From Chiayiivirga flava (GTDB lineage: Bacteria > Pseudomonadota > Gammaproteobacteria > Xanthomonadales > Xanthomonadaceae): a DNA stretch of 64,000 nucleotides. Within the stretch, counting starts at the first letter, position 1. The number at the start of each line of letters is the position of its first letter. Location of the stretch: assembly GCF_014202825.1 (NCBI RefSeq), contig NZ_JACHHP010000001.1, forward strand, positions 124,001-188,000. The letters are read 5' to 3'. This document shows, one piece after another, positions 1-64,000 of this stretch. The notes beneath the pieces were generated by a model. The model made no database searches and was not told the DNA's origin. It saw nothing but the letters and a program-made list of their open reading frames with translations. The position numbers and the translations under genes are program-made.

Positions 1-28
1 ACGAAGGCGCGCTCTTGCGCGCCTTCGT
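1..28. terminator. perfect hairpin, probable terminator of the upstream gene
   Basis: A 12-bp perfect inverted repeat (ACGAAGGCGCGC and its complement) encloses a 4-nt loop. The following bases (ccgttct) are only weakly T-rich. It lies before the first gene and after whatever precedes the window, so it most likely ends the preceding transcript. Confidence 0.5.
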
Positions 29-52
29 CCGTTCTAGCCCGAGGATCGACCG

Positions 53-664
53 ATGCGCCGCCGTCCTGCCGCCCTTCGCCCGCTCTGGCTCGCCGCCGTG
101 CTCGTGCTGTGCGGCTGCGAACGCACGGTGTTCCAGTCGCCGCCGTCGGCCAGCGCGCGGTGCGACAAGGCACTGGTGGGGCACTGGGTGTCGGAAGGCG
201 ACGAAGGCGGCCACGACGGCGAGCTGATCGCGCATGTCGACGCGAGCTGCACCTTGCGCGTCGAGCAACCGAGCGACGGCGGCGTGAAGCGATCGGCAAG
301 CACCACGCTGCGTTCCGACCGCCTCGCCGGCGGACACTATCTCTGGATCGATGCCGCATGGGCGCACGCCGCGTTCGACGTCCAGGCCAGTCCGCTCGAC
401 CGGCCCGGCGACATCTACCTGCTCTCGTACACCAGCACCGGCCGCGACCGCCTGACGCTCTACGCGGTGCGCCATCGTGCGCTCGCGCATCGCGTGCTCG
501 ACAAGGACATCGCCGGCGAACTGCTCGCGCGCGAGAACGCCCTCGCCGTGCGCATCCCGGGCGACAGCGCCGCCACCGCCGCGCTGCTGCGCAAGTACCG
601 CCTGTTCGACACCAGCAACGGCATCGGCTTCCGCCGCGCCGGCGACGGAGCGGCCACGCGCTGA
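53..664 (+). CDS. putative lipoprotein of unknown function
   Basis: A 203-residue protein with an arginine-rich N terminus, a hydrophobic stretch (about residues 10-20) and a candidate lipobox ending at Cys22 (LCGC). This predicts an exported, lipid-anchored protein. The cysteine at position -2 of the lipobox is atypical. I do not recognise the rest, which looks like a small soluble periplasmic domain. The ATG has a GAGG element about 9 nt upstream. No function is suggested by the neighbours; the dehydrogenase downstream is 70 bp away. Confidence 0.6.
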   Translation: MRRRPAALRPLWLAAVLVLCGCERTVFQSPPSASARCDKALVGHWVSEGDEGGHDGELIAHVDASCTLRVEQPSDGGVKRSASTTLRSDRLAGGHYLWIDAAWAHAAFDVQASPLDRPGDIYLLSYTSTGRDRLTLYAVRHRALAHRVLDKDIAGELLARENALAVRIPGDSAATAALLRKYRLFDTSNGIGFRRAGDGAATR

Positions 665-734
665 GCCGCCCGCCGCGGCGCATCCCCCGGCGCCCCGCTA
701 CAATGGCGGTTTCGCGCACACGGATCTTTCCGAC

Positions 735-1505
735 ATGAAATTGCAGGATGTTCGCGCCGTCGTCAGCGGCGGCGTTTCCGGCCTCGGTCTTGCGGTCGCA
801 CGGCGGCTCGTCGTCGAAGGCGGCAAGGTCGCACTGTTCGACATCAACGACGAAAAGGGCGCCGCCGCCGTGGCCGAGCTCGGTGCCGAGCGCGCGCGCT
901 ACTTCCGCACCGACGTCACCGACGAGGACAGCGTTGCCGCCAACGTGGTCGCGGCGAAGGAGTTCCTCGGCGGCGTCAACGCCGCGATCGGCTGCGCAGG
1001 CATCCTCGGCGCCGGGCGCGCGCTCGGCAAGGACGGCCCGATGCCGCTGAAGGGCTTCGCGAGCACGATCGCGGTCAATCTGATCGGCACCTTCAACCTC
1101 GCCAAGGCCGCCGCCGACGCGATGCAGCACAACCCGCCGGGCGACGACGGCGAACGCGGCGTGATCGTCAACACCGCGTCGATCGCGGCGTTCGAAGGCC
1201 AGATCGGCCAGGTCGCGTACTCGGCGTCCAAGGGCGGCGTGGTGGCGATGACGCTGCCGCTGGCGCGCGAATTCACGCGCATCGGCGTGCGCGTGATGAC
1301 CGTGGCGCCGGGCGTGTTCCACACCCCGATGGTCGACGGCATGCCCGAGCAGGTCTACCAGTCGCTCTGTGCCCAGGTACCCTTCCCGCCCCGCCTGGGC
1401 CAGCCGGACGAATTCGCCGACGCGGTGGCGTGGATCCTCACCAACCGCTACCTCAATGGCGAGACCATCCGCATCGACGGTGCGATCCGGCTCGCGCCCA
1501 AGTAA
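735..1505 (+). CDS. short-chain dehydrogenase, 3-hydroxyacyl-CoA dehydrogenase type 2-like
   Basis: A 256-residue classical SDR, the usual length for type II 3-hydroxyacyl-CoA dehydrogenases (HSD10-like). The nucleotide-binding glycine motif is SGGVSGLG at residues 11-18. An acidic DIND follows the second strand, favouring NAD over NADP. The NTAS segment and the catalytic YSASK are present. The probable reaction is NAD-dependent oxidation of 3-hydroxyacyl-CoA or 2-methyl-3-hydroxybutyryl-CoA in fatty-acid or isoleucine breakdown; the exact substrate is inferred. The frame is open further upstream, but [10 protein letters not shown] gives the normal SDR N terminus. It appears to be a single-gene unit. 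Confidence 0.85.
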
Positions 1506-1507
1506 CC

Positions 1508-1600
1508 GGGAATCGGGAATCGGGAATCGCGACAGCGCCCGACTCCTGCCCCACCCGCTCCGCTTTCAACGATTCCCCACTCCCGACTCCCCACTCCCGG
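1508..1600. repeat. inverted heptamer repeats upstream of efpL
   Basis: GGGAATC occurs three times in tandem at 1508-1528. The complementary block at 1571-1600 reads, on the minus strand, as GGGAGTG/GGGAGTC/GGGAGTG/GGGAATC. Together they form a long imperfect inverted repeat filling the spacer between the dehydrogenase and efpL. Four G-runs on the minus strand, with loops of 3-4 nt, fit a G-quadruplex pattern. Such short G-rich heptamer repeats are common in intergenic regions of Xanthomonas-type genomes (recalled, not checked). Confidence 0.7.
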
Positions 1601-1608
1601 TCTTCCCA

Positions 1609-2172
1609 ATGAAAGCATCCGAAGTCAAGCGCGGCTACGTCGTCGAACACAACAACACCGTCTACCAGGTGCGCGACATCGAGCGCAGTGCGCCGACCGC
1701 GCGCGGCGGCAACGTCACGTTCCGCTTCACGATGTACAGCATCCCCGGCGGGACCAAGTACGACCTGAGCCTGCGCGCCGACGACGACCTGAAGGAGGTC
1801 GATCTCGCGCGCCGTCAGGCGACGTTCTCGTACAAGGACGGCGATGCGTTCGTGTTCATGGACGACGAGGACTACACCCAGTACGTGCTCGGCCCGGAAA
1901 TCGTCGGCGACAACGGCGTCTACATCACCGACGGCCTCGGCGGCAGCTTCGTGCAGATCATCGACGACCAGGCCGTCGGCCTGCAGTTGCCGCAGAGCGT
2001 GGTGCTGGAGGTGGTCGACACGCCGCCGGAGCTCAAAGGCGGCACCGCCACCAAGCGGCCCAAGCCGGCTACGCTCAGCACGGGTCTGGAGATACAGGTG
2101 CCCGAATACATCACCAACGGCGAGAAGATCTGGGTGAACACGGTGACCGGCGAGTTTGCCGGGCGCGCGTGA
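1609..2172 (+). CDS. efpL: elongation factor P-like protein EfpL (YeiP)
   Basis: A 187-residue three-domain protein: a KOW-like N-terminal domain (1-60) and two OB-type domains, ending with the EF-P/YeiP signature region ([15 protein letters not shown]). The tip of the first domain carries SAPTARGG, with an arginine rather than the modifiable lysine of canonical EF-P. This is typical of the YeiP/EfpL branch, which binds the ribosome and relieves pausing at polyproline and related motifs. The ATG has no Shine-Dalgarno sequence; it is preceded directly by a C-rich repeat. MKASEVKRG matches the family N terminus, so the start is firm despite this. Confidence 0.92.
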
Positions 2173-2203
2173 CGGTCTCCGCGAACGGTCGCATCGGGCG
2201 TTT

Positions 2204-2366
2204 CCTTCTCCCTGCGGGAGAAGGTGCGCGGCAGGGCGGATGAGGGAATCACCTCGCAGGTCCACGTCCGCTGCAATCGATGCGCGCGGCGGATGATTGC
2301 GGTGCGAAAGGACTGCGGCGCCCGTCCCTCATCCGCCTTCGGCACCTTCTCCCGGCGGGAGAAGGA
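2204..2366. repeat. REPIN-like inverted repeat pair, locus A
   Basis: Two copies of a palindromic element face each other. The left copy (2204-2247) has the core CCTTCTCCCTGCGGGAGAAGG followed by a tail ending GGCGGATGAGGGA. The right copy (2325-2366) is the reverse complement with core CCTTCTCCCGGCGGGAGAAGG. About 77 bp separate them. The same arrangement recurs near 40.7 and 56.7 kb. It sits between the convergent efpL and esterase genes, where it could also act as a transcription terminator. Confidence 0.8.
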
Positions 2367-2430
2367 AGAGCGTCAAGTCGTGCATCCGCCGTCGCCTCCT
2401 CCGGACGGCACAAGCAGACGCAACCGGTCG

Positions 2431-3282
2431 CTAGCGAACGATACTGCGGCTGTCCAGCCGCTGCGCAAACACCCACGCCCACAGCTCGGGCATCGCGTAC
2501 GCCGGATCCCAGCTGTTGTGGTTCGCGTCGGGGAACTCGGTGTAGCGCGGTGTGCCGCCCGCGGCGCGCAACGCCGCCACGATGCGTCGCGAGTTGTCCG
2601 GCGGCACCAGATCGTCGCGTGCGCCGTGAAACAACCACGCCGGCACCGTATGCAACCGTCGCGCGAGCTCCGCGTACGGATCGGCCGCACCGCGCAGCGG
2701 CGCGACGAACAGGTCGTCGTAGTTCGGCGGGTTCTCGATCCCGCCGCACACCGGCACCAGCGCCGCGAACCGCGCCGGATGCAGCAGCGCCAGTTCCCAC
2801 ACGCCGTAGCCGCCACGCGACATCCCGGTGAGGCAGGTGCGCGCGGCATCGCCGCCGAATTCGCGTGTCGCGTTCTCCAGCGCGGCCATCGCATCGGCGG
2901 CCACATCGCCACTCCAGTTGCGTTCGAGCGGCGCCTGCGGGAACACCGCGATGGCCGGGAAGTCCGGCATGCGCGCCAGCTGCGGGCCCAGACCCGAGCG
3001 CGTCTGCGCCACGTTGTCATCGCCGCGCTCGCCCGAGCCGTGCAGGAACATCACCACCGGCACGAGCGTCGCGTCGCGGCGGCGCGGAGCGAACACGCGG
3101 TAGGCGACGCTGCGACCGTTGCGCCGCACGCGGCGTGGCAGGAATACGTCGGCCGACGGTGGCGGACCGGCGACCGTCATGCAGCCCGGCAGGACACCCA
3201 GGCCCGCACAGGCGAGTCCCGCCGCGAGCAGACGCCGCCGCGGCGACACGCTCCCGTTCCGATCGCACGCCTGCAGATCCAT
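2431..3282 (-). CDS. exported lipoprotein esterase, alpha/beta hydrolase (PHB depolymerase/phospholipase type)
   Basis: A 283-residue protein with a twin-arginine-like N terminus (SPRRRLL), a hydrophobic helix and a lipobox ending at Cys34 (LPGC), so a lipid-anchored envelope enzyme is predicted. The mature part is an alpha/beta hydrolase: oxyanion segment MFLHGSGERG, nucleophile Ser in GMSRGG, Asp in GARDDLVPP and His in DANHNSW. The substrate is unknown; members hydrolyse carboxylic esters. The chosen ATG has a GAGGAG element 6 nt upstream. An in-frame ATG at 3324 overlaps the Nudix stop codon as ATGA, so a longer N terminus is possible. It is probably co-transcribed with the Nudix gene. 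Confidence 0.75.
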   Translation of the reverse strand: MDLQACDRNGSVSPRRRLLAAGLACAGLGVLPGCMTVAGPPPSADVFLPRRVRRNGRSVAYRVFAPRRRDATLVPVVMFLHGSGERGDDNVAQTRSGLGPQLARMPDFPAIAVFPQAPLERNWSGDVAADAMAALENATREFGGDAARTCLTGMSRGGYGVWELALLHPARFAALVPVCGGIENPPNYDDLFVAPLRGAADPYAELARRLHTVPAWLFHGARDDLVPPDNSRRIVAALRAAGGTPRYTEFPDANHNSWDPAYAMPELWAWVFAQRLDSRSIVR

Positions 3283-3320
3283 CCCCGACTCCTCGTCGAA
3301 GCGTGCATCGCGCGCGGCAC

Positions 3321-3872
3321 TCATGCCGATCGCGCCAGCCAGGCCGCAGCCATGCGCCGCATCGATGCGTCGAGCGAGCGATCGCCGGGCATCGCCGCAA
3401 TCTCGCGCCACGCGAGCGCCAGCGATTCGTCGCTGACGGTGAACGCTTCGCTCGCGCCGGCGCGCACCACGTAACGCACGTCGTAGTGCCAGTGTTCGGG
3501 CGTGTCGCCGCGGGCCGGAATGCGGTGCCGGTCGAGATCGAAGATGTCCGGTTCGATGGTCAATCCGGCCAGGCCCGACTCCTCCTCCGCCTCGCGCAAG
3601 GCGGAAGCGGCGAGGTCCGTGTCGCCGTCGGCATGGCCGCCCAATTGCAGCCAGCGGCCGAGCTTGCGGTGATGCGTCAGCAGCACGCGCCGGCCGTCGC
3701 CGCTCACCAGCCAGCACGAGGCGGTGAAGTGGCCGACGCGGTGCGTGCGCTCGAACACCTCTGGAGCCGATGCGAGGAATCGGAGGAACAGCGCAGCCAC
3801 CTCGCGCTCGGCCGGGCAACGTGCGGCGTGCTGTCTGATCTGCGCGGCGGTGTCGGCGAAAGCGGGGTTCAC
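3321..3872 (-). CDS. Nudix hydrolase with a variant box
   Basis: A 183-residue Nudix-fold protein. The 23-residue box occupies residues 79-101. It begins GHADGDT and ends REAEEESGL, so the metal-binding REUxEExGU half is intact. The conserved glutamate of the first half (Gx5E) is Thr85. Members cleave nucleoside diphosphate derivatives; the substrate here is unknown. A GTG start is chosen because it begins the globular domain and a GGAGG lies upstream at a long spacing (12 nt). A second in-frame GTG at 3920 would add 16 residues. The stop lies at the start of the esterase reading frame, implying a two-gene operon. Confidence 0.8.
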   Translation of the reverse strand: MNPAFADTAAQIRQHAARCPAEREVAALFLRFLASAPEVFERTHRVGHFTASCWLVSGDGRRVLLTHHRKLGRWLQLGGHADGDTDLAASALREAEEESGLAGLTIEPDIFDLDRHRIPARGDTPEHWHYDVRYVVRAGASEAFTVSDESLALAWREIAAMPGDRSLDASMRRMAAAWLARSA

Positions 3873-4038
3873 TGGGCGTTGGCGCCTCCGGAGCGGGGAG
3901 GAAGTATGCCGCGGCGACACCGCCGCGTCGTCCTAGCGCACGGCCTTGCCGGGCGTGTCAGCGCAGGTTAAGGTGCATCGATTAGGGGAACGGACCCGCG
4001 TCCGGACCGACAATTCGAAACACGCACGGGGAAGTCGC

Positions 4039-5505
4039 ATGCTCAAGAACCTGTTGGCCACGAAACCGGTGGCGCCCGCCGGCCATGTCGATGCCGGCGA
4101 ACCCGTCGAAGGCTCGCTGCAGGGCGAAACCGCGCTCAAGCGCACCCTGACCGGCAACCAGCTCATCATGCTGGGCATCGGCGCGGTCATCGGCGCGGGC
4201 ATCTTCGTGCTCACCGGCCACGCCGCGGCCGAGCATGCCGGCCCCGCGATCGTGCTCAGCTTCGTGCTCGCCGGCATCGCCTGCGCGCTCGCGGGCCTGT
4301 GCTATGCCGAGTTCGCGGCCATGCTGCCGGTGTCGGGCAGCGCCTACTCCTATTCGTACGCGACGCTGGGCGAATTCGTCGCCTGGTTCATCGGCTGGAA
4401 CCTCGTGCTCGAATACCTGTTCGCCGCCTCCACGGTGGCCGTGGGCTGGTCGGGTTACCTCAACAGCCTGCTCGGCTCGTTCGGTCTGGCGCTGCCGGCG
4501 GCGCTCGCGGCGGCGCCGCTGAACGTGGTGGACGGCAGCCTCGTCTACACCGGCGGCATCATCAACCTACCGGCGGTGTTCATCATCGCGGCCATCAGCG
4601 GGCTGTGCTACGTCGGCATCACCCAGTCGGCCTTCGTCAACTCGATCATCGTCGCGATCAAGGTCACGGTGATCCTGCTGTTCGTCGCCTTCAGCCTGCA
4701 GTTCGTCAATCCGGACAACTGGGTGCCGTTCATCCCGGAAAACCAGGGGCCGGGGCGCTACGGTTTCGACGGCATCGTGCGCGGCGCGGCGGTGGTCTTC
4801 TTCGCCTACATCGGCTTCGACGCGGTGTCGACCGCCGCCGGCGAGGCGAAGAACCCGCAGCGCGACATGCCGCGCGGCATCCTCGGTTCGCTGCTCATCT
4901 GCACGGTGATCTACATCATCGTCTCGGCGGTGCTGACCGGCATGCTGCCCTACTCCCAGCTGAGCACGCCCAAGCCGGTGGCCACGGCGCTGGAAGCCTA
5001 TCCGAGCCTGCTGTGGCTCAAGCACGTGGTGGAGCTGGGCGCGATCGCGGGTCTGAGCTCGGTGATCCTGGTGATGCTGATGGGCCAGCCGCGCATCTTC
5101 TACGCGATGGCGCAGGACGGGCTGCTGCCGCGCTTCTTCGGCAAGGTGCATCCGAAACACCAGACGCCGTACATCGGCACGATCATCGTCGGCGTCGTGG
5201 CCGCGGCACTGGCCGGGTTCCTGCCGATCGGCCTGCTCGGCGAGCTGGTGTCGATGGGCACCCTGCTCGCCTTCGCCACGGTCTGCATCGGGGTGATGGT
5301 GCTGCGCCGCACGCGCCCGGACCTCGCGCGGCCGTTCCGCGTACCGGCCGCGTCCATCATCTGCCCGCTCGGCGCGGCTGCGTGCCTGTACCTCTTCTGG
5401 CAGCCGTTCTCGCAGCACTGGCATCTGATGGTGGGCTGGACCGCGATCGGCATGGCGATCTATTTCCTCTACGGATACCGCAACAGCAAGCTCCGCAAGC
5501 GCTGA
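4039..5505 (+). CDS. APC-family amino acid permease (cationic amino acid transporter type)
   Basis: A 488-residue inner-membrane protein with about twelve hydrophobic segments. It carries the APC substrate-site signature GIGAVIGAGIFVLTG near residue 50 and the EYLFAASTVAVGWSGY segment typical of the CAT/YfnA branch. FFAYIGFDAVSTAAGEAKNPQRD, in the sixth to seventh segments, is also characteristic. Import of basic or other amino acids is likely, driven by the proton gradient; the substrate is not determined by sequence. The ATG follows a GGGGAAG element. The next transporter starts 3 bp after the stop, so the two are one operon. Confidence 0.85.
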   Translation: MLKNLLATKPVAPAGHVDAGEPVEGSLQGETALKRTLTGNQLIMLGIGAVIGAGIFVLTGHAAAEHAGPAIVLSFVLAGIACALAGLCYAEFAAMLPVSGSAYSYSYATLGEFVAWFIGWNLVLEYLFAASTVAVGWSGYLNSLLGSFGLALPAALAAAPLNVVDGSLVYTGGIINLPAVFIIAAISGLCYVGITQSAFVNSIIVAIKVTVILLFVAFSLQFVNPDNWVPFIPENQGPGRYGFDGIVRGAAVVFFAYIGFDAVSTAAGEAKNPQRDMPRGILGSLLICTVIYIIVSAVLTGMLPYSQLSTPKPVATALEAYPSLLWLKHVVELGAIAGLSSVILVMLMGQPRIFYAMAQDGLLPRFFGKVHPKHQTPYIGTIIVGVVAAALAGFLPIGLLGELVSMGTLLAFATVCIGVMVLRRTRPDLARPFRVPAASIICPLGAAACLYLFWQPFSQHWHLMVGWTAIGMAIYFLYGYRNSKLRKR

Positions 5506-5508
5506 GCC

Positions 5509-6834
5509 ATGACGGCACCCGCAAAGAAGATCGGCCCGTTGCTGGCCACCTTCGTGGTGGCCAACAACATGATCGGCTCGGGGTTCTTCCTGTTGCCGGC
5601 GACGCTTGCGCAGTCCGGCGCCGTCACGGTGCTGAGCTGGCTGATGACGATGGTGCTCGCGCTGGTGCTCGGCGGCGCCTTCGCCCGCCTGGCGCGCGAC
5701 TATCCGAGCCTGGAAACGCCCGACGATTACGTGCGTCCGGCGCTCGGGCGCGATGCTAGCTTCCTGGCCACCACGCTGTACTGGGTGTCGTCGTGGATCG
5801 GCAACAACGCCATCGCGGTGGCGGCGTTCGGTTATCTGATCATGCTGCTGCCGTTCGACGGCAGCAATCCGGCGGTGCAGGTCGCAGGCCAGGTGGTGCT
5901 GATCTGGATGATGTTCGCGATCAACCTGCTCGGGCCGCGGCCGGTGGCCCGCTTCCAGTCCTTCTGCGTGGTGTTCGGCCTGCTGCCGGTGGCCGTGGTG
6001 CTGATCTTCGGCTGGGGCAGTTTCGATTCGGCGATGTATCACGCCGCGTGGAACACCACCGGGGAAGCCTGGAACGCCCCCGACGGCGGCGTTCCGGCGC
6101 CGCGCTCGGACATGGCCCTGGTGTTCACGTCGCTGGCGCCGATCTTCTGGGCGTTCGTGGGGCTCGAAACCGGCGCGATGGTGGCCGGCATCGTGCGCGA
6201 TCCGGCGCGCGACGTGCCGCGCGCCACGCTCGCCGGCATCCTGATCGCGGGGACGGTGTACTTGGTGTCGTCGGTGCTGGTGATGGGCATCGTGCCGGCG
6301 TCGACGCTGGCCGGGTCCAGCGCCCCGTTCGCGCTCGTGGCCGGCGAGATCTTCGGCCCTTGGGCGATTCCGGTGATCGCCGCGGCGGCCGCGCTGAAAG
6401 CCACCGGCACGCTTGGCGGCTGGATGCAAGTCTCCGGCGAATCGGGTGCGCGTGCGGCGCAACGCGGTTTCCTGCCCGCCGTGTTCGGACGCTTCAACCG
6501 ACGCGGTGCGGCGGCGTGGGGGCTGGGCATCGTCGCCGCCGCGATGAGCGGCATCGCGCTGCTGACGCTGTCGCCCACCGTCGCGGACCAGTTCGGCCTC
6601 ATCGTCGAGATCGTCGTGATGATGGTGGTGCTCGCCTACGCCGCGGCAGGCCTGAGCCTGCTGCTGGGCACCGCGCAGCGGCGTCCGAACGGCCAGGACC
6701 GCCTGTTCGGCATCGGTGCACTGCTCGCCTGCGTGCTGCTGCTGGCTTCGTATCCGCTGTCGATGCTGGGCGGTGGCGTCGTTGTGGTGGCCGTGGTGTG
6801 GGGCGCGTTTCGGCTGTTCGGCCCCAAGGCCTGA
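5509..6834 (+). CDS. APC-family antiporter, AdiC (arginine/agmatine)-like
   Basis: A 441-residue protein with about twelve membrane segments. Its N-terminal GPLLATFVVANNMIGSGFFLLP matches the basic amino-acid/polyamine antiporter family, where the GSG loop in helix 1 contacts the substrate carboxylate. Members such as AdiC exchange an amino acid for its decarboxylated amine. No decarboxylase gene is nearby, so an acid-resistance role is not supported here; amino-acid or polyamine exchange is inferred. It is coupled to the preceding permease by a 3-bp spacer, suggesting the pair handles related substrates. Confidence 0.8.
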   Translation: MTAPAKKIGPLLATFVVANNMIGSGFFLLPATLAQSGAVTVLSWLMTMVLALVLGGAFARLARDYPSLETPDDYVRPALGRDASFLATTLYWVSSWIGNNAIAVAAFGYLIMLLPFDGSNPAVQVAGQVVLIWMMFAINLLGPRPVARFQSFCVVFGLLPVAVVLIFGWGSFDSAMYHAAWNTTGEAWNAPDGGVPAPRSDMALVFTSLAPIFWAFVGLETGAMVAGIVRDPARDVPRATLAGILIAGTVYLVSSVLVMGIVPASTLAGSSAPFALVAGEIFGPWAIPVIAAAAALKATGTLGGWMQVSGESGARAAQRGFLPAVFGRFNRRGAAAWGLGIVAAAMSGIALLTLSPTVADQFGLIVEIVVMMVVLAYAAAGLSLLLGTAQRRPNGQDRLFGIGALLACVLLLASYPLSMLGGGVVVVAVVWGAFRLFGPKA

Positions 6835-6868
6835 CCTCGGTCGCCGGTTCGGCCGGCCGCTGCCCAGC

Positions 6869-8344
6869 CTAGTTTCCCTGGGCCGGATCCGGCGGTGACC
6901 CGTCGGCGACCGGATCGGCCGCCGGCGGACCCTCGTCCTCGCTTTCCAGGCGCCGGTCCGACAGCTGCTTGCGTGCGCTCGCGCCGAGCGTGCGCAGCTT
7001 GTCCACGCGTCCGAGCAGGTTGCCCTTGCCGGTGCTGATGCGCTTGACCGCGTTTTCGTGCGAACGCGCGGCGCGCGCGAGCTGTTCGCCGACGGCATCG
7101 AGTTCGGATTCGAGCAGCACGAAGCTGTCGTGCAGGGCCCCGGCCTGACGAGCGATTTCCTGCGCGTTGACGTTGCGGTCCTCCAGTTTCCACAGGTGGG
7201 CCACGGTGCGCAGCGTCGCCAGCAGGGTGCTCGGGCTGACGAGCGCGATATTGCTCTTGAGCGCGTGGGCGTAGAGGCCGTCGTCGATTCGCAGCGCCTC
7301 GATCCACGCCGCCTCCACCGGCACGAACATCAGCACGAAATCAACCGTGCGCAGGCCTTCGACGCGGGTGTAGTCGCGCTTGCCGAGCCCGTCGATGTGG
7401 CGCTTGAGCGATTCGACGTGCGCCTTCATCGCCATCGCGCGTTCGGCATCGTCGGGCGCCGCGCAGGCGCGGTCCCACGCGATCAGCGAGACCTTGGCGT
7501 CGATCACCAGATCCTTCGCGTCGGGCAGGCGCACCACCACGTCCGGACGCGGGCGGCCGCCCTCCTCGTCCTGGAACACCATCTGCAGCTCGTAGCCGCG
7601 ACCCTGCTGCAGGCCGGACATCTCCAGCACGCGTTCGAGCACGAGTTCGCCCCAGGCGCCCTGGGTGCGGCTGTCGCCTTTCAGCGCGCGGGTCAGGTTG
7701 GCGGCCTCGGCCGTAATCTGCCGGTTGAGCTGCTTGAGCGAGTGGATCTCGACGTTGGTATTGGCGATGGTCTGGCTGAACTGCTGCAACTGCTCGCGCA
7801 GCGGCGCCAGCAGGCCGCCGAGCTGCTTCTCGCTGCGTTCGCCGAAGGCGCGCGACTTTTCCTCCAGCAGCGTGGTGGCGAGGTTGCCGATCTCGGCCTT
7901 GAGCCGGACATCGAACTCGCGCAGCCGCGCGTCGGTGGCGGATTTCTGTTCTTCGAGCCGTGCGGCCAGGTCCGCGGCCAGGGACTTGGCCTGGCTGCGT
8001 TGTTCGCGCGAGATGCGGAGCTCCTCGGTCAGTGCGGCGAGCTGGCGCTCGAGTCCGGTGACGCGCTCGGCCTGCGCGGCGAGGCCGGCGCGCTCGTCGG
8101 CGAGGGCGTCTGCGCGTTGGCGCAAGGTGTGAATGGTCTGGTCGGCGGCTTCGAGCCGGGCTGCCAGATCGTTGCGCTGGGCCTGCGTGGATTGCAGGTC
8201 GCGTGCGAGCGCGACGAGTTCGGGCTCGCGCGCCTCGCGACCGCGGGCATGCGCGCGCGGCACGAGCAGCAGTCGGGCGAGGACGATGCCGAGCAGGACG
8301 GCGGCAAGCGCGACGAGTATCAGCGTGACGGGAGTCTCGAGCAT
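6869..8344 (-). CDS. rmuC: DNA recombination protein RmuC
   Basis: A 491-residue protein with one N-terminal membrane helix (about residues 6-28) and a long Ala/Leu/Gln/Arg-rich coiled coil (about 40-190). The conserved RmuC domain follows, recognisable from GAWGELVLERVLEMSGL, the PD-(D/E)XK-like LPDAKDLVIDAKVSL and the FVPVEAAW motif. RmuC limits inversions and rearrangements at short inverted repeats, probably as a nuclease. The C-terminal tail is acidic and low in complexity. It is convergent with the antiporter gene across a 34-bp gap, with no clear operon partner. Confidence 0.92.
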   Translation of the reverse strand: MLETPVTLILVALAAVLLGIVLARLLLVPRAHARGREAREPELVALARDLQSTQAQRNDLAARLEAADQTIHTLRQRADALADERAGLAAQAERVTGLERQLAALTEELRISREQRSQAKSLAADLAARLEEQKSATDARLREFDVRLKAEIGNLATTLLEEKSRAFGERSEKQLGGLLAPLREQLQQFSQTIANTNVEIHSLKQLNRQITAEAANLTRALKGDSRTQGAWGELVLERVLEMSGLQQGRGYELQMVFQDEEGGRPRPDVVVRLPDAKDLVIDAKVSLIAWDRACAAPDDAERAMAMKAHVESLKRHIDGLGKRDYTRVEGLRTVDFVLMFVPVEAAWIEALRIDDGLYAHALKSNIALVSPSTLLATLRTVAHLWKLEDRNVNAQEIARQAGALHDSFVLLESELDAVGEQLARAARSHENAVKRISTGKGNLLGRVDKLRTLGASARKQLSDRRLESEDEGPPAADPVADGSPPDPAQGN

Positions 8345-8482
8345 GTCTGGATTCTAGCGGCGGCGACGTCGCAGGAGCTGCGATCGGTGCCGCCGGCGCC
8401 GTGGCGAGGGCTCGCCCGGGCGGCAATCGGTGATCTCCGGCTCGCCCGCAGCCTGCGCGCACCTGCCTCGCGGCGCAGGCGT

Positions 8483-9157
8483 TCACGGACGATAGGCGAC
8501 CCAGCCCTTGAAGGTGAACGCGCAGTAGAAGAGCTCGATGTCCGTGAATCCGGCCTCACCCAGCAGATCGACATCCTGCGCCGGTGAAAGCACGGGAAGC
8601 CGCTCCCGGATTGCCGAGACGCTGCCGTCGGCCTGCGCCGCGGGCACGCCGGACGCCGCCGAAAAGGCTGCATTGCGTGCAAGCCACCTGTCACGCGCAG
8701 GCGCGTCGCCGGGAATGCTGTGATGCGCAACGACCAGCGATGCGCCGGGCCGCAGTCGCACCAGCATCCGCTCGAGGGTCTGCAGGCGTTCGTGCGACGG
8801 CAGGAAATGCAGCGTCAGCAGACACGTCGCTCCGTCGAACGGCCCCATCGGCGCGCTGTCGACATCACCTTCGTGCAGGCGCACGCGAGACGCCAGAGGT
8901 CCGAGGGTGGTGCGGGCGAGATCGAGCATCGGTGCAGACGGATCGACGCCGTCGAAGCGCCAGCCCGCATGCATGCCGGCAAGCGCCCTCAGCTCCAGCC
9001 CACCGCCTGCACCGAGCACCAGGATGCGTGCGTCGGCGGGCGCGCGTTCGGCCAGCAGGACACCTGCCATCGTGTGCAGGTCCCTCAGACCGGGGACGAT
9101 CCGGGCGGTTCGTTCGGCATAGCCCGCCACGACCACGGGATCGGAGAACGGGATCAT
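8483..9157 (-). CDS. class I SAM-dependent methyltransferase
   Basis: A 224-residue protein with the Rossmann-like methyltransferase motifs: ILVLGAGGGLEL (motif I), the acidic end of strand 2 in FDGVDPSAPML, and an LHEGDVDSA segment. A GATCLLTLHFLPSHERL region corresponds to motif IV/post-I. The family includes small-molecule and tRNA methyltransferases of the CmoA/UbiE type; the substrate is not identifiable. Its ATG overlaps the stop of the flavoprotein gene as ATGA. It is therefore the third gene of the Rrf2-flavoprotein-methyltransferase operon. Confidence 0.85.
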   Translation of the reverse strand: MIPFSDPVVVAGYAERTARIVPGLRDLHTMAGVLLAERAPADARILVLGAGGGLELRALAGMHAGWRFDGVDPSAPMLDLARTTLGPLASRVRLHEGDVDSAPMGPFDGATCLLTLHFLPSHERLQTLERMLVRLRPGASLVVAHHSIPGDAPARDRWLARNAAFSAASGVPAAQADGSVSAIRERLPVLSPAQDVDLLGEAGFTDIELFYCAFTFKGWVAYRP

Positions 9158-10077
9158 CGAACGCCGCTGTCGGCCTGCGCGGAGGCGATGGTCCCGGGCC
9201 AGAGCAGCGAACGGTGGACCTGGGCGCCCGCGAGCGCTCCGCCACCGATCGCCAGCGATATCGAATGCGGCGCCCGCGCCACATCTCCGCAGGCAAATAC
9301 GCCTGCGACCGAGGTTCGGGCCTCGGCGTCGACGCAAATCTGGACACCGAACGGCGTCTCTTCCAGTGCGCAGCCCATCGTTTCGGCCAGAGCGCCGGAA
9401 GGAGACGTGTGCGTGGCCGTGAACAGACCCGCAAAGCGCAGACGTCGTCCGTCGGCCATCACCACGTCGGCCGAGCCCTCGATCCTGTCGATGGGCGTAT
9501 CCTCGATCGCCACGCCGCGTCGCTCCAGCCCGGACCTGGCCTCGTGGTCCAGATCCATGGCACCGTTGACGAGCAAGGTCACATCGCCCCAGTCGGTGAG
9601 CAACTCGGCTTGATGGATCGACATCGGACTTGCGCCGACGATCCCGATGCGGCCCTGGCCGAGTTCGTAGCCATGACAGTACGGACAGTGGAACACCGTC
9701 CTGCCCCAACGTTCGGCGAGTCCTTCGACGGCCGGAAGGCGGTCCGTCACGCCGCTGGCCAGAAGAACGCGGCGCCCTCGGAACGAGAGGCCGGCCGTGG
9801 TCGTGACGATGAAGTCGTCCACCTGCCCGGCCACGGCGTCGACCCGCCCCTCGACCCAGGTCAGCGTGGCATACGCTTCGAGCTGGCGGCGCGCGTTCGC
9901 CGCGAGTTCGTCCGGTGGCTCGCCATCGTGGCCCAGAACGCCGTGCGCATGGCGGGCGAAACGGTTGCGCCGCTCGCCGGCATCGATCACCAGCACGGTC
10001 CGGCGCGCGCGCAACAATTGCAGGGTCGCGGCCATGCCCGAATAGCTTCCACCGATGACGATCACGTCGTGCTGCAT
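9154..10077 (-). CDS. thioredoxin reductase-like FAD oxidoreductase with a CPYC site
   Basis: A 307-residue flavoprotein with the FAD-binding GGSYSG motif (residues 9-14), a redox CPYC at 131-134 and the C-terminal FAD motif GVFACGDVARAP. The length and order match thioredoxin-reductase-like enzymes. The usual NADPH site glycine motif is altered to GIVGASPMS, and I see no HRR triplet, so electron donor and partner may differ from true TrxB. The start is 1 nt after the stop of the Rrf2 gene, and the end overlaps the methyltransferase. Redox control of a small-molecule modification is a reasonable inference, not shown. Confidence 0.85.
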   Translation of the reverse strand: MQHDVIVIGGSYSGMAATLQLLRARRTVLVIDAGERRNRFARHAHGVLGHDGEPPDELAANARRQLEAYATLTWVEGRVDAVAGQVDDFIVTTTAGLSFRGRRVLLASGVTDRLPAVEGLAERWGRTVFHCPYCHGYELGQGRIGIVGASPMSIHQAELLTDWGDVTLLVNGAMDLDHEARSGLERRGVAIEDTPIDRIEGSADVVMADGRRLRFAGLFTATHTSPSGALAETMGCALEETPFGVQICVDAEARTSVAGVFACGDVARAPHSISLAIGGGALAGAQVHRSLLWPGTIASAQADSGVR

Positions 10078-10078
10078 C

Positions 10079-10522
10079 TCAATTCCTCGGGCGTCGCGCA
10101 GCCGCGTGCCGGCGTGCGAAGTCGGCGGCCAGATCGGCCAGGGTGATCTCCGAGAAGCGCGTGAGCAGCAGCGCCTCGGCCTCGGCGAACGTGCCTTCGA
10201 GCGCGGCATTCACCGATTGCTCGACCAGGCACTGCGATGCTTCGTTGCGGTTGCCGACCGCGAACAGCGCCGGCTCGCCCAGCGCGGCATGCAGTTGGCG
10301 CAGGGTGACGGTGGCAAGGTCTGCGCGAATCCGCCAGCCTCCTGCATGGCCGCGACCCGCGGTGACAATGCCGGCCTCTCGCAGATACCCCATCGTGCGT
10401 CTGACGACGACGGGATTGGTGCCCAGGCATCGCGCCAGCGTTTGCGACGTGACGGGGCCGTCGTGCTCGGCCATGTGCAGCAGGGCATGCAGTACGGATG
10501 AAAGGCGGCTGTCCCGGTTCAT
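10079..10522 (-). CDS. Rrf2-family transcriptional regulator without the Fe-S cysteines
   Basis: A 147-residue winged-helix protein of the Rrf2 family: N-terminal HTH (about 8-60, with TSQTLARCLGTNPVVVRRTM as the recognition region) and the GGWRIRADLATVTL wing. Cys32 and Cys98 are its only cysteines, so the [2Fe-2S] triad of IscR/NsrR is absent; it belongs with cluster-free members such as YwnA. It heads an operon with a thiol-type flavoprotein and a methyltransferase. An inverted repeat at its own start suggests autoregulation. An electrophile or redox signal is inferred from context. Confidence 0.85.
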   Translation of the reverse strand: MNRDSRLSSVLHALLHMAEHDGPVTSQTLARCLGTNPVVVRRTMGYLREAGIVTAGRGHAGGWRIRADLATVTLRQLHAALGEPALFAVGNRNEASQCLVEQSVNAALEGTFAEAEALLLTRFSEITLADLAADFARRHAAARRPRN

Positions 10523-10558
10523 GTAACTGATGATGTTTCATATCCGGTTGCGCGTCAA
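10521..10558 (-). promoter_or_regulatory. promoter and candidate operator of the Rrf2 operon
   Basis: On the minus strand a -35 TTGACG (10558-10553) is followed after 17 bp by CATCAT (10535-10530) as -10. The predicted start of transcription falls at or next to the ATG (10522), and no Shine-Dalgarno sequence is present, so a leaderless mRNA is possible. An inverted repeat, ATGAAAC-N7-GTTACAT on the minus strand (10541-10521, six of seven bases paired), overlaps the -10 and start codon. It is well placed to be an operator for the encoded regulator. Confidence 0.5.
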
Positions 10559-10708
10559 ATATGCTGCCGAAGAACATCCTGAATCGGCAGCGCACGCGGG
10601 CCGAACGCCTGGACTCGCTCCATCGGCGAGTTCTGACGTCATGCCTTCCCAGCCCTTCCCCTCTCCGCGGCGCGCAGGCACAGTGACCCTTCTCCGTCTC
10701 CGCGCCGC

Positions 10709-11458
10709 ATGTCCCGCATCCTTGTCCTCCAGCACGTGGCCGCCGAGCCGCTCGGCACGCTCGATCCGTTGATCCGGGCGCGCGGGCATCGCATCCGCTA
10801 CGTCAACTTCCAGCGCGATCCGGACGCGCAGCCGTCGCTCGACCGCTATCGCGGACTGATCGTGCTCGGCGGGCCGATGAACGTCGAGGATCAGGCGGCG
10901 CGGCCGCACTTGCGCACCGAGCTGCGCCTGATCGAACACGCGCTGGCGCAAGGCAAGCCCGTGCTCGGCATCTGTCTTGGCGCGCAGCTGCTCGCGCACG
11001 CGCTCGGCGCGCCGGTGCGGCGCCACCGCTGCCACGAGATCGGCTGGTACGACCTGTCCACCACGGAGGCCGGCCGCGTCGACCGCGTGCTGGCGCCGCT
11101 CGGGCGCGTGCGCCCTGTGTTCCAGTGGCACGGCCACAGCTTCGACATCCCGCGGTCGGCAACGCATCTCGCACGCACGTCGAGCTGCGAGAACCAGGCC
11201 TTTCGCCACGGCGACAACGCCTACGGATTCCAATTCCATCTGGAGGTCGATCGCGCCCTGATCGAGCGCTGGCTTTCGATTCCCGCTTACCGCGAGGAAC
11301 TGCTCGCCGCCGACGCCGGGCAATGTCCGGAGACCATCCGGCGCGCCACGCTCGAACACGCCGCCGCCACGCAGGACGCGGCCCGCGACGTGTTCGAGAA
11401 TTTCCTCGATCTGGTCGGCCGGCCGCGGCGACGCATCGCGCTGCCGTCGCACCTGTGA
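10709..11458 (+). CDS. class I glutamine amidotransferase-like protein
   Basis: A 249-residue protein with a class I (triad) glutaminase domain. The nucleophile is the cysteine of GICLGAQ, and His and Glu are in GFQFHLE. The region LIVLGGPMNVED is typical of stand-alone GMP-synthase-like amidotransferase homologues. Such proteins either transfer ammonia from glutamine or hydrolyse gamma-glutamyl compounds; no synthetase partner is nearby, so the acceptor is unknown. It is divergently oriented from the Rrf2 operon and ends 87 bp before mtnB. Confidence 0.8.
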   Translation: MSRILVLQHVAAEPLGTLDPLIRARGHRIRYVNFQRDPDAQPSLDRYRGLIVLGGPMNVEDQAARPHLRTELRLIEHALAQGKPVLGICLGAQLLAHALGAPVRRHRCHEIGWYDLSTTEAGRVDRVLAPLGRVRPVFQWHGHSFDIPRSATHLARTSSCENQAFRHGDNAYGFQFHLEVDRALIERWLSIPAYREELLAADAGQCPETIRRATLEHAAATQDAARDVFENFLDLVGRPRRRIALPSHL

Positions 11459-11545
11459 ACGCGTCCCGCACGCGGGCATGAACGCCGCGCATCCGCAGCG
11501 CCGGTGTGCGCATTGCATCGCTACGCTTGCGCTAAGATTCGATCG

Positions 11546-12184
11546 ATGAACCAGCCCCTGCCCTACGACCGACAGCGGTTCGATGCCGCCGCGCGCGAAC
11601 TCGTCGAAAACACGCGCGAGCTTGCCGCGCTCGGCTGGACGCCGGCCACGAGCAGCAACTTCTCGCTGCGCCTGGACGATCGCCACGCCGCGATCACGGT
11701 GTCCGGCCGCGACAAGGGGCGGCTTGGCGACGGCGACATCATGGTGGTCGATTTCGACGGCCAGCCCGTGGCGACGACGCAACGCCCGTCCGCCGAAACC
11801 CTGCTGCACACGCAGCTCTACCGCCGGTGTCCGGACATCGGCTGCGTGCTGCACACGCATTCGCGCGTTCAGACGGTGGCGTCGCGCCTGTTCGCAGCGG
11901 ATGGCAAGGTCCCGCTTGCGGGCTACGAATTGCTCAAGGCGCTGCACGGCAACGCCACGCACGAGGCGGCGATCGATCTGCCGGTGCTGCCGAACACGCA
12001 GGACATGCCGGAACTGGCGTCCCGCGTGGATCGCCTGCTCGATACGCAGACGCTCTGGGGCTACCTGATCGACGGCCACGGGCTTTATGCCTGGGGCCGC
12101 ACCATGGCCGAAGCCCGCCGTCACCTGGAGGCCTTCGACTTCCTGCTCGCCTGCGAACTGGACCTGAGGAGGTTGCGCGCATGA
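11546..12184 (+). CDS. mtnB: methylthioribulose-1-phosphate dehydratase
   Basis: A 212-residue class II aldolase-fold protein. The zinc-binding LHTHSR segment, [11 protein letters not shown] near the N terminus and ISGRDKG-like VSGRDKGRL are diagnostic of MtnB. It converts 5-methylthioribulose-1-phosphate to the diketo compound in the methionine salvage pathway. The ATG gives the expected N terminus. The stop overlaps the start of mtnD as ATGA, so the two are translationally coupled. The upstream steps (mtnP, mtnA) are not in the window. Confidence 0.93.
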
Positions 12185-12738
12185 GCCGTCTACGCATCTT
12201 CGCCGACGACGATCCGGTCACGCCCGATTTCGTCAGCACCGACCACGCCAGCATCGCGCACAAGCTCGCGGGCATCGGCGTGCGCTTCGAGCAGTGGGAG
12301 GCGATGCATCCGATCGAGCCCGGGGCGCCGTCCGAAGACGTGCTGGCCGCCTACAAGACCGATATCGACCGCCTCGTCGCGGAAAACGGCTTCAAGAGCA
12401 TCGATGTGGTCAGCATCGCGCCGGACCATCCGCAACGCGAGACGATGCGCGGCAAGTTCCTCGACGAACACTTCCACAAGGAAGACGAGGTGCGTTTCTT
12501 CGTCGCCGGCTCGGGCCTGTTCACGCTGCACGTGGACGGCCGCGTGTACGAGATCCGCTGCGAACAGGGCGATCTCATCGGCGTGCCGGACGGCACCACG
12601 CACTGGTTCGACATGGGGCCGGAACCGTATTTCGTCGCCATCCGCTTCTTCACCGAGCCGGACGGCTGGGTCGGCCACTTCACCGGCACCGACATCGCGG
12701 GGAAGTTTCCCCGCTACGAGCCGGGACAGGCAGGCTAG
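12181..12738 (+). CDS. mtnD: acireductone dioxygenase
   Basis: A 185-residue cupin. Metal ligands are visible as His97, His99, Glu103 and His141 (EHFHKEDE and GTTHWF), one residue offset from the Klebsiella enzyme. It oxidises acireductone to the 2-keto acid precursor of methionine plus formate when Fe-loaded. The Ni-loaded form gives an off-pathway reaction. It is coupled to mtnB by ATGA. The expected next enzyme, mtnC, is displaced by a 1.6-kb gene. Confidence 0.95.
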
Positions 12739-12744
12739 CCGCGC

Positions 12745-12766
12745 GGCGGAGGCGCCTGGCCTCGCC
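12745..12766 (+). terminator. possible terminator after mtnBD
   Basis: GGCGGAGGC, a 5-nt loop and GCCTCGCC form an 8-bp stem with one bulged G just after the mtnD stop. No T-tract follows, so the assignment is tentative. Confidence 0.3.
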
Positions 12767-12932
12767 GCCCGGCGATCTGCGTTGTGGCCGACAGCGTGTC
12801 GGGATTCGTCCCCGTCCGGCGTTGATCGGATCGGCACAGTCACGTGCATCGTCCATGCGTCGCGCACAGCGGGCGCGTAGCATGGGGCGGTGGGTGCGTG
12901 GTGCCGTGTCCGTCCGCCGACCGAGGAACGCC

Positions 12933-14552
12933 ATGAACGCTTCGAAGCCGTCCTGCCCGCGCTTGCGTCGCGAGCATTCCGCCCTGCCCGCTTGCCGTCT
13001 GCTTGCGGTGGCGCTGCTGTCCTGCAACCCCGCGCTTGCCGACGACGCGGTGGTGGACGGGGCCGAGTGCACGTCCGCCGGATTTTTCGCTGCCCTGGCC
13101 GACGTGCAGGGCAGCGGCGGCGGCACGATCGGTTTCGATTGCCCCGCGCCGCTGACCGTGCTGTTCGACGTCCGTCGCCAGATCAGCAGCGATGTCGCGA
13201 TCGTCGCCGACGGCGATGTCACCCTCACCGGCAACGGTGTGCAGGCACTGTTCCAGGTGTTCGACGACCGCTCGCTGCGGCTGCGCGGGGTACGCATCCG
13301 CGACAACGTCGGCACCACGCAGCACGCGATCGAGAATTTCGGCACGCTGACGCTGGAAGACGTGCAGGTGGGGCCGAACGCGCCCAGCCGCAGCCTCATC
13401 GCGAATTACGACACCCTGCTCGTCCGCGGCGGCGTGTTCGAGAACAACACGTTCTCCGGCGCCGGGATCGTGCCGGACGGCGCGGTGCTGACGAACGAGG
13501 GCGGCACCGCCACCATCGAGGATGCGGTGTTCGCCGGCAACGGCCAGACGCCCGCCGCTTCACTCGGCGGCGCGATCCTCGTGAGCGCCGGCACCGTGGT
13601 CGTCCGACGCACCGATTTCGCCGACAACCGGGCGTTCGACGGCGGCGCGATCTTCGTCGATCCTGCCGGCGAACTGCGCGTCGCCGGCAGCCGTTTCATC
13701 GGCAACGACGCCACCTACGGCGGCGCGATCGAGTCGCAGACTGGCGTCGTCGCCATCGCCGGCAGCCGCTTTGTCGAGAACACGGCCGCCGCGCTCGGCG
13801 GGGCCATCTGGCAGCGCAACGGCGGCGACCTGGCGATCGATACGTCGCTGTTCGACGGCAACACCGCCGGCGACGACGGCGGCGCCGTGAGCCTGCTCGA
13901 TGCCGCCGGCAACGCGTCGATCCGCAACAGCACGTTTGTGCGCAATCTGTCCGCGGCGCACGGCGGCGCCGTCTACAGTGCAAGCGACATCCAGCTGCGC
14001 GCGTCCACGTTCCACGACAACGAGGCCGCCGCCGATTCCGGCGGCGGTGCGCTGTACCAGACCGGATCCGGCGCGGTCGCGATTCTGGACGACGTCACCG
14101 TGGTCGGCAACCGCGCCGGCTACGGCGCCGGCATCGCGAACTTCCCCGGCGCCGCGCCCGGCAGCACGATCTACGTTCAGCGTTCGATCGTCGCCGCCAA
14201 CGCCATCGACGCCACGGCCTCGGGCAACTGCGCCGGCGGCGAGATCGTCTCGCTCGGCTACAACCTCAGCGACGACACGTATTGCGGAAGTGCCTTCGGC
14301 GGCGACGATCTGCTCGACGCGACCCTGCCCTTCCTCGCGTTCGGCGAGCACGGCGGTCCCACCCCCACGCTGCCGCCCGCCGCCGGCAGCGACGCGATCG
14401 ACTTCGTGCCGACGGCCGCGTGCGGCATCGATCCGGTCGACCAGCGCGGCGCGCCGCGTCCTGCCGGTGTCGCATGCGATGCGGGCGCGGTGGAAGTCGG
14501 TGCCGTGCCTGCGCCGTTCGATCGCGTGTTCGGCGACGGGTTCGAGGACTGA
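12933..14552 (+). CDS. secreted beta-helix repeat protein with a GFE-type C-terminal tail
   Basis: A 539-residue exported protein. It has a signal peptide (hydrophobic segment about residues 24-34, likely cleavage after PALA), then repeated GGAI/GGAV units with F-x-x-N turns (for example [28 protein letters not shown]). This pattern is typical of right-handed beta-helix, polymorphic-outer-membrane-protein-like repeats. Near the end is the segment [16 protein letters not shown] common to choice-of-anchor beta-helix proteins. The last residues are RVFGDGFED, like the C-terminal IFxDGFE tails of many secreted Lysobacterales proteins (recalled). A surface or secreted role is inferred; a GAGG element precedes the ATG. 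It separates mtnD from mtnC. Confidence 0.75.
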
Positions 14553-14569
14553 CACGCGCGCCGCGGCAC

Positions 14570-15337
14570 ATGCGGTATCGTTTCGCTTTGCGAATCGTGG
14601 AACCGACCGTGCGCGCCATCCTCACCGACATCGAAGGCACCACCAGCAGCATCAGCTTCGTCAAGAACGTGTTGTTTCCGTACGCCCGCGCCGCGCTGCC
14701 CGACTTCGTGCGCGAGCATGGTCACGAGCCCGAGGTGCGTCGCTGGCTCGATGCGGCGGCGGTGGATGCCGGCGGCATCTGCAGCGACGATGTGCTCGTG
14801 GAGACGCTGCAGGGCTGGGTCGACGCGGACAGCAAGCACACCGCGCTGAAGGCCTTGCAGGGTCTGCTCTGGCAGCACGGCTACGCGCGCCGCGACTTCG
14901 CCGCGCACATGTATCCGGATGCGCCGCGCGCGCTGCGCGCCTGGCACGCGGCCGGCCACGCGCTGTACGTGTATTCCTCCGGATCGGTGCCCGCGCAGAA
15001 GCTGTTTTTCGGTTACAGCGAGGCCGGCGATCTGCGTCCGCTGGTCTCGGGCTGGTTCGATACCGAAATCGGCGGCAAGCGCGATGCGGCCAGTTACCGC
15101 CGCATCGCGGAGGCGATCGGCCGCGCTCCTGCGGACATCGTGTTCCTCTCCGACGTCGTCGCGGAACTCGACGCGGCGCGCGAGGCGGGCCTTGCCACCG
15201 TGCTGCTCGATCGGATCGACGACTATCCGGCACCGCGCACCGGCGATGTCACGCATGGCCACGCCCGCGTCACGAGTTTTGCCGACATCCGGCCGGGCGA
15301 CGGCGATCCGGCGAACGCGCCGGGCGCGGCGGGCTGA
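14570..15337 (+). CDS. mtnC: enolase-phosphatase E1 (acireductone synthase)
   Basis: A HAD-superfamily enzyme of 255 residues. Motif I is [11 protein letters not shown], motif II the serine pair in YSSGS, the lysine is in GGKRDAASY, and motif IV is [12 protein letters not shown]. It enolises and dephosphorylates the diketo phosphate made by MtnB, giving the acireductone substrate of MtnD. A GTG at 14597 would give 246 residues with a more typical N terminus; neither start has a clear ribosome-binding site. The C13 peptidase gene starts 2 nt after the stop. Confidence 0.92.
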
Positions 15338-15339
15338 GC

Positions 15340-16854
15340 GTGCGCGCCATCGCCAGCGTGCTCGGCGGCGGGCTGCGCCTGTCGCTGCTGCTCGCGCCGC
15401 GGCGAACGCCGCTCGACTGCGGCGTGGGCACATTCCTGCTCACGAGCCTGCTGCTGGCGGCGGTCGGCCTGGCGTGGGAATGGCGTCTGTTCGATCCGCC
15501 GCGCACGCTCAACGGCTTCGGCATCCAGACCTGGGCCATGCGCGCGATGCTCGCGCTGGCCGCGACTGCCGTGCTGTGCGCCCTCTGCGATCGCCGCGCA
15601 CTGTTCTGGACGGTGGCGTGCTGGCTGCAGGCGTCGATGCTGTTGCCGACCGCGCTGCTCGCCTGCGTGGGCCTTGCGGGCGGCTGGGAGGCGCTGGCGT
15701 CGCCGTGGATGTGGGGCGCGGCCATGGCGTGGACGTTCGCGATTCTCCTGCGGCTCGCCTGGTTCCTCACGCGCTCCCGCCTCGGACGCGGGCTCGCGGG
15801 CCCGCTGGCTGCCGCCGTGCTGCTGCTGCCGTGGTTCGTGCTGCAGTCGCAGCTGCTGTGGACCACGGACTGGCAGGCGCTCTCGGCGGACACGTCGCAG
15901 TTCGAGGACAGCGGCGAGCCGGGCGAGCTGGCCGATCCCGAGGCGGCCATGTACGCGCTCGGCACGCGGCTGGATGCTGCCGTCGCGGCGCTGGCACCGC
16001 AGCGACCGGGCACGGTCGACATGTACGTGCTCGCCTTCGGCGGCGATGCCGGCGAAGACGTGTTCCGCAACGAGGTCGAATACATCGAGCGCCTGTTCCC
16101 GCAGCGTTTCGACGCCGCCGGCCGCGTGCTCGGACTGCTCAATCATCCCGACAGCGTCGCGACGCGGCCGCTGGCGACCGCCACCAACCTCGAGCGTGGA
16201 CTCGCCGCCATCGGCGAACGCATCGATCCGGACGAAGACATCGTCTTCGTCTACCTCACCAGCCACGGCAGCGAAGACCACGAACTCTACGTCAACCAGC
16301 CGCCGCTGCCGTTCGACCAGATCACGCCGCAGCGGCTGCGCGCCGCGCTCGATGCGTCCGGCATCCGCTGGCGCGTGGTGGTGGTGTCGGCGTGTTTTTC
16401 GGGCGGATTCGTCGAGGCATTGCGCGATCCGCAGACGCTCGTGATCACCGCGGCGCGCGCCGACCGCACCTCGTTCGGCTGCGGATCGGAGTCGGACATC
16501 ACGTGGTTCGGCAACGCCTTCGTTGCAGAAGCGCTGAACCGCACCACGGACCTGCGCGAAGCGTTCGAAACGGCGAGTACCGCGATCGCCGAGCGCGAAA
16601 AGGCCGAGGAGTTCGACCCGTCCGAGCCGCAATGGGATGCCGGCGAGCGCATCCTCGCGCAGCTCGACCGGTGGCGCGCCGGTTTCACGCCGGGCGCGGC
16701 GCTGCCGTTCGTCCCGCGGCCGGACACGCCGGCAGGTCAAGCGGCCGCCGGCGACGCCGATGGCGCGGCGCGCGACGCGGTCCCCGCACGGACCGGACCT
16801 GACGACACGGACGGCCGCGACACCTCCGACGAAGCGGCGAACGCGATCCGCTGA
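15340..16854 (+). CDS. membrane-anchored C13-family (legumain/caspase-like) peptidase
   Basis: A 504-residue protein with several hydrophobic segments in the first 175 residues (about 28-45, 66-82, 95-115, 125-142 and 153-173). A caspase-fold domain follows, with the catalytic His309 in YLTSHGSEDH and Cys352 in VVVSACFSGG, typical of C13 peptidases. The domain is probably periplasmic or cytosolic depending on an unresolved topology. The C-terminal about 60 residues are low-complexity, Asp/Ala/Pro-rich. The GTG start lies 2 nt after the mtnC stop, so the genes are coupled, although no functional link to methionine salvage is known. The substrate is unknown. Confidence 0.8.
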   Translation: MRAIASVLGGGLRLSLLLAPRRTPLDCGVGTFLLTSLLLAAVGLAWEWRLFDPPRTLNGFGIQTWAMRAMLALAATAVLCALCDRRALFWTVACWLQASMLLPTALLACVGLAGGWEALASPWMWGAAMAWTFAILLRLAWFLTRSRLGRGLAGPLAAAVLLLPWFVLQSQLLWTTDWQALSADTSQFEDSGEPGELADPEAAMYALGTRLDAAVAALAPQRPGTVDMYVLAFGGDAGEDVFRNEVEYIERLFPQRFDAAGRVLGLLNHPDSVATRPLATATNLERGLAAIGERIDPDEDIVFVYLTSHGSEDHELYVNQPPLPFDQITPQRLRAALDASGIRWRVVVVSACFSGGFVEALRDPQTLVITAARADRTSFGCGSESDITWFGNAFVAEALNRTTDLREAFETASTAIAEREKAEEFDPSEPQWDAGERILAQLDRWRAGFTPGAALPFVPRPDTPAGQAAAGDADGAARDAVPARTGPDDTDGRDTSDEAANAIR

Positions 16855-16858
16855 GGCG

Positions 16859-17776
16859 TCAGCCCCGGTCGTTCCCGAGCGCCTGCGCAAACGATGCGTA
16901 CCGCTGCCGGCAGCGCAGCGCAGTCGACGGAAAGTCCGAGAACACTCCGTCGACGCCGAGCGAGAACGCGAGATCGAGCTCGGCATCGATGCTGCGGACA
17001 CCGGGAGCGACGGCATCGTCGCGGTAGGTCCAGGCATGCACGCGCAGCCCGCGCGCATGCACCTCCTCGACCAGGCCCGTGCTGTCGCCGCGCGCATCCG
17101 CAAGCAGGCTCTTGTGCGCCCCGAATCCGTCGACATCGCCGCCGTGCAGACGCAGCGCGCGGCGCCAGTCGCTGCCCTGGTCGAGCAGCAGGAACACCGG
17201 CAATTCGGCCTGCTCCCGCAGCTGGCGCAGCGGCTCGATCTCGAAGCATTGCAGCCACAGCTGCACGCGCGCGGGATTGCGCTGCCGCGCGAGGGCCAAG
17301 AAGCGCGGCAGCGGATCGCGCCCGCGCGCGGCAAGCAGGCCGGGCGACTTCAGTTCCGGGTACAGCAGCACCGGCGCGTTGCGCTGGCGCGCTGCCGTCT
17401 CCGCCCACAGCAGCGCGGCGGCAAACGTGGGGATGCGGAATTCGCCATCGTGGCGGTGGTCGCGTTGCGGGAACGGCTGGGTGGCGCGCAGCTGGGCGAT
17501 CTCGGCCGCGTCGAAATCCTCGGCCCACCAGTCGCCGTCGCGCTTGCGCGCGGCAAACGCGGGATGCGCCGCGACGTCCGTGCTGCGCGCCAGGCCGCGA
17601 TCGTGCCGCACGATGAGCTGCAGGTCGCGGCTCACGACCAGGTCCGGTTCGACGACGTCGGCGCCCTGCTCCAGCGCGAGCGTGTACGCCTCCAGCGTGT
17701 GCTCCGGGCGCAGACCGCTGGCGCCGCGGTGGGCGATGATCCGCGGCGGCAGACCGTCCAGCGTGGACCAGGTCAC
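16859..17776 (-). CDS. glycerophosphodiester phosphodiesterase
   Basis: A 305-residue TIM-barrel GDPD. Catalytic and metal residues are visible as His16-Arg17 (IIAHRGASG), Glu43 and Asp45 (VEPDLV) and His58 (VRHDR), with the GlpQ-type insertion. It hydrolyses glycerophosphodiesters to sn-glycerol-3-phosphate and an alcohol. No signal peptide is obvious from this start, so it may be cytosolic. The GTG start overlaps the stop of the metallophosphoesterase as GTGA, giving a two-gene operon for phospholipid-derived phosphoesters. It is convergent with the C13 gene with 4 bp between them. Confidence 0.88.
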   Translation of the reverse strand: MTWSTLDGLPPRIIAHRGASGLRPEHTLEAYTLALEQGADVVEPDLVVSRDLQLIVRHDRGLARSTDVAAHPAFAARKRDGDWWAEDFDAAEIAQLRATQPFPQRDHRHDGEFRIPTFAAALLWAETAARQRNAPVLLYPELKSPGLLAARGRDPLPRFLALARQRNPARVQLWLQCFEIEPLRQLREQAELPVFLLLDQGSDWRRALRLHGGDVDGFGAHKSLLADARGDSTGLVEEVHARGLRVHAWTYRDDAVAPGVRSIDAELDLAFSLGVDGVFSDFPSTALRCRQRYASFAQALGNDRG

Positions 17777-19371
17777 GGCGCGGCGGACGGCGGAGCGTCG
17801 TCGAGGCGGTAGCCGGTGACGGCGCGGACCTCGCCGTCCCAGCGCGTGAAAGCCCGGACCTCGATGCGGTGCTCGCCGCTCGCAAGGTCGGTCGGCAGCG
17901 TGCCGCGCCACAGGTGGTGCGACACGTCGGCCGTCACGGAACGATCGAACGAGCGCAGCGTTGCGGAGAGATCGTCGAGCACGTTGAGCGCCGTCAGTGC
18001 CGGATCGGGCGCCTCGAGCCTGCGCATCGGAGTCCAGGCTCCGTCGTCGATCCGGTACTCCACGCGCGTGTCGTCCATGCCCATGTAGACATTGGCATGG
18101 ACGCCGAAGGCCGGATACGCACCGCGCCGCAACACCTTCGGCGCGCTCAGCAGCATCGCGCGCTGCGCGTCGGGCATGCCCGTGGCCACCCAGTGCATGC
18201 GGTATGCCTGCGGTGCGAACGCCACGCGCGCATAACCGTTCGGCGTGCCGTCGGCCATGCGTGCGTCGGGAATGCCGCGCTCGTCCGGCACGCCCGACCA
18301 GTAGCCGCCGCAGGCCGCACCCACGTTGTATTCGTGCAGGGGTTCGGCGCCGGTCCAGCCGCTGTCGGCACCGTGGAAGACGTGGCGCTGGGTGTGGCTG
18401 TGTCCGCTCAGCACCAGCGGCTGGCGGAACCGTGCAAGCAGGTCGAACAGCCGGAGACGGTCGGCGCGGCGGAAGGTTTCACCGGCGCCCGGAGCGTCGA
18501 ACAGCGGGATATGGACCGCGAGCACGACGCGATGGGTGTCGGGCAGCGTCGCGAGGTAACGTTCGAGGAACGCGAACTGGTCGTCGCCGATGCCGCCGAC
18601 GTAGGCCGGCTTTTGTCCCGGCAGGTAGATCACGTCGTCGAGCACGACGAAGGCGGTGCCGGGCTCTTCCCAGGCGTACGTGTCGGGCCCGAAGGTGTTG
18701 CGGAACGTCAGCGTGGAAGCGGCATCGTCGGGCACGTCGAAATCGATGTCGTGGTTGCCCGGGACGTACAGCCACGGCGTCCGCAGCCGCGCGGTGGCGC
18801 GGATCATCTGCGGGTAGAGCGAAAGATCGTCCTCGACCACGTCGCCCAAGGTGAGGCCGAGATCGGCCGCGGGCACGCCGGGCCGGTCGGCGAGCACGCT
18901 TTCGATGATGTCGCGCTCGAAGTACCCGGCCTGCAGGGCGGTCTTGGGCTGCGAATCGGCGAAGACCAGCACGTCGAGCTCCGCCGCGCTACGTGCCTGC
19001 CGCGTCAGGGCAACGTTAAACTTGCCTGTGGCGCGGGTTTTCGCGATGCCACCGTGGCGCGGCTTCAGCGAACCGCGCGGAACGTGGTGTCGCCAGAACG
19101 CCGGCAAACCGTTGCTGCGCACGGCGAACGCGTGGTCCGGCGGCTTGATCGCGAACACGGTGTCGCCGTCGCGGACGGGGATGCGATAGCGGCCGCCGCT
19201 GTCGGTGACGACGATGTCGCGGCCGTTCGACATCTTGACGCCGGCGACGCCGGGCTCGCGCGGATCGCGCCCGCCGTCGCCGTCGCGATCCTCGAACACG
19301 CGCCCGGACATCTGCGCGGCGGCCGCCGGAAACACGATGCACGACAGCAGCAGGAGCACGAGCCGCGGCAT
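17773..19371 (-). CDS. exported calcineurin-like metallophosphoesterase
   Basis: A 532-residue protein with a signal peptide (residues 1-19, ending AAA-Q). An N-terminal beta-sandwich follows (MetallophosN type, containing FEDRDGDGGRDPREPGVAG). The phosphoesterase domain has GDVVEDD, GNHD and SGHSHTQRH metal motifs, and a C-terminal MetallophosC-like domain closes the protein. A periplasmic phosphomonoesterase or phosphodiesterase is expected; the substrate is unknown. Translational coupling to the GDPD gene suggests successive steps on the same class of phosphoesters. Confidence 0.85.
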   Translation of the reverse strand: MPRLVLLLLSCIVFPAAAAQMSGRVFEDRDGDGGRDPREPGVAGVKMSNGRDIVVTDSGGRYRIPVRDGDTVFAIKPPDHAFAVRSNGLPAFWRHHVPRGSLKPRHGGIAKTRATGKFNVALTRQARSAAELDVLVFADSQPKTALQAGYFERDIIESVLADRPGVPAADLGLTLGDVVEDDLSLYPQMIRATARLRTPWLYVPGNHDIDFDVPDDAASTLTFRNTFGPDTYAWEEPGTAFVVLDDVIYLPGQKPAYVGGIGDDQFAFLERYLATLPDTHRVVLAVHIPLFDAPGAGETFRRADRLRLFDLLARFRQPLVLSGHSHTQRHVFHGADSGWTGAEPLHEYNVGAACGGYWSGVPDERGIPDARMADGTPNGYARVAFAPQAYRMHWVATGMPDAQRAMLLSAPKVLRRGAYPAFGVHANVYMGMDDTRVEYRIDDGAWTPMRRLEAPDPALTALNVLDDLSATLRSFDRSVTADVSHHLWRGTLPTDLASGEHRIEVRAFTRWDGEVRAVTGYRLDDAPPSAAP

Positions 19372-19397
19372 GGGACGTCCGACGTGCGCGCGGCCCG

Positions 19398-20297
19398 TCA
19401 GTAGTTGCACTGGAAGTAGACGACGTCGCTCTGGTTGAGCGCGATCGCCTGGCCGAGGCTGATCGCCCCCGACTTGCGCAGATGCACCTCGTCGCGGTGC
19501 AGCCGCATTTCCTCGTCGTCGCCCAGTTTGAGGTAGGTGGCATTGGTGCTGCGGTCGGCCAGCACGAAGTAGCCCTTCTTGAACTCGATCGTCGCATGCG
19601 TGCGGCTGACCCACTCGGCGTCGACCACGAGAGCATTGGACGCGTCGCGCCCCATCATGAAGATCGGCGAATTCTCGTTCAGCTCGATGACCTGGCCGCG
19701 GAACCGCAGCGTGAGTTTCACTTCGGTGGTGCCGCCGTCGTCGATGCGGATGGCGCGCTGCACGGTGGTGATGTTGGAGGTGTCTTCCTGCCAGATGACG
19801 TCGACGATCTCGATCGGCAGCAGCTTGCCGCTGACGCGCGCGCGGCCGAGGCTGCGGCTGCGGATGGCGCCGACGTTGGTCAGGCCCTTCAGCGTGCTGG
19901 CCGTGGTGACGATCTGCTCGCGCTTGGCGAGCGAGGCCATGCGAGCGGCGGTGTTGACGGCGTCGCCGTAGACGTCGCCGTCCTCGACCAACGTGTCGCC
20001 GTGGTGCATGCCGATGCGGATGCCGAGGTTGTCGCGCACGAAGACGATGTCCTGCGCCATGCGGCGCTGCATGTCGCACGCCGCCATCACGCCGTTCATG
20101 GCGCCCGGGAAGGTGCACATGATTTCGTCGCCGATGGTCTTGATGACCTTGCCGCCGTGCCGCGCCGCCACGTCGGACAGGGCATCGAGCACCGCCGAGA
20201 TCATGCGCCGGGCCTCGACGTCGCCGCGCTGCTCGAACAGCTTGGTGCTGCCGCTGACATCGGCGAAGAGGATCGCGAGGGCTTGGGTCTGCGTCAT
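19398..20297 (-). CDS. class III adenylate/guanylate cyclase fused to an FHA domain
   Basis: A 299-residue protein. Residues 5-180 form a class III cyclase homology domain with metal-binding Asp13 (FADVSGST) and Asp57 (TIGDEIM). Lys53 is a candidate base-recognition residue, and Asn115 and Arg119 are transition-state residues (GDAVNTAARM). Residues about 200-290 are an FHA domain with GRDASNALVV and SRTHATIEF; the usual NGT motif reads STNATY. It probably makes cAMP under control of a phosphothreonine partner. It is soluble, with no membrane segment. The upstream spacer holds a long inverted repeat. The stop lies 27 bp before the phosphoesterase start, so co-transcription is possible. Confidence 0.85.
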   Translation of the reverse strand: MTQTQALAILFADVSGSTKLFEQRGDVEARRMISAVLDALSDVAARHGGKVIKTIGDEIMCTFPGAMNGVMAACDMQRRMAQDIVFVRDNLGIRIGMHHGDTLVEDGDVYGDAVNTAARMASLAKREQIVTTASTLKGLTNVGAIRSRSLGRARVSGKLLPIEIVDVIWQEDTSNITTVQRAIRIDDGGTTEVKLTLRFRGQVIELNENSPIFMMGRDASNALVVDAEWVSRTHATIEFKKGYFVLADRSTNATYLKLGDDEEMRLHRDEVHLRKSGAISLGQAIALNQSDVVYFQCNY

Positions 20298-20390
20298 GAC
20301 CGGAACATCATAGGCGAATCGTGTGGCGGGCTCCAGACGGTTTGCAGAGTCGCGCCACGACGCTGCGCACGGGGTTCCGATCGCCCCTCA

Positions 20391-20488
20391 CCGTCGTCCC
20401 GGCGAAAGCCGGGACCCGGTGGCGTTGCTCTTCCACGCCCGTCCGAGAGAGCCACGCCACTGGGTCCCGGCTTTCGCCGGGACGACGG
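20391..20488. repeat. long inverted repeat, second REP-like family
   Basis: CCGTCGTCCCGGCGAAAGCC begins the left arm (20391-20425). The right arm (20451-20488) is its reverse complement with one mismatch in about 34 bases, and about 25 bp separate them. Each arm also contains its own small palindrome (CCCGGCGAAAGCCGGG). The element lies between the E1 dehydrogenase and cyclase genes. It is unrelated in sequence to the GGGAGAAGG family. Confidence 0.8.
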
Positions 20489-20517
20489 GGGCGCCACCAT
20501 CCCGATATCGCGGAGGC

Positions 20518-22779
20518 TCAGGCCAGCTCCGCTGCCGCATTAACGATGTCGTCATCCCCCGGCAGCACCAGCAGCGCCGCACCGGCCAGGGGCGTGTACG
20601 TGTCCGCGCCCACGACGCGCCGCAGCGGCGTCGCACCCGAACCGCCTTCGACGATCGCGGTGATCACGCCCTCGCCCACGCCGGCGCTGTGGCGGCCTTC
20701 GTCGACGACGAGGATGCGCTTGGCGCCTTTCGCCTGCGCCGCGATGAACGCCTCGTTGAGCGGCACCAGCCAGCGCAGGTCGACCACGCGCACCCGCCAG
20801 CCGTGCGCGGCCTCGATCGCGCGCGCCGCGCGCAGGCTCATCGGGATGCCGTTGCCGTAGCTGAAGATCACTAGGTCGTCGGCGTCGTCGTTGTAGACGC
20901 GACCTTCGCCCAGCGGCATCGCCTGGTCCGGCGCCGGGTACGGAAACAGCCATTGGCCGTCGCCGGCCTCGTGCAGGTCCTTGGTCATGTAGAGCGCGAT
21001 CGGTTCGAGGAACACCGTCACGCGGCCGTCCACGCGCGCGAGTGCCGCCAGCGTGCGCAGCATCGTCGCGGCGTCGTCGCCGCGGCTCGGGCAACCGACC
21101 ACGAGGCCCGGGATGTCGCGCAGCGCGGTGATCGAGTTGTCGTTGTGGAAGTGCCCGCCGAAACCCTTCTGGTAACCGAGGCCGGCAATGCGCACCAGCA
21201 TCGGATTGCGGTACTGGTCGTTGGAGAAGAACTGCAGCGAGGCCGCTTCGCCGCGAATCTGGTCGCAGGCGTTGTGGAAGTACGCGAGGTACTGGATTTC
21301 GGGCACGGGCAGCATGCCCATGTTGGCGTAACCCTGCGCGAGGCCGAGGATCATGGTCTCGTCGAGCAGCGTGTTGAACACGCGGGCGTTCTTGAAGGTC
21401 TTGTGCAGGCCTTTGGTCACCGTGTAGACGCCGCCCTTCTGCGCCACGTCCTCGCCGAACAGCAGCGTGTCCGGGTACTTGGCGAAGAGGTCGTGCAGCG
21501 CGTTGTTGATCTGGATCGCGAGGTGCCGCGGCGGCTGGCGCTCTGGCAGTTTGTCCTCGCCGCCGAAGACGGCGATGCGCTTGTCGGTGTCGGTGACGCG
21601 TTCGGCTTCGGCCTTGACGGCATCGGGCGTGTACGGTGCGAGCGGGCGCACGACTTCGGCCAGCGTGGTGATCTTGGTGCGGCGGTCGGCTTCGTCGGCG
21701 GCGGCGAAGCACTTGGCGCGGATGTCCTCGTACTTGGCGATCAGCGCGTCCTTCGAGTACAGACCCGATTCGAGCGCGATCGCGGCGCTGCGCAGCAGCG
21801 GATCGGTGGCTTCGACGGCGCACAGTTCCTCGATGCTGCGCCATTCGATTTCGAAATCGGTGCCGGCGTGGCCCATGATGCGGGTGGTGCGCAGGTGCAG
21901 GAACGTGGGGCGGCGCGTGGTGCGGCAGTGTTCGACGGCGCGCTGCACTTGGGTGTAACCCTCGGCAACGTCGAGACCGTCGGCGTAGAAATAATCCAGG
22001 TCGCGGCGGCCGGAGAAATTGGCCGCGATCCAGCCCCCCGGCGTCTTCACCGAGATGCCGATGCCGTTGTCTTCGCAGACGAACAGCACGGGCGCCGGGA
22101 GCTTCTGGTACGCGGTCCACGCGGCGGCGTTGAACGCGGTCTGCGCGGTGGCGTGGTTGCTCGATGCGTCGCCGAACGAGCAGATCGCGATGGAGTCCGC
22201 GGGAACCGGCAAGGTGTGGCCAATGCGGCGCGCCTGTTCGATCGCGATGGCCGTGCCCAGCGCCTTGGGCAGGTGCGACGCGATGGTGGAGGTCTGCGGC
22301 AACACCCACAACGGCTTCGAGCCCCACACCTTGTGGCGGCCGCCGGACGCGGGATCTTCCGCACTCGCCGCAAAGCTCAGCGCCGAATCCATGATCGGAT
22401 CCATCCCCGGCAGCTTGCGGAAGCGCTCGGCCATGAACGCACCGGAACGGTAGTGAAGGAACGCCGGATCGGTGTGCCGCGTCAGCCGCGCCACCATCGC
22501 GTTGCCTTCGTGGCCGCTGGAGCCGATGGTGTAGAACACCTTGTTCTTCACGCGCAGCACGCGCGCCATCAGGTCGAGATGGCGCGAGACCAGCTGCGAT
22601 TCGAACAGCGCTTCGAAGTCCGCGGCGGTGGCGCCGCTGCCGTCGAGCACAGCTTCATGCGCGGCCGGCTTCGCATCGGCACGGCCGTTCCAGCCTTGCA
22701 CGAATTCGATGAAGTTCTGGTCGCAGATTTCGGCGCGATTGAGGCCGCGCATGCGGGCGGGGATCGGTTGGGCAGCCAT
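20518..22779 (-). CDS. 2-oxoacid dehydrogenase E1 component, fused alpha and beta subunits
   Basis: A 753-residue protein joining the alpha and beta chains of a branched-chain/acetoin-type E1. The alpha part (about 40-370) has YRSGAFMAERF, the thiamine-diphosphate motif starting GDASSNH and ending CEDNGIGIS, and the phosphorylation-loop-like segment MGHAGTDFE. The beta part (about 420-750) has LFGEDVAQKGGVYTVTKGL, the conserved EIQYLAYF and FGGHFHNDNS, and the C-terminal transketolase domain. It decarboxylates a 2-oxoacid and passes the acyl group to an E2. No E2 or E3 gene is adjacent, so the substrate (branched-chain or other) is not fixed. Confidence 0.85.
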   Translation of the reverse strand: MAAQPIPARMRGLNRAEICDQNFIEFVQGWNGRADAKPAAHEAVLDGSGATAADFEALFESQLVSRHLDLMARVLRVKNKVFYTIGSSGHEGNAMVARLTRHTDPAFLHYRSGAFMAERFRKLPGMDPIMDSALSFAASAEDPASGGRHKVWGSKPLWVLPQTSTIASHLPKALGTAIAIEQARRIGHTLPVPADSIAICSFGDASSNHATAQTAFNAAAWTAYQKLPAPVLFVCEDNGIGISVKTPGGWIAANFSGRRDLDYFYADGLDVAEGYTQVQRAVEHCRTTRRPTFLHLRTTRIMGHAGTDFEIEWRSIEELCAVEATDPLLRSAAIALESGLYSKDALIAKYEDIRAKCFAAADEADRRTKITTLAEVVRPLAPYTPDAVKAEAERVTDTDKRIAVFGGEDKLPERQPPRHLAIQINNALHDLFAKYPDTLLFGEDVAQKGGVYTVTKGLHKTFKNARVFNTLLDETMILGLAQGYANMGMLPVPEIQYLAYFHNACDQIRGEAASLQFFSNDQYRNPMLVRIAGLGYQKGFGGHFHNDNSITALRDIPGLVVGCPSRGDDAATMLRTLAALARVDGRVTVFLEPIALYMTKDLHEAGDGQWLFPYPAPDQAMPLGEGRVYNDDADDLVIFSYGNGIPMSLRAARAIEAAHGWRVRVVDLRWLVPLNEAFIAAQAKGAKRILVVDEGRHSAGVGEGVITAIVEGGSGATPLRRVVGADTYTPLAGAALLVLPGDDDIVNAAAELA

Positions 22780-22799
22780 TGTTCGGGTCCTGAACGTGA

Positions 22800-22824
22800 C
22801 ATGCCCGCGGGAGGCGCGGGCATG
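22800..22824 (-). terminator. hairpin between the GNAT and E1 genes
   Basis: CATGCCCGCG and its exact complement form a 10-bp stem around a 5-nt loop, in the spacer after the gcdH-GNAT transcript. There is no T-tract, so it may be a Rho-assisted or processing hairpin. Confidence 0.45.
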
Positions 22825-22852
22825 GTGGTAGCGGTGTCGAAAGGTGTGGGTG

Positions 22853-23413
22853 TCAGCGGCGCCGGGCGCGCCACTCCTCGCGCGTCTGGCCCCAGATGTC
22901 GACGGGCAGATCGCCGTAGGGCGCCGGCAGGCGGCCTGGACCGCGATGGCGCGCGCCGAGGCGTTCGGCGAGGCGGATCGACGCGTGGTTGGTCGGTGCG
23001 ATGGTGTGGATGATCTCGGTCCAGCCGAGCGTGTCGAAGGCCCAGTCCATCGCGGCGGTGGCGCCTTCGGCGGCGTAGCCCTTGCCCTCGAACTCGCGCA
23101 GCAGGCCCCAGCCCACTTCCGTGCCCGGCCAGTCGGCCGGCATCCACGGACCGAGGCGGCCGATCCAGCGGCCGCTGGCCTTCTCGATGACGGAAAACAT
23201 CGCGAAGCCTTCGAGGTGCCACGCGCCCGCCATCGAGGTGAGCGCGCGCCACACCTGCGAGCGCGCCTGCACGCCGCCCAGATGCGTCATCGTGGCCGCA
23301 TCGGAGGCGAACGCGCAGAAGGCGTCCAGATCCTGCATCCCGGGCGGGCGCAGGATCAGGCGCTCGGTTTCGAGCACCGGGCCGTCCGCAAACGCTGGCC
23401 GATCAGAACGCAT
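22853..23413 (-). CDS. GNAT-family N-acetyltransferase (RimJ/RimL type)
   Basis: A 186-residue acetyltransferase fold. The N-terminal LETERLILRP strand-loop is typical of RimJ/RimL-like enzymes. The acetyl-CoA-binding region LREFEGKGYAAEG and the C-terminal NHASIRLAERLGA motif are present. It may acetylate a protein N terminus or a small amine; the substrate is not predictable. Its ATG lies inside the end of the glutaryl-CoA dehydrogenase gene (11-bp overlap), so translation is coupled. A role in the same pathway is not established. Confidence 0.85.
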   Translation of the reverse strand: MRSDRPAFADGPVLETERLILRPPGMQDLDAFCAFASDAATMTHLGGVQARSQVWRALTSMAGAWHLEGFAMFSVIEKASGRWIGRLGPWMPADWPGTEVGWGLLREFEGKGYAAEGATAAMDWAFDTLGWTEIIHTIAPTNHASIRLAERLGARHRGPGRLPAPYGDLPVDIWGQTREEWRARRR

Positions 23414-24569
23414 TGATGCCCGTGACTTCGCGGCCGATCACGAGCTGGTGCACGGTTTCCGTGCCTTCGTACGTGATGACGGATTCGAGGTTCAGCGCGT
23501 GGCGGATCGGCGAGTACTCGGTGGTGATGCCGGCGCCGCCGAGGATGTCGCGGGCTTCGCGCGCGATGTCGATGGCCATGCGGCAGTTGTTCCACTTCGC
23601 CAGCGACACCTGCGCCGGCTGCATGGTGCCCGCGTCCTTCAGGCGGCCGAGCTGCAGCGACAGCAGCTGCGCCAGCGTGATGCGGCGCGCCATGTCGGCG
23701 AGCTTGAGCTGCACCGCCTGCGTGGCCGCGATCGGGCGATTGAACAGCACGCGGTCCTTCGCGTAGTTGTTGGCTTCGGTCAGGCAGGCGATGGCGGCGC
23801 CGATCGGGCCCCAGGTGATGCCGTAGCGCGCCTGCGTGAGGCAGCCGAGCGGGCCCTTGAGGCCCTTCACGTTCGGCAGGCGGTTGCTGTCCGGGATGCG
23901 CACGTTGTCGAAGAACAGGCCGGACGTCACCGACGCACGCAGGCTCATCTTGTGCTTGATCACCTGCGCGGTGAACCCGGGCGTGTCCGTGGGCACGATG
24001 AAGCTCTGGATGCCTTCCTCGGTCTGCGCCCAGACGATGGCGATCTGCGCAACGTTGCCGTTGGTGATCCACATCTTGGCGCCGTTGATGACCCAGTCGC
24101 CGCCGTCCTTTTTGGCGTAGGTCTTCATGTTGGCCGGGTCCGAGCCGCCGTGCGGTTCGGTGAGGCCGAAGCAGCCGATCACCTCGCCCGCGGCCATGCG
24201 CGGCAGCCATTCGCGGCGCTGTTCTTCCGAGCCGTAGGCGTAGATCGGATACATGCAGAGCGAGCTCTGCACCGAGACGAAGCTGCGGATGCCTGAATCG
24301 CCGCGTTCGAGTTCCTGGCAGATCAGCCCGTAGGAGACGCCGTTGAGGCCGGCGCAGCCGTACTCTTCCGGCAGCGACGAGCCGAGCAGGCCGAGGCTTG
24401 CAATCTCGGGAATCAGTTCCTTCGGAAAGCGGCCTTCGTCGAAGCAATCGCCGATGATCGGCAGCACGCGTTCGTCGGTGAAGCGCGCGACGGTGTCCTG
24501 CACCGCGCGTTCTTCCTCGCTGAGCTGGGAACGGATGTCGAAAAGATCGGTGGGGTTCAACGCGGGCAT
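23403..24569 (-). CDS. gcdH: glutaryl-CoA dehydrogenase
   Basis: A 388-residue acyl-CoA dehydrogenase. The FAD-contact regions GCFGLTEPHGGSDP and KMWITNG are present. The catalytic glutamate is in TYEGTETVHQL (near residue 368), followed by the terminal GREVTGINAF characteristic of glutaryl-CoA dehydrogenases. It oxidatively decarboxylates glutaryl-CoA to crotonyl-CoA in lysine and tryptophan breakdown. It leads a two-gene unit with the GNAT gene. The length and N-terminal DLFDIRSQLSEEER fit the family. Confidence 0.9.
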   Translation of the reverse strand: MPALNPTDLFDIRSQLSEEERAVQDTVARFTDERVLPIIGDCFDEGRFPKELIPEIASLGLLGSSLPEEYGCAGLNGVSYGLICQELERGDSGIRSFVSVQSSLCMYPIYAYGSEEQRREWLPRMAAGEVIGCFGLTEPHGGSDPANMKTYAKKDGGDWVINGAKMWITNGNVAQIAIVWAQTEEGIQSFIVPTDTPGFTAQVIKHKMSLRASVTSGLFFDNVRIPDSNRLPNVKGLKGPLGCLTQARYGITWGPIGAAIACLTEANNYAKDRVLFNRPIAATQAVQLKLADMARRITLAQLLSLQLGRLKDAGTMQPAQVSLAKWNNCRMAIDIAREARDILGGAGITTEYSPIRHALNLESVITYEGTETVHQLVIGREVTGINAF

Positions 24570-24646
24570 GGCGGACGCTCGACGGCAGGGCGCGCGGGGC
24601 GCGCGCGTTAGCCGGATAGTCTACCTTCGCTAGGCCCACAACGCAT

Positions 24647-24674
24647 GCGGGCGCGGCCTTGCGACCGCGCCCGC
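24647..24674 (-). terminator. GC-rich hairpin after the glycine-zipper operon
   Basis: GCGGGCGCGG and its exact complement make a 10-bp stem with an 8-nt loop, 27 bp downstream of the glycine-zipper gene on the minus strand. There is no T-tract. Confidence 0.4.
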
Positions 24675-24701
24675 CGAGATGTGGAAACGTTTCCCGTGCG
24701 G

Positions 24702-25400
24702 CTATCGACGCTGCGGCGCGTCCTGCACGACACGATCGGTGGCCACGACCACGGCACCGTCGACCACCGGCAGCCGGTCGCCGGGCTCCTCGGCCATGCG
24801 CACGGAGCGCTCGACCCCGTTGTAGCGATAGGTCACGTCGTAGCCCACCACCGTGTCGCGCTCGCCCAGTGCGATCGTGTCGCCGGGTTCGCTGTCGACC
24901 TGGGTCTGGCCACGCTCGCCATCGTCGGTGCGGTAATCGACCTTGTAGCCGACGATGCCCTCCTTGGCCTCGTTGATGGTCTGGCAATCGCGCTGCGCCC
25001 GGTTCACCACCCGCCCGCCGACATGGCGACGGTCGACTTCGCGACCCGCATACCCGCCTGCAACCGCGCCGGCGACCGTCGCGAGCTTGCGGCCGTCGCC
25101 ACCGCCGACCTGGTTGCCCAGCAGGCCGCCGATCACCGCACCGGCGACGGTGCCGCCGACGTTGCCATCGCGCTCGGGCAAACGCTCCTGCACCACACGG
25201 TCGCTGCACACCTCGCGCGGCACCGAAGACACGCCGCGGACCGGCTCGGCCGACAACACCTGCGCATGCACCATCTGCGGTTGCACGATGGGCTCAGCGC
25301 GCACCACCTCGGCATAGTCGCCGCGGGCGGTGGTGTAGGCGGCCGCAGCGGCTCCGGCGACAAGCACCGCACCGGCGCCGATCATCGCGTAACGATTCAT
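24702..25400 (-). CDS. glycine-zipper 2TM-type envelope protein
   Basis: A 232-residue protein with an N-terminal hydrophobic segment (residues 4-22, MIGAGAVLVAGAAAAAYTT). A glycine-zipper pair near residues 85-125 reads GTVAGAVIGGLLGNQVGGG and GRKLATVAGAVAGGYAG. The C-terminal part (about 150-232) is a soluble domain containing GYKVDYRTDDGERG. Such proteins associate with or insert in the outer membrane; a precise role is unknown. A GGAGG element precedes the ATG. It lies 75 bp downstream of a paralogue sharing the zipper, suggesting tandem duplication and one transcript. Confidence 0.8.
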   Translation of the reverse strand: MNRYAMIGAGAVLVAGAAAAAYTTARGDYAEVVRAEPIVQPQMVHAQVLSAEPVRGVSSVPREVCSDRVVQERLPERDGNVGGTVAGAVIGGLLGNQVGGGDGRKLATVAGAVAGGYAGREVDRRHVGGRVVNRAQRDCQTINEAKEGIVGYKVDYRTDDGERGQTQVDSEPGDTIALGERDTVVGYDVTYRYNGVERSVRMAEEPGDRLPVVDGAVVVATDRVVQDAPQRR

Positions 25401-25475
25401 ATAAACCTCCAGCAATTCCGTCACAAAGCGAGGCGCGGGCCGCATGCCGGCGCCTGCGCGGGAGAGTGGCCCGCC

Positions 25476-25892
25476 TCAGCGGTAACGCGGCTCTTCGTAC
25501 ACCGTGCGGCATTCGCGCTCGACGTGGGTGCGGCGCTTGCCACCGTCGTGGTTGCGGTCGATCCGGTTGCCGGCCACACCGCCCGCGACGGCACCCGCCA
25601 CGGTGGCGGCCTTCCTGCCGCTGCCGCTGCCGACCTGGTTGCCGAGCAGGCCGCCGATCACGGCCCCGGCGACGGTGCCGCCGACATTGCCATCGCGTTC
25701 ACGGCGTTCGGTGACTTCGACGTCCTCGCACACTTCGCGCGCCACCACGCGGCGGCTGCGCTCGCTGCCGGCCACGGTCAGCGGCGATGTCTGCGCGGAC
25801 GGTGCGTCGCGCTCGGCCCGGGGAGCCTGGCCCGCGTGCGCGGTGCCGGCGACGAGCAGCGCGGCGGCGGCAGTGATGACGTAACGATTCAT
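25476..25892 (-). CDS. glycine-zipper 2TM-type envelope protein, short paralogue
   Basis: A 138-residue exported protein with a signal peptide (MNRYVITAAAALLVAGTAHA). A middle region contains CEDVEVTERRERDGN, then a zipper nearly identical to that of its downstream neighbour (GTVAGAVIGGLLGNQVGSG, GRKAATVAGAVAGGVAGN). It ends with a short Cys-containing tail. It lacks the C-terminal domain of the longer paralogue. An AAGGAG element sits at normal spacing before the ATG. It is probably the first gene of a two-gene operon, with a control region in the unusually long spacer upstream. Confidence 0.8.
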   Translation of the reverse strand: MNRYVITAAAALLVAGTAHAGQAPRAERDAPSAQTSPLTVAGSERSRRVVAREVCEDVEVTERRERDGNVGGTVAGAVIGGLLGNQVGSGSGRKAATVAGAVAGGVAGNRIDRNHDGGKRRTHVERECRTVYEEPRYR

Positions 25893-26040
25893 GGTCGTCT
25901 CCTTCTTCTTGTCTGGGGCGTCCGATCCGGACATCACCGAGTACAGCAGCCGGAACCTGAACCGCGCGGCGATCCGGGCCGCCGGAAATGAACGGCGGCG
26001 AACCCGCGCATCACCCGCCCTGTCCGATCTGTCGGGCTTG

Positions 26041-26066
26041 CACCGTCGACGGTGTTGCTTCACCGT
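26041..26066. promoter_or_regulatory. palindrome CACCGTCGACGGTG with an extra half-site
   Basis: CACCGTCGACGGTG (26041-26054) is a perfect 14-bp palindrome. After six bases the half-site CACCGT recurs (26061-26066), giving a second, alternative pairing with ACGGTG. This looks like a protein-binding site or a structured leader; no regulator is identified. Confidence 0.4.
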
Positions 26067-26070
26067 GCTC

Positions 26071-26166
26071 GAAGCAGGCTTGCTTGGAAGCAGGATCGAT
26101 CCAGGAGAGGCCCGATCCAACACAGGTTTGATCCAGGGCGGACTTGATTCAGGCCAGGAACAGACC
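26071..26166 (+). repeat. six degenerate 16-bp tandem repeats
   Basis: Units start at 26071, 26087, 26103, 26119, 26135 and 26151. The shared pattern is a purine-rich start, then CAGG (GAGG or CGGA in two units), then GATCC near the end of the unit. GATCCA or GATTCA falls exactly 16 bp apart at 26098, 26114, 26130 and 26146. The period is not a multiple of three, arguing against coding. Confidence 0.65.
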
Positions 26167-26228
26167 GATCACGTCCGAGCCAGTCCGTCCGATTCTGCCC
26201 GCCGGGTTGCACTTTTCAGGGAACCGAC

Positions 26229-26444
26229 ATGACGAATCCGCTGCTTGCTCCCGTTCTCGCCTGGCTCGGCCGTCTGCGCCATCCGCAGCTGTTCGCGATC
26301 GCCGCCGCACTGTTCGCAGTCGATGTCGTGGTGCCGGACCTCGTGCCGTTCATCGACGAGCTGATGCTCGCGCTGGTGACGCTGCTGTTCGGCAGCTGGA
26401 AGAACCGGCGCAAACCCGCGTCGACGGAACCGCGCACGCCTTGA
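26229..26444 (+). CDS. small membrane protein, DUF6116-like
   Basis: A 71-residue protein with a hydrophobic N-terminal half (LFAIAAALFAVDVVVP) and a second amphipathic or hydrophobic stretch (ELMLALVTLLFGSW), followed by a basic tail. It resembles the small DUF6116 proteins of Xanthomonas relatives, from memory. It is probably an inner-membrane peptide of unknown role. Its stop overlaps the start of tatD as TTGA, so the two are translationally coupled. A GGGAA element upstream could serve as ribosome-binding site. Confidence 0.7.
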   Translation: MTNPLLAPVLAWLGRLRHPQLFAIAAALFAVDVVVPDLVPFIDELMLALVTLLFGSWKNRRKPASTEPRTP

Positions 26445-27217
26445 TCGCGCTGGTCGACAGCCACAGCCATGTCGATGTCGACGCGTTCGACGCCGACCGC
26501 GCCGATGTCCTGCGGCGCGCCCGGGCCGCCGGCGTGCACGCGCAGATCGTGCCGGGGATCATGGCGGACACCTGGCCGGCGCTGCGCGAGGTGTGCAGTG
26601 TCGAGGCATCGCTGCACGCCGCGTACGGCCTGCATCCGACCTTCCTCGATCACCACGCCCCCGGACACATCGACCTGCTGCGCGACTGGATCGCGCGCGA
26701 GTCGCCGTGCGCGGTCGGCGAGTGCGGGCTGGACCGCTACATCGACGATCCCCGCTTCGAGCTGCAGCAGCGCTACTTCCTGGCGCAGTGCGAGATTGCG
26801 AAAGAGGCCGGCCTGCCGCTGATCGTGCACGCGCGGCGCGCCTTCGAGGATGTGATCCTCGCGTTGCGCCGCATCGGCGGCCTGCGGGGCGTGGTGCACA
26901 GCTTCGCCGGCAGCATGGAACAGGCCGAGCAGCTGTTCGGCTTGGGATTCTGCATCGGGATCGGCGGGCCGGTGACGTACGAACGCGCACGCCGCATCCG
27001 CCATGTGGTGCGGCACATGCCGCTCGAGTTCCTGCTGCTGGAAACCGACAGCCCGGATCAGCCGAATGCGACCCGCCGCGGCCAGCGCAACGAGCCTGCC
27101 CACCTGACCGAGGTGCTCGACTGCATCGCCACGCTGCGCGGCGAGTCGCGCGAGGCCATCGCCCGCGTCACCACGGCCAACGCCGAACGCCTGTTCGGCA
27201 TCCGCGTGTCAGCGTGA
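26441..27217 (+). CDS. TatD-family metal-dependent hydrolase
   Basis: A 258-residue TIM-barrel hydrolase. Metal motifs are visible: DSHSHVDVD at the N terminus, the Glu of AVGECGLD, the His of LIVHARRA, VVHSFAG and the late Asp of LLETDSP. TatD proteins act as 3'-5' exonucleases/DNases in repair and RNA or DNA clearance. No ATG or GTG is suitably placed; the TTG that overlaps the upstream stop codon gives the family N terminus. The 3' end overlaps convergent tcdA by 9 bp. Confidence 0.88.
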   Translation: MIALVDSHSHVDVDAFDADRADVLRRARAAGVHAQIVPGIMADTWPALREVCSVEASLHAAYGLHPTFLDHHAPGHIDLLRDWIARESPCAVGECGLDRYIDDPRFELQQRYFLAQCEIAKEAGLPLIVHARRAFEDVILALRRIGGLRGVVHSFAGSMEQAEQLFGLGFCIGIGGPVTYERARRIRHVVRHMPLEFLLLETDSPDQPNATRRGQRNEPAHLTEVLDCIATLRGESREAIARVTTANAERLFGIRVSA

Positions 27218-28009
27218 GGCCGGCCGCAGCAGCAGTTCGAGGATCTTTCCGACGGCCGCGAACGCGAACGCGCCGGTGACGTGCGCGGCGGCGCCCAGCC
27301 CTGCTCCGCAGTCGAGCTTCAGTGCGGCATCGGGCCCGATCTGTGGCCGCACGCCGCAGACGCTGCCGTCGGCCTGCGGGTACTTGACGTTCTCGAGCGA
27401 GTACACCGCAGGCACGCCGAAGTAGCGGTCCGGGTTGCGCGGAAACGCGTGCTCCGCGCGCAGCCGCTTGCGGATCAGGGCAAGCATCGCATCGTGTTCG
27501 GTGCGTGACAGGTCGCGCACCTGCAGCCGGGTCGGATCGGTGCGGCCGCCGGCGGCACCGACCACCACCAGCGGCAGCTTGCGCCGCCGGCAGAACGCCA
27601 CGGTTTCGATCTTGGTACGCAGGCTGTCGCAGGCGTCCAGCACGGCATCGTGATCGCGCGACAGCAGCTCGACGAGGTTGTCGCGGGTCAGGAACTTCGC
27701 GATGGTGTCGACCCGGATCGACGGATTGATCGCGCGCAGGCGCGCAGCGGTCGCATCGACCTTGCGCTGGCCGTACTGCCCGTCCAGCGCGTGCACCTGG
27801 CGGTTGGTATTGCTCACGCAAATGTCGTCGGCATCGATGAGAGTCAGCGTGCCGACGCCGCTGCGCGCCAGCGCTTCCGCCGCCCACGATCCGACACCGC
27901 CGATGCCGATCACGCAGATGTGCCGCGCCTGCAGGCGCTCGAGCGCGCCGCGTCCGTAAAGGCGATCGATGCCGCCGAAGCGGTCGGACACGGCAGCGGC
28001 GACGGTCAT
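27209..28009 (-). CDS. tcdA: tRNA threonylcarbamoyladenosine dehydratase
   Basis: A 266-residue E1-like (ThiF/MoeB) protein. The nucleotide-binding GIGGVGSWAAEALARSGVG is at about residues 35-53. It is followed by LIDADDICVSNTNRQ and the CDSLRTK segment, typical of TcdA (CsdL). It uses ATP to cyclise the t6A carboxyl group at tRNA position 37 into ct6A. TcdA proteins lack the C-terminal rhodanese domain of MoeB relatives, as here. The ATG gives the standard N terminus (SDRFGGIDRLYG). It is a single gene, convergent with tatD. Confidence 0.9.
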   Translation of the reverse strand: MTVAAAVSDRFGGIDRLYGRGALERLQARHICVIGIGGVGSWAAEALARSGVGTLTLIDADDICVSNTNRQVHALDGQYGQRKVDATAARLRAINPSIRVDTIAKFLTRDNLVELLSRDHDAVLDACDSLRTKIETVAFCRRRKLPLVVVGAAGGRTDPTRLQVRDLSRTEHDAMLALIRKRLRAEHAFPRNPDRYFGVPAVYSLENVKYPQADGSVCGVRPQIGPDAALKLDCGAGLGAAAHVTGAFAFAAVGKILELLLRPASR

Positions 28010-28115
28010 GCGGGTCTCGGAGCGGCGGGCCGCCCATGATACGGCGCCCGCAGCCCGATTGACGCACGCCGCGCGGTGCCCGACAGTCCCATCCATCACA
28101 CGGAGGATCGGGCAG

Positions 28116-28511
28116 ATGCGTTGGCTTGCGATGTTGTTGATCGGATTGTTCATGGGCGTCGTCGGCGCCGTGGTGGCGATCGGCGCGCTGCGCCAAGGCA
28201 CGCCGTACAACGACGCGGTCATGACCGTGCTCGGACGCCAGACCGGCGCGCTACGTTCGATGCGCGAGGCCGGTCGCTGCGAGGCGCCGGAGATCGCGCG
28301 GCGGCTGCGCCTGATGCAGGCGGTCGCCGGCGAAACCGATGCAGCTTTCCTGCCGGTCGGCGACGACGTGTTGTTCCGCCGCCATTCGGCGGCGCTGTCG
28401 TCCGCCATCGACGATGCGCTGGCGCGTGCGCCGGGCGATTGCGACACGCTGGCCGGCGCGATGCAGGGCATCGGCGGCGCCTGCAAGGCCTGTCACGACG
28501 ACTTCCGCTGA
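28116..28511 (+). CDS. cytochrome c'-type protein
   Basis: A 131-residue protein with an N-terminal signal or anchor (WLAMLLIGLFMGVVGAVVAIG). A helical domain follows, and the haem-binding CKACH is at residues 123-127, the C-terminal position expected for cytochrome c'. Members bind gases or serve in periplasmic electron transfer. A GGAGG element precedes the ATG. No redox partner is adjacent. It is divergent from tcdA and 123 bp upstream of the third glycine-zipper gene. Confidence 0.8.
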   Translation: MRWLAMLLIGLFMGVVGAVVAIGALRQGTPYNDAVMTVLGRQTGALRSMREAGRCEAPEIARRLRLMQAVAGETDAAFLPVGDDVLFRRHSAALSSAIDDALARAPGDCDTLAGAMQGIGGACKACHDDFR

Positions 28512-28634
28512 GGGCCCAATGTTGCCGACCGCGTGACCGCCGCCTGAACGTGCGCGGCGGACTCGGCCCGCGTTCAGTGCCCCCGGCCTATGGTCGCACC
28601 CAAGCGGAAATCCTAATCCGTGCGGAGGACAGCC

Positions 28635-29102
28635 ATGACTACGACCCGATTCCTTTTCGTTTCCTTTCTCGCGCTGCTGCTGACCGCGTGTGCCAGCGGC
28701 GGCGGTTATTCGCGCTCCTCGTATCCGGAGCGCGGCTACAACAGCGGCCGCTATGACGGGTATGCCCGGTGTTACGACTGCGGCACGGTCGAGCGCATCG
28801 ATCGCACCTACGGCGAACGCACCTCGTCGGGCGGTGGCGCGATTCTCGGCGGCATCGTCGGCGGCGTGCTCGGCAATCAGGTCGGCGGCGGCAGCGGACG
28901 CAAGGCCGCAACGGTGGCCGGCGCGATCGCCGGCGGCGTGGCCGGCAATGCGATCGAGAAAAACAACAACGCTGCGGCCATGTACGAGCTGTTCGTGCGC
29001 ATGGACGACGGTCGTCGCATCGTGGTCGACCAGCGCGACCTCAACGGCATCCGCGAGGGTTCGTACGTCAAAGTCAGCGGCGGACGCGCGCGCCTGCTCT
29101 GA
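28635..29102 (+). CDS. glycine-zipper 2TM-type outer-membrane lipoprotein
   Basis: A 155-residue lipoprotein (lipobox LLTACA, Cys16). A Tyr/Gly/Ser-rich linker is followed by a zipper with GGGAILGGIVGGVLGNQVGGG and GRKAATVAGAIAGGVAGN. The C-terminal SlyB/Slp-like segment is MYELFVRMDDGRRIVVDQRD. The zipper is very similar to the two genes 3 kb away. It is likely anchored in the outer membrane, with a role in envelope integrity inferred from SlyB-like relatives. A GGAGG element precedes the ATG and a strong terminator follows. Confidence 0.82.
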   Translation: MTTTRFLFVSFLALLLTACASGGGYSRSSYPERGYNSGRYDGYARCYDCGTVERIDRTYGERTSSGGGAILGGIVGGVLGNQVGGGSGRKAATVAGAIAGGVAGNAIEKNNNAAAMYELFVRMDDGRRIVVDQRDLNGIREGSYVKVSGGRARLL

Positions 29103-29126
29103 CGGACCCACACGCGTTGCCACGCA

Positions 29127-29157
29127 GGAAAACGGCCGCCCGGTGCGGCCGTTTTCC
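29127..29157. terminator. bidirectional intrinsic terminator
   Basis: GGAAAACGGCCGC and its exact complement form a 13-bp stem with a 5-nt loop. The stem ends in TTTTCC on both strands. It lies between convergent genes (glycine-zipper lipoprotein and pirin), so it can stop both transcripts. Confidence 0.8.
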
Positions 29158-29171
29158 GTTGCGGCGCGGCG

Positions 29172-30041
29172 TCACTGCTCAGGCAGCGGAATGAACTCGC
29201 TTTCTCCCGGGACCTGGCCCAAGCGTTGCGCACGCCAGTCGTCCTTCGCGCGCTCGATGCGTTCGGGCGAACTGGACACGAAGTTCCACCACATGCGCCG
29301 CGGCCCGTCCAGCGGCTCGCCGCCGAACAGCCCCACCCGCGCGCCGCCCGCGCTGTCGAGCACGATCGGTGCGGCAGCCTCGAACACGACGGTTTCGCCG
29401 GGCTCCACCGTCTCCTCGCCGATACGCACGTCGCCGGACAGCACCACCATCGCGCGCTCGGAGTAGTCGGCCGGCAGGGCGAGGCTGGCGCCGGCCGGCA
29501 AGCGGGCATCGAGGAAAAACAGCGGGCTCAGCACCCGCGTCGGCGCCTGCCTGCCGAACGCGCGGCCCGCGATCAGCCGCAGGCGCACGCCGCCTTCGTC
29601 CCACTCGGGAAGCGCGGCGGCCGGATGATGGACGAAGGAGGGTTCGACTTCTTCGTCGCGCTGCGGCAATCCGACCCAGAACTGCAGCCCGTGCATCGCA
29701 TGCCCGTCCTCGCGCTCGGGCGACGGCGTGCGCTCCGAATGCACGATGCCGCGACCGGCCGTCATCCAGTTGACGTCGCCGGGCCGGATCACCTGCTCGC
29801 TGCCGACGCTGTCGCGGTGCATCAGCGCGCCTTCGAAAAGATACGTGACCGTCGCGAGGCCGATGTGCGGATGCGGACGCACGTCCAGGCCCTCGCCCGG
29901 CGCGAACCGGGCCGGTCCGATGTGATCGAGGAAGACGAACGGGCCCACCTGGCGCCGTTCCGCCGACGGCAGCACGCGGCGCACGGTGAACCCTCCGAGA
30001 TCGTGCACTCGTCCGCGAATCCGCACGTTGATCGGGGCCAT
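29172..30041 (-). CDS. pirin-family bicupin
   Basis: A 289-residue two-cupin protein. The N-terminal cupin carries the pirin metal motif RPHPHIGLATVTYL plus a further His in GIVHSE and a Glu. Members act as quercetin dioxygenases or iron-dependent regulators; the role here is not predictable. The chosen ATG (MAPINVRIRG) has a GGAG element about 9 nt upstream; a second ATG at 30071 would add ten residues. It is divergent from the DUF5916 gene over a 137-bp spacer. Confidence 0.88.
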   Translation of the reverse strand: MAPINVRIRGRVHDLGGFTVRRVLPSAERRQVGPFVFLDHIGPARFAPGEGLDVRPHPHIGLATVTYLFEGALMHRDSVGSEQVIRPGDVNWMTAGRGIVHSERTPSPEREDGHAMHGLQFWVGLPQRDEEVEPSFVHHPAAALPEWDEGGVRLRLIAGRAFGRQAPTRVLSPLFFLDARLPAGASLALPADYSERAMVVLSGDVRIGEETVEPGETVVFEAAAPIVLDSAGGARVGLFGGEPLDGPRRMWWNFVSSSPERIERAKDDWRAQRLGQVPGESEFIPLPEQ

Positions 30042-30178
30042 GCTTGCCGTCTCCGGAAAAGTCTGGATCATACGTGCTGCCCGCGCCGCGCGACCAGAAG
30101 ACGCTGCCGGGAAACGGGGCCCTACAACAAGAACGACAAGGCGTGCGGCTCGGACGCTGCGCTGGGATCGGGAAGATC

Positions 30179-32410
30179 ATGCCGTTTCGTGTCTGCGCCG
30201 TGCTGGCGCTGTGCTGTATCGCATCGCCCGCCGTCGCCGCCATCGTGGTCGACGGACGGCGCGACGAGCCCGAATGGCGGGCTGCGCAACGTTTCGACGA
30301 TTTCCGCGTCACCGCGCCCTACACGCTCGACGCACCCGCGCTCCGGACCACGGCCTGGCTGCTGTCCACGCCCGAGGGCATCGCCGTGGCGTTCGAATGC
30401 GAGCATCCCGCCACAGTGCCGCGCCTGCGCCCGCGCGTGGAGCGCGACCAGCGCCGCACCGCGGACCGGGTCAACTTCATGATCGATTTCGACGGCGACG
30501 GCCGCCAGGCCTACGACTTCGCCGTGCTGCTGTCCGGATCGATCCAGGACGATTCGATCACCGGCGAGAACGCATTCAACCCCGACTGGAATCCCGACTG
30601 GCTGCAGGCTGTGGAGGAGGACGCAGACGCGTGGCGGGTGGAGATGCTGATCCCGTGGTCGGTGGCGGCGATGCGCGACGGCAGCGCCGGATCGCGTCGC
30701 GTGGCGGTGTATTTCGACCGGGTGATCGGCGCCACGGACGAGCGCCAGGCGTTTCCGGCCGCCACGTTCGAGCGCGGACGGTTCGTCTCGGACTTCCACC
30801 CGATCGAAATCCCGCAGTTCCGTCAATCCACGCTCGATGTCTTTCCCTACGTGACCGCGCAGCAGGATTTCGTACGCAACCGCAACGATGTGCGCAGCGG
30901 CGTGGACGTGTTCTGGAAGCCGTCTGCCGGCTTCCAGCTGAGCGCGGCGCTGAATCCGGACTTCGGTCAGGTCGAGGCCGACGAACTGGTCATCAATTTC
31001 GACGCGATCGAGACCTACTATTCCGACAAGCGCCCGTTCTTCACCGAAAACCAGGGCATGTTCGATGTGACCACGCCCGATTCGGGCCAACTGGTCTACA
31101 CCCGCCGCATCGGCGGCCCGCGCGACGACGGGTCCGGGCTTGCAGCCGACATCGACGCGGCGGTGAAGCTCAATGGCGCCGTCGGCCGGCTCGGCTACGG
31201 CGTGCTCGCGGCGCAGGAATCGGATGTGGGGTCCGAGAACGGCCGCACGTTCGCGGCACAGCGCCTACTGCTGCCGGTCGACGACAGTCTGAGCGTCGGT
31301 TATCTGGGCACCTGGGCCGACCGTCCCCTGCTCGATCGCGACGCCGATGTGCAGACCGTCGATCTGAGCTGGCGGCCGAGCCCGGCGTGGGTGGTCAATG
31401 CGCAGGCGCTCGCGAGCACCATCGATCAGGCCGGCAGCGAGCGCCACGGCGACGGCGCGTGGGTGCGTGCGTTCTGGCTGCCGACCCCGCTGCAGACTTA
31501 CGAAGTGGAGGCCACGCATTTTGCGCGCGAGCTCGATTTCAGCGATCTGGGCTTCCAGCGCCGCGCCGGACTCAACGAACTGGAAATCACCGGCGAGTTG
31601 CGCCGCAACGTCGACGATCCCGACGCGCGGGTGCGAAGCCGGCGATGGCGCGCCGAGCTGCAGGCGCGCAGCAACGACAGTGGCGATCGCCTGCCGACCG
31701 TGCTGGTGCTCACCCACACGGCGGAGTTCGGGTCCGGCGCGTTCGCGCAGCTCGAGGGCGCGTTCGAGACCGACGGTATCGACGATCTGATTTCGCGCGG
31801 CAACGGCCACTGGCGGCGGCCGGCGCGCAACGTGCTCTACGGCGACTGGCGCAGCCCGGTGCGCGGCGGCTGGCAAACCGAATCGGAGTTCGTGTATTTC
31901 GAGGAAGGGCTGTCGGATCCGGCGCTGCAGCTGATCTTCACCGCCAACTGGTTCGTCAGCGATGCGCTGAACCTGGAATTCGGCGGCGGTCCGCTGTGGA
32001 GCCGCGACTGGCTGATCTGGGACGAGGCCAACCGCTTCGACCGCTTCCGTCGGCGTGCCCTGGAGGCGGAGATCAATCTCAACTGGTTTCCCGCGCAGCG
32101 GCACGAGCTGCGCGTGAAGACGCAGTGGCTCGCGATCCGCGCGCACGATGGCCGCCGTTACGTGCTCGACGGCAGCGGCGCCATGCGCCCGACCGGGGCA
32201 CCGAGCGAGGATTTCTCGCTCAACAACTTCGGCCTGCAGCTGCGCTACCGCTACGAGGTCGCGGTGCAGTCCGAGCTGTTCCTCGTCTATTCGCGCGGCG
32301 GCGTGTCGCGCCACGAGGACGACATTCCGGGCGCACGCGACCTGTTCGACGAGGCACTCACGCTGCGCGACGCGGACCAGTTCCTGGCCAAGCTGCGCTA
32401 TCGCTTCTGA
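30179..32410 (+). CDS. DUF5916 outer-membrane beta-barrel protein with a family 9 carbohydrate-binding-like domain
   Basis: A 743-residue exported protein. It has a signal peptide (residues 1-21, SPAVA-A), then a CBM9/DOMON-like beta-sandwich (about 22-230, starting VVDGRRDEPEW). A DUF5916 barrel follows, recognisable from NPDFGQVEADELVINFDAIETYYSDKR split across a loop. The protein ends in an aromatic residue after alternating strands (LAKLRYRF), as outer-membrane barrels do. The function of the family is unknown; sugar or haem binding by the N domain is inferred. The start gives a clean signal peptide. The stop overlaps the convergent hydrolase gene by 13 bp. Confidence 0.85.
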   Translation: MPFRVCAVLALCCIASPAVAAIVVDGRRDEPEWRAAQRFDDFRVTAPYTLDAPALRTTAWLLSTPEGIAVAFECEHPATVPRLRPRVERDQRRTADRVNFMIDFDGDGRQAYDFAVLLSGSIQDDSITGENAFNPDWNPDWLQAVEEDADAWRVEMLIPWSVAAMRDGSAGSRRVAVYFDRVIGATDERQAFPAATFERGRFVSDFHPIEIPQFRQSTLDVFPYVTAQQDFVRNRNDVRSGVDVFWKPSAGFQLSAALNPDFGQVEADELVINFDAIETYYSDKRPFFTENQGMFDVTTPDSGQLVYTRRIGGPRDDGSGLAADIDAAVKLNGAVGRLGYGVLAAQESDVGSENGRTFAAQRLLLPVDDSLSVGYLGTWADRPLLDRDADVQTVDLSWRPSPAWVVNAQALASTIDQAGSERHGDGAWVRAFWLPTPLQTYEVEATHFARELDFSDLGFQRRAGLNELEITGELRRNVDDPDARVRSRRWRAELQARSNDSGDRLPTVLVLTHTAEFGSGAFAQLEGAFETDGIDDLISRGNGHWRRPARNVLYGDWRSPVRGGWQTESEFVYFEEGLSDPALQLIFTANWFVSDALNLEFGGGPLWSRDWLIWDEANRFDRFRRRALEAEINLNWFPAQRHELRVKTQWLAIRAHDGRRYVLDGSGAMRPTGAPSEDFSLNNFGLQLRYRYEVAVQSELFLVYSRGGVSRHEDDIPGARDLFDEALTLRDADQFLAKLRYRF

Positions 32411-33276
32411 GTGCGATGGACGGCCGCGCGCGTGTCGAGCCACGCACGCACGGTGTCGACCACGGCGCCGGGCTCGCGCAACCAGCCGAAGTGATCGGCC
32501 CGCCGGTGCGCGAACTGCGCCGACGTCAATGTGCGCACGGTCCAGTCCGAGTGCGGGGCCAGCGCCCGCAGGTGATCGAGCGAGGCGGCCGGGGCCAGCC
32601 GGTCGTCGGCGAGACGCACGCCGAGGACGGCGCCCGTCCAGGCGCGCAGATCCGCGTCCAGGGTGGCGTCGAACGGGGCGACACGGTAGCTGCCGGTGCG
32701 TGCCGTCCGCGCCCAGTCGCGCATCAGCCGGCGGGCTTCGCGCCCGGCAAAGCGCAGGTGGTGGCCCGGAAAGTGGCCCCACAGGGCCGTGGTCGGCGCG
32801 ATCGCGTGCAGCAGCAGGCGCAGTGCATGACCGCGCCAGCCACGGAAGGTGCGCCAGTGCGGATGCCCGCTGCCCACCAGCACGCAGTCCGACCAGTCGC
32901 GCGCGTTGCGGGCGGCGTGGAGCAGCGCCAGCTGCCCGCCGAGGCTGTGCCCGCCGATGCACCATGCCGCGTCCGGCAATTGCGCGCCCGCCAGGCGCGC
33001 GGCGGCGGGAATGTCGTCGTCGAGCAGCTCGCGATAGCCCCAATCGGAACGGCGGGACGCGCGGCGGTCGCTGCTGCCGAGCCCACGCCATTCGAGCACC
33101 GCCACGGTGACACCCGCCGCCGCGAGCGACTGCGCGAAACGCACGTTCGGACCGATGCCCACGCCGAGCGCCGGCAGCCACAACAGGGCCCGGTCCGGCG
33201 CCATGGGCGGCAGGAACAGCTCCAGCGCCGCGCTGGCGCCGTCGTTGGAGGTCACACGCAGTGTCTTGCGTTGCAC
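32398..33276 (-). CDS. alpha/beta-fold hydrolase
   Basis: A 292-residue serine hydrolase fold: nucleophile in GGHSLGGQ, a candidate acid in LADDRLAP and the histidine in RRADHFGW. The oxyanion-forming loop WLPALGVGIG replaces the common HG motif. This matches the serine aminopeptidase S33/YheT-like set. The substrate is unknown. The GTG start (MQRKTLRV) is chosen for its complete first strand; a weak GAGCGGAT element lies upstream. No signal peptide is present, so it is cytosolic. It is divergent from the Rieske oxygenase. Confidence 0.78.
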   Translation of the reverse strand: MQRKTLRVTSNDGASAALELFLPPMAPDRALLWLPALGVGIGPNVRFAQSLAAAGVTVAVLEWRGLGSSDRRASRRSDWGYRELLDDDIPAAARLAGAQLPDAAWCIGGHSLGGQLALLHAARNARDWSDCVLVGSGHPHWRTFRGWRGHALRLLLHAIAPTTALWGHFPGHHLRFAGREARRLMRDWARTARTGSYRVAPFDATLDADLRAWTGAVLGVRLADDRLAPAASLDHLRALAPHSDWTVRTLTSAQFAHRRADHFGWLREPGAVVDTVRAWLDTRAAVHRTQKR

Positions 33277-33387
33277 GTTGGATCCGCTCGATTGAGGGAA
33301 AGCGACCGCGCGCTTGCATCCGGCGCACCGCAACTTCCACGATAGCGCGAACCGCCCCACTGCCCGCCAGCGCCAGCCGTCCTCCGC

Positions 33388-34482
33388 ATGTCCGTGCTTC
33401 CCGACCCCGCCACCCTTGCGCCGCAGACGCTCGAACGCGCCACCGCGCTCGCGGCGCCGTTCTACACCGCCCCCGAGGCGCTCGCGTTCGAGCAGGCCGA
33501 ACTGTTCTCGCGCAGCTGGCAGCTCGTCGCGCACGTATCGCAGGTCGCCGCCAGCGGCGATCACGTGGTGACCGACATCGCCGGCGTGCCGCTGCTCGTG
33601 GTGCGTGGCGACGACGGCGAACTGCGCGCCCTGCACAACGTCTGCCGCCATCGCGCCGGGCCGCTGGCCGAATGCGACGGCCGCGGTGCGCGCTCGTTGC
33701 GCTGCCGCTACCACGGCTGGACCTACGGCCTCGACGGACGCCTGCGCAGCGCCACCGAAATGGGCGGCGCGGCGGATTTCGATCCGGCCGTGGTGCGCTT
33801 GCCGTCGGTGCCGCTGGTGGTCTGGCGCGGCCTGGTGTTCGTGTCGCTCGACCCGGTCGAGGACTTCGCAACGCTGATCGCGCAGGTCGACGCGCGCCTC
33901 GGCGAGCGCGGATTCGAGCACTACGCGTTCGACCGCCGCGTGCCGTACGAGGCGCAGTGCAACTGGAAGGTGTACATCGACAACTACCTCGAGGGCTACC
34001 ACCTGCCGCACGTGCATCCCGGCCTCAACCGGCTGCTCGACTACCGCAGCTACGTGGTGGAAACCGGCGCGCGGCATTCGCTGCAGTACAGCCCGCTGGC
34101 GGACAGCGGCGGCATCTACACGGCCGGCGAGGCGCTCTACGTGTTTCTCTGGCCGAACACCATGCTCAATATCCTGCCCGGCCGCCTGCAGACCAATCGC
34201 GTGGTGCCGCTCGGCATCGACCGCTGCCGCATCGATTTCGACTACAGCTACGCCGGCGACGCGGGCGACGACATCCAGGCACGGACCCGCGATCGCGAGT
34301 TCAGCGACGAGGTCCAGCACGAGGACGGCGCGATCTGCGCCGCCGTGCAGCGCGGTCTCGCGTCCGGCGGCTACGTGCCCGGCCGGCTCAATCCGAAACG
34401 CGAAAACGCCGTGTTCCACTTCCACGAACTGTTGCGTTCGGTCTGGCGCGAGCGCGGCGCAGGCGTCCGCCTCACGCGCTGA
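33388..34482 (+). CDS. Rieske non-haem iron oxygenase alpha subunit, quaternary-ammonium type
   Basis: A 364-residue oxygenase. The Rieske [2Fe-2S] ligands are Cys86, His88, Cys106 and His109 (CRHRAGPL and CRYHGW). The mononuclear iron site is DNYLEGYHLPHVH, with His205 and His210. Glu202 stands where dioxygenases have the bridging Asp, as in carnitine oxygenase CntA. Related enzymes demethylate or oxidise choline, betaine or carnitine. No reductase gene is adjacent, so electrons must come from a separate partner. The substrate is unresolved. Confidence 0.82.
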   Translation: MSVLPDPATLAPQTLERATALAAPFYTAPEALAFEQAELFSRSWQLVAHVSQVAASGDHVVTDIAGVPLLVVRGDDGELRALHNVCRHRAGPLAECDGRGARSLRCRYHGWTYGLDGRLRSATEMGGAADFDPAVVRLPSVPLVVWRGLVFVSLDPVEDFATLIAQVDARLGERGFEHYAFDRRVPYEAQCNWKVYIDNYLEGYHLPHVHPGLNRLLDYRSYVVETGARHSLQYSPLADSGGIYTAGEALYVFLWPNTMLNILPGRLQTNRVVPLGIDRCRIDFDYSYAGDAGDDIQARTRDREFSDEVQHEDGAICAAVQRGLASGGYVPGRLNPKRENAVFHFHELLRSVWRERGAGVRLTR

Positions 34483-34672
34483 GGGCAACGGCACGACGGC
34501 GTCGATGCGGCCCGCTTCCCTGACCGGGCCGATGCGGACAGTGCAATCTGCCCGGCGCGCCGTCACGTCAATCGCAACAAATTGTCAGAAAACGCGTGCA
34601 CCCTCTTGCGTCAGTCGCTACCATCGCGCTAGGGGCGGCATCGTTTGTTTTCACGTTTTCGGGGATCGATCC

Positions 34673-36652
<1,980 letters not shown>

Positions 36653-36662
36653 GGACCCGAGA

Positions 36663-37982
36663 ATGAACAGCAAGGCATCCAGCGACACCTGCCGCCTCGA
36701 CGCGATGTGCGGTTCCATCAGCCGGCGCAACTTCCTGCGCGGCTCGGGCGCCGCCCTCGGCGCGGGCGCGGTCTCGATCGGCTTCGCGCCGCAGCTGGCG
36801 GCGCAGTCGGCCACCTCGGCCAGGACCCTGGTCTACATCTTCCTGCGCGGCGCGATGGACGGGCTGAGCTGCGTGGTGCCGATCGGTTCCGGCGCCGATG
36901 CGCAGATCTACCGCACCAAGCGCAACAGCACGCGCATGGATGCGAGCGACGGCAACGCCGCCCGCCGCCCGATCGCGCTGCCGGGCGGACTCTTCGGCCT
37001 GCACCCGGCGATGACCGGCTTCAAGGAATTGTGGGACATGGACCGGCTCGCGATCGTGCATGGCTGCGGCCATCTGTCGCCCGCCACGCAGACACGCAGC
37101 CATTTCGACGCGCAGGAACAGATCGAACTCGGCACGCCCGGCGTGCAGTCCAGCATCACCGGCTGGCTCGCGCGGCACATGGCCACCACGCCCGACCTCG
37201 TCGACAGCGCCATCTTCAACGCCATCGCCGCCGGCGGTTCGCCGCCGCAGAGCCTGCAGGGCTGGAGCGACGCGGTGACGCTGAGCACCACCGGCAGCTT
37301 CCATCCGGACACGAGCGATACCACCTTCGCCCGCACCCACCTCGAAGCGCTGCGTTCGATGTACACCGGCGGCAGCGATCTCGACGTCGCCGCCACCGCG
37401 GCCGTCGGCGCGGTCGACCTGGTCAGCGGCATCGATTTCAACGCCTACGTGCCGGGCGGCGGCGTGACCTACCCGGACACCGGCATCGGCCGCAGCCTGC
37501 GCCTCATCGCCACCCTCATGCGGCGCAACATCGGCCTGAGCGTGGCCACGCTCGACGTCGGCGGCTGGGACACCCACAACAACCAGGGCGTGTTCGAGTT
37601 CGGCGGCTACTACAACAATGTGCGCGACCTGAGCAACGCGGTGACGGCGTTCTACAAGGATCTTGCCGGCAGCAACTTCGCCAATCGCGTGGGCATCGTG
37701 ATCCAGAGCGAATTCGGTCGCCAGGTGACGGAAAACGAGTCGCAGGGCACGGACCACGGTCTGGGCAATCCGATGTTCGTCATCGGCGGCGGCGTCAACG
37801 GCGGCATGTACGGCGAGTTCCCCGGCCTGGCGTCGCTCGTCGGCGACGCGGTGCGGCCGACGACGGACTTCCGCCAGGTCCTCGCGACCGTTGTCGACAG
37901 ACTGATGGGCAACGATGCTGCCGAGGCCATCTTCGACGACCCCGAGGCGCCCTTCACCTACAGTCCGATGGCGTTCGCCTGA
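36663..37982 (+). CDS. DUF1501 domain protein, Tat-exported
   Basis: A 439-residue protein with a twin-arginine signal (SRRNFLRGSGAALGAGAVS, about residues 20-38). The DUF1501 (sulfatase/alkaline phosphatase-like) fold has LVYIFLRGAMDGLS, HDAQ-like SHFDAQEQIELG, GWDTHNN and the metal-type DHGLGNPMFVIGG. The fold and histidines suggest a hydrolase, but no substrate is known. It is co-transcribed with the DUF1800 gene; the two may form a secreted complex. A GAGGACCCGAGA element precedes the ATG. Confidence 0.87.
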   Translation: MNSKASSDTCRLDAMCGSISRRNFLRGSGAALGAGAVSIGFAPQLAAQSATSARTLVYIFLRGAMDGLSCVVPIGSGADAQIYRTKRNSTRMDASDGNAARRPIALPGGLFGLHPAMTGFKELWDMDRLAIVHGCGHLSPATQTRSHFDAQEQIELGTPGVQSSITGWLARHMATTPDLVDSAIFNAIAAGGSPPQSLQGWSDAVTLSTTGSFHPDTSDTTFARTHLEALRSMYTGGSDLDVAATAAVGAVDLVSGIDFNAYVPGGGVTYPDTGIGRSLRLIATLMRRNIGLSVATLDVGGWDTHNNQGVFEFGGYYNNVRDLSNAVTAFYKDLAGSNFANRVGIVIQSEFGRQVTENESQGTDHGLGNPMFVIGGGVNGGMYGEFPGLASLVGDAVRPTTDFRQVLATVVDRLMGNDAAEAIFDDPEAPFTYSPMAFA

Positions 37983-38000
37983 GATCGCGCGGCGGCGGGG

Positions 38001-38402
38001 TCACTCGATGCCGTGCCGCAGCCAGCGCACGGCATCGTGTTCGTGGGCGAACACGCGACCGGTGATGTGGCGCTCGCGCGCGAGGATCTCCCCGTGTTCC
38101 ATCGCCTTCATGTGCGCTTCCACGAGGTCGACGAACGCCACCCGGATGTCGCGAAATCCAAGCGCGATGATCGCGTCGATGAGCTTGGGCAGGTCGACGT
38201 CGTCGCCCTGCTGCGCGATGTTTTCCACCACCAGCACGCGGGTCGCCTGGCGGCGAGCGCACTCCTGCGCCACGAGCATCCAGTAGGCGAGCGAGATCTC
38301 GTACGTGTCGTGTTCGCCGTCGACCTGCGCGCGCAGGTGATCGCCGTGCCAGGAAAAGCGCAGGACGAAGCCGTCGCCCTGCACCGTCCGTTCGAGCGGC
38401 AT
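38001..38402 (-). CDS. small cytosolic protein of unknown function
   Basis: A 133-residue soluble protein with alternating short strands and helices (for example TRVLVVENIAQQGDDVDLPKL split by a helix, DIRVAFVDLVEAHMKAMEHGE). The pattern is compatible with a STAS/SpoIIAA-like fold, but I do not recognise the family securely. Its ATG overlaps the fumarase stop codon as TGATG, so it is translated with fumarase and may be a modulator or partner. This is inference from position only. Confidence 0.6.
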   Translation of the reverse strand: MPLERTVQGDGFVLRFSWHGDHLRAQVDGEHDTYEISLAYWMLVAQECARRQATRVLVVENIAQQGDDVDLPKLIDAIIALGFRDIRVAFVDLVEAHMKAMEHGEILARERHITGRVFAHEHDAVRWLRHGIE

Positions 38403-39916
38403 CAGGCGATCACCACGGGAATCTTGCCGATGCGCGACTGCCAGAGCTTCGGGCCGGTCTGGTGCACCGATTCGCCGCTGGAATCCACCGCGACGGTAAC
38501 CGGCATGTCCTGCACTTCGAACTCGTAGATCGCCTCCATGCCGAGGTCGGCAAAGCCGACCACCTTCGCGGCCTTGATCGCCTTCGACACGAGATACGCG
38601 GCGCCGCCGACGGCCATCAGGTAGACGGAGCGGTGCTTGCGGATCGCCTCGATCGCGGCCGGGCCGCGCTCGGCCTTGCCGACCATGCCGAGCAGGCCGG
38701 TCTGCGCCAGCACCTGTTCGGTGAACTTGTCCATGCGTGTGGCCGTGGTCGGGCCGGCGGGGCCGACGACTTCGTCGCGCACCGGATCGACCGGGCCGAC
38801 GTAGTAAATGAAGCGGCCGCGGAAATCGACTGGCAGCGCGTCGCCACGATTCAACATCTCGACCATACGCTTGTGCGCGGCGTCGCGGCCGGTGAGCAGC
38901 TTGCCGTTCAACAGCAGCACTTCGCCGGGCTTGAAGCCTGCGACCTGCTCGGGCGTGATCGTGTCCAGATCGACGCGGCGGCCTTTCGAGCTGTCGTAGG
39001 TGAGCTTGGGCCAGTCGTCCAGCGACGGCGGATCGAGCATCACCGGGCCGGAGCCGTCGAGCGTGAAATGCGCGTGGCGCGTGGCGGCACAGTTCGGGAT
39101 CATCGCCACGGGCAGGTTCGCCGCGTGCGTCGGATAGTCCTTCACCTTGATGTCGAGCACCGTGGTGAGGCCGCCCAGGCCCTGCGCGCCGATGCCGAGC
39201 GCGTTCACCTTCTCGTACAGTTCCAGCCGCAATTCTTCCGCGCGATTCGACGGCCCGCGCGCGATCAGATCGGTGATGTCGATCGGCTCCATCAGCGATT
39301 CCTTCGCGAGCAGCATCGCCTTTTCCGCGGTACCGCCGATGCCGATGCCGAGCATGCCCGGCGGGCACCAGCCCGCGCCCATCGTCGGCACGGTTTTGAG
39401 CACCCAGTCGACGATGGAATCGGACGGATTGAGCATCGCGAACTTCGACTTCGCCTCCGAGCCGCCGCCCTTGGCCGCGACGATCACGTCCACCGTGTTG
39501 CCCGGCACCACCTTCATGTTGACGACGGCCGGCGTGTTGTCCTTGGTGTTGCTGCGCTTGCCCGCCGGATCGGCCAGCACCGAGGCGCGCAGCTTGTTGT
39601 CCGGGTGGTTGTAGGCGCGGCGCACGCCCTCGTTGCACATGGCCTCGACGCCCATCGTGGCGTCCCAGCGCACGTCCATGCCGATCTCGAGGAACACGGT
39701 GACGATGCCCGTGTCCTGGCAGATCGGACGATGGCCTTCGGCGCACATGCGGGAGTTGATCAGGATCTGCGCGATGGCGTCCTTCGCGGCCGGGGACTCC
39801 TCGCGCTCGTACGCGGCACTGAGGTTCCGGATGTAGTCGACCGGGTGGTAATAGCTGATGTACTGCAGCGCGTCGGCGACGCTCTGGATGAAATCGTCCT
39901 GGCGGATCGTGGTCAC
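38402..39916 (-). CDS. fumarate hydratase, class I
   Basis: A 504-residue iron-sulfur fumarase. The N-terminal alpha part has RPICQDTGIVTVF, NTKDNTPAVV and the second cysteine in GAGWCPPGMLGIGIGG. A third cysteine is in MIPNCAATRH. The C-terminal beta part has GKLLTGRDAAHKR, VGPAGPTTATRMDKF and GGAAYLVSKAIK. It hydrates fumarate to malate in the citric acid cycle. A GTG giving the family start (MTTIRQDDFIQSV) is preferred over an upstream GTG at 39943, which lies at the predicted transcription start. It is coupled to the small downstream gene. Confidence 0.93.
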   Translation of the reverse strand: MTTIRQDDFIQSVADALQYISYYHPVDYIRNLSAAYEREESPAAKDAIAQILINSRMCAEGHRPICQDTGIVTVFLEIGMDVRWDATMGVEAMCNEGVRRAYNHPDNKLRASVLADPAGKRSNTKDNTPAVVNMKVVPGNTVDVIVAAKGGGSEAKSKFAMLNPSDSIVDWVLKTVPTMGAGWCPPGMLGIGIGGTAEKAMLLAKESLMEPIDITDLIARGPSNRAEELRLELYEKVNALGIGAQGLGGLTTVLDIKVKDYPTHAANLPVAMIPNCAATRHAHFTLDGSGPVMLDPPSLDDWPKLTYDSSKGRRVDLDTITPEQVAGFKPGEVLLLNGKLLTGRDAAHKRMVEMLNRGDALPVDFRGRFIYYVGPVDPVRDEVVGPAGPTTATRMDKFTEQVLAQTGLLGMVGKAERGPAAIEAIRKHRSVYLMAVGGAAYLVSKAIKAAKVVGFADLGMEAIYEFEVQDMPVTVAVDSSGESVHQTGPKLWQSRIGKIPVVIA

Positions 39917-39946
39917 GTGCGGCCGGCGGGTGGCGGAAAACACGAA

Positions 39947-39955
39947 ATTGTAACA
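39947..39955 (-). promoter_or_regulatory. extended -10 promoter for the fumarase gene
   Basis: TGTTACAAT on the minus strand combines a TGn extension with TACAAT (5 of 6 to consensus). No good -35 is seen 17 bp upstream. Transcription would start near 39940, leaving about 24 nt before the chosen GTG. Confidence 0.5.
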
Positions 39956-40121
39956 AGTGCGGACCGAGCGGATGTTCGAAAACGGAGTCCCGTGCGTTCG
40001 CGCATGCGCCCTGACACGTGGACGCGCCGTATGTCGTCAGCCAGTTCGGACCGCCACACCCTCTTTTCAATTCCGCGGCCGTGCCGCACGATGGCGGCTC
40101 GCGCCCCGGGGGACCTCAGAC

Positions 40122-40586
40122 ATGACCGATTCGAGCAGACTGCGAGACATGGGCAAGGCGTTGAGCGAGCTCTTCACGTTCGGCAAGCTCGACCACGAGC
40201 GCGAACTGCCGGTGGAGGTGACCTTCGCCCTCATCGGCTATCTGGCCAAGGCCGACAGCATCATCACCAGCCACGAGGCCGAGTTCGTCAACGCGCTGAT
40301 GGACGAACTCGACCTGCCCACCCAGGGTCGCGCACTCGCCAACGCCTCGTTCGAGCGCGGCAGGTTGCGGCAGATCGACATCAAGGTCGAAGGCCGGCGG
40401 TTCGTGGCGGCGTACGGCGCGGGCTCGCGCCAGGTGCACGAGCTGTTCGACACCCTGCTCGGGCTGTCCGCGGCCGACGGTCGCGTATTTCCGCGCGAGC
40501 GCCAGGCGCTGTCCGAACTCGCCGCAGCGCTGGGCCTGAACGAGGCCGACATCGATCGCCGCCTGGAAACCATCCGCGGCATCTGA
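40122..40586 (+). CDS. TerB-like (tellurite resistance/DjlA N-terminal type) protein
   Basis: A 154-residue all-helical cytosolic protein. EVTFALIGYLAKADSIITSHEAEFV and LFDTLLGLSAADGRVFPRERQAL, each taken over a helix pair, show the paired acidic ADG-type loops of TerB domains. No J domain follows. TerB domains sense or bind metal at membrane-linked stress complexes; the specific role is unknown. It stands alone, with the REPIN-containing spacer behind it. Confidence 0.75.
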   Translation: MTDSSRLRDMGKALSELFTFGKLDHERELPVEVTFALIGYLAKADSIITSHEAEFVNALMDELDLPTQGRALANASFERGRLRQIDIKVEGRRFVAAYGAGSRQVHELFDTLLGLSAADGRVFPRERQALSELAAALGLNEADIDRRLETIRGI

Positions 40587-40664
40587 TCGGGCGCGCCACA
40601 CACGCCATGTGGCCGATTGAGGCGTCGTTCTCCCGTCCGGAGGCAGCCAGTCCCATCGTGAGAT

Positions 40665-40863
40665 CCTTCTCCCACTGGGAGAAGGGTGAGGCGGCTACCG
40701 CCGGCCGAACGCAGCCGGAGGGACGCACACCGCGGTTAGTGCGAACCAGACACTTGAATTCCATCTTCAGCGGTTGATTTCTCTCGTCTCCGACGTTGCG
40801 CAGCGCGGTACCTAGCGCCTTTCCCTCATCCGCCTGCCGGCACCTTCTCCCGACGGGAGAAGG
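40665..40863. repeat. REPIN-like inverted repeat pair, locus B
   Basis: The left element (40665-40694) has the core CCTTCTCCCACTGGGAGAAGG and a truncated tail GTGAGGCGG. The right element (40822-40863) is inverted and nearly full length (core CCTTCTCCCGACGGGAGAAGG). They occupy most of the 344-bp spacer between the TerB-like and ABC genes. The remaining spacer shows no gene or clear promoter. Confidence 0.75.
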
Positions 40864-40930
40864 AGAGGCCTGTCGACGCCGTGGCAACTTGCATGCACCA
40901 CCACACGCCGGCCTCCGCTAAGCTCCATCG

Positions 40931-42799
<1,869 letters not shown>

Positions 42800-42836
42800 G
42801 GCGGTCGGGCACGCGGCCGCCCCCGGATGGAGCCGG

Positions 42837-43319
42837 TCAGTCGACCAGCGCGGCGATGTCCTTCTCGATCTTCGCCGGCGTCTCGGTCGGCGCGTAACGC
42901 TTCACCACCGCGCCGTTGCGGTCGATCAGGAACTTGGTGAAGTTCCACTTGATGGCCTCGGTGCCGAGGAAGCCGGCCTTCTCGCCCTTGAGCCACTGGT
43001 ACAACGGATGCGCGTGCGGGCCGTTGACGTCGATCTTGGAGAACAGCGGAAAGCTCACGTCGTAGTTGAGCGTGCAGAAGTTCTTGATCTCGGCCTCGTC
43101 GCCGGGTTCCTGGTGGCCGAATTGGTCGCAGGGGAAGCCGAGCACGTCGAACCCCTTGTCGCGGAACTTGTGCTGCAGCTCCTCCAGGCCCTTGTACTGC
43201 GGCGTGAATCCGCACTTGGAGGCGGTGTTCACCACCAGCAGCACGCGGCCGCGGTAGTCGGCGAGCGACACTTCCCTGCCGTCGATGTCCTTCGCGCTGA
43301 AGTCGTTGATGGTGCCCAT
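42837..43319 (-). CDS. glutathione peroxidase (cysteine type)
   Basis: A 160-residue thioredoxin-fold peroxidase. The catalytic tetrad is visible as Cys36 ([12 protein letters not shown]), Gln66 (GFPCDQFG) and Trp125-Asn126 (IKWNFTKFL). Cysteine replaces the selenocysteine of animal enzymes. It reduces hydrogen peroxide and organic hydroperoxides with glutathione or thioredoxin. The ATG ([11 protein letters not shown]) is the family start. It is divergent from adhC across about 98 bp, so shared stress control is possible. Confidence 0.92.
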
Positions 43320-43417
43320 GCACGTTCCCGAGGTTGGATGCCCAGGCCCAGCATAGTGCAATCGCGGCTGCGCTAGACTTTGCGACTGCATCAGCTCATG
43401 ACCCGAAGGAATCCGCG

Positions 43418-44526
<1,109 letters not shown>

Positions 44527-44527
<1 letters not shown>

Positions 44528-45384
44528 TGGCGATCGAAACGCTCTCCGAGCACGCCTGCTTCGGCGGCGTGCAGGGCTACTACCGGCACGCGTCGGATGC
44601 CACGCGCGGCGCAATGAAATTCTCCGTGTTCCGGCCGCCGCAGGCGCGCGGCGGCGCGGTGCCGGTGCTGTTCTGCCTCGCCGGACTCACGTGCAACGAG
44701 GAAACCTTCGCGATCAAGGCCGGTGCGCAGCGCGTGGCGGCGGACCTGGGCCTGATGCTGGTGGCGCCGGACACCAGTCCGCGCGACACCGGCATGGACG
44801 GCGCCACCGGCGACTGGGAGTTCGGCGAAGGCGCGGGCTTCTACCTCGATGCGACGCAGGCGCCGTGGTCGCAGCGGTTCCGCATGCGCAGCTACGTGGC
44901 CGAGGAACTGCCGCAGGTCGTCGCGGATGCGTTCGCGGCCGATGTCGACCGTGCCGGCATCGTCGGCCACTCGATGGGCGGCCACGGTGCGCTGACGCTC
45001 GCGCTGACGTCTCCCGAGCGTTTCCGGTCCGTGTCCGCGTTCGCGCCCATCGTCGCTCCAACGCAGGTGCCGTGGGGCCACAAGGCGTTCTCCCGCTACC
45101 TCGGCGAGGATCGCAACGGGTGGGAAACGTACGACGCCTGCGCCTTGCTGCGCGCCGGCAAACGTTTCGCGTCCGAGCCGCTCGTGGACCAGGGCCTCGC
45201 GGACACATTCCTTGCGTCGCAACTGCAGCCCGAACGACTCGAGGCCGCCTGCGCAGCCGCCGGTCAGCCGCTGACATTGCGTCGCCACGCGGGCTACGAC
45301 CACGGCTATTTCTTCATCGCGAGTTTCGTCGAGGCGCACCTGCGGCATCACGCGCGCATTCTCCTCGGCCCGCAGCGGGCCTGA
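44527..45384 (+). CDS. fghA: S-formylglutathione hydrolase
   Basis: A 285-residue esterase-D-type alpha/beta hydrolase. PVLFCLAGLTCNEETF and APDTSPRDTG are diagnostic for the family. The nucleophile is in VGHSMGGHGAL, and the histidine in HAGYDHGYFFI. It hydrolyses S-formylglutathione to formate and glutathione, after AdhC. Overlapping start and stop codons make the pair one translational unit. It is convergent with the following gene over a 7-bp gap. Confidence 0.95.
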
Positions 45385-45391
45385 CGCGCGG

Positions 45392-46087
45392 CTACTGCCA
45401 GAAGCGCATGCGCTGGAACCAGTCGCGCTTGCGCTTTTTCGCGCCGTCCGGCGCCGCTGCCACCTTCACCAGGTCCGGCATCGGCAGGAAGCTGCGCCCG
45501 ACCTGGAACACCGCCCAGCAGCCGCCCGCGAACGCGCCCGTCTGCAGCAGGCCGTATTCGCCCGCGAACCGGAACGGCCAGATGATCGCCGTGACGAAAT
45601 GCGTGAACGAGTCGACGCTGAAACCGATGAAGTGCTCGATCAGTGAGCCCTGCACGAAGTCCCAGCCGGCGAACAGCCCGTTCTGCAGGTCGATCATGTC
45701 CGCCACCTCGGCGTGCGCGAACACGCCCAGCGCCACCATGCCGTAATAGCCGCTGCCGGTCTTGTCGCGCACCCAGCGATCGAGCACGCGGTCCACGCGC
45801 TGCGAGATCCAGTGCGCCGGCAGGCTGCCGGCAACGATGATGCCGGCGTACACCAGCAGGAACATGCCGAAGATGCCCGGCAGCCAGCGTGCGCCCATCA
45901 CCATCGCCGCCACGCAGAGCAAGAGGCCGATGGCCGCCACCACGGCGACGACGAGCCGCTGCTCCTGGCTCAGTGCGAGTCCCGGAGTCGCGGCGGCGCC
46001 CTCGAATGTGGGCGTGCTCGGCGGGATCGGTCGGTCCTTCGGCGGCGGTGGCGGCAGGACCGGCGGTGGCGGGGGCGAATCGTTCAC
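45392..46087 (-). CDS. conserved integral membrane protein of unknown function
   Basis: A 231-residue protein. It starts with a proline-rich cytosolic tail (PPPPPVLPPPPPKD), followed by two close membrane helices (about 45-64 and 70-90). There is a further amphipathic or membrane stretch and a basic C-terminal tail. I do not recognise a family. The Pro-rich start could bind SH3-like or WW-like partners, but this is speculation. It lies 146 bp after the cold-shock gene in the same direction, with a terminator between them, so it probably has its own promoter. Confidence 0.6.
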   Translation of the reverse strand: MNDSPPPPPVLPPPPPKDRPIPPSTPTFEGAAATPGLALSQEQRLVVAVVAAIGLLLCVAAMVMGARWLPGIFGMFLLVYAGIIVAGSLPAHWISQRVDRVLDRWVRDKTGSGYYGMVALGVFAHAEVADMIDLQNGLFAGWDFVQGSLIEHFIGFSVDSFTHFVTAIIWPFRFAGEYGLLQTGAFAGGCWAVFQVGRSFLPMPDLVKVAAAPDGAKKRKRDWFQRMRFWQ

Positions 46088-46170
46088 GGCGGAAGTCTCG
46101 ACGTGCGGGACGCGTGCGTCAACGACCGCGGGTGCGGATCGGGAGGCCGCAGCGCGTATTCCCGCCGCGC

Positions 46171-46207
46171 AAACGAAAACGCCGACCGGACTTGCATCCG
46201 GTCGGCG
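46171..46207 (-). terminator. intrinsic terminator of the cold-shock gene
   Basis: An 11-bp stem (46180-46190 with 46197-46207, core GCCGACCGGA) has a 6-nt loop. On the minus strand it is followed by GTTTTCGTTT. It lies just after the cold-shock stop codon and matches the layout of the terminator at 50 kb. Confidence 0.8.
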
Positions 46208-46233
46208 CCTGTCTTACTCGATGATGCTGGATC

Positions 46234-46443
46234 TTAGAGCGGCTGGACCTGGTCGGCCTGGTAGCCCTTCGGACCCTGCGTCACGACGAAGGTGACCTTC
46301 TGGCCTTCCTTCAGCGACTTGAAGCCGGTGCCCTGGATCGCACGAAAATGCACGAAGAGATCTTCGCCACCGTCGCGGCTGATGAAGCCGAAACCCTTTG
46401 CATCGTTGAACCACTTGACGGTTCCGGTCTGACGATCAGACAT
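46234..46443 (-). CDS. cold-shock protein, CspA family
   Basis: A 69-residue OB-fold protein with RNP1 KGFGFI (residues 16-21) and RNP2 DLFVHF (28-33). It binds single-stranded RNA and DNA as a chaperone. A CAGGAG element precedes the ATG. A 150-nt leader, typical of cold-regulated csp mRNAs, lies between the start codon and a likely promoter. The terminator follows immediately. Induction by cold or growth phase is inferred from the leader. Confidence 0.93.
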
Positions 46444-46609
46444 GGTGTAACTCCTGAAACTTGGTGAACTGGATAAGTAATCGCGCCAGCACAAGCCGGC
46501 GAGACTGAGGTTGCAGGAGTACGCGACGCGAGGCGATGGAGCGCGGATCTTCGATCCTGCCCGGGCCACGATGCATTGTGACCCATGCAAACACAGTGGG
46601 CGCTTTATA
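46444..46609 (-). promoter_or_regulatory. long 5' leader and promoter of the cold-shock gene
   Basis: A -10-like TATAAA (46609-46604, minus strand) sits in the AT-rich end of the spacer. Only a weak -35 (TGGCAA) lies 17 bp upstream. The implied leader is about 150 nt, as in temperature-responsive csp mRNAs. The rest of the 347-bp spacer, up to 46790, contains the upstream region of the M3 peptidase gene, where I see no clear promoter. Confidence 0.5.
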
Positions 46610-46790
46610 CACCCATTGATTCAGAATTGCCATTATTCACAATCCGGCCCGGACCGGCGCCGGACGGGCGGTGGCGCGAACCGGCCAGGCGGAGCACCCT
46701 GCCGCCCATGCCTTTCGTCACGGGGCCGCCGCCCGCCGTTGCGCTAGGCTCGGCGATTGCCCGTGTGCAACCGCCCGAGAGGATCTGCCG

Positions 46791-48923
46791 ATGTCATCCC
46801 GCCTTTTGCTCGCCCTGGCCGTCGCAGCGGCCGTGATCCTGCCCGTGTCCGCGAAAGATTCCGAAGAAAAATCAGACACTTCCAACCCGTTCTTCGACAA
46901 GAGTCCGCTCCAGTTCCAGTACCCGCCGTTCGACCGGATCCGCGACGCGGACTACGCGCCGGCGTTCGACCGCGGCATGGCCGAGCACCTGCGCGAGATC
47001 GCCGCGATCGCCGACAACGCCGAGCCGGCGACCTTCGACAACACCATCGTGGCGCTGGAACGCAGCGGCCAGACCCTGTCGCGCGTGTCGGCGGTGTTCT
47101 TCAATCTCACCGGCGCAAACACCAACGATGCGATGGAGGCGATCCAGAGCGAATACGCGCCCAAGCTCTCGGCGCACCAGGACGCCATCGCGCTCGATGC
47201 GAAGCTGTTCGCCCGGGTCAAGGCGCTGCACGATGCACGCGAGACGCTCGGGCTCGACCCCGAATCGCTGCGTCTGCTCGAGCGCTACCACACCGATTTC
47301 ATCCGCGCCGGCGCCAACCTGTCGGACACCGACAAGGAGCGAGTGAAAGCCATCAATGGCCGGATCGCAACGCTGCAGACCGATTTCAGCCAGAACCTGC
47401 TGAAGGAAAACAACGCGTCGGCCGTCGTCGTCGACAGCCGCGAGCAGCTGGCCGGCCTGCCCGACGACGCCGTCGCGGCCACCGTGGAGCAGGCCAAGGC
47501 GCGCAAGCTCGACGGCAAGTTCGTGCTGGCGCTGCAGAACACTTCCGGCCAGCCCGCGCTCGCCTCGCTCGACAACCGCGCGCTGCGCGAAACGCTGATG
47601 AAGGCGTCCCTCAACCGCGCGAGCCACGGCGGCGAGTTCGACAACCGCGCCATCATCGCGGAGATCGTCAAACTGCGTGCCGAACGTGCCGCCCTGCTCG
47701 GCTACGCCGACCACGCCAGCTACGTGCTCGAAGACCAGACCGCGAAAACCACCCGCGCCGTCAACGACATGCTCGGCGGCCTGGCGCCGGCGGCGGTGGC
47801 CAACGCGCGCCGCGAGGCGGCGGACATGCAGGCGATGATCGATCGCGAGAAAGGCGGCTTCCAGCTCGCTGCCTGGGACTGGGCCTACTACGCCGAAAAG
47901 GTCCGGCGCGAAAAATACGCCTTCGACGAATCGGAGCTGCGGCCGTATTTCGAGATGAATCACGTGCTGGTCGACGGCGTGTTCCACGCGGCCACGCAGC
48001 TCTACGGTATCACCTTCAAGGAGCGCAAGGATCTCCCGGTGTACCAGGCCGACGTGCGCGTGTTCGAGGTGTTCGACACCGACGGCTCGCCGCTCGCGCT
48101 GTTCCTCGTGGACTGGTACGCGCGCGACAACAAGCGCGGCGGTGCGTGGATGAACGAATACGTCTCGCAGAGCGGGCTGATGGGCACGCGCCCGGTGATC
48201 GGCAACCACCTCAACATCCCCAAGCCCCCTGCCGGCGAACCGACGCTGCTGACCTACGACGAAGTCACCACGGCCTTCCACGAATTCGGCCATGCGCTGC
48301 ACGGCATGTTCTCGAACGTGAAGTACCCGCGCTTCGCCGGCACCAACGTGCCGCTGGATTTCGTCGAGTATCCCTCGCAGGTCAACGAGATGTGGGCCAG
48401 CGATCCGGCCATTCTCAAGAACTACGCCAAACACCACGAAACCGGCGAGCCCTTGCCGCAGGCGCTGCTCGACAAGGTGCTGGCCGCGGAAAAATTCAAC
48501 CAGGGCTATGCGACCACCGAGTATCTGGGCGCGGCATTGCTCGACCAGGCCTACCACCAGCTTCCCGCCAGCCAGGCACCCACGGCCGATGCCATCCTCG
48601 GATTCGAAGCGGCGGCGCTGAAGAAGGTGGGGCTCGACTATGCGCCCGTGCCGCCGCGCTATCGCACCACGTATTTCTCGCACATCGTCGGGGGCTACGC
48701 GGCCGGCTACTACGCCTATCTGTGGAGCGAGGTGCTCGATGCGGAAAGCGTGAAGTGGTTCGAGGAAAACGGCGGGCTCAAGCGCGCCAACGGCGACCAT
48801 TTCCGCAAGACCCTGCTCTCGCGCGGCGGCAGCGCAGACGCGATGCAGCTGTTCCGCGATTTCCGCGGCCGCGATCCGCAGATCGGACCGCTGCTGGAGC
48901 GACGGGGGCTGGAGCCGAAGTAA
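46791..48923 (+). CDS. dcp: exported M3-family metallopeptidase (Dcp-like dipeptidyl carboxypeptidase)
   Basis: A 710-residue protein with a signal peptide (residues 1-21, hydrophobic [15 protein letters not shown], cleavage near VSA). The oligopeptidase has HEFGHALH (His497-His501) and the downstream Glu in [10 protein letters not shown], i.e. the M3 zinc site. Such enzymes remove dipeptides from the C terminus of peptides. Export distinguishes it from the cytosolic E. coli Dcp and suggests periplasmic peptide clearance. A GAGAGG element precedes the ATG. The gene is convergent with the epimerase, with a hairpin between them. Confidence 0.88.
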
Positions 48924-48939
48924 CGGGCCCACGCCGGCG

Positions 48940-48961
48940 CGACGCGGGCTTGCCCGCGTCG
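48940..48961. terminator. GC-rich hairpin between convergent genes
   Basis: CGACGCGGGC and GCCCGCGTCG are perfect complements separated by two bases, effectively a 9-bp stem with a 4-nt loop. No T-tract is present on either side. Confidence 0.4.
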
Positions 48962-48981
48962 ACGCTGCCGATCGGTTGGCG

Positions 48982-49956
48982 TCACCCCGCCAGCATGCCC
49001 TCGCGCCGCATCCATGCAAGCGTGTCGTCGAGCAGCGTATCGATCGGCGTCATCCGGTAACCGAGCGCGCGGACGGCCTTGCCCGAGTCCACGCGCAGGT
49101 GGTGGCAGGTGAACGCCGCCGCTTCGGGCGTGAGCGCGGGCGCGCGGCGCGTCACGCGCGAGACCAGATCCAGCGCACGCGTGTAGGCCACGAGCGCCCA
49201 CGCCGGCGTCGCGCGTTGCGGGACCTTGCGCCCGAGCCGCGCGCCGATCTTCCCGATCAGCTGCAGGAACGAGACGTGCTCGCCGCCGAGCAGGAAGGCC
49301 TCGCGCGCGATCCCGCTCCGCCACGCCTGCACGTGTGCGCGGGCGACCTCACGCACGTCGGCGAAGGCACCGGAGCCGGGCGGCACGCCCGGCAGCGCGC
49401 CGGTGTCGACCAGCCGGATCAGGCGCGACCAGTTGTGGCGGTCGCCCGGACCGAGGATGTGGGCCGGCTGCAGCACCACCCAGTCGAGGCCGCTGCCGCG
49501 CACCAGCTGTTCGGTGGCGAATTTGTCGCGTTCGTAGTTGATCCACGATTCGCCGCCGCGCTGCGCCACCGTCTCGCGCAGTTCCTCGTGCACCCGATGC
49601 GAATAGGCCGAGACACTGGAGGTGTGGATCACGCGGCCGACGCCAGCCGCGGCCGCGGCGGCGAGCAGTGCCGCCGTGCCGCCGACGTTGATGCGGGTCT
49701 GGCGCGCGTTGTCGCCGCGCCAGGTACCGGTGTCGGCGGCGGCGTGGAACACGGCATCGACGCCGGCGACCGCCGTCGCGAGGCTCGCGCCGTCGAGGAG
49801 ATCGCCGCGCACCGGAAACGCGCCGTGCGCGGCGATGGCGTCGTCGCTGGCGCTGCCGCGCGAGAGCCCGCGCACGTTGCACCCGGCCTCGCGCAGTTCG
49901 CGCAGCAGGTGCTGGCCGAGAAAGCCGCCCGCACCCGTGACAAGAACGGTCGTCAT
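48982..49956 (-). CDS. NAD(P)-dependent epimerase/dehydratase (extended SDR)
   Basis: A 324-residue extended SDR. The N-terminal glycine motif is VTGAGGFLGQHLL (TGxxGxxG). A serine pair is in HTSSVSAY and the catalytic Tyr and Lys are in INYERDKFATEQ. Relatives include 3-beta-hydroxysteroid dehydrogenase-like and hopanoid-associated sugar epimerases and lipid reductases. The substrate is not predictable. A GGGGGATCG element precedes the ATG. It lies downstream of, and in the same direction as, the DUF2383 gene; a terminator separates them, so it is probably transcribed separately. Confidence 0.8.
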   Translation of the reverse strand: MTTVLVTGAGGFLGQHLLRELREAGCNVRGLSRGSASDDAIAAHGAFPVRGDLLDGASLATAVAGVDAVFHAAADTGTWRGDNARQTRINVGGTAALLAAAAAAGVGRVIHTSSVSAYSHRVHEELRETVAQRGGESWINYERDKFATEQLVRGSGLDWVVLQPAHILGPGDRHNWSRLIRLVDTGALPGVPPGSGAFADVREVARAHVQAWRSGIAREAFLLGGEHVSFLQLIGKIGARLGRKVPQRATPAWALVAYTRALDLVSRVTRRAPALTPEAAAFTCHHLRVDSGKAVRALGYRMTPIDTLLDDTLAWMRREGMLAG

Positions 49957-50001
49957 GGTCGATCCCCCGCGCGGCGCCATGCCGCGCGGGACGCATCATC
50001 G

Positions 50002-50036
50002 GCGCAAACGAAAACGCCGCGCAAATGCGCGGCGTT
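50002..50036 (-). terminator. intrinsic terminator of the DUF2383 gene
   Basis: AACGCCGCGCA and its exact complement pair with a tight loop. On the minus strand the stem is followed by TTTTCGTTTGCGCC. The 18 bases at 50002-50019 are identical to part of the terminator at 46167-46184. Confidence 0.75.
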
Positions 50037-50073
50037 CCGGTGGCGGCGGTTGCGGCGACCGCCGCGGCTGCAC

Positions 50074-50556
50074 TCAGCGCGTGGGCGCGAGCCTGCGCTT
50101 GCGGGCGCGCAGGCCCTCGTGCACCACACGCGCCTGGGCCTCGTACTGCATCGCCAGCACGCGCACCACATAGCTGTGGTCGCGATCGTGCCGGATCTTC
50201 TGCACGCGGCCGAGCAGCTCGGCTTCGGTCTGCTCGATCTGCGCGACCTGGTCGAGGTGGATCGCGCTCAGGCCTTCGCGCAGGTCGCGGTACGTGGCGT
50301 GCAGCTCGCGCACCCACGCGGCCACCTGGGCGCGCTTGCCGGCAGGCTTGGCCTTGCTCGCCGCGGCTTTTTTGGCCGGCTGGGTGTCGACCTCGTTGCT
50401 CAGTTCCTGCGCCAGATCCGCCTTGGCCCGCGCCATGCGGCGGAACAGCTTGCTCAATTCCGTGTCCCGCACGGTATCGGCAGCTTCGGCATAGAAATCC
50501 ATGCCGTCGCGGCTGGCTTCGATCAATTCGGGGAGAATATTCAGCGACTCGCTCAT
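50074..50556 (-). CDS. DUF2383 ferritin-like four-helix protein
   Basis: A 160-residue helical protein. The start SLNILPELIEASRDGMDFYAEAA and the following helices resemble DUF2383/PA2169-type ferritin-like bundles. A Lys/Ala-rich loop (AKKAAASKAKPAGKR) interrupts the bundle and may bind nucleic acid or be flexible. An AAGGAGTGT element precedes the ATG. A strong terminator follows. The function is unknown; relatives are linked to stress or biofilm regulons, from memory. Confidence 0.7.
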   Translation of the reverse strand: MSESLNILPELIEASRDGMDFYAEAADTVRDTELSKLFRRMARAKADLAQELSNEVDTQPAKKAAASKAKPAGKRAQVAAWVRELHATYRDLREGLSAIHLDQVAQIEQTEAELLGRVQKIRHDRDHSYVVRVLAMQYEAQARVVHEGLRARKRRLAPTR

Positions 50557-50898
50557 CGGGACACTCCTTGCGGACTGGCGGATCGGCGTCGGCACCGGAG
50601 CAGCACCCGCCGAAGGCGGCTGCTGGCGACATGGCACGACGGATAACGCTTGCGCGCCCGGAAGTGGTGCAATGGCGGGCGCTCAGCTTGGGCTCAGATT
50701 AACCGATTGGTCATTAAATGATCGTTATGACGACGGGGGACGCGGGACATGGTGTCCGCACTTATCATTTGGGATCATGTTTTTATGGAACATTGTTGAT
50801 GTCCTTTGCAAGGAATAGCGCATTGGCCCGATCGCTCCAATCCGGGGCAGATTGCGCGGATCTGTTGCGTTTTGGCCACAGCCGGCGCTGGAACGGGC
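50557..50898. other. 342-bp divergent spacer with an AT-rich island
   Basis: Between the divergent DUF2383 and TIGR03862 genes, roughly 50690-50830 is markedly richer in A and T than the rest. It contains two small inverted repeats: TCATT-A-AATGA (50711-50721) and GGACA-TGG-TGTCC (50745-50757). A 62-codon open frame spans part of it but lacks a ribosome-binding site and protein-like composition. Promoters for both flanking genes are expected here; no clear -35/-10 pair was found by eye. Confidence 0.5.
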
Positions 50899-52134
50899 GT
50901 GCCTGACCGGGCGCAGCCGCGCCGCACGGTTGCCATCGTCGGCGGCGGGCCGGCCGGCCTGGTGGCCGCCGAGCGGCTCGCCGCGGCCGGACTGCAGGTG
51001 GACCTGTACGAACGCACCGCGTCGGTCGGGCGCAAGTTCCTGCTCGCCGGCAAGGGCGGGCTCAACCTGACCCACGGCGAGGCCCGCCCGGGCTTCGACG
51101 CGCGCTACGGCGCCGCAGCCGCAACGGTCGGCGGCTGGCTCGACCGCTTCGACGCCGCGGCGCTGCGCGCGTGGGCGGCGGGCCTGGGCGTGGACACCTT
51201 CGTCGGCAGCTCGGGCCGCGTGTTTCCGCGCGACCTGAAGGCCGGCCCCCTGATGCGCGCCTGGGTCCGGCGACTGAAAGCCGCCGGCGTGCGGCTGCAC
51301 ATGCATCACCGCTGGCTGGGCTGGGACGGCGCCGCTGCGCTGCGTTTCGCGACGCCGTCGGGCGAGGCCGTGGTCCGCGCCGATGCCGTGCTGTTCGCGC
51401 TCGGCGGCGGCAGCTGGGCCAAACTCGGTTCGGACGGCGCCTGGACGGCAGCGTTCGGCGCGCGCGGCATTGGCGTCGCGCCGCTGCAGCCGGCCAACTG
51501 CGGCTTCGAGTGCGACTGGTCGCCCGTGTTCGTCGAGCGTTTCGCCGGCGCGCCGGTCAAGCCCGTGGCTGCGCGCACGGGCGGTAGCGGCGCGGCGATG
51601 CAGCAGGGCGAATTCGTGGTGACGCGGCACGGCGTGGAAGGCAGCCTCGTCTACGCGCTGTCGGCGTCGCTGCGCGATGCCCTGGTGCGCGACGGGATCG
51701 CGACACTCGAACTCGATCTGCTGCCCGGGCGCAGTGTCGATGCCGTACACGCGGCGCTGCTCCGGCCCGCGAACGGCCGCTCGCGGACCGAGCAGTGGCG
51801 GCGCCAGCTCGGCCTCGCCGGCGTGCGCGCCGGGCTCGCGCGCGAACTGCTCGATCCTGCGACGCTGGCCGATCCGGCACGCCTCGCCCCGGCCCTGAAG
51901 ACGGTGCCGGTGCCGCTGCGACGCACACGTCCGATCGACGAGGCGATCAGCACCGCCGGCGGCGTGCGTTTCGCCGCACTGGACGGCGCCCTCATGCTGC
52001 GCGCCCTGCCCGGCCAGTTCTGCGCCGGCGAAATGCTCGACTGGGACGCGCCGACCGGCGGCTACCTGCTGACCGCCTGCTTCGCGAGCGGGGTGGTCGC
52101 GGCCGACGGCGTGCTCGCGTGGCTGGGGCGCTGA
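50899..52134 (+). CDS. FAD-dependent oxidoreductase, TIGR03862/HI0933 family
   Basis: A 411-residue flavoprotein. The dinucleotide motif VAIVGGGPAGLVAAERLAA is at residues 11-29. The family hallmarks ASVGRKFLLAGKGGLNLTHGE and, near the C terminus, GGVRF plus the closing GGYLLTACFASG are also present. A wider set includes BaiN-type ene or flavin reductases of unresolved substrate. A GTG start fits best, with a GGAACGGGC element before it. The stop overlaps the start of rlmC as TGATG, an operon link to rRNA modification. Confidence 0.85.
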   Translation: MPDRAQPRRTVAIVGGGPAGLVAAERLAAAGLQVDLYERTASVGRKFLLAGKGGLNLTHGEARPGFDARYGAAAATVGGWLDRFDAAALRAWAAGLGVDTFVGSSGRVFPRDLKAGPLMRAWVRRLKAAGVRLHMHHRWLGWDGAAALRFATPSGEAVVRADAVLFALGGGSWAKLGSDGAWTAAFGARGIGVAPLQPANCGFECDWSPVFVERFAGAPVKPVAARTGGSGAAMQQGEFVVTRHGVEGSLVYALSASLRDALVRDGIATLELDLLPGRSVDAVHAALLRPANGRSRTEQWRRQLGLAGVRAGLARELLDPATLADPARLAPALKTVPVPLRRTRPIDEAISTAGGVRFAALDGALMLRALPGQFCAGEMLDWDAPTGGYLLTACFASGVVAADGVLAWLGR

Positions 52135-53267
52135 TGCACTGCGCCTACTTTGCCGCCGGCCGGTGCCGCTCGTGCGGCGAACTCGCGGTGCCGTACGCGG
52201 CGCAGCTCGCGGCCAAGCAGGCGCACGCGGTCGCGACGCTGGCCGCGTGCGACGGCATCGCCTGGCTCGCACCCGTGCCGAGCCGTCCGACGGGCTTCCG
52301 CAACAAGGCCAAGATGGTTGTCGGGGGAACGGCCGCGGCGCCGGTGCTCGGCATTCTCGACGCGCAGCAGCACGGCGTGGACCTCACCGGCTGCCCGCTG
52401 TACCCGGACGCGCTGGCCGCATGTTTTCCCGCGCTCGCCGCGTTCATCACCCAGGCGAACATCGCGCCGTACGACATCCCGGCACGGCGCGGCGAGCTGA
52501 AGTACCTGCTGCTGACGCTGGCCGAGCATTCGGGCGACCTGATGCTGCGCTTCGTGCTGCGTTCGCAGGAGCCGCTCGCGCGCATCCGCAAGCACCTGCC
52601 GGCGCTGCGCGCGGCACTGCCGCAGCTGCGCGTGGTCTCGGCCAACCTGCAGCCCGAGCACAAGGCCGTGCTCGAAGGCGAGCAGGAACTGCTGCTGACG
52701 CAGGAGCAGACCCTCACGATGCAGGTCAATGGCCTGCCGCTGCACCTGCGTCCGCAGAGTTTTTTCCAGACCAACACCGAGGTGGCCGCCGCGCTCTACC
52801 GGCAGGCGCGCGAGTGGGTCGAGGCCATCGATCCGCCGGCGCTGTGGGACCTGTTCTGTGGCGTCGGCGGCTTCGCCCTGCACTGCGCGAACGGGCAGCG
52901 CGAGGTCACCGGCATCGAAACCAGCCGCGACGCCATCGCCAGCGCGGAGCGGTCGCGCGATGCGCTCGGACTGGCCAACGTGCGCTTCGCTGCGCTCGAT
53001 GCCACGCGTTTCGCGCTCGATGCACGCGAGGCGCCGCCACTGGTGATCGTGAACCCGCCGCGGCGCGGCATCGGCGCGGACCTGTGCCGGTTCCTCGACG
53101 CATCCGCCGCGCGCTCGCTGGTGTATTCGAGCTGCAACAGCGAGTCGCTCGCGCGCGACCTCGCGATGCTTCCGGGCTTTCGCGCGACACACGCACGCGT
53201 GCTCGACATGTTCCCGCACACCCGCCACTACGAGGTGATCGTGCTGCTCGAACGCGGGTCGCGCTGA
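52134..53267 (+). CDS. rlmC: 23S rRNA (uracil-747-C5)-methyltransferase
   Basis: A 377-residue TrmA-family enzyme. Iron-sulfur cysteines Cys3, Cys11, Cys14 and Cys87 match the RlmC spacing exactly. The SAM-binding LFCGVGGFAL and NPPRRGI motifs and the catalytic cysteine in SSCNSESLARDL are present. It methylates U747 of 23S rRNA. The TRAM domain of TrmA/RlmD is absent, as expected for RlmC. It is translated in overlap with the flavoprotein gene and is convergent with the rhomboid gene. Confidence 0.93.
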   Translation: MHCAYFAAGRCRSCGELAVPYAAQLAAKQAHAVATLAACDGIAWLAPVPSRPTGFRNKAKMVVGGTAAAPVLGILDAQQHGVDLTGCPLYPDALAACFPALAAFITQANIAPYDIPARRGELKYLLLTLAEHSGDLMLRFVLRSQEPLARIRKHLPALRAALPQLRVVSANLQPEHKAVLEGEQELLLTQEQTLTMQVNGLPLHLRPQSFFQTNTEVAAALYRQAREWVEAIDPPALWDLFCGVGGFALHCANGQREVTGIETSRDAIASAERSRDALGLANVRFAALDATRFALDAREAPPLVIVNPPRRGIGADLCRFLDASAARSLVYSSCNSESLARDLAMLPGFRATHARVLDMFPHTRHYEVIVLLERGSR

Positions 53268-53277
53268 CGCGCGACGG

Positions 53278-53895
53278 TCAGCCGAACGAGGGATTCACCA
53301 GCGCCCGCAGGAACACCTGCAGCACGCGCGGTTCGAGCAGGATGAAGAACAGCAGGCCGTAGGCTCCGCCCCACAGATGCGCGCTGTGGTTGACGTTGTC
53401 GCGGCCCTGGCGATCCATCCAGATGCTGTAGCCGACGTAGCCCACCGCGTAGAGGATCGCGGGCACCGGGATCGGGATGAAGATCAGCGCCCACGGCTGC
53501 ACCAGGATGAAGGCGAACAGCACGGCGGCCACCGCGCCGGACGCGCCGAGGCTGCGGTAGTTCGGATCGTCGCGGTGGCGCATGTAGCTGGGCAGGATCG
53601 ACACCACCAGCGCCGAGAGATAGAACAGCACGAAGCCGACCGGCCCGAAGTAGTTCGCGAAGATGCCTTCGATGAAGCGCCCGAAGAAGAACAGCGTGAT
53701 CATGTTGAACAGCAGGTGCATCGGATCCGCATGCACGAAGCCGTAGGTGACCAGGCGCCAGTATTCCTTCCTGCGCGCGATCGCCGGCGGCCACAGGATC
53801 AGGCGCTCCATCAATCGCGGGTTCTTCCACGCGAACCACGACACCGCGGCGGTGACGATGATGAGAACGATGGTTGCGCTGAGCTGAAAGGGCAT
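53278..53895 (-). CDS. rhomboid-family intramembrane serine protease
   Basis: A 205-residue protein with about six membrane helices. The catalytic serine is Ser119 in GASGAV, and the histidine His173 in NHSAHLWGGAYG. The HADPMHLLFNM region (55-65) supplies the conserved His and Asn of the oxyanion site. It cleaves single-pass membrane proteins in the inner membrane; the substrate is unknown. The ATG gives the compact prokaryotic form. It is divergent from the PhzF gene over 77 bp. Confidence 0.9.
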   Translation of the reverse strand: MPFQLSATIVLIIVTAAVSWFAWKNPRLMERLILWPPAIARRKEYWRLVTYGFVHADPMHLLFNMITLFFFGRFIEGIFANYFGPVGFVLFYLSALVVSILPSYMRHRDDPNYRSLGASGAVAAVLFAFILVQPWALIFIPIPVPAILYAVGYVGYSIWMDRQGRDNVNHSAHLWGGAYGLLFFILLEPRVLQVFLRALVNPSFG

Positions 53896-53972
53896 CGCCG
53901 TGACACTTCCGCAATCGGGGTCGGCACTATACCCTGCCGCTCCCGCGCATCGCGGCGCCGCGATTTCCCCGC

Positions 53973-54854
53973 ATGACCCTCTCGCGTTACCAGCAGCTCG
54001 ACGTGTTCGCCGCGCGCACCGGCGGCGGCAATCCGCTCGGCGTGGTCGTCGACGGTGCCGGCTTCGATGCGGCGACGATGCAGCGCATCGCCGCATGGAC
54101 GGGTCTGGTCGAAACCACGTTCCTGCTGCCGCCCACGGTGCCCGACGCAAGCTACCGCGTGCGCATCTTCACGCCGCAGCGCGAGATTCCGTTCGCGGGC
54201 CATCCGAGCATCGGCAGCGCGCACGCCGCGCTCGATGCCGGTCTGGCCGCGCCGCGCGGCGGGCGTCTGGTGCAGGAATGCGGCGCGGGCCTGCTGCCGG
54301 TGCTGGTCGAAGGCGACGGCCCTGCGCGCCGGCTCTCGGTGCAGGCGCCGACCGCCACGATCGTGCACGACGGCGAGACCGCCGCCGCCGAACTGGGCGC
54401 GCTGCTCGACGGTCTCGCGTGCGGCGCGCTCGGCGTGGCGCTGGTCGAGGGCGGTCGGCGCTGGTGGGTGGCCGAACTCGCCGACGCGGCAGCGCTTCGC
54501 GCATGGCAACCGCCGCACGCGGCCATTCTCGCCCTCGCCCGCCGCAGCGACAGCCTTGGCCTGTGCGTGTTTGCACGCGAACCCGACGCCGGGCACGACC
54601 TGGCCGTGCGGGCCTTTCCCGCCGGCGTCGGCATCGTCGAGGATCCCGCCTCCGGCGCCGCGAACGGATTGATCGCCGCCTTCATCGCGCAGCGCGAACC
54701 GCATGGACCGCTGGCGCGCGGCTATCGCGTCAGCCAGGGCCGTGAAATCGGCCACGATGCCCGCATCGATGTACGCATCGATTCGACCGGCGCGGTGTGG
54801 GTGGGTGGCCGCACCAACACGATGGTGACGGGCACGCTCGACTGGCCCGGATGA
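53973..54854 (+). CDS. PhzF-family isomerase
   Basis: A 293-residue protein of the diaminopimelate epimerase-like fold. The catalytic glutamate is Glu47 (LVETTFLLPP), with the conserved FAGHPSIGSAH and EDPASGAANG. Members isomerise a variety of small acids; no phenazine pathway is present, so the substrate is unknown. It is a single gene in this window, 73 bp before the VWA lipoprotein. Confidence 0.88.
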   Translation: MTLSRYQQLDVFAARTGGGNPLGVVVDGAGFDAATMQRIAAWTGLVETTFLLPPTVPDASYRVRIFTPQREIPFAGHPSIGSAHAALDAGLAAPRGGRLVQECGAGLLPVLVEGDGPARRLSVQAPTATIVHDGETAAAELGALLDGLACGALGVALVEGGRRWWVAELADAAALRAWQPPHAAILALARRSDSLGLCVFAREPDAGHDLAVRAFPAGVGIVEDPASGAANGLIAAFIAQREPHGPLARGYRVSQGREIGHDARIDVRIDSTGAVWVGGRTNTMVTGTLDWPG

Positions 54855-54927
54855 CGTAAGGCGCACGCGTTAACCCCATCGTCGGCAACGCCGCGTTGAC
54901 AGCGACACCCCCACCGGAGATGTCGCC

Positions 54928-56664
54928 ATGCACCGTCTGTCCCCGCTCACCGCTGCCATCGTCCTGACCTTGCTCGCAGGCTGCTCCACGTCGTCGCCCG
55001 ATCAAACGCAATCACGTGTCCGTCCCGAGCCCGACGCCGTCGCACAGGCGTCCGCCAAGGCCGAGCGCACGCAGGAGGTGCTCGCCGAGGAACAGGCACC
55101 GCTCGATTCGATCACCGTCACCGGCTCGCGCATCGCGCGTCGCGATACGGCGATGCATGTCGTGGGCGGCACCGCGCCGATGAGCGTCGCGGCAGCTGCC
55201 CCGCCGCCGCCGATGCGTGCGCAGCCCGGCGTCGTGGAACCCGCAAACCGCGAAACCTACGCCGATATCGCCAGCAACCCGATCCATCGCGCGGCCGAGG
55301 AGCCGGTATCGACGTTTTCCATCGATGTCGACAGCGGCAGCTACGCCAACGTGCGCCGCATGTTGGTGCAGGGCCGGCTGCCGCCGTCGGACGCGGTGCG
55401 CAGCGAGGAATTCCTCAACTATTTCGACTACGGCTACGCGCCGCCGGCGTCGCCCGCCACGCCGTTTTCGGTGACCACCGAATTCGCCGTCGCGCCGTGG
55501 AATCCGCAGCGGCATCTGCTGCTGGTCGGACTGAAGGGCTACGAAGTGCCGGCGAGCGCGATCCCGGCCTCGAACCTGGTGTTCCTGATCGATACCTCCG
55601 GCTCCATGCAGTCCCCGGACAAGATCGACCTGCTCAAGCAGGCCTTCGCGGAACTGACGCAATCGCTGCGGCCGCAGGATCGTGTCGCGATCGTCGCCTA
55701 CGCCGGCAGCGCCGGGCTTGTGCTCGACTCCACCGCCGGCAGCGACAAGGCCACGATCCTGGCGGCGATCGACCGCCTGCAGGCCGGCGGCTCCACCAAT
55801 GGCGGCGCCGGCATCGAGCTTGCCTACGCCACCGCGCAGGCGCACCTGATCGCAGGCGGCGTCAATCGCGTGATTCTGGCCACCGACGGCGATTTCAACG
55901 TCGGCACGGTCAGCCAGGACGCGCTCGAAACCCTGGTGAAACACAAGCGCGACAGCGGCATCGCGCTGACCACGCTCGGCTTCGGCCAGGGCAACTACAA
56001 CGACCAGCTGGCCGAACGTCTCGCCGACATCGGCAACGGCAACCACGCCTACATCGACACGCCGAACGAGGCGCGCAAGGTGCTGGTGGAGGAACTGTCG
56101 TCGACGATGATGACCATCGCCCGCGACGTGAAGATCCAGATCGAGTTCAACCCGGCGGTCGTCGCGGAATATCGCCTGGTCGGCTACGAGAACCGCTTGC
56201 TGGCGCGCGAGGATTTCAACAACGACAAGGTCGACGCCGGCGAAATCGGCGCCGGCCACGACGTGACCGCGCTGTACGAAATCGCCGTGGTGGGCTCGGG
56301 CGGCGAGGCGAGCGAGCCGCTGCGCTACGCAGCGCCCGTGGCCGGTGGCACCGGCGATGAACTCGGATTCCTGCGCTTGCGCTACAAGGCCCCGGACGGC
56401 GACACCAGCAAGCTGATCGAGACACCGCTGTCGCGCACGGTTGAGTACGCGCCGAGCGAGCGACTGCGTTTCGCGGCGGCAGTCGCAGCGTTCTCCGACG
56501 CCTTGCGCGACGGCGCACACCTGGGACGCTGGACCTTCGACGACATCGCGGCAGCAGCGCGCGGCGGGGCCGATCCGTTCGGGTATCGCGCGGAGTTCGT
56601 GGCGCTGGTGCAGCAGGCGAAGGCGCTGAAGGCCGGGTCGACGCCAGTGGCGATTGCCGACTGA
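54928..56664 (+). CDS. VWA-domain lipoprotein (YfbK-like) with a TonB-box-like segment
   Basis: A 578-residue outer-envelope lipoprotein (lipobox LLAGCS, Cys19). An alanine/glutamine-rich linker holds LDSITVTGSRI at residues 59-69, the motif that starts the plug of many TonB-dependent receptors. A YfbK-type N-terminal domain follows (PVSTFSIDVDSGSYANVRRM region). The VWA domain has the MIDAS motif DTSGSM (Asp222, Ser224, Ser226) and T/D residues later, and a C-terminal DUF3520-like part closes the protein. It probably binds proteins through a metal ion. It lies upstream of an ECF sigma/anti-sigma pair whose second protein shares the same segment. Confidence 0.85.
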   Translation: MHRLSPLTAAIVLTLLAGCSTSSPDQTQSRVRPEPDAVAQASAKAERTQEVLAEEQAPLDSITVTGSRIARRDTAMHVVGGTAPMSVAAAAPPPPMRAQPGVVEPANRETYADIASNPIHRAAEEPVSTFSIDVDSGSYANVRRMLVQGRLPPSDAVRSEEFLNYFDYGYAPPASPATPFSVTTEFAVAPWNPQRHLLLVGLKGYEVPASAIPASNLVFLIDTSGSMQSPDKIDLLKQAFAELTQSLRPQDRVAIVAYAGSAGLVLDSTAGSDKATILAAIDRLQAGGSTNGGAGIELAYATAQAHLIAGGVNRVILATDGDFNVGTVSQDALETLVKHKRDSGIALTTLGFGQGNYNDQLAERLADIGNGNHAYIDTPNEARKVLVEELSSTMMTIARDVKIQIEFNPAVVAEYRLVGYENRLLAREDFNNDKVDAGEIGAGHDVTALYEIAVVGSGGEASEPLRYAAPVAGGTGDELGFLRLRYKAPDGDTSKLIETPLSRTVEYAPSERLRFAAAVAAFSDALRDGAHLGRWTFDDIAAAARGGADPFGYRAEFVALVQQAKALKAGSTPVAIAD

Positions 56665-56698
56665 ATTTTTCTGATCGAAACGCAGGACAAAAGGAAAT

Positions 56699-56860
56699 CC
56701 TTCTCCCGCCGGGAGAAGGTGCCGGCAGGCGGATGAGGGACGCGCCTGCCGGCCGATCGCGATGTGTGCACAAGCGACCAGACCGCGTTCGACCAACCTT
56801 CGGTTAAAACGGAACGCCCTCCCTCATCCGCCTTCGGCACCTTCTCCCGGCGGGAGAAGG
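56699..56860. repeat. REPIN-like inverted repeat pair, locus C
   Basis: The left copy (56699-56740) has the core CCTTCTCCCGCCGGGAGAAGG with tail GCAGGCGGATGAGGGA. The right copy (56820-56860) is its reverse complement. They are separated by about 80 bp and lie between the VWA gene and the sigma-factor gene, filling most of the 276-bp spacer. Confidence 0.8.
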
Positions 56861-56940
56861 AAAACGCAACGGTCGATTGCCGAACGCCCGCACGGCCCCA
56901 ACCTATCCACCACCCACCCCGATCCCTTACCCTGCCGCGC

Positions 56941-57489
56941 ATGACGGCGGACCCCACCGACGAGGAACTGATGTTGGCCTACGCCGCCGGCCAGATTGCT
57001 GCGTTCGAAACGCTGTACGCGCGCCACCGCGGGCCGCTGTACCGTTTCCTGCTGCGCGGCATCCGCCCGCGCGCGAGTGCCGACGAGTGCTTCCAGGAGG
57101 TCTGGAGCCGCGTGGTGACGGCGCGCGAGCGCTATCGGCCGGACGCGAAATTCAGCACCTGGCTGTACCAGATCGCGCACAACCTGCTGGTCGACCAATA
57201 CCGCCGTGCGCGGCCGGAAGTCTCCGCCGACGACGACAGCGCGCCGCTCGCGCAGCTGCAGGCCGGGGAACACGAGCAGCCCGAACGCGCGCTCTCCGAC
57301 TTCGAACAGCGCCGTCGCCTGCAGCAGGCGCTCGACGAGCTGCCCGACGAGCAGCGCATCGCGCTGCAGCTGCGGCTGGAGCAGGAAATGCCGCTCGAAG
57401 ACATCGCCGGCGTCACCGGTGTCGGACGCGAGACGGTGAAATCGCGATTGCGCTATGCGCTCGACAAGCTCAAGACGAGGCTCGCGTGA
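56941..57489 (+). CDS. ECF sigma factor
   Basis: A 182-residue sigma-70 family protein of ECF size. Region 2 (about 10-80) has the RFLLRGI and FSTWLYQIAHNLLVDQYRR segments. Region 4 (about 120-180) has a helix-turn-helix with EMPLEDIAGVTGVGRETVKSRL. No N-terminal signal or extra domain is present. It directs RNA polymerase to a small regulon. The stop overlaps the anti-sigma start as TGATG. Autoregulation from an upstream promoter in the REPIN-containing spacer is expected but not visible. Confidence 0.9.
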   Translation: MTADPTDEELMLAYAAGQIAAFETLYARHRGPLYRFLLRGIRPRASADECFQEVWSRVVTARERYRPDAKFSTWLYQIAHNLLVDQYRRARPEVSADDDSAPLAQLQAGEHEQPERALSDFEQRRRLQQALDELPDEQRIALQLRLEQEMPLEDIAGVTGVGRETVKSRLRYALDKLKTRLA

Positions 57490-58364
57490 TGGCGCACGAT
57501 CCGCGCGAGCCGCTGACACCCGACGAGGCCGCCGTTGCCCGCGCGTATACCGCGCTGCCGCGGCCCGAACCCTCGCCCGAACTCGACGCGCGCGTGCTGG
57601 CGCACGCACGCGCGGTGCTTGCGTCCGCCACGGCGCGCACGCGCCGCCCGCGCCCGTGGTATCTCCTGCCCGGCGCGGGGGTGGCGGCCGCCGCCGTGCT
57701 GGCGGCCGGACTTGCATGGCAGGTCGGACTGATCGGCGACGGTCGACTGCACGAATCCGCGCCGGCCACCGCACCTGCCGTGCCCGCGCCCGACGGTGCG
57801 GGCCGGCCCGAACGCAAGGATCGCGTCGACGTGGACTTTCTCGAACGCGAACAGGCGCGCGCCGCGGCGCAGGCGGCAAAGGCGGAAGCGGACGCCGATG
57901 CGGGCGGCACGACGCCCGCGCCTGCCGCGCCCCCTCCCCCGCCCGCCCCGCGTGCACGCAGCCCCGAGGCGTTTCCCGCGCAGGAGGCGGCGCCGGTGCA
58001 GGACAGCGAATTCGCCGCCGAACTGCGCGCGCCCGCGGCGACCGCACCCGAGCCCGCACCGACGTCGGCCGCGCCTGCCGACGTGACAGGCACCCTGCAG
58101 CGCGACGGGCGCAACGAGCAGGCGGCCGACACATCCACGCTGGATCGGATCCAGGTCACCGGCTCGCGCATCAAGCGCGTCGACAGCGACCTGCCGCCGT
58201 GGCCCGAGGATGCGACGCTCGCCCCGGCCCCATGGCTCGAGCGCGTGCGCGAGCGTGTCCGCGCGGGAGACCGCGACGGCGCGCGCTTCAGCCTGCGGCG
58301 TTACGTGCAGGTCCATCCCGCGCAACCGGTGCCGGACGATCTCACCGTGCTGCTCGTGCAGTGA
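57489..58364 (+). CDS. putative membrane anti-sigma factor with a TonB-box-like segment
   Basis: A 291-residue protein. A cytosolic N-terminal part (1-55, helical, no zinc motif seen) is followed by one membrane helix (about 58-80) and a long Ala/Pro-rich periplasmic linker. The segment LDRIQVTGSRI is at 218-228. A short helical C-terminal domain with RDGARFSLRRYVQVHP closes the protein. Position and topology point to an anti-sigma factor for the coupled ECF gene. The motif matches the one in the VWA lipoprotein. I do not recognise a catalogued anti-sigma domain. Confidence 0.65.
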   Translation: MAHDPREPLTPDEAAVARAYTALPRPEPSPELDARVLAHARAVLASATARTRRPRPWYLLPGAGVAAAAVLAAGLAWQVGLIGDGRLHESAPATAPAVPAPDGAGRPERKDRVDVDFLEREQARAAAQAAKAEADADAGGTTPAPAAPPPPPAPRARSPEAFPAQEAAPVQDSEFAAELRAPAATAPEPAPTSAAPADVTGTLQRDGRNEQAADTSTLDRIQVTGSRIKRVDSDLPPWPEDATLAPAPWLERVRERVRAGDRDGARFSLRRYVQVHPAQPVPDDLTVLLVQ

Positions 58365-58392
58365 CCCGCGCGACGACGCGATACCTCGCCCG

Positions 58393-58995
58393 GTGAGCGC
58401 GGACACGATCGCGTCGCCTGCCTGCCTCGAACGCGACGTCCGCAGGAGCCGCTTCCTCGCCCACGCCGTGACAGCCGACTCGCCCGACGCGGCGCTGTCC
58501 GCGCTTGCGTCGCTCGGGCAGCGCGATGCCAGTCACAACTGCTGGGCCTACCGCATCGGCGACCGCTACCGGTTTTCCGACGACGGCGAACCGGCCGGCA
58601 CCGCCGGCAGGCCGATCCTCGCCGCGATCGAGGGTCAGGGCTTCGATCACGTATTCGTCGTGGTGACGCGCTGGTTCGGCGGCGTCAAGCTCGGCGCCGG
58701 CGGACTCGTGCGCGCCTACGGCGGCACCGCCGCGGAATGCCTGCGGCTCGCACCGCGGCGCGCGCTCGTGGCGTTCGGGACGGCGTGGCTGCAGTGCGCG
58801 TTCGCCGACGTCACCACCGCCCACGCGCTGCTCGCCGCCCACGGCGGCAACAAGCTCGAGGAACACTACGATGCCGACGGCGTGCGCCTGCGTGTCCGCG
58901 TGCCGGCGCAGCATATCGACGCGCTGGCCGCTACACTGCGCGATGCGACGCGCGGCCGAGCCGGCGTGACACGCATCGATGCCTCCGACCGCTGA
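58393..58995 (+). CDS. YigZ/IMPACT family protein
   Basis: A 200-residue protein. The N-terminal UPF0029/Impact domain (about 15-120) carries the diagnostic SHNCWAYRIGD, DDGEPAGTAGRPIL and VVTRWFGGVKLGAGGLVRAYG. A C-terminal EF-G domain V-like part follows. Family members bind ribosomes or RNA in translation control in eukaryotes; the bacterial role is unresolved. The GTG start is 28 bp after the anti-sigma stop, so it may share that transcript. Confidence 0.88.
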   Translation: MSADTIASPACLERDVRRSRFLAHAVTADSPDAALSALASLGQRDASHNCWAYRIGDRYRFSDDGEPAGTAGRPILAAIEGQGFDHVFVVVTRWFGGVKLGAGGLVRAYGGTAAECLRLAPRRALVAFGTAWLQCAFADVTTAHALLAAHGGNKLEEHYDADGVRLRVRVPAQHIDALAATLRDATRGRAGVTRIDASDR

Positions 58996-59016
58996 CGCCC
59001 CGCCGCCCGAACGCCC

Positions 59017-60783
59017 GTGACCGATCCCGACCCTGCCCGTTCCCCGCGCCCGTTTGCCGCGCTGCGCACGCTGCTGCCGTTCCTGCGCCCGTACCGCGGA
59101 CTCATCGCCGGCTGGCTGGGATTCCTGGCGCTGTCGTCCGGCGCGACCCTGCTGCTGCCGGTGGCCGTGCGCCTGATGATCGACCACGGCTTCAGCGCCA
59201 GCGATGCATCGAGCATCGATCGCTGGTTCGGCGGATTGTTCGCCGTCGCGGCGGTGCTCGCAGTTGCCACGGCGGGCCGCTTCTACTGCATCGCGCTGCT
59301 CGGCGAACGCGTGGTGGCCGACCTGCGCGAACGCGTCTTCGGCCGGCTTCTGGCGCTGGACATGGGCTTTTTCGAGCGCACCCGCGCCGGCGAACTCGTC
59401 AGCCGGCTCGCGGCCGACACCGAGCTGTTGCGTGGCGTGGTCGGATCGACGGTTTCGGTGGCGCTGCGCAGCGTGGTCACCTTCGTCGGCAGTGCCGCGG
59501 CGCTGGCGTGGACCAGCCCGCGCCTCGCGGGGCTGGCCGCGATCGGCATTCCGGTGGTGATCCTGCCGATCGTGCTGTACGGACGGCGCGTGCAGAAACA
59601 GTCGCGCGACAGCCAGGATCGCGTCGCCGACGCGAACGCGCGCGCCAGCGAGACGCTCGGCGCGATGCACACCGTGCAGAGTTACGCGCGCGAACCGTTC
59701 GAACTCGAACGTTTTGCGGGCGCGGTGCAGCTGGCCATCGGCAGCGCCAGACGCCGCATCCGGACCCAGGCCGCGCTGACCTGCGTGGTGATCCTGCTGG
59801 TGTTTGGCGCGATCACGGCCGTGCTGTGGACCGGCGCACAGGACGTGATCGCCGGCACGATGACGGCGGGAACGCTCGGGCAATTCGTGCTGTACGCGGT
59901 GATCGGCGCGGGCTCGGTCGGGGCGCTCACCGAAGTGTGGGCAGAGCTCCAGCGCGCCGGCGGCGGCATGGGCCGCATCGACGAACTGCTGGCCGAACCC
60001 GCGCGCATCACGGCACCGCCGCAGCCGATGTCGTTGCCGGCGCGGGCCGTCGGCGAGCTGCATTTCGACAAGGTCACGTTCCACTATCCGAGCCGCCCGG
60101 ACACCGCGGCGTTGCAGGATTTCACGCTGCACGTGCGCCCGGGCGAAACCGTGGCACTGGTGGGCCCGTCGGGGGCCGGCAAGAGCACCGTGCTGCAGCT
60201 GCTGCTGCGCTTCTACGATCCCGCGTCCGGCAGCATCACGCTCGATGGCCTCGACCTGCGCCAGGTCGATCCGCAGCGGCTGCGCGAACAGATCGCGCTG
60301 GTGCCGCAGGATCCGATGCTGTTCGGCGCCGACGCTGCCGACAATATCCGCTATGGCCGTCTCGATGCGGACGAAGCCGCCGTCATCGCCGCGGCGAAGA
60401 GCGCTGAGGCGCACGAGTTCCTCGCCGCGCTGCCGGACGGTTACCGCACGTACCTGGGCGAACGCGGTGTGCGCCTGTCCGGCGGCCAGCAGCAGCGCAT
60501 CGCGATCGCGCGCGCGGTGCTCAAGGATGCGCCGGTGCTGCTGCTCGACGAGGCCACCAGCGCGCTCGACGCACAGAGCGAACGCGCGATCCAGCAGGCG
60601 CTCGAACGCCTGATGGCGGGCCGCACCACGCTCGTCATCGCCCACCGCCTCGCCACGGTGCGCCAGGCGGACCGCATCGTCGTGCTCGACCACGGTCGCA
60701 TCGTCGCCGAGGGCACGCACGAGGCGCTGATCGCGCAGGGCGGGCTCTATGCGGAGCTCGCGCGGCTGCAGTTCAGCGTCTGA
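59017..60783 (+). CDS. ABC exporter, fused membrane and ATPase domains (MsbA/BmrA type)
   Basis: A 588-residue half-transporter: six membrane helices in residues 25-300 and an ATPase from about 345. Walker A is GPSGAGKST (about 382), the signature LSGGQQQRIAIARA (about 486), Walker B VLLLDEATSALD and the switch histidine in IAHRLATV. The exporter fold suits lipid A, lipid or drug export; the cargo is not fixed. It begins with GTG, 21 bp after the YigZ stop. Confidence 0.87.
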   Translation: MTDPDPARSPRPFAALRTLLPFLRPYRGLIAGWLGFLALSSGATLLLPVAVRLMIDHGFSASDASSIDRWFGGLFAVAAVLAVATAGRFYCIALLGERVVADLRERVFGRLLALDMGFFERTRAGELVSRLAADTELLRGVVGSTVSVALRSVVTFVGSAAALAWTSPRLAGLAAIGIPVVILPIVLYGRRVQKQSRDSQDRVADANARASETLGAMHTVQSYAREPFELERFAGAVQLAIGSARRRIRTQAALTCVVILLVFGAITAVLWTGAQDVIAGTMTAGTLGQFVLYAVIGAGSVGALTEVWAELQRAGGGMGRIDELLAEPARITAPPQPMSLPARAVGELHFDKVTFHYPSRPDTAALQDFTLHVRPGETVALVGPSGAGKSTVLQLLLRFYDPASGSITLDGLDLRQVDPQRLREQIALVPQDPMLFGADAADNIRYGRLDADEAAVIAAAKSAEAHEFLAALPDGYRTYLGERGVRLSGGQQQRIAIARAVLKDAPVLLLDEATSALDAQSERAIQQALERLMAGRTTLVIAHRLATVRQADRIVVLDHGRIVAEGTHEALIAQGGLYAELARLQFSV

Positions 60784-60801
60784 GCGCGCAGGCGCGTCCG
60801 A

Positions 60802-61203
60802 TCAGGCCGCGCCGCCGTCCACCCGCACCATCGTCGTCAGCAGGTGTTCCATCGCCTGATCGAGGTTGCGGCATTGTCCGCTGTGCACGGGCGAGGTCTG
60901 CACCACGGTGCTGCGCGGCGCGGTGAGCCAGTGGAAGCGTTCGCGCAGCGTCAACGCTCCGAGCGGTCCCGCCTCGCGGCCCCCGGCGCAGATGCGCGGA
61001 ATCGCCGCCAGCGCGTCGGCGACGAACTGCACGTCGATGCCCGGGGCGAGCGCGCGCAGCCGCGCCGCGTCCAGCTCGATGCGCGCCGCGAGGTGCCGCT
61101 GTGCGTGGCACGACACGATGACGCCGACGTTGACGAACTCGCCGCGCTCCACGCGCGGCACCACGCGCACGATGGCATAGTCATACGTGTGCGGAGCGTG
61201 CAC
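60802..61203 (-). CDS. DUF3037 protein, partner of the HipA-like kinase
   Basis: A 133-residue protein starting with YDYAIVRVVPRVERGEFVNVGVIV, the conserved beginning of DUF3037. No active-site signature is known. The GTG start is inside the 3' end of the kinase gene (23-bp overlap), so the two are tightly coupled. DUF3037 genes are commonly adjacent to HipA_2-type kinases (recalled), suggesting a two-component module. A toxin/antitoxin or target-modifying function is inferred only. Confidence 0.8.
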   Translation of the reverse strand: MHAPHTYDYAIVRVVPRVERGEFVNVGVIVSCHAQRHLAARIELDAARLRALAPGIDVQFVADALAAIPRICAGGREAGPLGALTLRERFHWLTAPRSTVVQTSPVHSGQCRNLDQAMEHLLTTMVRVDGGAA

Positions 61204-61984
61204 GCACGGCCTCCTGCACGAAGGCGCGCGGCGCCTCCAGGCGCCGGCAGAAGTACGCGACATAGGCCGCGCGCTGGGCCTCGGGCGTGCCGAAGGCACT
61301 GTCGCCGTCGAGCCAGCGCTCGGGCACCTGTGCCACGATCTCGCGCACGCGGTCCGGATCGAGCATCGCGGCGAGCGCCGCATCGACCTGTTCCAGGCGA
61401 TCGGCGAACGGCAACAGCACGTGGTCGCGCACCAGTGCGAACGGGGCCGTGGCGCGATCGACGATCCGCGCATCCCAGCCGTGGTGGAAATACAGCGCCG
61501 CGCCGTGGTCGATCAGCCACAGGCGCCGATGCCACAGCAGCATGTTGCTGTTGCGCGCGGTACGGTCGACGTTGCTGACGAACGCGTCGAACCACACGAT
61601 CGACGAGGCAAGCGCGCCGTCGGGCTCGACGATGGCCGGATCGAACGTCACCGACCCCGGGAGGTAGTCGAGCGCGAGGTTGAGCCCGGCGCTGGCGCGG
61701 ATCAGCGACTGGATTTCCGGATCGGGCTCGGTGCGCGCGAGCTCCGCATCAAGTTCGACGAACACGATCTCGGGCACCGGCAGGCCGAGCGCACGCGCGA
61801 TCTCGCCCGCGACCAGTTCGGCGACCAGCGCCTTTGGCCCCTGCCCCGCGCCGCGGAACTTGAGCACGTACAGTCCGGCGTCGTCCGCCTCGACGATGGC
61901 CGGCAGCGATCCGCCCTCGCGCAGGGGCGTGACGTAGCGGCTGGCGCAGACGGTGCGCAGCGGACGGAACGGCGGAACGCTCAT
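61181..61984 (-). CDS. HipA-like protein kinase (HipA_2 type)
   Basis: A 267-residue compact kinase. An ATP-contact lysine lies in LYVLKFRGAGQG (Lys42). The catalytic Asp is Asp140 with Asn145 (SNVDRTARNSNM), and the metal Asp is Asp159 (LIDHG). The protein is much shorter than HipA (about 440 residues) and lacks its N-terminal subdomain. It starts with ATG overlapping the monooxygenase stop (ATGA), and DUF3037 follows. No HipB-like antitoxin gene is present. The role, whether persistence, defence or metabolic, is unknown. Confidence 0.82.
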   Translation of the reverse strand: MSVPPFRPLRTVCASRYVTPLREGGSLPAIVEADDAGLYVLKFRGAGQGPKALVAELVAGEIARALGLPVPEIVFVELDAELARTEPDPEIQSLIRASAGLNLALDYLPGSVTFDPAIVEPDGALASSIVWFDAFVSNVDRTARNSNMLLWHRRLWLIDHGAALYFHHGWDARIVDRATAPFALVRDHVLLPFADRLEQVDAALAAMLDPDRVREIVAQVPERWLDGDSAFGTPEAQRAAYVAYFCRRLEAPRAFVQEAVRARSAHV

Positions 61985-63243
61985 GCCGGCATTGTCGCAG
62001 ACCGCGCATCGGCATCCGCATGACGTGCGAGTGTCGCGAGCAGGTCCTCGTGCAGACGCAGGCGGCCGAGCCAGCCACGCTGCGTGCCGCTGAGCACGCG
62101 CAGCATGGTGCCGCGCCCGCCCGGCAGGCGGCCGAGCGGATGGAACAGGCGATCGCGCAGCGCGGCGAGCGTGTCCAGGTCGGACTGGAAGATCGGCGTG
62201 AGCCAGCGGCTCCAGAAATGGTAGATGCCCACGTGCGCACGCCGTTCGCGTTCGTAGGCGCCGAGCGCCTGCGCGACGCACGCGTGCGCCGCGAGTGCGG
62301 CATCGAGCGCCTGCGCATCCATCAGCGCCATGTTGACGCCCTGCCCCAGCTGCGGACTCATCGCGTGTGCGGCGTCGCCCACCAGCACCACGCGACCGCG
62401 ATGCCAGGCGCGCGGTGCGGCGTCGCGGTAGCTGGCGCGCGCCAGCTGCGTCGTGGCCGTCACCTGCGCGAGGCGCGGCAGCACGTCCGGCCACAGCGCG
62501 GCGAGCTCGGCCTTCCATGCGTCGATGCCGTCGGTTTCCCACCCCGCCATCGACTGCATCGGCAGGCTCCAGAAGAAGCTCAGGCGCGGCACCGGATCGT
62601 CGGGACGCGTGCCGACCGGCAGCAGCCCGATCATCTTGCGCGCGGCGAGATAGCGTTGCCGCAGTTCGTCCGCGTGCGGCCAGTCGCCCATCGGCACCAG
62701 GCACCACAATGCGCCCCACGGATACGGCTGGTCGATGCGTGCAGGCCCGGTGGCGCCGCGCAGCGTCGAGGCCGCGCCGTCGGCGACGAGCACGAGGTCG
62801 TACGGACCGAACGCCTCGCCCGTGGCGCTGCGCACGAGGCCGCGTTCCGCATCGACCGCCACCACGCGCGTGCCGCAGCGCACGCCGGCACGTCCCGGCC
62901 ACGCGCGGCCGAGCAGTTCGAACAGCGCTCCGCGCTGGATTCCGACACCGAACAGCCGCGCATCGAGCTCGCTGTAGCGCATGTCCATCACGCAGCGTCC
63001 CGCGCACGTGTCGCCGAACAGCCGGCGCACGATGCGGCCGCTGCGGATCGCATCGTCCAGCACGCCGAGGCCGTGCAGCACGGCCATGCCCGTGGGCTGC
63101 AGCAGCAGGCCGGCGCCGACCGGGCCGAGCATCGGCGCGCGTTCGAACACATCGAGCGCGTGTCCCCGCCGGGCGAGCAGCGCCGCACAGGCCTGCCCGG
63201 CCGTGCCGTAACCCACGATGGCGATGCGCAGCGGATCGGTCAT
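61981..63243 (-). CDS. FAD-dependent monooxygenase (PHBH/UbiH fold)
   Basis: A 420-residue flavoprotein hydroxylase. The FAD-binding IAIVGYGTAGQACAALLARRG is at residues 6-26. The DG motif is in VLVADGAASTLRG, and the GDAAHAMSPQLGQGVNMALMDA motif is near residue 290. It uses NAD(P)H and oxygen to hydroxylate an aromatic or related acceptor; the substrate is unknown. It is the first gene of an operon with the HipA-like kinase and DUF3037, with ATGA overlap to the kinase. The C-terminal about 60 residues are Arg/Ala-rich. Confidence 0.85.
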   Translation of the reverse strand: MTDPLRIAIVGYGTAGQACAALLARRGHALDVFERAPMLGPVGAGLLLQPTGMAVLHGLGVLDDAIRSGRIVRRLFGDTCAGRCVMDMRYSELDARLFGVGIQRGALFELLGRAWPGRAGVRCGTRVVAVDAERGLVRSATGEAFGPYDLVLVADGAASTLRGATGPARIDQPYPWGALWCLVPMGDWPHADELRQRYLAARKMIGLLPVGTRPDDPVPRLSFFWSLPMQSMAGWETDGIDAWKAELAALWPDVLPRLAQVTATTQLARASYRDAAPRAWHRGRVVLVGDAAHAMSPQLGQGVNMALMDAQALDAALAAHACVAQALGAYERERRAHVGIYHFWSRWLTPIFQSDLDTLAALRDRLFHPLGRLPGGRGTMLRVLSGTQRGWLGRLRLHEDLLATLARHADADARSATMPA

Positions 63244-63337
63244 GGCGGCAGGATCGCAGGCGCCGACCACGCCGAACAAGTCGCCTTGGGCGGTGGCGCT
63301 GGCGCCCGCGCCCCGGGGCCGGAACGCTGCGCGTCGC

Positions 63338-64000
<663 letters not shown>

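Follow-up and report, generated by a model that had tools for sequence, protein, structure and literature searches.

HipA-like kinases have been described mostly as toxins that act in persistence and in phage defence. A pair made of such a kinase and a DUF3037 protein, encoded beside a retron, was reported to defend against phage Bas51; deletion of the kinase abolished this defence, and deletion of the DUF3037 gene was toxic (PMC12548924, available text). Another such system, DS-6, was renamed HipAD; according to the available text of PMC13092281, its defence needs a predicted catalytic residue of the kinase, and its partner carries DUF3037 together with DUF1829 and is predicted to bind the kinase and, less strongly, DNA. 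The same text refers to Brenes and Laub 2025 for the primary description of HipAD. In PADLOC, a HipA_2/DUF3037 pair is listed as the phage-defence candidate PDC-M66. These longer relatives (HipAD, DS-6 and PDC-M66), published as anti-phage, make outdated the statement of an earlier note on this DNA that the two-gene module has no described function. For the compact class that is the subject of this work, no description was found in the literature searched, most subscription journals lying outside it. A pair of the HipAD type is also carried by Escherichia phage PhiR5_1 (L141:2941-4514), where the genes are named HipA toxin and HipD antitoxin and adjoin a cI repressor gene.

Other Hip systems resemble the present locus in part. 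HipBST has a kinase, HipT, without N-subdomain-1, a separate small protein in the antitoxin role and a serine near the Gly-rich loop (PMC8262856, available text). However, HipS is encoded upstream and resembles HipA N-subdomain-1, whereas DUF3037 is encoded downstream in our locus and belongs to another Pfam family, and no HipB was found. The available text of PMC8262856, in which ten Hip kinase families are defined, contains no DUF term. HipBA, represented by HipA of E. coli and S. oneidensis, shares the kinase core fold and the catalytic motifs with our kinase but differs from it by the presence of N-subdomain-1, by an HTH antitoxin, which was not found in our locus, and by gene order, since here the kinase gene comes first.

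The window, that is, the whole stretch of 64,000 nucleotides of Chiayiivirga flava DNA that was analysed, contains a HipA_2-family kinase gene followed by a DUF3037 gene (Table 1). The kinase length of 267 aa, the 23-bp overlap with DUF3037 and the ATGA overlap with the monooxygenase, as given in the earlier note, were exact in their coordinates. The long overlap between the two genes probably entails translational coupling. The monooxygenase was absent among the window's flank matches to 80 other loci, and its overlap with the kinase gene is apparently local to this genome. Pfam-matched neighbours were PhzF-like, von Willebrand-type, sigma factor, UPF0029, ABC transporter, monooxygenase and DAHP synthase proteins. 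The HipB-type HTH family was absent from the monooxygenase and from seven other neighbouring ORFs scanned with Pfam (ORFs of at least 60 aa), in line with the earlier claim that no HipB-like gene is present; the sigma factor was the sole DNA-binding protein among the scanned ORFs.

Table 1. Features of the kinase/DUF3037 locus (positions in the window).
Feature	Position	Strand	Remarks
FAD monooxygenase gene	61981-63279	minus	upstream of kinase
ATGA shared by FAD monooxygenase stop and kinase start	61981..61984	minus	monooxygenase TGA at 61983-61981
HipA_2-family kinase gene	61181..61984	minus	267 aa; ATG at 61984, TGA at 61183-61181
Ser26 in Gly-rich loop EGGS (residues 23-26)	61907..61909	minus	invariant 116/116
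Lys42, ATP-binding lysine (role inferred)	61859..61861	minus	invariant 116/116
Catalytic motif N138-x-D140-R-x-x-x-N145-x-N147	61544..61573	minus	N138, D140, N145, N147 invariant 116/116
Asp159 (LIDHG), metal-binding aspartate (role inferred)	61508..61510	minus	invariant 116/116
Overlap of kinase 3' end and DUF3037 5' end	61181..61203	minus	23 bp
DUF3037 gene	60802..61203	minus	133 aa, single domain; GTG at 61203, TGA at 60804-60802

Profile searches assigned both proteins to the families proposed earlier, each above its Pfam cut-off. The kinase matched HipA_2 (PF20613) with an E value of 3.9e-20 and 72.6 bits (cut-off 27), and its partner matched DUF3037 (PF11236) with an E value of 7.5e-45 and 152.4 bits (cut-off 22.6) over 118/118 positions. 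The kinase also matched the PADLOC model PDC-M66A (E 3.7e-25), and the partner matched PDC-M66B (E 3.5e-11), covering only positions 2-69 of 281. Lys42, Asp140, Asn145 and Asp159, which had been singled out as key residues from the letters of the window, indeed proved invariant over the aligned compact kinases on which invariance was counted. By analogy with HipA and HipT, Ser26 may be regarded as a candidate autophosphorylation site. The closest solved structure to the AlphaFold2 model of the kinase (pLDDT 92.8) was CtkA of H. pylori (Z 16.1, rmsd 3.0 over 211 residues), yet at 14% identity, and the model also matched PI4K type II (Z 13.2) and, over model residues 18-261, HipA of S. oneidensis (Z 10.7-11.0). 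Since the model begins directly at the kinase core, HipA N-subdomain-1 is absent, as had been noted before. A profile search of solved structures with the kinase returned no relative by sequence.

The partner was modelled with a pLDDT of 94. Searches with this model gave no clear solved relative (best Z 3.2 with VIA-align, best E 2 with Foldseek), and the DUF3037 profile matched nothing among solved structures below E 0.7; thus, no mechanism of inhibition can be read from the fold. DUF3037 was considered as a HipS-like domain, for which these structural matches gave no support, being too weak to decide. Ten residues of DUF3037 were invariant (R13, R20, E22, N25, R89, R97, S98, Q102, S104 and H107), and they could equally belong to a ligand site or to a substrate. 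Three predicted viral proteins matched the DUF3037 model at E 8e-4 or better. In addition, two short phage proteins in BFVD, A0A6J5NRF1 (125 aa) and G3MB86 (124 aa), have predicted folds that weakly resemble DUF3037 (E 5e-3 and 5e-2, respectively) and are possible phage-borne inhibitors of such kinases. The InterPro entry that one paper cites for human Focadhesin and plant RST1 is presumably that of DUF3730. As DUF3037 proteins (PMC6711988, available text), these two were dropped as a mix-up of entries.

We then considered relatives of the pair in other genomes. The two genes lay side by side and in the same order in all 80 best relatives (best 80 of 425 confirmed matches, so that figures of identity and conservation are biased upward), although in one of them, L072, the contig ends inside DUF3037. 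The co-occurrence of the two families proposed in the earlier note was thereby borne out, and the two-gene module is genuine, as adjacency in the relatives rules out chance. These best 80 of 425 relatives came from Pseudomonadota, Cyanobacteriota, Acidobacteriota, Abditibacteriota and Actinomycetota, and 70 of them had an overlap of 23 or 14 bp. Over 115 compact loci, the overlap was 23 bp in 71 and 14 bp in 33 when the start nearest the expected place was used; with the most downstream start, 23 bp was still found in 66. An overlap of 11-26 bp, with one common relative frame, was found in 114/115, the sole locus outside this range being an artefact of start choice. DUF3037 started with GTG in 86 of the 115, and the partner was 120-156 aa long with a median of 133, apart from one that a contig end truncates to 71 aa. 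The identical 23-bp overlap is annotated in two Bacteroidota records, and a Streptomyces record has an overlap of 4 bp.

HipAD and the window's pair are alike in having two genes with the kinase first, a DUF3037 partner directly downstream, HipA_2 and the active-site motifs in the kinase, and no HipB. In contrast, HipAD partners are 271-286 aa long (ten examined), whereas that of the window, at 133 aa, consists of the DUF3037 core (118 positions) alone and thus lacks the C-terminal part of about 150 residues of the HipAD partner. The overlap was 4 bp in the five HipAD-type loci measured, compared to 23 bp here. Between the two types, identity was 17-28% for the kinases (mean, 21.9%) and averaged 23.4% for DUF3037 (ten proteins of each type). 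Within the compact type, the kinases were 62.3% identical on average (53-71%) across several phyla, compared to 33.0% (27-48%) for HipAD-type kinases within one phylum; for DUF3037, the corresponding means were 55.6% (ten compact) and 28.1% (ten HipAD-type). The ten HipAD-type pairs comprised nine from our sample of the window's phylum and one from the window's family. Partner length, conservation and distribution thus differ sharply, and the pair of the window belongs to a separate, compact lineage. Because of this sharp difference, a role in phage defence should not be assumed for it as a matter of course.

The distribution of the two types was examined in 398 genomes of the phylum, 31 of which had a HipA_2 match and 23 a DUF3037 match. 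Read from the bit scores, these matches fell into ten compact pairs (kinase 61-80 bits, DUF3037 135-154 bits), seven of them in the window's own family, and nine HipAD-type pairs scattered over the phylum (kinase 180-275 bits, one in two pieces; DUF3037 62-97 bits). The other 12 genomes with HipA_2 had weak, more distant kinases, with a weak DUF3037 match in three, and one more weak DUF3037 match came from a genome in which no kinase was matched. The loci L128-L138 hold a third class of HipA_2-like kinases, more distant than the other two (about 20-55 bits), and there the neighbouring protein matches DUF3037 partly or not at all. Within the window's family (149 genomes), HipA_2 was found in 52 genomes and DUF3037 in 51; by score, these were 50 compact pairs, in the same 50 genomes for both genes, one HipAD type and one kinase fragment. 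The persistence of the compact pair was followed in two related genera of the sample, g30 and g17, which we take to be Stenotrophomonas (in the GTDB sense) and Pseudoxanthomonas. In g30, the kinase was present as a single copy in 51/61 genomes, the ten kinase-free genomes measuring 3.0-3.9 Mb, and DUF3037 was present in 52/61, one being a remote match. In g17, the kinase was present as a single copy in 30/38 genomes, and two of the eight absences were in large genomes.

Both genes are under strong purifying selection: the median dN/dS was 0.087 for the kinase (23 pairs) and 0.119 for DUF3037 (21 pairs), of 24 pairs computed. In a quickly built joint tree with 83 rows, from which L072 was omitted as cut, the 20 rows of Cyanobacteriota (support 98) and the 51 of Pseudomonadota (support 89, branch not starred) each lay on one side of a branch, and the six rows of Acidobacteriota did not form one group and required three changes. 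Over all groups, four changes were counted, which is the minimum possible, compared to a mean of 25.5 after shuffling. Transfer within Pseudomonadota was nevertheless visible, since the window's pair grouped with four gammaproteobacterial bins and not with Lysobacteraceae. A pair from Rudaea grouped with Burkholderiales.

The surroundings of the two types were compared by scanning flanking ORFs with PADLOC models at a threshold of E 1e-15, on small samples with unmatched taxa, some wrong gene calls retained and several models able to match one protein. The 149 ORFs around ten HipAD-type loci matched 156 models, and the matches listed include type I, IIG and IV restriction, Gabija, AbiE and a reverse-transcriptase system. 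In contrast, only four models, one of them that of the kinase itself, were matched by the 143 ORFs around nine compact loci, six of them from the window's family (a tenth, L164, was omitted for its size). A second compact set covered 15 loci of other groups; its 144 flanking ORFs gave matches to 64 models, and the matches listed include reverse transcriptases, PD-T4-6 and RtcR models. The contrast in defence neighbours was thus sharp in the first compact set and weaker in the second. A flank gene was shared by 47/63 locus pairs of the same genus, 29/146 of the same family, 59/1322 of the same phylum and 43/1629 of the others. The window shared a flank gene with 5/80 loci, an ABC transporter in three cases. 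No flank gene was generally shared beyond the genus, and thus conserved neighbours gave no clue to function.

Carriage on mobile elements was considered next. A scan of 2.9 million viral contigs with the profile of the compact kinase confirmed no relative among 15 pattern matches; the control with one HipAD-type kinase likewise gave 0/10, which marks the scan as insensitive. The DUF3037 profile gave two remote relatives from 43 pattern matches in these contigs. Among named phage records, 2/50,697 matched the kinase, at 26% and 35% identity. Matches to the kinase were found in 12/72,556 plasmid records, five of them at 47-54% identity over at least 91% of the kinase. The compact pair of two plasmid-labelled Bacteroidota records (L139 and L140) lies amid ordinary metabolic genes, in L140 near ribD, pyrE and argH, and these labels may reflect misassembled chromosome. 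On plasmid p1 of Leptolyngbya boryana (L143:2962-3634), a DUF3037 gene lies beside an 88-codon remnant of a compact kinase with the 23-bp overlap kept, and an IS110 transposase is found about 1 kb away.

A broken kinase beside an intact DUF3037 gene was also considered as evidence for an antitoxin. This argument was dropped for want of sufficient cases, because many of the in-frame stops flagged in g17 seem, from their ranges, to lie past the natural end of the kinase. G586 was flagged, yet no stop was present within the aligned kinase, and G059 had only a short kinase fragment that appeared HipAD-like by eye. The remaining cases were the compact locus L143 and two of the HipAD type, G154 (split kinase) and G440 (flagged TAG), both with DUF3037 open.

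We favour, at a probability of roughly 0.55, the reading that the pair is a kinase restrained by a translationally coupled inhibitor, DUF3037, and that the cue releasing it is more likely physiological than phage. The free kinase would phosphorylate an essential cell component, growth arrest being the presumed output, and DUF3037, translated right after the kinase by way of the long overlap, would bind and silence it. The module would probably work without repression of its own promoter through the C-terminal part that is missing compared to HipAD. The safest statement is that DUF3037 acts as a coupled inhibitor of the kinase, by homology to the tested relatives; the earlier note had offered inhibition as one role for DUF3037, which fits the toxicity and kinase dependence printed for these longer relatives. 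As to the cue, release by nutrient, stress or translation state would be more likely than a dedicated phage trigger, because the pair behaves as long-resident chromosomal genes. Another role, with DUF3037 as an activating subunit, adaptor or substrate and the pair as a signalling enzyme that is no toxin, would agree with the slow evolution of both proteins, with their strict 1:1 pairing, with their presence in most genomes of the two genera and with the invariant polar residues of DUF3037, including Ser98 and Ser104. We nevertheless judge it quite improbable, since the operon of a longer relative is toxic without DUF3037 (PMC12548924, available text) and since the DUF3037 gene beside a kinase remnant on the Leptolyngbya plasmid, a single case, is easier to reconcile with an inhibitor than with an activator.

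It is also conceivable, if somewhat unlikely in our estimation, that the pair is a short HipAD/PDC-M66 anti-phage system, in which infection lifts the inhibition by DUF3037 and the kinase aborts the infection. The shared pair of families with its shared gene order, the matches to both PDC-M66 models, the phage defence printed for the longer relatives (PMC12548924 and PMC13092281, available text) and the defence-like neighbours near some compact loci would all suit such a system. However, the PDC-M66B match is confined to positions 2-69 of 281, the kinase averages 22% identity to the ten HipAD-type kinases, and in two genera most genomes have retained the compact pair, whereas the HipAD type occurs in 9/398 genomes of the phylum. 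Far fewer PADLOC models were matched around the first nine compact loci than around the HipAD-type loci, the 15 further compact loci lying between them, and the scan of viral contigs, a weak argument given its control, confirmed no relative. Persistence and slow evolution make a resident regulatory role more likely than a system dedicated to defence. Very unlikely, finally, is a selfish addiction module that would act by post-segregational killing without benefit to the cell: the arrangement of the pair is indeed like that of a toxin-antitoxin pair and its surroundings vary beyond the genus, but same-genus loci mostly share a flank gene, the pair occurs as a single copy per genome, absences in the two genera are mainly in smaller genomes, and the tree keeps two large phyla together.

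More tentatively, and with somewhat less than even odds, the compact pair may be an old bacterial signalling module of mainly vertical descent, in which an atypical CtkA/PI4K-like kinase would have DUF3037 as its dedicated regulator, in at least Pseudomonadota, Cyanobacteriota, Acidobacteriota, Bacteroidota and Actinomycetota; HipAD would then be a faster-evolving mobile offshoot with a gained C-terminal region. As the partner of the window is minimal, the unit that binds the kinase is likely to be the DUF3037 core. Pipelines in which any HipA_2 and DUF3037 pair counts as a candidate for phage defence may be lumping together two distinct things. If true, a stable and slowly evolving lineage would mean that such kinases also serve the physiology of the cell, or that defence systems are in some cases fixed.
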